From: a virus
Virus record (IMG/VR): IMGVR_UViG_3300015368_000030
Location: 1 to 24,814 of that record
Length of the DNA stretch: 24,814 nt
Direction: 5' to 3' (one strand)
Shown: positions 1 to 24,814 of the stretch, piece after piece
Position numbering within the stretch: the stretch's first letter is position 1
Layout: every line of letters begins with the position of its first letter
The notes under the pieces: generated by a model
The model's input: the letters and a program-made list of their open reading frames with translations, nothing else
Databases searched by the model: none
Told to the model about the DNA's origin: nothing
Position numbers and translations under genes: made by a program

Positions 1-2
1 AA

Positions 3-356
3 TTGACGGGTGTCCAAGCGGTTGGCTCGGTGGGCGATGTAACGCCTCCAATGCCTGTTATTATTATTGATGACCGACATGATCCAGGCCCCGATAAGCA
101 GAAAAAACAGCTAAAACGTGAGCAAGAAAAGAATAAAAAGCGCAGAGACGAGATTGTTGCGGCTTATGAACGTATTGTTGAGGGTAAAATACCCGAGGAA
201 ATAATTGCGCCTTATGTAGAAACATTTGCTACAATTGCAACCAAGCAAAACGTCACATTGACAGACATTGAAAAAATGTTGCTCAATTTGGACAAAATGC
301 AGTTAATTTGGAACGACCACATCGAATCAGATGACGAGGAAATTTTGCTGCTATGA
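3..356 (+). CDS. Hypothetical head-module protein, probably 5'-truncated
   Basis: The frame is open from the edge of the window to a TGA that overlaps the next ATG (ATGA). The first possible start is a TTG at base 3 with no visible ribosome site, so this is probably the C-terminal part of a longer protein. The visible ~117 residues have a Lys/Glu/Arg-rich, probably helical stretch near residues 30-60 and an acidic C-terminal tail. It lies just upstream of the scaffold and capsid genes, where portal genes usually sit. It could be the end of a portal or a separate small head protein; I do not recognise a domain. Confidence 0.6.
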   Translation: MTGVQAVGSVGDVTPPMPVIIIDDRHDPGPDKQKKQLKREQEKNKKRRDEIVAAYERIVEGKIPEEIIAPYVETFATIATKQNVTLTDIEKMLLNLDKMQLIWNDHIESDDEEILLL

Positions 357-694
357 GAAAAACCTACATAATAGTTAATGGCGAATTGGTTGAAAAACAC
401 AAAGCCAATGAAGTTGTTGATGCACCTATGATTATGGGTGATATTGCTCCTTACAAATCAATGATTGATGGCTCTATGATACAGAGCAGAAGCCGACACC
501 GTGAGCATCTAAGAGAAAATGGATGTATTGAGGTGGGCAATGAATCAATGGAAACAAAACTTTCAGCGCCATCGAGCGAGAAAAGGCGTGAGGTTTTGGC
601 TCAACAATTGGGCAACATGACCCATAATGAAGCCAATAAAATCATGAATTCATTGCGTGAGCAAGCCAATCAAATGAAATACCATAGGAGATAA
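353..694 (+). CDS. Conserved phage head-region protein of unknown function
   Basis: This 113-residue protein overlaps the previous stop by four bases. Residues ~25-65 contain a motif I associate with small proteins between portal and scaffold genes of short-tailed phages: a PYKSMIDGSMI segment, then SRSRHREHL and GCIEVGNE. The role is not known to me. The C-terminal third holds KRREVLAQQLGNM, which resembles a motif found at both ends of the adjacent scaffold protein, suggesting that the two proteins contact the same partner or each other. It is followed after three bases by the scaffold start. Confidence 0.75.
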   Translation: MRKTYIIVNGELVEKHKANEVVDAPMIMGDIAPYKSMIDGSMIQSRSRHREHLRENGCIEVGNESMETKLSAPSSEKRREVLAQQLGNMTHNEANKIMNSLREQANQMKYHRR

Positions 695-697
695 ACA

Positions 698-1657
698 TTG
701 GATACTACAGAACCCATTGTCCCAACAGAAGCGCCCGATAACCGTAGAGAGTTACTTTCACAGCAATTTGATGAGGTAGCACAAGATGAACCAGCTAAAT
801 TTCAACGTGAGGACATTGGTAAATCTGCTGCTGCTAATGAAAAACCCTTAGAAGAAGCCGTTGAAGAACCCATTTGGAAGCGTGCTCCAGCAAGTTGGAA
901 GAAGGATTATCACGAAGTTTGGCAAACTGCCGACCCAAGAATGCAAGAATATGCTTGGCAACGTGAAGAACAAATGCGTAAGGGCGTAGAGCCTTTGATC
1001 TCTAAGGCGCAATTTGCGGATCAAATCAATGAGGTTGTAAACCCTTATTTGCAGACAATTCAAGGCATGGGTTTAGACACCCCAAAAGCGATTAAAGCCT
1101 TGCTTGAGGCTGACCAAATGTTGCGAACTAGTAATGGGCAAGAAAAATTGCAATTATTTAGTAGATTAGCGCAACAATATGGTGTAAACTTAAATGACGT
1201 TAATTTCCCACAAGGGATTGACCCAACGATTTATGCACTTCAAAATGAACTAAATAATGTTCGTGGCGAGGTAAATGGCTGGAAACAGCAACAAGAGCAA
1301 GCTCAAAATCAGCAGCTTTTAGGCGAAATTGAAAAGTTTAGTTCTAAAGCCGAGTATTTTGAAGAAGCACGTCCGACCATGATTCAACTCCTACAGAGTG
1401 GTGTGGCGCAGACGTTAGAGGACGCATATGAAAAAGCTGTGCGCCTCGACCCTGAGTTATTTGACAGCGTACAAGTCAGCAAACAGGCCGAATTGGATAA
1501 CGCAAAACGAGTAGCAGCAGACCGAGCAGCGAAATCTGCAAGGGCTAATGCAGTTTCGGTTAAGAGTTCCACACCAGGAATGGCAACCAAAAACAATGCT
1601 CAAGACCGACGCAGTTTATTGGCAGAGCAATTTGACCAAATAGCTGCACGACTTTAA
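698..1657 (+). CDS. Putative scaffolding protein (head assembly)
   Basis: This 319-residue protein precedes the major capsid gene, the usual place for a scaffold. It is acidic, Gln/Glu-rich and mostly helical in character, with no predicted membrane segment. The start is a TTG at 698, supported by AGGAG at 686-690 seven bases upstream. Residues ~60-100 hold a Trp-rich segment (APASWKKDYHEVW, then YAWQREEQMRKG) of a type common in phage scaffold-like proteins. The motif RRELLSQQFDEVA (residues 16-28) recurs at the C-terminus as RRSLLAEQFDQIA (304-316). The assignment rests on position and composition, not on a catalytic motif. Confidence 0.75.
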   Translation: MDTTEPIVPTEAPDNRRELLSQQFDEVAQDEPAKFQREDIGKSAAANEKPLEEAVEEPIWKRAPASWKKDYHEVWQTADPRMQEYAWQREEQMRKGVEPLISKAQFADQINEVVNPYLQTIQGMGLDTPKAIKALLEADQMLRTSNGQEKLQLFSRLAQQYGVNLNDVNFPQGIDPTIYALQNELNNVRGEVNGWKQQQEQAQNQQLLGEIEKFSSKAEYFEEARPTMIQLLQSGVAQTLEDAYEKAVRLDPELFDSVQVSKQAELDNAKRVAADRAAKSARANAVSVKSSTPGMATKNNAQDRRSLLAEQFDQIAARL

Positions 1658-1676
1658 TTGATATAGGAGAATCATT

Positions 1677-2678
1677 ATGGCATTTGCCAATTCCAGTATC
1701 AGCGACATCATTGCGACCAACATTCAAAGCCGTACTGGTGAGTTAGCTGATAACGTAACAAACAACAACGCCCTTTTGCGTAGACTCAAAGACCGTGGAA
1801 ATGTAAAAACATTTTCAGGCGGTAATGTGATTTTGCAAGAGATTATGTACAACGACAGCACAACAAATAACACGAATTCATATTCTGGTTACGAAGTGTT
1901 GAACGTGTCACAAAACAGCCCAATCAGTTCTGCTCAATTTAGCATTACTCAATACGCTGCTGCTGTGTCCATCTCTGGCTTGGAAATGATCCAGAACTCG
2001 GGCAAAGAAGCGATTATTGACTTGCTCGATGGTCGTATGATGGTTGCCGAGGCACAATTGGCTAACCGTATTGGCTCTGACATTTACACAGATGGCACAG
2101 GCAATAGCGGCAAAAACATTACTGGTTTGGGCGCAGCGGTTCCTGATGCACCCTCAACTGGTACATATGGTGGTATTAATCGTGCTAATTACAGCTTCTG
2201 GCGTTCACAAAAGTTCTCTGGCGTGACCGATGGCGGAGCAGCCGTTACAGCTTCAAACATCCAGTCTTATATGGATTCTTTGGCTGTTCAGTTGATTCGT
2301 GGAACAGACAAGCCCGACTTGATCGTTGCCGATAGCAATTATTACCGTTTGTATTTGCAATCAATGCAATCAATCCAACGTGTTACTGATGGTGGCAACT
2401 CCACTCAGGGCGCTGGTTTTGCTTCATTGAAATACTATGGCGCTGGCATGGCATCTGATGTTGTGCTTGATGGTGGTATCGGATCAGCCGCTACTGCAAA
2501 CCATATGTGGTTCTTGAACACCAAATATTTGATGTTCCGTCCACACGTTGACCGCAACTTTGTGCCTATTGGTGGTGAGCGTCAAGCTGTTAACCAAGAT
2601 GCAATCGTTAAGTTGATTGGTTGGGCTGGCAATTTGACAAGCTCAGGCCCACAATTCTGTGGCGTTTTGATCGCTTAA
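1677..2678 (+). CDS. Major capsid protein
   Basis: This 333-residue protein follows the scaffold gene and has a strong ribosome site (AGGAG upstream of ATG 1677). The N-terminal region (SSISDIIATNIQ, then NNALLRRLKDRG) and the middle part (QFSITQYAAAVSISGLEM, followed by a helix ending LANRIGSDIYTDGTG) match the general pattern of phage major capsid proteins: a helical N-arm, a spine helix and a Gly-rich segment. The C-terminus has a region typical of capsid axial domains (WFLNTKYLMFRPHVDRNF). Length fits an HK97-fold capsid protein without a large added domain. The small genes that follow are probably capsid-associated. Confidence 0.9.
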   Translation: MAFANSSISDIIATNIQSRTGELADNVTNNNALLRRLKDRGNVKTFSGGNVILQEIMYNDSTTNNTNSYSGYEVLNVSQNSPISSAQFSITQYAAAVSISGLEMIQNSGKEAIIDLLDGRMMVAEAQLANRIGSDIYTDGTGNSGKNITGLGAAVPDAPSTGTYGGINRANYSFWRSQKFSGVTDGGAAVTASNIQSYMDSLAVQLIRGTDKPDLIVADSNYYRLYLQSMQSIQRVTDGGNSTQGAGFASLKYYGAGMASDVVLDGGIGSAATANHMWFLNTKYLMFRPHVDRNFVPIGGERQAVNQDAIVKLIGWAGNLTSSGPQFCGVLIA

Positions 2679-2692
2679 AGGAGTAATCAATC

Positions 2693-2989
2693 ATGGCATA
2701 TACAATCACCCCCCTCGTTGGCACTGACTTTAATAATATTGTCAACACCAACACAAACAGCGCTGGTACGGCTGTTCCTACATTTGGCCCTTTGGGTGCT
2801 GAAGTATTTGGTTCTGATGGTCGTATTTATGTATTGGCACAAGCCAACGCATCAATTACAGCATCAACAACCACTTGCGACATCAACACAACCACATTCT
2901 TGGTTGCAGCTACTGGCGGTTCTTACAAATCGCCCGCAGTTGACCTAGTTTCTGGTAATGTTGCTTGGTTCTCTAAAGCATCTGTGTAA
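2693..2989 (+). CDS. Small capsid-associated (decoration-like) protein
   Basis: This 98-residue protein starts 14 bases after the capsid stop, with GGAG upstream. It is rich in Thr, Ala, Ser and Asn, has few charged residues and looks beta-structured. Size, composition and position directly after the capsid gene suggest a head decoration or stabilising protein. An intrinsic terminator follows the stop codon at once, so this gene ends the scaffold-capsid transcript segment. No specific domain is recognised. Confidence 0.7.
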   Translation: MAYTITPLVGTDFNNIVNTNTNSAGTAVPTFGPLGAEVFGSDGRIYVLAQANASITASTTTCDINTTTFLVAATGGSYKSPAVDLVSGNVAWFSKASV

Positions 2990-2992
2990 AAT

Positions 2993-3023
2993 AAAAGGGG
3001 CGGCATAAAAACCGCCTCTTTTT
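2993..3023 (+). terminator. Rho-independent terminator after the capsid genes
   Basis: The arm AAAAGGGGCGG (2993-3003) pairs with CCGCCTCTTTT (3012-3022) over eleven base pairs with one G-U pair, around an eight-base loop, and ends in a run of five T. It lies four bases after the stop of the small capsid-associated gene. It probably attenuates rather than ends late transcription, because the tail genes continue in the same direction with no obvious promoter in between. Confidence 0.85.
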
Positions 3024-3038
3024 AATTAAGGAACAAAA

Positions 3039-3401
3039 ATGGCTATTCCATCAAGAATTCTTGGCGCTGGTAACTCGCCTTTGTCTACAATCTCTATCGC
3101 TGGCGATGGCGCTGTGGGCATTGTTGCAACTGGTTCAACGGCTGCTGATGCAAAACAATTGTCGGCTGTGTTCAACACAATCACAACTTCATCTGCTTCA
3201 ACGGGCGTTAAATTGCCCCCAACTGAAGCGGGCGCTATGGTCGGTATTCGTAATGATTCAGGTCAAACGATTACTGTTTACCCTTACAATACAAGTTCAA
3301 CAATCAATGCAGCAGCTACATCTGTTACATTAGCAACAGCAAAGAGCATGATTCTTTTTGCCCCAAGCGCAACAACTTGGGCATCCGTCACTTCAGCTTA
3401 A
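3039..3401 (+). CDS. Small beta-rich virion-associated protein
   Basis: This 120-residue protein starts 16 bases after the terminator, with AAGGA upstream. It is rich in Ala, Thr, Ser and Gly with almost no Lys or Arg after the first residues. The central segment (GVKLPPTEAGAMVGIRND, then TVYPYN) has the alternating pattern of a beta-sandwich and resembles small phage proteins that sit between capsid and neck genes. A head fibre or decoration role is plausible but not proven. Confidence 0.65.
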   Translation: MAIPSRILGAGNSPLSTISIAGDGAVGIVATGSTAADAKQLSAVFNTITTSSASTGVKLPPTEAGAMVGIRNDSGQTITVYPYNTSSTINAAATSVTLATAKSMILFAPSATTWASVTSA

Positions 3402-3418
3402 TCCCCACAGGATAAAAA

Positions 3419-3949
3419 ATGGCACTAGATTCCGATATTGCAAACGCAGATTCACATTTGCACGTTGAGTTTTATACATTTGACAAAGAGCCTTATAAAG
3501 ACACTCCTTTTGTGAGAATTATGGTTCCTGGCGATAAGTACAACATCATTGAACAACCCGTTCGTGATGACCATAAAGAGCGTTTTCCTCGTCAATGGTT
3601 ACATTATCAAATGCAAAACTCAGAGGGTGGGCCAGCTATTGGCACAACTTTGCAAAATTGGCATCTAGATCGCCCTGAGGAATTTACAGATAGCCAAATG
3701 GCTGAACTGCAAATTCTAAAGTTTCAAACAGTTGAGCAAGTTGCTACGGCAAGCGATGCTCAATTGCAACGTGTTGGTATGGGTGGAGTTGGATTGCGTG
3801 ATAGAGCAAGAGCATATCTGCTTAGACGTAATCAAACAGAGAGTTCAATTGAATTAGAACAAACCCGTTCTGAATTGAAAGAATTACAAGAGCAAATGAA
3901 AGCCTTGTTGTCTGAAAAAACAAGAGGGCGTCCTAAAAAAGAGGTGTAA
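3419..3949 (+). CDS. Neck-region protein with helix-hairpin-helix-like segment and coiled coil
   Basis: This 176-residue protein has three parts. Residues 1-95 are an unrecognised domain with aromatic and acidic residues. Residues ~95-140 (FQTVEQVATASDAQLQRVG, then GGVGLRDRARAYL) look like a helix-hairpin-helix fold. A charged coiled coil (~142-168) follows, with a basic RGRPKKEV end that contains the RGRP core of an AT-hook. Similar proteins lie upstream of the adaptor gene in other short-tailed phages. A DNA-end or neck role is inferred from the motifs and the position. Confidence 0.65.
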   Translation: MALDSDIANADSHLHVEFYTFDKEPYKDTPFVRIMVPGDKYNIIEQPVRDDHKERFPRQWLHYQMQNSEGGPAIGTTLQNWHLDRPEEFTDSQMAELQILKFQTVEQVATASDAQLQRVGMGGVGLRDRARAYLLRRNQTESSIELEQTRSELKELQEQMKALLSEKTRGRPKKEV

Positions 3950-3952
3950 ATT

Positions 3953-4864
3953 ATGTCTAGCACTATGCTTCAGTTAGTGCAGCAAGTGACCAATGAATTA
4001 GGCGTGACAACACCGACAAGTGTTGCTGGAAATACTAATCAAGACATTATCCAAATTCTTGCATTAATGAATGCAAGTGGATATGAGTTTCTCCGCAAAC
4101 ATCCTTGGCGAACACTTACAAAGCAAAAACAGTTTTATACTGAGTATTTAACCACAACAGGCACTTGGAGTGATGATGGGACATCTATTACAGATATTCC
4201 GTCAACAAGTGGGTTAGATAACACCTACATGGTGGTTGGCACAGGCATTGACCAAAACACCTTTATCACAACGGTGGATTCTGGCACATCCGTCACGGTT
4301 GATAGAAGAACCAATACTGCTCAAACTGATGCAACTGTGTACTTCCAAAAAATGAAGTATGCATTTCCAAGCGATTATGAAGCTATCATTCCAAGAACAA
4401 TGTGGGATAAAGATAAGCATTGGGAAATGCTAGGCCCTGAAGATGCTCAACAATGGGAATGGCTGTTGTCTGGATACATTGCAACTGGCCCTCGCATTAG
4501 ATGGCGTTTGTTTAGCAAATATTTCCAAATATGGCCTGGCTTCTCTAATGCCGAGTATCTTGGCTATGAATACCGTTCAAATTCTTGGGTAAATAGTTCA
4601 ACGGATATTCCAAAAACATCATTCACCAATGATTCGGACACTTGCATCTATCCTGATCGTTTGATGGTGTTGTCAACCAAGCTGAAATATTTTGAAGCTA
4701 AAGGTTTTGACACTACAGCAATGTATCGCAATTATTTAGAAGAAATGGAAGCGGCTATTGCTTTGGATATGTCTGCGGCTAATTTGTCGTTTGCGCCAAG
4801 GCCAGGCACGATCTTGGTGGGCTATGACAACATACCCGATAGCGGTTATGGGGCATCACCATAA
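3953..4864 (+). CDS. Head-to-tail adaptor (gp4-like) protein
   Basis: This 303-residue protein begins with a helical region (MLQLVQQVTNELG, then LALMNASGYEFLRKHPW) typical of the head-tail adaptor proteins of short-tailed phages, which form a ring under the portal. Residues ~70-125 look like a small beta insertion (VVGTGIDQNTFITTVDSG). The rest contains conserved Trp-rich segments (MWDKDKHWEMLGPEDAQQW). The stop TAA shares one base with the ATG of the next gene (TAATG), so translation is probably coupled to the tail hub gene. Confidence 0.7.
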   Translation: MSSTMLQLVQQVTNELGVTTPTSVAGNTNQDIIQILALMNASGYEFLRKHPWRTLTKQKQFYTEYLTTTGTWSDDGTSITDIPSTSGLDNTYMVVGTGIDQNTFITTVDSGTSVTVDRRTNTAQTDATVYFQKMKYAFPSDYEAIIPRTMWDKDKHWEMLGPEDAQQWEWLLSGYIATGPRIRWRLFSKYFQIWPGFSNAEYLGYEYRSNSWVNSSTDIPKTSFTNDSDTCIYPDRLMVLSTKLKYFEAKGFDTTAMYRNYLEEMEAAIALDMSAANLSFAPRPGTILVGYDNIPDSGYGASP

Positions 4865-6408
4865 TGCCAAGAATTGCCCAAAGAACTGCCGCTAATGTTG
4901 CAAGCATTCCAGCCCCAGTTGGCGGTTGGAATGTAAGAGATTCATTGGCAAATATGTCACCAACTGATGCGGTGACAATGAATAATTTTTTTCCAACTGT
5001 TTCAAGTGTTAATTTGCGTGGTGGATACAGCAAATGGTCAACGGGCATAACAGGCCAAGTTGACACAGTAATGGCTTATGAAACGGGAACAGTGAGCAAG
5101 TTATTTGCAATTGCTGGTGGCTCAATTTACGACTGCTCAAGCAAGGGTGCTGTTGGCGCTGCTGAAAAAACAGGCTTGACCAATAGCCGTTTTGAACATA
5201 TCAATGTCACAACGCCTGGAGGCAGTTTCCTCTATGCTTGCAATGGCGTGGATGACCCATTGCTTTATAACGGCACAACATGGTCAAGTATTAACGGATC
5301 AAGCTCACCAATAGCAATTACTGGAGTTACTACCAATAAACTCAACAATGTGACATTGTTTAAAAACCGAGTGTGGTTTATTGAAAAAGAAAGTTTAAAA
5401 GCATGGTATTTGCCAACAAATTCAGTTGGTGGGGCTGCTGAAGTTTTAGACTTGAGTTCTATTGCTCGAATGGGCGGTTATATAGTTTCTCTAAGCGCAT
5501 GGACTATTGATGCGGGTTATGGCGTTGACGATAACCTTGTGTTTGTAACGTCTCAGGGCGAGATTATTGTTTATCGAGGCACAGACCCAGCATCCGCAAG
5601 TACATGGGCTTTAGCGGGCGTTTGGAAGCTCGGAGCGCCCATTTCTAGGCGTTGTTTGTATAAGTATGGTGGCGATCTATTAATTTTGAGTTTAGATGGT
5701 TTATTGCCCTTGGCATCAGCTTTGCAATCAAGCCGACTTGACCCAAGGGTTAATTTGTCTGACAAGATTCAAGGCGCTATTACCGAGGTTACGACCACAT
5801 ATCAAAATTCGTTTGGTTGGGCTTTGCTTTATCACGCTAAAAACAATGCTTTGTGGATCAATGTACCTATTGGGCTTGGTGCTCAAGAGCAATTTGTAAT
5901 GAATACTATTACAAAGTCATGGACAAAGTTTACAGGATGGGCTGCTAATTGTTGGGAAACCTTTGAAGACAATCCTTATTTTGGTGGAGATGGTTTTGTT
6001 GGGATGGCTTGGGATGGGTTTACTGATGACATAAATGACATCAATGCAGTTGCTTTGCAAGCGTTTAATTATTATGATAATCGTGGCGTTAAGAAGTACT
6101 TTACAAGAGCAAGACCATCAATCTTTACCGATGGAAGCCCATCCATTTCGGTGGGCATAAATGTTGATTTTGATATATCTAATGCAACTGGTGCTTTGAA
6201 TTTTAGTCCTACCAATTATGGAACATGGGACACATCTGTCTGGGATAACGCATTATGGGCAAGTGGCCCAGTTATCACAAATAATTGGCAAGGAGTTACA
6301 GGCATTGGCTACTGTGCGGGTATTCAGCTAAAATCGGCATCACAAGGCTTGCAAATTGAGTGGGCTTCAACCGATGTGGTTTTCCAACAGGGATGGGCTG
6401 GTATATGA
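4864..6408 (+). CDS. Tail hub/nozzle or DNA-stabilisation protein (P22 gp10-like)
   Basis: This 514-residue protein has an N-terminus (PAPVGGWNVRDSLANM, then AVTMNNFFPT) common to proteins that cap the adaptor in P22-like phages. The body is Gly-, Trp- and Thr-rich with repeated short beta strands (LFAIAGGSIYDCS, LYACNGVDDPLLYNG, NLVFVTSQGEIIVYRG), as expected for a beta-propeller. It probably forms the tail nozzle that holds packaged DNA. It is coupled to the adaptor upstream (TAATG) and to the GNAT-like gene downstream (ATGA at 6405). Confidence 0.75.
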   Translation: MPRIAQRTAANVASIPAPVGGWNVRDSLANMSPTDAVTMNNFFPTVSSVNLRGGYSKWSTGITGQVDTVMAYETGTVSKLFAIAGGSIYDCSSKGAVGAAEKTGLTNSRFEHINVTTPGGSFLYACNGVDDPLLYNGTTWSSINGSSSPIAITGVTTNKLNNVTLFKNRVWFIEKESLKAWYLPTNSVGGAAEVLDLSSIARMGGYIVSLSAWTIDAGYGVDDNLVFVTSQGEIIVYRGTDPASASTWALAGVWKLGAPISRRCLYKYGGDLLILSLDGLLPLASALQSSRLDPRVNLSDKIQGAITEVTTTYQNSFGWALLYHAKNNALWINVPIGLGAQEQFVMNTITKSWTKFTGWAANCWETFEDNPYFGGDGFVGMAWDGFTDDINDINAVALQAFNYYDNRGVKKYFTRARPSIFTDGSPSISVGINVDFDISNATGALNFSPTNYGTWDTSVWDNALWASGPVITNNWQGVTGIGYCAGIQLKSASQGLQIEWASTDVVFQQGWAGI

Positions 6409-6842
6409 ACGCAAAAATGGAAAAATTTGCAGATGTTTCAGCCGAAGCGGTTGTGCTTATTGGTAAACATTGGACTGAACTTTATGGTAGTGCCAACTTA
6501 AAAAGCGATTTGGGTGGCATGATTGAACTAGAGAGAACAGGCAATTTTGCATACTTTACCTTACGAACCGAAACGGGTGAATTGGCGGGTCATGCGGGAT
6601 TTATGGTTTTTAGATCGCCTTTTTATGGCTCAATGCAAGCAATAGACATCTTTTATTATGTGTTGCCAGATCATCGAGGCGGTATGGGTATTTGCAAATT
6701 GCTCAAGTTAGCTGGGCAAATGCTCAAAGTAAATGGTGTCAGTCAAATTATGATTAGCCACAAGAAAAATAATAATTTGAGTGTTTTGCTTGAAAGAGCA
6801 AACTATGCGCCATCAGGCGAAACATACGAATTTAAGGAATAA
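6405..6842 (+). CDS. GNAT acetyltransferase-like protein in the tail module
   Basis: The start at 6405 overlaps the hub stop as ATGA; a start at 6360 would add 15 residues inside the hub gene. The resulting 145 residues carry a GNAT-like motif A at residues ~83-103 (FYYVLPDHRGGMGICKLL), which resembles the acetyl-CoA pyrophosphate loop (R/Q-x-x-G-x-G/A), followed by a helix and SQIMISHKKNNN. T7-type phages also carry a GNAT-like gene among their internal virion proteins, so it may act structurally or modify a protein. The loop RGGMGI has the expected spacing, but activity cannot be told from the sequence. Confidence 0.75.
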   Translation: MNAKMEKFADVSAEAVVLIGKHWTELYGSANLKSDLGGMIELERTGNFAYFTLRTETGELAGHAGFMVFRSPFYGSMQAIDIFYYVLPDHRGGMGICKLLKLAGQMLKVNGVSQIMISHKKNNNLSVLLERANYAPSGETYEFKE

Positions 6843-6846
6843 AAAA

Positions 6847-8436
6847 ATGTCCCTCTTATGCCCCCCATCAGCGCCAGCAACTCCTGACTATGCGGCTGCC
6901 GCTACTGCTCAAGGCGTAGCAAACAAAGAAACAGCGCTTCAACAAGGTTATTTAAACAACCCAAATGTTTCTGGCCCTTTGGGTGGTCAGACTGTCACGT
7001 TTGACCCTGTTACTGGTCAGCCAACGATTAAGCAAACCTTAACGGATACGGCACAAAATACGTTAGAAGCGCAACAAAGAGTTCAACAAGGATTGGCAAA
7101 TCTTGGTGAAACAGGGCTTTCAACTGCACAGAACATTATTAATAAGCCGTTTCAATATACTGGCCCAGCAATAACTACGTCACTTGGTGATTCTGGAGCA
7201 ATAGCTGGTGCGCCTGATTTGTTTAAATATGGTACTGCCTCATCCATTGCGGCTGATAAATATGGATTAGCACAAGGAGGCGTTGCGCCTGTTAATTTGC
7301 AAACATCAATTGACAATATTGGCAAAATCAATCAAGACTTAAACGCAAATAACTATCTTGCTAACAACCAATTAAATTTAAGCAATGTTGCCCAAATGCC
7401 TGTTAATGCGGGCACTACTGGACAAGCGGCAATTATGTCTCGCCTTGCGCCTCAATTGGAACGTCAACAAAAGTTTACTGCTCAAAATTTGGCAAATCAA
7501 GGCTTAGTGCCAGGCGGTGAGGCATATAAAAATGCAATGCTAGATCAAAGCCAACAACAAAATGACTTGTTAACTCAAGCGGCTTTGCAAGGCATTAACT
7601 TAGATACTGCTGCAAATCAACAAGGATTTAATCAAGCATTGGCTACTGGGCAATTTGGCAATACTGGAACACAACAAAACTTTGGTAATGCTTTAGCTGC
7701 TCAACAAGCACAAAATGCGGCTCAAGGCCAAGGCTTTAACCAACAATTACAATCGGGTCAATTTGGCAATCAAGCACAGTTGGCAAGTTTTGGTGCTAAT
7801 TTGCAAAATCAACAAGCTGGTAATCAAGCAATTGCTCAAAACTTTGGTCAAGGCATGACGGCATCTAATGCAGCAAATTCAGCAATTCAACAAAATCAAA
7901 ATACTGCTGCACAACAACAACAATTAGCAAACGCTGCACAACTTCAACAATACAATGAAAATCTTGGTGCAGCACAGTTTGGTAATAGTGGGGCTAATCA
8001 AAGTTTACAAACGCAACTTGCATTGCGTAATCAGCCTTTAAATGAGATCACGGGTTTGATGAGTGGTTCGCAGTTGCAAATGCCACAATTCCAAGGCTAT
8101 AACCCAACTAATATTACTCCAGCGCCTGTTTTTGCTGGTGCTCAGGCACAAGGCAATGCCAATATGCAAAATTATGGTATCCAGTCAGCGGGTAATAATG
8201 CCACAACAACTGGATTATTTGGGCTTGGTGCTGCTGCATTATCTGATCGCAGACTAAAGTCAAATATTGAAAGAATTGGCACACACAAACTGGGCATCGG
8301 TCTTTATGAATATGACATTTTGGGCGAACGTCAACGTGGCGTAATGGCTGATGAGGTTGAGAAAGTCATGCCTGAAGCCGTCCTAATGCACCCAAGCGGA
8401 TACAAAATGGTCAATTACAGTTTATTGAACGGGTAA
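6847..8436 (+). CDS. Gln-rich internal/ejection-type protein with short C-terminal S74-like segment
   Basis: The chosen ATG at 6847 has AAGGAA upstream; a start at 6781 would overlap the previous gene. The 529-residue protein begins with an Ala/Pro-rich stretch (PSAPATPDYAAAATAQG) of a kind seen in podovirus ejection-type proteins. Residues ~240-400 are very rich in Gln, Asn and Ala, with recurring QFGN units. The last 64 residues start with SDRRLKSNIERIG at residue 466 and end soon after MVNYSLL. They match the start of the intramolecular chaperone (peptidase S74) found at the ends of tail fibres, including the Ser and Lys of the self-cleavage site, but lack the long C-terminal helix. Confidence 0.75.
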   Translation: MSLLCPPSAPATPDYAAAATAQGVANKETALQQGYLNNPNVSGPLGGQTVTFDPVTGQPTIKQTLTDTAQNTLEAQQRVQQGLANLGETGLSTAQNIINKPFQYTGPAITTSLGDSGAIAGAPDLFKYGTASSIAADKYGLAQGGVAPVNLQTSIDNIGKINQDLNANNYLANNQLNLSNVAQMPVNAGTTGQAAIMSRLAPQLERQQKFTAQNLANQGLVPGGEAYKNAMLDQSQQQNDLLTQAALQGINLDTAANQQGFNQALATGQFGNTGTQQNFGNALAAQQAQNAAQGQGFNQQLQSGQFGNQAQLASFGANLQNQQAGNQAIAQNFGQGMTASNAANSAIQQNQNTAAQQQQLANAAQLQQYNENLGAAQFGNSGANQSLQTQLALRNQPLNEITGLMSGSQLQMPQFQGYNPTNITPAPVFAGAQAQGNANMQNYGIQSAGNNATTTGLFGLGAAALSDRRLKSNIERIGTHKLGIGLYEYDILGERQRGVMADEVEKVMPEAVLMHPSGYKMVNYSLLNG

Positions 8437-8440
8437 AAAC

Positions 8441-10003
8441 ATGGCTAATCAATACGAACAATTTAATGTTGCTAATCCTTATCAGTTACAACAACAAGAT
8501 TTGGACAGACGGCAAAAAATGGCCGAAATTCTGCAACAGCAAGCCTTTGAGCCTATTCAAGCGGGTTCATATCAAGGCATTCAAGCCCCAATTAGCCCTG
8601 TTCAAGGTTTGGCTAAAATGCTTCAAGTCTATTTGACCAATAAAAATCAAGAAGGATTAAAACAAGAACAAAAAGCCTTGGGTGAGCAATATAAAGCTGA
8701 TACATCTGCCGATATTCAACGATTGATACAAGGCTTGCAAGGCAAAGCGGCTACTCCTCAAATCAATCAAGAGCCAACTGCTAGAGATTTTGAAGACAAT
8801 CCAAATCTTGCGCCCACATTTGCTCAAATGCAGCCTGACCAACAAAAGGCTATGACATTGCCCGCTATGCCCGCAAAAGCGGCTGGTGTGCTTGATCCAT
8901 CGTTGATTGGCGAGTTTAAAACGCCTGGTATGCAGCAACAAGCCATGAATATGTACATGAGCCAACTTGCACCAAAAGCGCCTGTAATACTTAAAGAAGG
9001 TGATGTGGCATTTAACCCAACAACGGGTGTTGAAATGTTTAAGGCCAATGCTAAATCTCCATTTAGCAATGTTAACCCCGCCCAATACACACCCGCGAGT
9101 TTGAAAGCATTTAGCGAAGGTGGTGGTAAAGATTTCTCTTTATTAGTCCCCGCAGTAAGCGCAGATACTCAAGCAAGATTGACACAAGAGCGTGCCATTT
9201 CTGATCGTGCATTTAATGGTTTGAGTGCAAATCAAAAGGCCACTCTTGCTAATGAGGGCGCAAGACTTGGAATTAGTGCGGCTGATCTTTATTTCAATAC
9301 TGGAATGAAAGCTGGAGGAGTTCCAAATCCTGTAGCGCAACCTACAGCACAACCCAATATGCAAACGCCACAACCTGTTCAGCAACCCGTCCCACAAGCA
9401 AATGTGCAAGCGCCCCAAGCTCGACCACAACCTATGCAGCCACAAGCTGTTACAGCGCCTGTGTCGCCTAATCAAGCCTTGGTTAACGCTTTGTCTCCAA
9501 AAGCACAACAAGAGTTGCAAGTTGGTCAATTAAAAGAACAACAAGCAGCGGCACAAGGATTGCCACAAGTTATGCAACAAGGTCAGACTTTAATTAGTTC
9601 AATCGATAAAATGATTGGTGCAAAAGATGCAAACGGCAACGTAATTATTCCAGAGCATAAAGGTTTAAAAGATGTTGTCGGGACAACCATACCGTTTGAA
9701 TACAAGCCATTCCAAGGTGGTACACAAGGCGCTGACTTTAAAGCGCTTTATGACCAAGTTAAAGGCGGTGCTTTCCTTGAAGCTGTTCAACGCATGAAGG
9801 GAACGGGCGCAATTTCTGAGATTGAGGGCGCAAAGGCCACAGCCGCATTGACAGAAGCATCAACAGCACAATCACCTGATGCGTTTAGAGGTGCAATGTC
9901 TAGATTTAGAGATGCAATTCAAACTGGCATGAGCAATGCAATGACCAAAGCGGGCAAAACACGGATTCCTACATACAATCCCGCAACTGGAAGGGTTGAA
10001 TAA
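8441..10003 (+). CDS. Internal virion (DNA ejection) protein
   Basis: This 520-residue, Gln/Ala-rich protein starts five bases after the S74-like gene. Residues 1-110 are helical and Gln-rich. A Pro/Gln-rich linker covers ~295-345 (repeats such as PQPVQQPVPQ). The C-terminal part has VKGGAFLEAVQRMKGTGAIS followed by EIEGAKATAAL, a helical motif I associate with phage internal or injection proteins. It probably is packaged in the head and ejected with DNA. The stop overlaps the next start as TAATG. Confidence 0.65.
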   Translation: MANQYEQFNVANPYQLQQQDLDRRQKMAEILQQQAFEPIQAGSYQGIQAPISPVQGLAKMLQVYLTNKNQEGLKQEQKALGEQYKADTSADIQRLIQGLQGKAATPQINQEPTARDFEDNPNLAPTFAQMQPDQQKAMTLPAMPAKAAGVLDPSLIGEFKTPGMQQQAMNMYMSQLAPKAPVILKEGDVAFNPTTGVEMFKANAKSPFSNVNPAQYTPASLKAFSEGGGKDFSLLVPAVSADTQARLTQERAISDRAFNGLSANQKATLANEGARLGISAADLYFNTGMKAGGVPNPVAQPTAQPNMQTPQPVQQPVPQANVQAPQARPQPMQPQAVTAPVSPNQALVNALSPKAQQELQVGQLKEQQAAAQGLPQVMQQGQTLISSIDKMIGAKDANGNVIIPEHKGLKDVVGTTIPFEYKPFQGGTQGADFKALYDQVKGGAFLEAVQRMKGTGAISEIEGAKATAALTEASTAQSPDAFRGAMSRFRDAIQTGMSNAMTKAGKTRIPTYNPATGRVE

Positions 10004-12045
10004 TGGCTGAAGCATTTAAAACCGTTGAGATACCCAATTATGGGCCTGTTAACTTTCCCGTCACAATGTCGGACGATCAAGTTAATGCAGCAATTGTAAA
10101 AATCACTCAACCCAAAATGGAATTGAGGGCTTCACAGCCAGCGGTAGACCAAGAAGTAGAATCCCCCGCAATGATTCAAGGCCGAAAGGCTGACTTGTCC
10201 ATGCCAAGCAAGATGGGTTTGGCAGCGGCTCAAGGCTTAACGCTTAACTTTGCGCCTAAGATTGCTGGTGCGGGCGCAGCGGGCTTAGATATTCTGCAAC
10301 ATGGCATAAATGCAAACCCAACCGAGGCTTATGCAAATACTCGTGATTACATCAAAGGCGTAAATGAGCAATTTAGGGAAACAAACCCTAAGACGGCATT
10401 TGCGAGCGAAATGGTTGGTGGCTTACCACTTTTGCTTACTCCTTTGGGCATGACAAGCAAAGCGGCTCAAACAGCCGAAGCATTGTCAGCAGCACAAAAA
10501 ATGGCAATGGCTGCAAAAATGGCTGGCACTCAAGGCGCTATTTCTGCGGTTGGCGGTTCTACTATAAACCCCGTCACTAATCCAACAACATTTGCTGAAG
10601 ATATTGCAAAAAGAGCCGCAATTGCAGCCGCCTCGGGTGGTGTTTTATCGGGCGCTGGACAAGGCGTTTATAACGTGGGGAGCAATGTGGCTCAACGATA
10701 TATTCCTGAAAGCGCCAAAGAAGCGGCACGAATTAAACTAGCGCAAGCCTTGCAACGTGGATCAAATGAAGAAGGTGCAAATGCTGTTTTAATTCGTGTA
10801 ACTAGAGAAATGGGTTTAAACCCTAATGCAAGTATTTCCCAAGCGGGTGGGCCAAGTGCTTTGGCTCAATTGGATGTGTTGGCATCGATGCCAGGACAGG
10901 CTAAAACCCTTGTGGAGCGCAGAATTCGTGAGCAACAGACGTTTAGACCCGAACGCCTTATTAACGCAGCAGACGAGGCTTTAGGCACTCAAGGAAAAGG
11001 GTTTACCGCCACATTAGAGGCATTGGATGCAACTAAAAAAGCAACTTCTGCACCTTTATATAGACAACTTGAAGACGTATCGGTCAAAGTTGACCCTAGT
11101 TTGCAAGCATTAATTCAAGCAGCACAATCAGCGCATGGTAAAGCTAAATTGCTGAACCAATTGAACAGAGAATTGCCTATTAATCTATCTAAGTTAAAAG
11201 TGGGTGATGAAGTGCCACTTAAAGTTTTGGATGTTGTTAAGCAATCACTTTATGACATGGGTGAATCTGCTCGTGGCGAATTTGGTAAAGCAACCAACAC
11301 AAGCCGAGCATATGACGATTTGAGAGTGTCATTGACAAGAAAACTTGAAGACTTATCGCCAAAAAATGAAGCTGGTTCAATTTATCGTCAAGCCTTGGAT
11401 GCCTATGCGGGCCCATCTCAATTAAGCAATGCTGTTGTTAAGGGCAGAACAGCAATGAGACAAGACGATATTGCATTGTCTGATCTTATGGGCAATATGT
11501 CTAAAAGCGAATTAGAGGCTTTCCGTATAGGCGCATTGCAATCTTTAAAAGATAAAGTTGGCACAGAGGCTGGACAGACTTCATTGCTAAAGATGTGGAA
11601 AGAGCCTACTACTAGCAACAGACTAAAAGAGATATTTGGCGATAATTACCAAAAATTTGCTCAAGAAGTTTCAAAAGAAGCTAGATTAAAGCCATTAGAG
11701 CAAGTTGGTCGTGGTTCTGGGACTTTTTCTAGAATAGCTGGCGCTGAAGATTTGGGCATAATGCCGACCACAATCCAAGCGGGCAAAGCAATGGCAAACG
11801 TAGCAACTGGCAACCCCTTAGCGGCTGCTGGTGAGGCTTCAAATATTAAAAATAGGATTGGGCAAGTTGTGAACCAAATGCCTGAGACAACACGCAATGA
11901 ATTGGCTAAAATGTTATTGTTGCGGGGTACACAAGGACAAGCAGAAGTTGAAAAAACAGCGGCATTGATTCGTGCTTTGAATAAACGATCAACGCAAACT
12001 CAAACGGGTATTGGCTCAACAATAGGCCAAAATATTGACCAATAA
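10003..12045 (+). CDS. Large internal virion (DNA ejection) protein
   Basis: This 680-residue protein is coupled to the previous gene by TAATG. Its N-terminus (VEIPNYGPVNFPVTMSDDQV) resembles the short N-terminal segment seen on many large podovirus internal proteins. Residues ~60-230 are rich in Ala, Gly and Met and may be membrane-active (for example GLAAAQGLTLNFAPKIAGAG). The rest is a long, mostly helical region. No lysozyme or transglycosylase motif is visible. By order it is the last of three likely ejection proteins before the fibres. Confidence 0.65.
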   Translation: MAEAFKTVEIPNYGPVNFPVTMSDDQVNAAIVKITQPKMELRASQPAVDQEVESPAMIQGRKADLSMPSKMGLAAAQGLTLNFAPKIAGAGAAGLDILQHGINANPTEAYANTRDYIKGVNEQFRETNPKTAFASEMVGGLPLLLTPLGMTSKAAQTAEALSAAQKMAMAAKMAGTQGAISAVGGSTINPVTNPTTFAEDIAKRAAIAAASGGVLSGAGQGVYNVGSNVAQRYIPESAKEAARIKLAQALQRGSNEEGANAVLIRVTREMGLNPNASISQAGGPSALAQLDVLASMPGQAKTLVERRIREQQTFRPERLINAADEALGTQGKGFTATLEALDATKKATSAPLYRQLEDVSVKVDPSLQALIQAAQSAHGKAKLLNQLNRELPINLSKLKVGDEVPLKVLDVVKQSLYDMGESARGEFGKATNTSRAYDDLRVSLTRKLEDLSPKNEAGSIYRQALDAYAGPSQLSNAVVKGRTAMRQDDIALSDLMGNMSKSELEAFRIGALQSLKDKVGTEAGQTSLLKMWKEPTTSNRLKEIFGDNYQKFAQEVSKEARLKPLEQVGRGSGTFSRIAGAEDLGIMPTTIQAGKAMANVATGNPLAAAGEASNIKNRIGQVVNQMPETTRNELAKMLLLRGTQGQAEVEKTAALIRALNKRSTQTQTGIGSTIGQNIDQ

Positions 12046-12058
12046 TTAAGGAAACAAA

Positions 12059-13252
12059 ATGAGTTACAACGGTTCGGGCACGTTCAATATCAATACATCG
12101 GGACAACCTGTTGTTACAGGCACAACCATCACTAGCACAGCATTTAATTTGCTAACCGCTGATTTGGCTACAGGGCTAACTACAGCTTTGACCAAAGATG
12201 GTCAGACAACACCTACTGCAAATATTCCGATGGGTGGGTTTAAAATAACAGGTTTGGGCGCTGGTTCTTCTGCAACCGATTCGGCTCAATACGGGCAATT
12301 GCAAACGGGTGCAACTACTATTGCAACGGTTACAGGCACAGACACATTGACGGGTTCTTTAACACCAGCATTGCCAGCCTATGCCACAGGCAATAAATTT
12401 TCATTTGTTGCGTCTGGTACAAACACAGGCGCAGCCACAATTAATTTAAACAGTTTGGGTGCTAAAAGCATAACCAAGCAAGGATCAACTGCATTGGCTG
12501 CGGGTGACATTGTAACTGGTCAAGTTTATTTAATTGAATATGATGGAACTCGTTTTCAATTATTGAATCCATCAGTAACAGGTGTTACAACTATTTCATT
12601 TGGAAGTACAGGTTTAACGCCATCAACAGCAACAGGTGGTGTTGTAACGGTTGCGGGTACTTTAGCAATTGCTAATGGTGGAACTGGTAGCACTTCCACT
12701 ACTTTTGTTAATTTGGCAACAAATGTAACAGGTACACTTCCACTTGCAAATGGTGGTATAGGTGCGACAACATTAGCGGGAGCAAATATTTCTGCAACAA
12801 ACGCATCTAATACATTTACAGCAACTCAAACTTTTAACGGATCATCTTCTACGTTTGCAACAACGCTTCTTGATGCAAATGAAACGGTTAACGTAGTTGC
12901 ATCAGCACCATCAGCAACGACAAACTTTTATGTTCAATCAGGTGGCGTTCAGTACTACACATCAAACGCCGCAAATAACTGGACGCTAAACATTGCGTTC
13001 TCTAGCGGAACATCTTTAAACACAGCATTGTCTACGGGTCAGTCAGTAACTTTCACTTTGGTGACTACTCAAAGCACTACTGCTTACTACAATAACGCGG
13101 TCACAATTGACGGAACATCAGTAACGCCTAAATGGATTGGTGGTGCGCCTACTGCGGGTAATGCAAGCGGACTTGATGTTTATAGATTTGCCGTGGTAAA
13201 GACTGCAAGTGCAACTTATACTGTGTTGGCAAGTTTGACACAATATAAATAA
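12059..13252 (+). CDS. Tail fibre/appendage protein
   Basis: This 397-residue protein has a preferred start with AAGGAAAC upstream. Residues ~45-80 hold ANIPMGGFKITGLG followed by SATDSAQYGQL, a motif common near the N-terminus of tail fibres. The middle is made of Gly/Thr/Ser/Ala-rich repeats (for example LAIANGGTGSTSTTF and LPLANGGIGATTLAG). The C-terminal ~130 residues form a separate beta-rich domain ending in YTVLASLTQYK, which may be a tip or assembly domain. Charged residues are rare, as usual for trimeric fibres. Confidence 0.75.
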   Translation: MSYNGSGTFNINTSGQPVVTGTTITSTAFNLLTADLATGLTTALTKDGQTTPTANIPMGGFKITGLGAGSSATDSAQYGQLQTGATTIATVTGTDTLTGSLTPALPAYATGNKFSFVASGTNTGAATINLNSLGAKSITKQGSTALAAGDIVTGQVYLIEYDGTRFQLLNPSVTGVTTISFGSTGLTPSTATGGVVTVAGTLAIANGGTGSTSTTFVNLATNVTGTLPLANGGIGATTLAGANISATNASNTFTATQTFNGSSSTFATTLLDANETVNVVASAPSATTNFYVQSGGVQYYTSNAANNWTLNIAFSSGTSLNTALSTGQSVTFTLVTTQSTTAYYNNAVTIDGTSVTPKWIGGAPTAGNASGLDVYRFAVVKTASATYTVLASLTQYK

Positions 13253-13261
13253 GGATTTTCA

Positions 13262-15217
13262 ATGCCACTTCAAAATACTTCAGGAAACAATACAACAGAT
13301 GCTTATGGTGGTGGGTCTGTTATCCCTAACTACATTGAGGATGTGTTTTCGACTTATCTTTATGATGGTTATGGCGGGACTTTTTCTTACAATAATGGAA
13401 TTGATCTTTCTACTAAAGGTGGATTAGTTTGGATTAAAAGCAGAACTAATGTTCGTTCGCATAAATTAACTGATACCGCGCGTGGAGTTCAACAAGCATT
13501 AAGCACCGATGTTGCTAATGCACAAGTTACAGATACAGCAGGTTTAACGGCATTTTTAACAAATGGTTTTACATTAGGTGCGGCAAGTTCTTATAACGAT
13601 ACTGGAAGTTTTGCCTCATGGACATTCAGAAAACAATCTAAGTTTTTTGATGTTGTAACTTATACGGGTACAGGATCAAATAGAACTATTGCACATAATC
13701 TTGGGTCAACACCCGCGTGTATTATTGTAAAACGTACAAATGCCTCTTCTAATTGGCAAGTTTATCACAATGGATTAACAAGCGCCGCATACAGCATTCA
13801 GCTTAATTCAACTGCTGCACAAGCATCTGCAACAACAGTATGGAACAGCACAGCCCCAACAAGCACAGTTTTTAGCGTTGGAACTGATGCAACTGTAAAT
13901 GCTTCGGGGTCAAACTATGTTGCCTATATATTTGCATCTAATGCTGGAGGCTTTGGCTTAACTGGTGCAGATAATGTAATTAGTTGTGGGTCTTTTACTA
14001 CTGATGGAAGTGGAAATGCTACAGTAAATCTAGGATATGAGCCTCAATTTTTAATTGGAAAAGCGTCGTCTGCTACTGGCGATTGGTATATGCTAGATAA
14101 CATGAGGGGTTGGCCTACAGATAGTTCTTCTGCCGCATTATGGGCTAACTTATCTTCTGCCGAAGCCGTAGGAGGATGGAAATATTTTCCAACAGCTACA
14201 GGTTTTAACGTTGTTTCTTATGCGTTGTCTACCACTTACATCTACATAGCCATACGCCGTGGCCCGATGAAAGTGCCTACTGATGCGACTAAGGTGTTTA
14301 TTCCTGTAATAGCAACGCCTAGTGGAGCAACACCTTTAACCACTAATTTCCCCGTTGATTTAACAATAAGTGATAGATTGGCGGGATTTAATAATTACAC
14401 AATTGATCGTTTGCGTGGAGATTCACAGTCGTACTACAATTATTTATATACAAATTCTACTAATTCAGAAACCTCAAGTACAGGTGCTGGTATTGGGTTA
14501 GACAGCAATACAACTATAGTAGATAATCTTTGGAATACATTAATAGGTGTTACAACACCAGTTACATGGTGGAACTTTAAACGCGCCCCATCATTCTTTG
14601 ATGAGGTTTGCTATATAGGAAATGCTACAACTAATACAGCACGTTCTCATAATTTGGCTGTTATTCCTGAATTTATGATTTTTAAAAGCAGAGACACAAC
14701 AAGTAATTGGATTATTTATTGTGCGTATCTTAACGGTTCTTCATCGCAAAATAATTGGAATCTTCGTTTTAGTACTGCTGCTCAAAATAACAATTCAGGC
14801 ATCTTTGGAACACAATTACCATCGGCATCAAATTTTTATACTGGTGGAAATATTGCAGACATCAATTCTAGTGGTATTAATTATGTTGCCTATTTGTTTG
14901 CCACTTGCGCTGGTGTAAGTAAAGTCGGCACTTACACAGGTAACGGAACAGGTCAAGCAATTGCTTGCGGTTTTACAGGTGGAGCTAGATTTGTGCTTAT
15001 TAAGCGTATTGATGCAACTGGTAATTGGTATGTATTTGATTCTGCAAATGGTTTAACAAGTGGATCAAGTCCATATTTATTATGGAATAATGGAAATGCG
15101 CAAGTTACGGGCAACAATGGTGTTTACGCATCTACTGGTGGTTTTACATTGGGTGCAACAGCAGTTACTACTACTAACATTGCTACTGCAACTTACATTT
15201 TCTTAGCAATTGCTTAA
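13262..15217 (+). CDS. Tail fibre/receptor-binding protein of tandem beta modules
   Basis: This 651-residue protein starts ten bases after the first fibre gene. It is built from about six related modules of ~100 residues. Modules starting near residues 129, 237, 446 and 552 share a pattern: TYTG-like strand, a hydrophobic strand ending in Lys (CIIVKR, FLIGK, FMIFKS, FVLIKR), then an xNW/DW-V-Y/F segment and an NYVAYIFA or TYIYIAI end. Shorter related units cover ~29-125 and ~340-445. It resembles a repeat family seen in phage and cyanophage tail proteins. Surface adhesion is inferred. Confidence 0.75.
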   Translation: MPLQNTSGNNTTDAYGGGSVIPNYIEDVFSTYLYDGYGGTFSYNNGIDLSTKGGLVWIKSRTNVRSHKLTDTARGVQQALSTDVANAQVTDTAGLTAFLTNGFTLGAASSYNDTGSFASWTFRKQSKFFDVVTYTGTGSNRTIAHNLGSTPACIIVKRTNASSNWQVYHNGLTSAAYSIQLNSTAAQASATTVWNSTAPTSTVFSVGTDATVNASGSNYVAYIFASNAGGFGLTGADNVISCGSFTTDGSGNATVNLGYEPQFLIGKASSATGDWYMLDNMRGWPTDSSSAALWANLSSAEAVGGWKYFPTATGFNVVSYALSTTYIYIAIRRGPMKVPTDATKVFIPVIATPSGATPLTTNFPVDLTISDRLAGFNNYTIDRLRGDSQSYYNYLYTNSTNSETSSTGAGIGLDSNTTIVDNLWNTLIGVTTPVTWWNFKRAPSFFDEVCYIGNATTNTARSHNLAVIPEFMIFKSRDTTSNWIIYCAYLNGSSSQNNWNLRFSTAAQNNNSGIFGTQLPSASNFYTGGNIADINSSGINYVAYLFATCAGVSKVGTYTGNGTGQAIACGFTGGARFVLIKRIDATGNWYVFDSANGLTSGSSPYLLWNNGNAQVTGNNGVYASTGGFTLGATAVTTTNIATATYIFLAIA

Positions 15218-15226
15218 AGGACAATC

Positions 15227-15670
15227 ATGGAAATTAGAACACAAGACGGTCAAGTGATGTTTGAATCAGAATTTAGACAACACATCAAACAAAACGGTGG
15301 TGGAACATGGGAAACCACAACATCTGAGATTCTTTCGTCTCTTGGCGCAAGCGTGGTATTTGAAGGCCCACAAGCAAGTCCTACACGCTATCAAACAGCG
15401 TTCAGAGATGGCGTTCAAGAAATTGATGGTCAATGGTTTACAAAGTATTCCGTTTCTGAGATGGACGATGAGGCAAAAACTGCAAAAAATGCAGAGCAAG
15501 CCAAGTCTGTTCGTACACAAAGAGATGAAAAACTCAAGGCAACGGACTGGACACAAGTATCAGATGCACCAGTAGACAAGACTGTTTGGGCTACATACAG
15601 ACAAGCATTGAGGGATTTAACTAAAGAAAGTGGTTTTCCTTGGGATATGGAATGGCCTACTGAACCATGA
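15227..15670 (+). CDS. Tail-assembly-chaperone-like protein (Phage_tail_APC type)
   Basis: This 147-residue protein has AAAGGACA upstream of its ATG. The C-terminal part reads RDEKLKATDWTQVSDAP, then WATYRQALRDLT and GFPWDMEWP. This is the classic pattern of the small phage protein group named tail assembly chaperone (Pfam Phage_tail_APC), often encoded after tail fibre genes. It probably helps fibre folding or attachment. Its stop overlaps the start of the first lysis-module gene as ATGA. Confidence 0.8.
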   Translation: MEIRTQDGQVMFESEFRQHIKQNGGGTWETTTSEILSSLGASVVFEGPQASPTRYQTAFRDGVQEIDGQWFTKYSVSEMDDEAKTAKNAEQAKSVRTQRDEKLKATDWTQVSDAPVDKTVWATYRQALRDLTKESGFPWDMEWPTEP

Positions 15671-15861
15671 GCGACACAGAAAAAGATTTAGCTGTCCATG
15701 TTGCAGTCTGCGATCAGCGTTACAAACAAATTGCCGACTCTTTGAGGGAGGGAGAAAAGCGCATGACCAAGATTGAATATTTGATCTACGGGGTCATGTT
15801 GCTTGTTCTTCTTGGCCCTGGCGTGGCTGGTACGTTTTTCAAGCATTTTTTTGGGGTCTAA
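15667..15861 (+). CDS. Small membrane protein, XhlA/holin-accessory-like
   Basis: The 64 residues consist of a charged amphipathic helix (residues ~5-35) and one hydrophobic segment (~38-58, YLIYGVMLLVLLGPGVAG) followed by a short basic/aromatic tail. This layout matches XhlA-type haemolysin/holin-associated proteins. It overlaps the previous stop (ATGA) and opens the lysis block, which supports a role in membrane disruption. The family call is by layout only. Confidence 0.65.
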   Translation: MSDTEKDLAVHVAVCDQRYKQIADSLREGEKRMTKIEYLIYGVMLLVLLGPGVAGTFFKHFFGV

Positions 15862-15864
15862 CAA

Positions 15865-16578
15865 ATTGACCCATTCACCCTTGTCGCATTGGCTTCTAGT
15901 GCATTTAAACTGGTTAAAGAATCATGTGAAATGTACAAAGAAGGTAGACAATTCGTTGTCGATGCAAAAAAAGAAATTGATGGTGTTATAAAAGATGTTA
16001 AGCAAGCTCAAAACGATGTTAAAGGAATTTGGGCTTTCTTTACTAGCCTTTTTTCTAGCGATAAGAGAGTTGAGGCAGTTCAACAAGCAGAACAACCAAA
16101 AAAGAAAGTAAAACAAAAAGCGCCAGAATTTGACGAAAACAAGATTTATGCTGATGTAGCGGATGCGCTGACCAAGTTTTTTCACGCATATAACGGTCTA
16201 AAAGCCTACATGGAAGAACAAGAACATTTAGCCACAACGGTTGGAAATGAAGAAGGCCAAGATATTGCAATTAAGTTGGTAATTGCTAACTTACAGATGG
16301 AAAAGTTAAACGAGGAATTGCGTGAATACATGGTTTACCATGTACCCGCTGAAATGAAGGATTTGTATAGCCGTGTAAACAAAATGATCGGACACATTGC
16401 CAACCAGCAGCAAATAGCTAGAAAAGAAGAATCGGACAGAAAAAAGGCTTTGGCATGGCAACGAAAACAGGTTACAGACCGAATTCAACACAGAATCATG
16501 GTGGCAACGGCAACGGCAATGGTGATTCTTTGGGTGTGGATAAGCATAATGGCGATGATTCCTTTTTCATCATCGTGA
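15865..16578 (+). CDS. Coiled-coil protein with C-terminal membrane anchor; probable ATT start
   Basis: The open frame begins after a TAA at 15859-15861. The first conventional start is TTG at 15889, but the codons before it read IDPFTLVAL directly from an ATT at 15865. A start of the form M-D-P-(F/I)-T is typical of this protein type in aquatic phages as I remember them. GGGGT at 15853-15857 can pair with the 16S tail through one wobble pair. With the ATT start the protein has 237 residues: N-terminal helix, Lys-rich middle, long helical part and a membrane segment at ~211-231. It is probably a membrane-associated lysis-module protein; the function is unknown. Confidence 0.7.
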   Translation: MDPFTLVALASSAFKLVKESCEMYKEGRQFVVDAKKEIDGVIKDVKQAQNDVKGIWAFFTSLFSSDKRVEAVQQAEQPKKKVKQKAPEFDENKIYADVADALTKFFHAYNGLKAYMEEQEHLATTVGNEEGQDIAIKLVIANLQMEKLNEELREYMVYHVPAEMKDLYSRVNKMIGHIANQQQIARKEESDRKKALAWQRKQVTDRIQHRIMVATATAMVILWVWISIMAMIPFSSS

Positions 16579-16697
16579 TTGTGATATTGCTTGCGGTTAT
16601 ATTGTTTTTTATGCCCGTCTTGATGTGGATGTACACGGACATTCGGCAAACTGAGATCAAGGTTCAAAAGTTAATAAAGAAATTGGATGAAAAATGA
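16455..16697 (+). CDS. Small membrane protein with Gly/Asn-rich N-terminus
   Basis: This 80-residue protein begins 124 bases inside the previous gene, in another frame. Residues ~15-24 are a Gly/Asn run (HGGNGNGNG), followed by one strong membrane segment (~38-60, FFIIVIVILLAVILFFMPVL) and a charged helix. AAAGG upstream of ATG 16455 and the ATGA overlap with the following lipoprotein gene support it as real. I recall similar Gly/Asn-rich one-pass proteins at this place in aquatic podoviruses. The role may be lysis-related. Confidence 0.65.
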   Translation: MATKTGYRPNSTQNHGGNGNGNGDSLGVDKHNGDDSFFIIVIVILLAVILFFMPVLMWMYTDIRQTEIKVQKLIKKLDEK

Positions 16698-16906
16698 AAT
16701 GGTTGTTTTTAGCTTTTTTGTTGGTATCTTGTGAAGATCGAACACGCTATATATGCCAAGATTTTGACCACTTTAACGACAAAGAATGCCAAAAGCCGCG
16801 TTGTCTGTTTACGCAAACGTGTCCAGAATACCTAACCGCCCCAGTATTGGAGAAACAAGTTGAATCTGTTCAGCAACCATCCAGACCACAAACTAACAGC
16901 CGATGA
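16694..16906 (+). CDS. Small phage lipoprotein
   Basis: The 70-residue product begins with a short signal peptide and a lipobox (LVSC, Cys13), so the mature protein should be lipid-anchored in the inner or outer membrane. The mature part has Cys residues in a pattern (YICQDFD, ECQKPRCLFTQTCPE) that could form disulfides in the periplasm. It starts by an ATGA overlap. It lies among membrane and spanin genes, but the true spanin lipoprotein is the nested gene at 17678, so this is a different lipoprotein of unknown role. Confidence 0.7.
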   Translation: MKWLFLAFLLVSCEDRTRYICQDFDHFNDKECQKPRCLFTQTCPEYLTAPVLEKQVESVQQPSRPQTNSR

Positions 16907-17360
16907 GATCGAGATCAGGATTTGGGCAATTGTGGTGCTTGCCATTACTGGCATTCTCTTTTTTATTGTTATTGCTTTACTTTATAGCGTTACTTTTGTT
17001 GTTCAGCCTATTAAGGCTATGGCTCCAATTGACCAGGCTTACACCAAGATGCTTAATGACATTGTGTTATTGCTCGTGGGCGGTATTGGGGGTATTGTTG
17101 GGAAACGTGTTGCTGGAGGTGTTGCAAGCACTTTAGCGGGCGTAAAACAAGCCACAGCGCCTCAAATGCCTTGTTATCCTATGGGTCAGCCTATGGGGTT
17201 TAATCAGCCATCTAATCAACCTTTTGGTGGGATGCCTACATTTATCAACCCACAATTAGACGAAAGTTGGACACCGCCGCCGCCTCCAACGACACCGCCC
17301 ACACTAGAAAGTGATGAGGAACGTGAGCGCATGGCACACGCAAGGGCGGACAATGTTTAG
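16860..17360 (+). CDS. Two-pass membrane protein, holin candidate
   Basis: The start is TTG 16860, with GGAG at 16849-16852 seven bases upstream, 47 bases inside the lipoprotein gene. The 166 residues include LTADEIEIRIWAIVVLAITG with the first membrane segment (~25-47), a short loop (APIDQAYTKMLNDI) and a second segment (~68-85, IVLLLVGGIGGIVG). A long Pro/Gly/Gln-rich soluble tail follows. Two membrane spans and the position before the spanins and endolysin suggest a holin, but several other small membrane proteins in the block are also candidates. Confidence 0.7.
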   Translation: MNLFSNHPDHKLTADEIEIRIWAIVVLAITGILFFIVIALLYSVTFVVQPIKAMAPIDQAYTKMLNDIVLLLVGGIGGIVGKRVAGGVASTLAGVKQATAPQMPCYPMGQPMGFNQPSNQPFGGMPTFINPQLDESWTPPPPPTTPPTLESDEERERMAHARADNV

Positions 17361-17943
17361 CCTACTTTGGACGTTTTTTGACAATATTTTGTATTATTTG
17401 GCGTTAGCCAGCCTATTTGGGGGTGCTCTTTTATACTTTTTAAGTTATTTTGCAAAGATTTTGCCCGTTGTGGCAACGTATGCCTTAATGATGCAAATCC
17501 TTGGCATTGTTTTATGTTTTTTAGGAGTTTACTATGTCGCAGATCATCACGGTTATCAAAGGCGTGTTGTTGAAGATCAAGTTGAAATTGATCGACTTAA
17601 TGGCGAAGCTAGGGCAAAAGAAGCCCAGCTAGACAAGCAAAAGCAGGCTATCAACGTAGCGTTAAGAAAGGCCAAAGATGCAATTAATCAAAAGCAGTCT
17701 GATATTAACAAGCGCATTGATTCTGGCGAATTGCGCCTCAACACCTCCAGTTGTTTACAAACCAACGCAGATGCCAGAACTTCCACAGGAAGTGGGGGTG
17801 GTGGTCAGAGCGAATCTGACAGACAGACTATTAGAGATATTGTCCAGATCGCAAGCGAAGGAGACAAAGCTATCACCGAACGAAACGCCTGTATCGACTT
17901 CTACAACGCCGTCAGGAGTAAAGTAAATGAAGTGGGAAAATAA
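17353..17943 (+). CDS. i-spanin (Rz-like) with hydrophobic N-terminus
   Basis: The ATG at 17353 overlaps the previous stop by eight bases; a start at 17311 would add 14 non-hydrophobic residues. The 196 residues begin with two or three membrane segments (to ~65), followed by a charged coiled coil (~75-120, EIDRLNGEARAKEAQLDKQ) and a C-terminal segment (ACIDFYNAVRSKVNE). An inner-membrane protein with a periplasmic coiled coil that contains an o-spanin gene in another frame is the hallmark of Rz. The extra N-terminal spans are more than the single one of lambda Rz. Confidence 0.75.
   Translation: MFSLLWTFFDNILYYLALASLFGGALLYFLSYFAKILPVVATYALMMQILGIVLCFLGVYYVADHHGYQRRVVEDQVEIDRLNGEARAKEAQLDKQKQAINVALRKAKDAINQKQSDINKRIDSGELRLNTSSCLQTNADARTSTGSGGGGQSESDRQTIRDIVQIASEGDKAITERNACIDFYNAVRSKVNEVGK
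17678..17926 (+). CDS. o-spanin lipoprotein (Rz1-like), nested in the i-spanin gene
   Basis: This 82-residue frame lies wholly within the i-spanin gene, in another frame. It has a signal peptide ending in a lipobox-like LANC (Cys19) and a Pro-rich mature part (TPPVVYKPTQMPELPQE), typical of Rz1 proteins anchored in the outer membrane. AAAGG lies just upstream of its ATG. Together with the i-spanin it should span the periplasm and fuse the two membranes in the last step of lysis. The Asn before Cys is less usual in a lipobox. Confidence 0.8.
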   Translation: MQLIKSSLILTSALILANCASTPPVVYKPTQMPELPQEVGVVVRANLTDRLLEILSRSQAKETKLSPNETPVSTSTTPSGVK

Positions 17944-18013
17944 GGTGCTTATTGCTTATGTTGCCCTAGTAGGGCTGATCGTTATTATTGTTAAAGTTTC
18001 GGAGTATTTATGA
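17927..18013 (+). CDS. 28-residue single-pass membrane peptide
   Basis: A short frame reads M-K-W-E-N-K and then a hydrophobic segment (VLIAYVALVGLIVIIVKV), ending SEYL. AGGAG at 17914-17918 lies eight bases upstream of its ATG, which is the best ribosome site in this block. It starts immediately after the o-spanin stop, overlaps the end of the i-spanin, and its TGA overlaps the endolysin ATG (ATGA). Without it the endolysin would have no close ribosome site of its own, so it may couple endolysin translation as well as encode a membrane peptide (pinholin-like or antiholin-like). Function unknown. Confidence 0.65.
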   Translation: MKWENKVLIAYVALVGLIVIIVKVSEYL

Positions 18014-18603
18014 TTAGCCCTGAAAAACTGCACGCATTGGGCATCGCATCTGAATGGTCTGAGCCGTTAAATGCAACATTTGTCAAGTTTGGCATGGTCA
18101 GTCCTAAAGAACAAGCAGCCTTTATTGGGCAAGCAAGTCACGAATCAGGTCACTTTAGGCTATTAGAAGAAAACCTTAACTATCGTGCTGAAACGCTGAT
18201 GAAATTGTGGCCTAAACGCTTTCCAACAATGGATGAAGCAAACAAATATGCCCGCCAGCCTAAATTGATAGCCAATCACATTTATTGTAATCGTATGGGC
18301 AATCGTGATGAAGCTAGTGGGGATGGGTTTAGGTTCAGGGGCAGAGGGCTTTTTCAGCTAACTGGACATGACAACTATTGGCACGCTGGACAAGGCTTAG
18401 GGCAAGACTTTGTGATGAATCCTGATCTAGTTGCAAAACCAATGTTTGCTGCGCTAACTGCGGGTTGGTTTTGGAAAACGCATGGATGCGACAAATTGGT
18501 GGATAGTCCAGAGCAAATGTGCAAACGAATCAATGGCGGTTTAATAGGACTGCAAGACCGAATTGCACAAACATCTAAAGCACTTCAAGTCTTGTTGGCT
18601 TAG
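18010..18603 (+). CDS. Endolysin, GH19-type lysozyme/chitinase-like
   Basis: This 197-residue protein matches the phage GH19 muramidase group. The segment QASHESGHFRLLEENLNY carries the two expected catalytic Glu residues (Glu45 and Glu54). FRGRGLFQLTGHDNY lies further on, as does the AGWFWKTHGCDKL region. It should cut the glycan backbone of peptidoglycan. There is no signal peptide, so it needs a holin. It is coupled to the 28-residue peptide (ATGA). Its stop overlaps the end of the opposing HNH-type gene (18600-18603). Confidence 0.9.
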   Translation: MISPEKLHALGIASEWSEPLNATFVKFGMVSPKEQAAFIGQASHESGHFRLLEENLNYRAETLMKLWPKRFPTMDEANKYARQPKLIANHIYCNRMGNRDEASGDGFRFRGRGLFQLTGHDNYWHAGQGLGQDFVMNPDLVAKPMFAALTAGWFWKTHGCDKLVDSPEQMCKRINGGLIGLQDRIAQTSKALQVLLA

Positions 18604-18920
18604 GCAATAGGCAAGTATTTCTTTAAATACAAATCGGTCACAGGAACGCCTCTAGGCCATTGATCGGTAATTAAAAGAAAATGCAGCGTTTTCAAATGTG
18701 CGTTGAGCCACATAGTCTGGCGTTCTTCTTTTGTTAAGCGGTGACCTTGATCGACCTCGTGATGGCATGATTGGCATAGTGCGGCAACGTAGTTATCGCT
18801 TGCTTTGATGCCTCGACCCTTACCACCATGCCAGTTAGAGTGACACGCTTGCGACTGATAGTGGCCACAATGCTGGCACTGGAGGCTTGACACTACTTCT
18901 AATAAGCGTTTGCTCCTCAC
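18600..18920 (-). CDS. HNH/YbcO-type (DUF1364-like) nuclease
   Basis: The C-terminal 107 residues from a GTG at 18920 read RSKRLLEVVSSLQCQHCG, then ACHSNWHGGKGRGIKASDN and ALCQSCHHEVDQG. The Cys pairs and the CHHE(V)D segment match small phage HNH-type proteins such as YbcO/DUF1364, which are metal-dependent nucleases or nuclease-like. The frame is open up to ATG 19004, but that would overlap the NrdR-like gene by 170 bases and has no clear ribosome site. A GTG at 18893 is another option. The gene lies downstream of RusA, so a role in DNA processing is plausible. Confidence 0.65.
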   Translation of the reverse strand: MRSKRLLEVVSSLQCQHCGHYQSQACHSNWHGGKGRGIKASDNYVAALCQSCHHEVDQGHRLTKEERQTMWLNAHLKTLHFLLITDQWPRGVPVTDLYLKKYLPIA

Positions 18921-19059
18921 GTACTGGGTCTTCAAATAAGACTTCACGTGTGCTGTATCTGTGTCCTTGCGTACATTCGTATCGTCTTCGTTTTGAGTCA
19001 TCATTGTTCGTTCTTGTTTCTAAAATCTTACCGTTTCTAAAACAGGTTGGGCATTTCAT
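18835..19059 (-). CDS. NrdR-like zinc-ribbon protein
   Basis: The first ~48 residues resemble the N-terminal zinc ribbon of NrdR: KCPTC near the start, then KILETRTNN, RRRYECTQGHRYSTREV. The expected metal ligands are Cys3, Cys6, Cys29 and perhaps His33 in place of the fourth Cys. There is no ATP-cone domain, so it is not a full NrdR. AAGGT lies upstream, and the ATG overlaps the previous stop (ATGA), which supports it as real. Residues after ~50 lie in DNA that also encodes the HNH-type protein. It may be a small DNA- or RNA-binding regulator. Confidence 0.65.
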   Translation of the reverse strand: MKCPTCFRNGKILETRTNNDDSKRRRYECTQGHRYSTREVLFEDPVREEQTLIRSSVKPPVPALWPLSVASVSL

Positions 19060-19385
19060 TCGTGTGACCTTATTGCTAATCGTTCTGATGCTTCACGGGT
19101 GCGCCAAATCTGAATTTGCAGATCGGAAGATTGAAGCTGATATTTCAAAGTTTCTTCTTCTTTGACGGCTAACATTAACTCATCAATTAAAGCTATGTAA
19201 TCAGGGTTTGCTAGTGCATCCCGTTCTTGGGCGGCTACTTGGGTGACTTTATTGGCAAACGCTTGTTTCATCAAAATAGCTTTGGCAGTCTTCAGTTTTA
19301 ATTCAAAACCGATTCTATTTGACTTGGCTTTAGCGTATTCAGATGCAAAGTTACCGATGAATTCTGCGTGTTTTTCTGGTGACAT
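19056..19385 (-). CDS. Conserved helical phage protein of unknown function
   Basis: This 109-residue protein is almost all helical, with conserved-looking segments QERDALANPDYIALIDEL and QIQIWRTREASERLA. I recognise the general pattern (an ERDA-x-A-x-x-Y segment and a late I-x-x-WR-T/S-x-x-A) from small phage proteins near recombination genes, but no function is known to me. GGAG lies eight bases before its ATG, and it is coupled to the NrdR-like gene by ATGA. Confidence 0.65.
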   Translation of the reverse strand: MSPEKHAEFIGNFASEYAKAKSNRIGFELKLKTAKAILMKQAFANKVTQVAAQERDALANPDYIALIDELMLAVKEEETLKYQLQSSDLQIQIWRTREASERLAIRSHE

Positions 19386-19400
19386 TGCGTTTTCTCCAAC

Positions 19401-19502
19401 CTAGTGCGATAGTGATTCGATCATTGCCCATACAAGTATTCCTACCATTCCGATTAAACACATTAGCCCAAACAAGGCTAAAACCAAAATTGCTGTACTC
19501 AT
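19401..19502 (-). CDS. 33-residue single-pass membrane peptide
   Basis: The frame encodes MSTAILVLALFGLMCLIGM followed by VGILVWAMIE and a short polar tail. One hydrophobic segment covers most of it. Its ATG overlaps the RusA stop (ATGA), and a GAGGG ribosome site lies 8-9 bases upstream inside the end of the RusA gene. It fills what would otherwise be a gap between RusA and the helical protein. Function unknown. Confidence 0.55.
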   Translation of the reverse strand: MSTAILVLALFGLMCLIGMVGILVWAMIESLSH

Positions 19503-19918
19503 TCTGTTTCCCTCACTAAAACTTCAACACATGGTTCGCCATACACTTTGGTGCAATGCAAGTTAACAACCTGAGTGTCATCATCGTAAACAATTTTGTT
19601 CATGCTGTCTAAAAATTGCTTGCAAACATTGTCTATGTCGGGCTTTTTCGTAGGTTTCTCCGATCCGTTTAAACAGGCTTCCTTGCGTTTTTTGCTGTAC
19701 GAAGTAGGAACGGGCATGGAGATGTAAATAAACGCATCTACTGGCGTTTTAAGCGGTTTTGAAGCCCCCATTGCACGTTTGGCACAAAAAGCTATATGTT
19801 CTTCATAAGATTTTGTTTTGGCATCGGTGTAAGTCTTGACAAAACCGCCCATGCGTGCAAAACGTGGACGGCCTTTGCCTTGGGGGTTGCCGTCAACTTT
19901 GAATGTTACTTGAAACAT
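19499..19918 (-). CDS. rusA: RusA-type Holliday junction resolvase
   Basis: This 139-residue protein has the RusA pattern: an N-terminal strand with KVDGNPQGKGRPRFAR, a Lys/Arg-rich middle and the active-site region KPDIDNVCKQFLDSMN (Asp94, Asp96, Lys100) followed by VYDDDTQVVNLHCTK (further acidic residues at 112-114). RusA dimers cut four-way DNA junctions. The length is close to the ~120 residues of E. coli RusA. AAGGAA lies upstream of its ATG, which falls within the end of the previous gene. It probably works with the ERF/exonuclease set on the other strand. Confidence 0.9.
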   Translation of the reverse strand: MFQVTFKVDGNPQGKGRPRFARMGGFVKTYTDAKTKSYEEHIAFCAKRAMGASKPLKTPVDAFIYISMPVPTSYSKKRKEACLNGSEKPTKKPDIDNVCKQFLDSMNKIVYDDDTQVVNLHCTKVYGEPCVEVLVRETE

Positions 19919-20075
19919 TTAATTCCTTAATTCTGTCAGCTATTGCTTGGCCTAAACCAACCCACAGTCCGCTAGGGTCTTTTTCCATTTGTTTAACCTG
20001 GTAACGGACGTAATCAATCCATTCTGGCATCATTGCTAGTTTGGCGTAATGGTCAACTGGTTTCTGAAGAATCAT
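19893..20075 (-). CDS. Small hypothetical protein
   Basis: This 60-residue frame has a pattern seen in small phage proteins (MPEWIDYVRYQVKQME, then SGLWVGLGQAIADRI), probably two helices. It overlaps the upstream gene by 23 bases and RusA by 26 bases, like the other genes in this compact minus-strand operon. The ribosome site is weak (AGAAG), so it may depend on coupling. Function unknown. Confidence 0.55.
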   Translation of the reverse strand: MILQKPVDHYAKLAMMPEWIDYVRYQVKQMEKDPSGLWVGLGQAIADRIKELNVSSNIQS

Positions 20076-20247
20076 TTAAGGCTTCTTTTAATATAAATTT
20101 TTCATGATTAAAGATTGTTTGAAATTGATTTGTAGATAGCCAAATAACAACTTCTTCATCTTTATCATTCTTTTGAGTAATGCAAATAAAACCACATCCA
20201 TCACCAGTTACTTCAGTTTCAAATTCTTTACTTAAATATATTGGCAT
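20053..20247 (-). CDS. Small hypothetical protein
   Basis: This 64-residue frame has AAAGGA six bases upstream of its ATG. It contains a likely beta-rich part (GCGFICITQKNDKDEEVVIW) and a short helix. It is the first gene after the 457-base structured region and so may be read from the minus-strand transcript that starts near the repressor, or from its own promoter, which I cannot identify. No domain is recognised. Confidence 0.5.
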   Translation of the reverse strand: MPIYLSKEFETEVTGDGCGFICITQKNDKDEEVVIWLSTNQFQTIFNHEKFILKEALNDSSETS

Positions 20248-20311
20248 AACAATCCTTTAATAATTAACTTATCTAATGTATTAAGTATTTCCCTTTGGTG
20301 ATTGTTTGAGC

Positions 20312-20512
20312 AAAGCATAGCCTAACCGTGTCAAAACATCAGTTTCGCTCTATGCTTTCGAGACTTTCCCTTCGGAGCCATGTCATCGCATCGCACTATG
20401 CCAGACTATTTAAAACCACCACGCTCTAGCAATTCGCCCACGTTCCCTGATTTGGTTTGCTCGTGTTTCAGGGTATCTCAATCTAAACCACCGACGTACC
20501 GCATTTAGATTG
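20312..20512 (-). other. Gene-free region with several inverted repeats
   Basis: Three separate stems stand out in the gene-free stretch 20248-20704, downstream (minus strand) of the proposed RNA. They are a perfect 9-bp stem 20479-20487/20504-20512 (CAATCTAAA with TTTAGATTG), a 6-bp stem 20445-20450/20468-20473 (CCCTGA with TCAGGG), and a perfect 9-bp stem 20312-20320/20350-20358 (AAAGCATAG with CTATGCTTT). A third CTATGC at 20396-20401 could compete for the same partner. Read on the minus strand, the first stem gains an extra G-U pair. No convincing coding frame was found. It may be an RNA leader, a second small RNA or a DNA site. Confidence 0.4.
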
Positions 20513-20515
20513 TCC

Positions 20516-20676
20516 AAAAGCAAAAACCCCATAATTCACTCTGTGGTCTTGGCTCTTGGCGAGAGCAACAACAAACGATTGACGCGAATCAAAAGAATTG
20601 TTTGCCGTCTGACAAGACCACACAGGAAACTATGGGGTTCAACAATCCGCGTCTTTCGTCTGATGCCACTCAGACA
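20516..20676 (-). ncRNA. Candidate structured small RNA (~160 nt)
   Basis: On the minus strand a perfect TATAAT box (20688-20683) precedes a 161-base segment with its own fold. A 6-bp hairpin (GTCTGA/TCAGAC, 20675-20658) forms the 5' end. A long closing stem pairs 20614-20639 with 20525-20550; of 26 positions 24 can pair on the minus strand, but fewer on the plus strand. Inside it GCTCT/AGAGC (20552-20566) forms a hairpin, and 20572-20580 can pair with 20596-20604 with one mismatch. The closing stem ends in U-rich sequence (TTTTTGCTTTT), as in an intrinsic terminator. I do not recognise an RNA family. Confidence 0.5.
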
Positions 20677-20682
20677 AAAACA

Positions 20683-20688
20683 ATTATA
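20683..20688 (-). promoter_or_regulatory. -10 box of a minus-strand promoter for the candidate RNA
   Basis: The minus strand reads TATAAT here, a perfect sigma70 -10 box. Transcription would start near 20676, at the base of the 5' hairpin of the candidate RNA. A good -35 box is missing: only weak matches such as ACTTGA lie at 16 bases. It lies just downstream of the repressor stop (20705). Confidence 0.45.
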
Positions 20689-20704
20689 CACAAAAAACAA
20701 ACAA

Positions 20705-20863
20705 TCAAGTATTTAAAAACCATTCAGGATGCAATAATTGCAATTGCCATACTCTCGCTTGGGGGATTTGTTTCCATTGACAAACGGCCATCCTTGTAAT
20801 ACCGAGTATTTTTGCAAGTTTGTACTGATTGCCAGCTAATTTGATTGCTTGTTCTTTAGTCAT
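20705..20863 (-). CDS. Cro/YdaS-like helix-turn-helix repressor, 52 residues
   Basis: The frame reads MTKEQAIKLAGNQYKLAKIL, then GITRMAVCQWKQIPQARV. This matches the Cro/YdaS type of small DNA-binding protein: a KLAG-x-Q-x-x-LA-x-x-LGI-T-x-x-AV-x-QW pattern, where residues ~14-32 form the helix-turn-helix. It is close in size to lambda Cro (66 residues). It is transcribed away from the plus-strand early genes, and half-sites suited to a repressor lie over its own start and over the opposing promoter. No clear ribosome site precedes the ATG, so a very short or leaderless mRNA is possible. Confidence 0.75.
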   Translation of the reverse strand: MTKEQAIKLAGNQYKLAKILGITRMAVCQWKQIPQARVWQLQLLHPEWFLNT

Positions 20864-20865
20864 GT

Positions 20866-20973
20866 GTTAATGTTAACATGAATTAACCAAAATACAACAC
20901 ATTTAAATAAATACAACATATTAGGGAATATACCTAGTAAATAGTTGTTGACCTCTAGTTAATTTAAGTTAAC
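20866..20973. promoter_or_regulatory. Operator array of GTTAA/TTAAC half-sites
   Basis: GTTAA or its complement occurs at 20866, 20872 (as GTTAAC inside the 10-bp palindrome ATGTTAACAT, 20870-20879), 20883, 20958 and 20968 (GTTAAC). Two copies overlap the spacer and -10 box of the plus-strand promoter. Three lie immediately upstream of the repressor start codon. This spacing suits binding of the Cro-like repressor to both divergent promoters. The role is inferred from position and repetition. Confidence 0.55.
20890..20918. repeat. 10-bp direct repeat in the control region
   Basis: AAATACAACA occurs at 20890-20899 and again at 20909-20918, 19 bases apart, i.e. on nearly the same face of DNA. 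It lies between the two groups of GTTAA half-sites. It may bind a second regulator or host factor. On the minus strand the copies also provide TTGTAT and TATTTT, a weak -35/-10 pair for the repressor. Confidence 0.5.
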
Positions 20974-20975
20974 AT
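20948..20975 (+). promoter_or_regulatory. Early promoter of the plus-strand operon
   Basis: TTGACC (20948-20953, five of six consensus -35 bases) and TAACAT (20970-20975, four of six -10 bases) are separated by 16 bases. Transcription would start near 20982, about 40 bases before the first early ATG at 21025. GTTAA half-sites lie in the spacer and across the -10 box, so binding of the Cro-like repressor should block it. Confidence 0.6.
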
Positions 20976-21024
20976 AGCGTCATGCCTTAAGCAATTCGCT
21001 AAGAGGTCTTTTTAGGAGAACACT

Positions 21025-21174
21025 ATGTTCTTGGTTACTAAAACTTTCACCGGCGGCCTTTTAAAAGGTCTTACCATCACAGAACTCACATCAGTTGAGT
21101 TCACCATTGGCAAATCTTATAAAGGTTGCCTTGGTACTTCAGATTACACCATTCTTGATTGCGTTAAGCAATGA
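21025..21174 (+). CDS. 49-residue early protein
   Basis: This is the first gene after the early promoter, with an AGGAG ribosome site. The short product (MFLVTKTFTGGLLKG, then SVEFTIGKSYKG) looks like a small beta-rich protein. Its TGA overlaps the next ATG (ATGA at 21171). First-in-operon small phage proteins often act on the host, but nothing in the sequence identifies a target. Confidence 0.55.
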   Translation: MFLVTKTFTGGLLKGLTITELTSVEFTIGKSYKGCLGTSDYTILDCVKQ

Positions 21175-21281
21175 CTAAACAAGAAGCCAACTTGATCTTA
21201 GATGAGGTCAAAGTTGGCATACCTCACTCCCTACACATAATCAATCAAGCCTTAATCGCAACAGGAGATTTAAAACCATGA
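21171..21281 (+). CDS. 36-residue early peptide
   Basis: The frame begins MTKQEANLILDEVKVG and is probably one helix followed by a second short helix. It overlaps both neighbours by ATGA, which is the main evidence that it is translated. No function can be assigned. Confidence 0.5.
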   Translation: MTKQEANLILDEVKVGIPHSLHIINQALIATGDLKP

Positions 21282-21445
21282 AGTATTACAGAACATTAAA
21301 CGAAGCATTTCCTAACACGATGGAAAACGGCGCATCAATCATCAAGTTTTATCACAAAGCAAACACACTAGAAATCACAATGACCGTGGTCAGTATTGTA
21401 GGTTTTGTAGTGATTTTGTTAGACATTTTCTTTTGGAGAGCGTAA
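21278..21445 (+). CDS. 55-residue single-pass membrane protein
   Basis: The frame has a polar N-terminal part (~30 residues) and one hydrophobic segment near the C-terminus (MTVVSIVGFVVILLDIFFW). It starts by ATGA overlap and ends TAA with TAATG into the next gene. A tail-anchored membrane protein made early may act on the host membrane or exclude other phages; this is speculation from layout only. Confidence 0.55.
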   Translation: MKYYRTLNEAFPNTMENGASIIKFYHKANTLEITMTVVSIVGFVVILLDIFFWRA

Positions 21446-21639
21446 TGAACGAATTTAAACGTATTGAATCTAATTGTTTAGAAGCAATGTCAAAGTATCA
21501 GCTTAACGACAGTTTTGCATTTCAATGTGGCTATTACAAATCACAAACAGAACGCTTATGTGCTGAAGTTGAGTTTTTAAGACAAGAACTTGAATCAACA
21601 ATTGAAGAAATCAAAGAAATAACTAAGGATTATGTATGA
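21445..21639 (+). CDS. Small coiled-coil early protein
   Basis: The ATG at 21445 (TAATG with the previous stop, GGAG upstream) is preferred to TTG 21433. The 64-residue product ends in a charged helix (ERLCAEVEFLRQELEST and on) that could form a coiled coil. The stop overlaps the ERF gene as ATGA. It lies immediately upstream of the annealing protein and may be an accessory factor; not recognised. Confidence 0.6.
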   Translation: MNEFKRIESNCLEAMSKYQLNDSFAFQCGYYKSQTERLCAEVEFLRQELESTIEEIKEITKDYV

Positions 21640-22208
21640 AAGAAATAGCAACAGCATTGGTTAAAGCTCAAAAGGCGTTTAATCCTGCTTTAAAGCAGTC
21701 TGTGAACCCTCATTTCAAGTCAAGGTATGTTGACCTTGCTGGGTGCGTTGAGGCGGTTATAGACGCTTTAAATGACAACGGCATATTCTTACTTCAAAAG
21801 ACTTATGAATGCGATAACGGCATTATTTTGGAAACAATATTTATTCACGAATCAGGCGAATCAATGGAGTGTGGCAAATTGCACTTTCCAGCGGTTAAGC
21901 ACGATCCCCAGGGCTATGCGAGTGCTTTGACCTATGCTCGCAGATATAGCTTGATGGCAGCGTGTGGAATAGCTCCTGAAGATGATGACGGCAACCAAGC
22001 ATCTAAGCCAAAGCCTAATTTGCCAGTTAAAAGCCATGTTGATCCAATTTCACTAGGTTTATTGGTTGACAAGATGCGTGAAGCACAGAATGAAGAACAG
22101 CTAAAAGCTAGTTTCAGAATTGCATATCAAGCGTGCCACAACGAAAAACAATGGCAAGAAATGGTCAACAAAGTAAAAAATGAATTAAGAGAGGCTTTTA
22201 ATGGATGA
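21636..22208 (+). CDS. ERF-family single-strand annealing protein
   Basis: This 190-residue protein matches the ERF family of phage recombinases: IATALVKAQKAFNPALKQS, then NPHFKSRYVDLAGCVEAV, FIHESGESMECGKL and the late segment DPQGYASALTYARRYSLMA. ERF proteins bind single-stranded DNA and anneal complementary strands in phage recombination. The C-terminal ~60 residues form a separate helical tail. Together with the exonuclease and SSB-like genes downstream it makes a lambda-Red-like set. Confidence 0.88.
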   Translation: MKEIATALVKAQKAFNPALKQSVNPHFKSRYVDLAGCVEAVIDALNDNGIFLLQKTYECDNGIILETIFIHESGESMECGKLHFPAVKHDPQGYASALTYARRYSLMAACGIAPEDDDGNQASKPKPNLPVKSHVDPISLGLLVDKMREAQNEEQLKASFRIAYQACHNEKQWQEMVNKVKNELREAFNG

Positions 22209-22323
22209 TTTACCTTGCCCAGTTTGCCCTCTAGGAGAGCTAGAGATTATTGAAACCCGCAGACACTTGCATTGTGCTATTTGCGGACATTATGAACCCA
22301 TAGAGGATGATGAAAATGACTAA
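22201..22323 (+). CDS. 40-residue zinc-ribbon protein
   Basis: The frame has two Cys pairs (CPVC near residue 6 and CAIC near residue 25), followed by an acidic tail (PIEDDEND). This fits a small zinc ribbon. The ATG overlaps the ERF stop by eight bases, and AGAGAGG lies upstream. It overlaps the next gene, which has the alpha-CTD-like domain. It may bind DNA, RNA or RNA polymerase. Confidence 0.6.
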   Translation: MDDLPCPVCPLGELEIIETRRHLHCAICGHYEPIEDDEND

Positions 22324-22711
22324 AGAAATATATTTAAAGCAATATCAAGAGGCAAGAGGAACAGTCACGATGCCTGGTGAACCAATGTGGGTAGATAAAT
22401 GGGAAGTATGCGTTAAATTTAATTCACTAGAAGAAGCAAGGTCTTTTAGAAATGAAATAGAAAACCCGAGACCCAATTTTTCTATCACTATGCGTACCAA
22501 AGAAAATGAACCACATACAAGCATTGAAAAATTAAATTTAACTGTACGAACTGAACAATGTTTAAAAGCAGACGATGTTATTTCAATTGAACAGTTGCTA
22601 TGTTGTACAGAACAAAGATTACTTAAAACCCCCAATCTTGGACGTAAATCAATAAATGAAATTAAAGAAAGAATGGCAGAGTTTGGTTATAAATTAAGGG
22701 GGCAAGAATGA
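22316..22711 (+). CDS. Protein with RNA polymerase alpha C-terminal-like domain
   Basis: From the preferred ATG at 22316 (GAGG nine bases upstream) the protein has 131 residues. Residues ~68-127 read SIEKLNLTVRTEQCLKADD, IEQLL, TEQRLLKTPNLGRKSINEIK. This closely follows the host RpoA C-terminal domain, including LLKTPNLGRKS. Counterparts of the DNA-contact residues Arg265 (Arg78 here), Gly296 and Lys298 are kept; Asn268 is replaced by Gln. The N-terminal ~60 residues are unrelated to alpha. It may place the phage protein on promoter DNA or on RNA polymerase. The stop is coupled to the exonuclease gene (ATGA). Confidence 0.75.
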   Translation: MTKEIYLKQYQEARGTVTMPGEPMWVDKWEVCVKFNSLEEARSFRNEIENPRPNFSITMRTKENEPHTSIEKLNLTVRTEQCLKADDVISIEQLLCCTEQRLLKTPNLGRKSINEIKERMAEFGYKLRGQE

Positions 22712-23319
22712 TTGAGCAACGCACTCCAGAGTGGCATCAACAAAGGCTTGGTCGAGTTACGGCCTCGGCTATATCAAACGTCATTGCCAAAACAAAAACA
22801 GGCCCTAGCGCCTCCAGAGAGAACTACAGCACACAATTAACGTTGGAACGCTTAACAGGCCAACAAGCAGAGTTTTACACCAATGCAGCAATGGAGTGGG
22901 GAACAGCTACCGAACCCCAAGCAAGGCAGCATTATGAGTTGTATAGGGACGTTTTTGTGGATGAAGTAGGCTTTATCACGCACCCTACCATTGAAATGTC
23001 AGGCGCAAGTCCTGATGGGTTTGTGGGTGAAGATGGCTTGGTAGAGATCAAATGCCCCGAAAGCAAGACACAAATGGAAACATTGCTTAATCAAAAAGTT
23101 CCTACTAAATACATCCCACAGATGCAATGGCAAATGGCGTGTACTGGCAGAAAGTGGTGCGATTTTGTGAGTTTTGATCCTCGAATGCCTGAAAACTTAC
23201 AAATATTTGTGCAAAGAGTTGAGCGTAATGATGAATATATCAAGATGCTTGAGGATGAAGTAATAGCGTTTTTAGCTGAAATCGATCAAAAAGTAGAAAT
23301 TTTAAGGAACATCAAATGA
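22708..23319 (+). CDS. YqaJ/lambda exonuclease-type recombination nuclease
   Basis: This 203-residue protein has the YqaJ/lambda-exo pattern: RTPEWHQQRLGRVTASAIS near the N-terminus, MEWGTATEPQARQHYE, and the PD-(D/E)xK core SGASPDGFVG-x(5)-VEIKCP with Asp103, Glu113 and Lys115. PTKYIPQMQWQMACTG follows, as in the family. It should digest one strand of double-stranded DNA ends to give substrate for the ERF protein. It is coupled to its neighbours by ATGA at both ends. Confidence 0.88.
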   Translation: MIEQRTPEWHQQRLGRVTASAISNVIAKTKTGPSASRENYSTQLTLERLTGQQAEFYTNAAMEWGTATEPQARQHYELYRDVFVDEVGFITHPTIEMSGASPDGFVGEDGLVEIKCPESKTQMETLLNQKVPTKYIPQMQWQMACTGRKWCDFVSFDPRMPENLQIFVQRVERNDEYIKMLEDEVIAFLAEIDQKVEILRNIK

Positions 23320-23597
23320 GTAAGACATTAAAAGAAATTAGAGCAATTGTTAGCAGTTATACAGACAAAGACGGCAATCAAAAACACAAATATTTAACAA
23401 TCGGTTCAATTATTGATACAAATAAAGGCCCAATGATTAAATTAGATGCAATACCTGTAATGAAAGGTAGTTGGGACGGATGGGCTTACATGAGCGATCC
23501 TAAGCCTAGAGACGATGGAGGCGTTCCTAATCCTCACCCTCAGACAAATCGTCCTGCAGCTAATTTTGACAGCATGGCCGACGATTTCCCATTCTGA
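23316..23597 (+). CDS. SSB-like single-stranded DNA-binding protein
   Basis: The 93-residue protein starts with a short beta-rich part (KEIRAIVSSYTDKDGNQK, then HKYLTIGSII) and ends in an acidic tip DDFPF, which closely resembles the DDIPF tip of bacterial SSB used to recruit repair proteins. The Pro/Asn-rich linker (PNPHPQTNRPAAN) before the tip is also SSB-like. It is small for an OB-fold SSB. It lies right after the exonuclease, as in other phage recombination operons. Confidence 0.7.
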   Translation: MSKTLKEIRAIVSSYTDKDGNQKHKYLTIGSIIDTNKGPMIKLDAIPVMKGSWDGWAYMSDPKPRDDGGVPNPHPQTNRPAANFDSMADDFPF

Positions 23598-23606
23598 GGA
23601 ACAAAC

Positions 23607-23717
23607 ATGATTGAATTAGTAGTTTTTATCGGTGGTTTTTTAGCTGGCTCAATAATGACGGCGGTGGTTGCAACAATGGCTATTGAGTTTTACAAAAACG
23701 AAGTGCGAGGTAAATGA
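23607..23717 (+). CDS. 36-residue single-pass membrane peptide
   Basis: The frame encodes IELVVFIGGFLAGSIMTAVV and then ATMAIEFYKNEVRGK. It is one hydrophobic segment with a short charged end. GAGGA lies upstream of its ATG, and its TGA overlaps the next ATG at 23714. Function unknown. Confidence 0.5.
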   Translation: MIELVVFIGGFLAGSIMTAVVATMAIEFYKNEVRGK

Positions 23718-24025
23718 TGCAACCGTTCCAAGTTAGACAAGCCGAGTTTGACAAATGGCACAAAGATAATCCTATTATTTGGAAGTATTTTGAACGGTTT
23801 AGCTTGGAAGCTGTAGTCAGCGGTCGTAAAAAGATCAGTCATTGGCTAATTATTAACAGAATTAGATGGGAAGTCTACGTCTTAACAACAGGCGAGGACT
23901 TCAAGATCAGCAACGAATTTATTGCCTTTTACGCCCGTTTATGGCGTAAACATTACCCAGAGCACAAAGAATTGTTCAACATAAAGAAAATGATAGGTGA
24001 ACCGTGGCAAGAGGAACTAATATGA
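23714..24025 (+). CDS. Conserved phage protein of unknown function
   Basis: This 103-residue protein has a pattern I recognise from many phage genomes but without a known function: FDKWHKDNPIIWKYFERF, then KISHWLIINRIRWEVY, EDFKISNEFIAFYARLW and a late HYPEHKELF. It may be a small, mostly helical DNA-associated protein. A second ATG at 23717 would shorten it by one residue. It is coupled to both neighbours by ATGA overlaps. Confidence 0.65.
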   Translation: MMQPFQVRQAEFDKWHKDNPIIWKYFERFSLEAVVSGRKKISHWLIINRIRWEVYVLTTGEDFKISNEFIAFYARLWRKHYPEHKELFNIKKMIGEPWQEELI

Positions 24026-24189
24026 AAAGAATCACGTTATATTTGCCTGATTCCGTGGATGTCATCAAAAAAAGGCTAGAAGCTGACTGCGGCATACAAA
24101 TGACCTACGTTCAAGTTTTCTCATTTTTGATGAACTTTTACCTTAAACACGCCAATGAACCTAAAACAAAGTGGAGTCCCTTGCAATGA
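24022..24189 (+). CDS. Ribbon-helix-helix (Arc/MetJ-like) candidate regulator
   Basis: The chosen ATG 24022 overlaps the previous stop and has AGAGGAA upstream; a GTG at 24004 would add six residues. The 55 residues start KRITLYLPDSVDVIKKRLEA, where the short basic strand followed by helices (next part: QVFSFLMNFYLKHA) fits a ribbon-helix-helix DNA-binding fold. It could be a second early regulator. The fold call is from pattern only. Confidence 0.55.
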   Translation: MKRITLYLPDSVDVIKKRLEADCGIQMTYVQVFSFLMNFYLKHANEPKTKWSPLQ

Positions 24190-24380
24190 CTAAAGAAGAA
24201 ATCATAGAGATGGCTAAACAGGCTGGTTTTGAAGAACATCAAGCAAAATTTGATACACGCTTTGAACCCTTTGCAAAACTGGTAGCAGAAAAAGAACGCC
24301 GTGAATGTGCCAAGTTAGCCGCTGAAGTAGGGTTTTGGGGTCTTGTGAATGAAATTGAAGCTAGAGGAGAACAAGCATGA
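24186..24380 (+). CDS. Small helical protein, copy 1 of a tandem pair
   Basis: The start ATG 24186 overlaps the previous stop; a GTG at 24171 is less likely. The 64-residue product (MTKEEIIEMAKQAGFEE, then FEPFAKLVAEKERRECAKLA) closely resembles the next gene and has a typical phage FAKLVAEKER-x-x-CAK segment. The two genes share a 26-bp stretch of identical DNA (24270-24295 and 24464-24489), so this is a recent duplication. Function unknown. Confidence 0.65.
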   Translation: MTKEEIIEMAKQAGFEEHQAKFDTRFEPFAKLVAEKERRECAKLAAEVGFWGLVNEIEARGEQA

Positions 24381-24580
24381 CTAAAGAAGAAATGATTGAA
24401 CTGGCTAAACAGGCTGGTTGGGAATACGCACATGGTGAAAGTGGATTTGAACCCTTATGGGCATTTGCAAAACTGGTAGCAGAAAAAGAGCGTGAGATTT
24501 GTGCAAAGGAAGCAGAAACAACTTTTTACTCAGTTCAAGCCGCTGAGAACATTCGAGCAAAATCAGGAGATCAAAAATGA
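24377..24580 (+). CDS. Small helical protein, copy 2 of a tandem pair
   Basis: This 67-residue product is the paralog of the preceding gene: MTKEEMIELAKQAGWEY, an insert with GESGFEPLWA, then FAKLVAEKEREICAKEA. Differences gather in the middle and at the C-terminus, where copy 2 ends AENIRAKSGDQK. It overlaps both neighbours by ATGA. Function unknown. Confidence 0.65.
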   Translation: MTKEEMIELAKQAGWEYAHGESGFEPLWAFAKLVAEKEREICAKEAETTFYSVQAAENIRAKSGDQK

Positions 24581-24768
24581 TTGATGTATCAGGATGGCGT
24601 AAAAGACAGATCATGGCTGAAGATGACGATGACATTCAAGACTATAAAAAGCCTTGGATAGGACTGACAGACGAGGATAAATCTTTATTCAGTTCTTGGC
24701 TTGACCACAAAACAGACAATGAAGTTTTTTCTGCTATCGAAAAAAGATTAAAGGATTTAAACACATGA
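24577..24768 (+). CDS. Small acidic hypothetical protein
   Basis: This 63-residue frame has an acidic stretch (MAEDDDDIQDYKKPWIGL) and a C-terminal helix (DNEVFSAIEKRLKDLN). It starts by ATGA overlap and ends by ATGA overlap with the partial gene at 24765. No domain is recognised. Confidence 0.6.
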   Translation: MIDVSGWRKRQIMAEDDDDIQDYKKPWIGLTDEDKSLFSSWLDHKTDNEVFSAIEKRLKDLNT

Positions 24769-24814
24769 GTAAAGAAGTATTACAACAGGCATTAGATGCT
24801 TTAGATGACACAGG
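24765..24814 (+). CDS. Small early protein, 3'-truncated by the window
   Basis: The ATG overlaps the previous stop. Only the first residues (MSKEVLQQALDALDDT) are in the window. Small phage proteins with a similar LQ/KxALxAL start are common in early regions, but the rest is needed to classify it. Confidence 0.55.
   Translation, partial: MSKEVLQQALDALDDT

Follow-up and report, generated by a model that had tools for sequence, protein, structure and literature searches.

A phage early-region protein with an RNA polymerase alpha-CTD-like domain and a putative role in transcription control

In the alpha subunit of Escherichia coli RNA polymerase, residues R265 and N294 contact DNA, and the acidic patch formed by D259 and E261 contacts region 4 of sigma70 at R603 (PMC5511352). 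Phage proteins carrying the C-terminal domain of alpha (alpha-CTD) have been annotated, among them ORF40 of Erythrobacter phage vB_EliS-L02 (PMC9127768), Bacillus phage Goe8 gp5, Ruegeria phage V16_23 (annotated only as an HTH protein), and proteins of Mycobacterium phage Mithril and Rhodococcus phage Finch. As in the protein described here, the alpha-CTD of each of these lies in a small phage ORF, but the fusion partners differ. UniProt entry A0A6J5L490 (131 aa) belongs to the same protein family as our protein, with 86% identity across a full-length structural alignment, and has only a domain-derived name. The existence of these entries overturns the view, given in a preliminary description of this DNA, that the fusion cannot be matched. 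No experimentally characterized phage alpha-CTD protein was found in the open-access literature searched. The gene belongs to an annotated class that is without functional study and is widespread in phages. It is a single gene in an annotated family; the domain itself shows apparently recurrent capture and many fusion partners. Beyond existing annotation, the analysis adds how broad this class is and how differently the domain's two faces have fared.

The alpha-CTD gene and its product

The window, which is the whole stretch of DNA that was analyzed, is a 24.8-kb IMG/VR virus record from a phage described as freshwater. Its alpha-CTD gene lies downstream of a Cro-like repressor gene on the opposite strand (Table 1). 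The flanking genes are those named in the preliminary description, a zinc-ribbon-like ORF, which overlaps the 5' end of the alpha-CTD gene, and an exonuclease gene. In-frame ATG codons are present at 22307, 22310, and 22316; the last is preceded eight bases upstream by AGAGG and is the start common to the six relatives whose 5' end is complete. When the region 5' of the operon was searched for promoters and UP elements, promoter-like sites were no more common than in shuffled sequence.

Table 1. Features of the window around the alpha-CTD gene
Feature	Coordinates	Strand	Evidence
RusA-like Holliday junction resolvase	19499..19918	-	phrog_140 1.5e-43
P22 Cro-like repressor, divergent from early operon	20705..20863	-	PF14549 2.8e-12
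ERF ssDNA-annealing protein	21636..22208	+	PF04404 4.8e-22; phrog_2324 1.3e-41
CxxC...CxxC zinc-ribbon-like small ORF	22201..22322	+	Sequence; weak Pfam zinc-ribbon matches
Alpha-CTD fusion protein, 131 aa	22316..22711	+	ORF; PF03118 E=3e-18; relatives
N-terminal region (aa 1-68) outside known families; strand-strand-helix in a low-confidence model	22316..22519	+	Pfam/PHROG searches, model
Alpha-CTD-like domain, aa 66-129	22511..22702	+	PF03118, PDB sequence matches, predicted fold
Gene-boundary sequence GGGGGCAAGAATGA (RGQE-stop overlapping following ATG), shared-junction variant	22698..22711	+	
YqaJ/RecE-like exonuclease	22708..23319	+	PF09588 1.5e-30; phrog_149

The C-terminal 61 residues match PF03118 (RNA_pol_A_CTD) with a score of 65.7 bits (E=3e-18), above the curated gathering cutoff of 23.8 bits, and all PDB sequence matches with an E value of <0.1 are RNA polymerase alpha subunits. 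Arg265, Cys269, and LLKTPNLGRKS align with host RpoA without gaps, as first described, and all six DNA-contact residues (R265, N294, G296, K298, S299, and E302) are present; the first four correspond to R78, N107, G109, and K111 of the window protein. In the AlphaFold2 model, the domain has a pLDDT of about 81 to 90 and superimposes on 1lb2_E (Z of 11.2 over 65 residues, rmsd of 2.1), on 8igr_G (Z of 11.2, rmsd of 1.3), and on other alpha-CTDs with Z scores of up to 12.5. Comparison of a predicted structure with RpoA CTD structures, the check proposed initially, thus returned the alpha-CTD fold with Z scores of about 11 to 12 and not a generic helix-hairpin-helix (HhH). A generic HhH identity was also rejected because the window protein matches no Pfam family other than PF03118; among 18 relatives, 3 show a weak match to HHH_5. 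These data confirm, by sequence and predicted fold, that the C-terminal part is a true alpha-CTD.

Among the cellular matches listed, the best were beta-proteobacterial RpoA CTDs (Comamonas and Neisseria; 55 to 57% identity over 58 residues). The phage domain shares with them the fold and the DNA-contact residues. It differs in being a separate small ORF without alpha-NTD or linker, in the altered sigma and CRP patches of the window family, and in the change of N268 to Q, K, or R. The nearness of these domains agrees with a beta-proteobacterial host, without proving it.

The N-terminal part is unrelated to alpha, as originally proposed: a search of Pfam found no RpoA-NTD match in the window protein, and the NCBIfam RpoA equivalogs scored far under their cutoffs and matched the CTD part only. 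Residues 1 to 68 gave no Pfam match and only weak PHROG matches (E values of 0.016 and 0.035). AlphaFold2 models them poorly, as a strand, a strand, and a helix. No relative of this region was found in genome contigs, matches in the phages collection were at chance level, and its model found nothing in 399 Burkholderiales genomes in a search run without a positive control.

Relatives, fusion partners, and origin

Close relatives with 84 to 92% identity are carried by seven IMG/VR contigs. One of them (L008:3548-3910) lacks 11 residues of the linker that joins the N-terminal region to the alpha-CTD and is otherwise about 92% identical; the length of this linker seems to be free. In a wider scan of IMG/VR, using peptide patterns that lie inside the CTD, 80 loci were obtained, of 90 confirmed; each is a small phage ORF, and no complete RpoA is among them. 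The non-CTD parts of the 63 distinct proteins fell into 22 groups without a BLAST-detectable link, a number that is an upper bound on the truly unrelated partners in the sample, as BLAST may split distant relatives.

The largest group, group 2 (L025-L064 and L184-L247), resembles the window protein in its CTD (about 59 to 71% identity), its size, and its early-region location. Its N-terminal part forms a hairpin of alpha helices (EELLDxxAxEAMK...AYxxAExMLERR; pLDDT of 92) in which no similarity to the window N-terminal part was detected. Scanning IMG/VR with the hairpin alone returned 66 loci, and in the 38 that were read, the CTD was present in every ORF not ended by a contig edge. In cellular DNA, a scan of genome contigs with the full alignment listed matches among which the ORFs that were read were full-length RpoA, and PF03118 found one strong RpoA-size match in 145 of 150 Burkholderiales genomes, together with four weak matches in large ORFs.

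Among the other sister proteins, one phage protein of 235 aa (L069:4482-5189) naturally joins sigma70 region 4 (PF04545, 1e-8) to alpha-CTD. In another contig (L088), a late-activator-type HTH is fused to alpha-CTD in one ORF, and a second alpha-CTD ORF lies close by. On a 75-kb contig (L082:2604-5192), both N4-like RNA polymerase subunit genes are followed, after about 20 nt, by an alpha-CTD ORF (4797-5192) whose product might serve the phage polymerase as a factor. N4-like polymerase genes had been suspected from a tally near L070, L087, and L090 and were not found there. At L065:4833-5294, the alpha-CTD lies, as if inserted, within a common phage ORF type (DYFAAQAM...AYAMADAMLKARE, phrog_2201).

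In a tree of 73 rows and 62 columns, the window family forms a single clade (100/98) that stands apart from RpoA and has its nearest CTDs in group 2 (89/80). Other phage CTDs fall beside alpha-proteobacterial, gamma-proteobacterial, and Firmicute/Fusobacterium RpoA, and Goe8 groups with the last of these. On the starred branches, the RpoA label has to change three times or more, which suggests that the domain was captured from host RpoA lineages at least three times; because the tree is short and long-branched, several captures are only likely. A broader generalization, which we offer tentatively and consider less probable than its opposite, is that phages repeatedly took alpha-CTD from their hosts to use it as a free module for reading DNA, removed the sigma contact, and fused the domain to many partners unrelated to each other. 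Such free alpha-CTD proteins would rival polymerase at UP elements or place other proteins on them; of a takeover strategy of this kind we found no experimental description.

The DNA face and the sigma face

Since the first scan had used patterns within the CTD, conservation was retested on sequences fetched by their N-terminal part only. This set comprised 49 group-2 sequences and 7 window-family members (26 effective sequences). Apart from the residues cited above, the members of the DNA, sigma, and CRP determinants were taken as general background, and the core positions were chosen with regard to the fold and not computed. Host identity was 0.75 at the eight DNA-determinant sites versus 0.40 at non-core sites (permutation P = 0.00045) and averaged 0.98 at R265, N294, G296, and K298. 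At the sigma patch (residues 257 to 261) it was only 0.16, and at sites 285 to 288 it was 0.43. R265 was present in 65 of 65 phage CTDs of the first set, two of which, from Bacillus Goe8 and Ruegeria V16, had been picked up by tblastn.

D259 and E261 are replaced by K and N in the window protein and in all seven members of its family, and they are mostly changed likewise in group 2. Many phage CTDs outside this clade still have an acidic residue at both positions, so it is the window/group-2 clade that has lost the sigma patch, and not phage alpha-CTDs as a whole. In the 287 determinant, E288 is replaced by R in the window protein and V287 is variable. N268 is Q in the window protein, basic (K or R) in six of the seven family members, and mostly R or H in group 2, which fits a DNA-binding role. 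The DNA determinant of this clade is not wholly intact: close window relatives have A or P for S299 and F or W for C269, and distant group-2 members have G for S299 and have lost E302. Within the window family, the helix-1 segment (aa 77 to 86) has a dN of 0.27, compared with 0.033 in the rest of the CTD at similar dS, which is eight times the amino acid divergence. The fastest-changing part is therefore the DNA-contacting helix 1, as a result of either specificity drift or relaxed constraint; its dN/dS of 0.42 is below 1.

Putative role and gene order

We lean toward the window protein being a stand-alone DNA-binding transcription regulator that has the minor-groove grip of alpha-CTD and acts free of polymerase, a reading that we hold to be somewhat better than even. 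The protein would be a captured alpha-CTD with a short phage-specific N-terminal module. The kept residues Arg265, Asn294, Gly296, and Lys298 predict binding to an A+T-rich minor groove of the UP-element type. Action apart from polymerase, which is less certain than DNA binding, is suggested because the sigma- and CRP-contact patches are altered and the alpha-NTD is absent. The regulator would occupy UP-like sites and either compete there with host alpha-CTD or carry its N-terminal module to them; that this module serves self-association or partner binding is a guess. A DNA face kept with a sigma face lost predicts, for the window clade, proteins that bind UP elements but have ceased to recruit polymerase. 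If this is true, phages would have a simple means of weakening strong host promoters that are driven by UP elements, rRNA promoters among them, and the sigma region 4 fusions would be natural two-part promoter readers.

Several observations count against this regulator. The neighbors are chiefly replication and recombination genes, which equally fit an accessory factor for those processes; the DNA determinant has changed at S299, C269, or E302 in relatives; the N-terminal part is uninformative, with a model of low confidence; and relaxed constraint would also explain the dN/dS of helix 1. As an accessory factor, the protein would use its alpha-CTD, a fold of the HhH type, as a mere DNA grip aiding annealing by ERF or RecT and a RecE-type exonuclease. 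The position of the window gene between ERF and exonuclease fits this account, as do the neighbors of group 2 and the other groups, in which replication and recombination genes (RusA resolvases, primosomal/O proteins, RecE, RecT, ERF, SSB, and polymerase) are abundant, and the presence of the Dmc1 N-terminal domain among the structural look-alikes of the model. Phage early regions contain such genes anyway, however, and the sequence is specifically that of alpha-CTD and not of a generic HhH. Sister proteins also combine the domain with sigma-like HTHs. Nor is the gene order kept, contrary to the initial emphasis on a position in a recombination operon: in L004 the alpha-CTD gene precedes a RecT-like gene, in L008 it follows the exonuclease gene and is separated from it by small ORFs, and in L006 it lies behind a RuvC-like ORF (recognized by eye) and small ORFs, with no annealing gene recognized among the immediate neighbors. 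Recombination genes are nearby in several relatives but not in all, in varying order. We consider an accessory role unlikely, if still a serious candidate. Putative transcription control is favored over it; the transcription reading is helped by the sister proteins with sigma region 4, an HTH, or adjacent polymerase genes and the recombination reading by neighborhood only.

The protein could also act through polymerase, binding UP-like DNA and either contacting polymerase or sigma with its N-terminal domain or replacing alpha-CTD function, so that host polymerase is redirected to phage promoters. The kept DNA face, the fusions to sigma region 4 or activator-type HTHs, and the alpha-CTD adjoining phage RNA polymerase genes are in line with such an activator. 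Against it, the window family and, for the most part, group 2 have K and N in place of the sigma-contacting residues D259 and E261 (PMC5511352). The alpha-NTD is absent, and the N-terminal region has no match to known polymerase-binding families. We therefore judge this activator improbable, and the early suggestion that the domain could take the place of alpha-CTD is not supported, given the lack of an alpha-NTD and the changed acidic pair. Phages are known to use decoys of host contact surfaces, and the protein might mimic alpha-CTD to soak up host activators through contacts of the CRP/AR1 type. This we regard as very improbable, as the conserved face is the DNA face and the 287 determinant is the one that is altered.

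Whichever role the putative regulator has, its gene shares a start, ATGACTAAAGAA, and an end, GGGGACAAGAATGA, with its relatives, and the upstream neighbors differ in nearly every contig. The alpha-CTD gene therefore behaves as an exchangeable cassette. ERF-type Rad52-like recombinases efficiently recombine diverged sequences (PMC3945230) and may have a part in this exchange. A repeated small-ORF family (MTKEEII...RGQE) has ends that match those of the alpha-CTD gene. Arrays of this family (MTKEEII...AIRARGQE) are present at 24186-24580 of the window and in 60 IMG/VR contigs (L013 and L248-L306), in which the 21-nt stop/start boundary joining the small ORFs, GGGGACAAGAATGACTAAAGA, is exact; the same boundary also borders the alpha-CTD gene in relatives.
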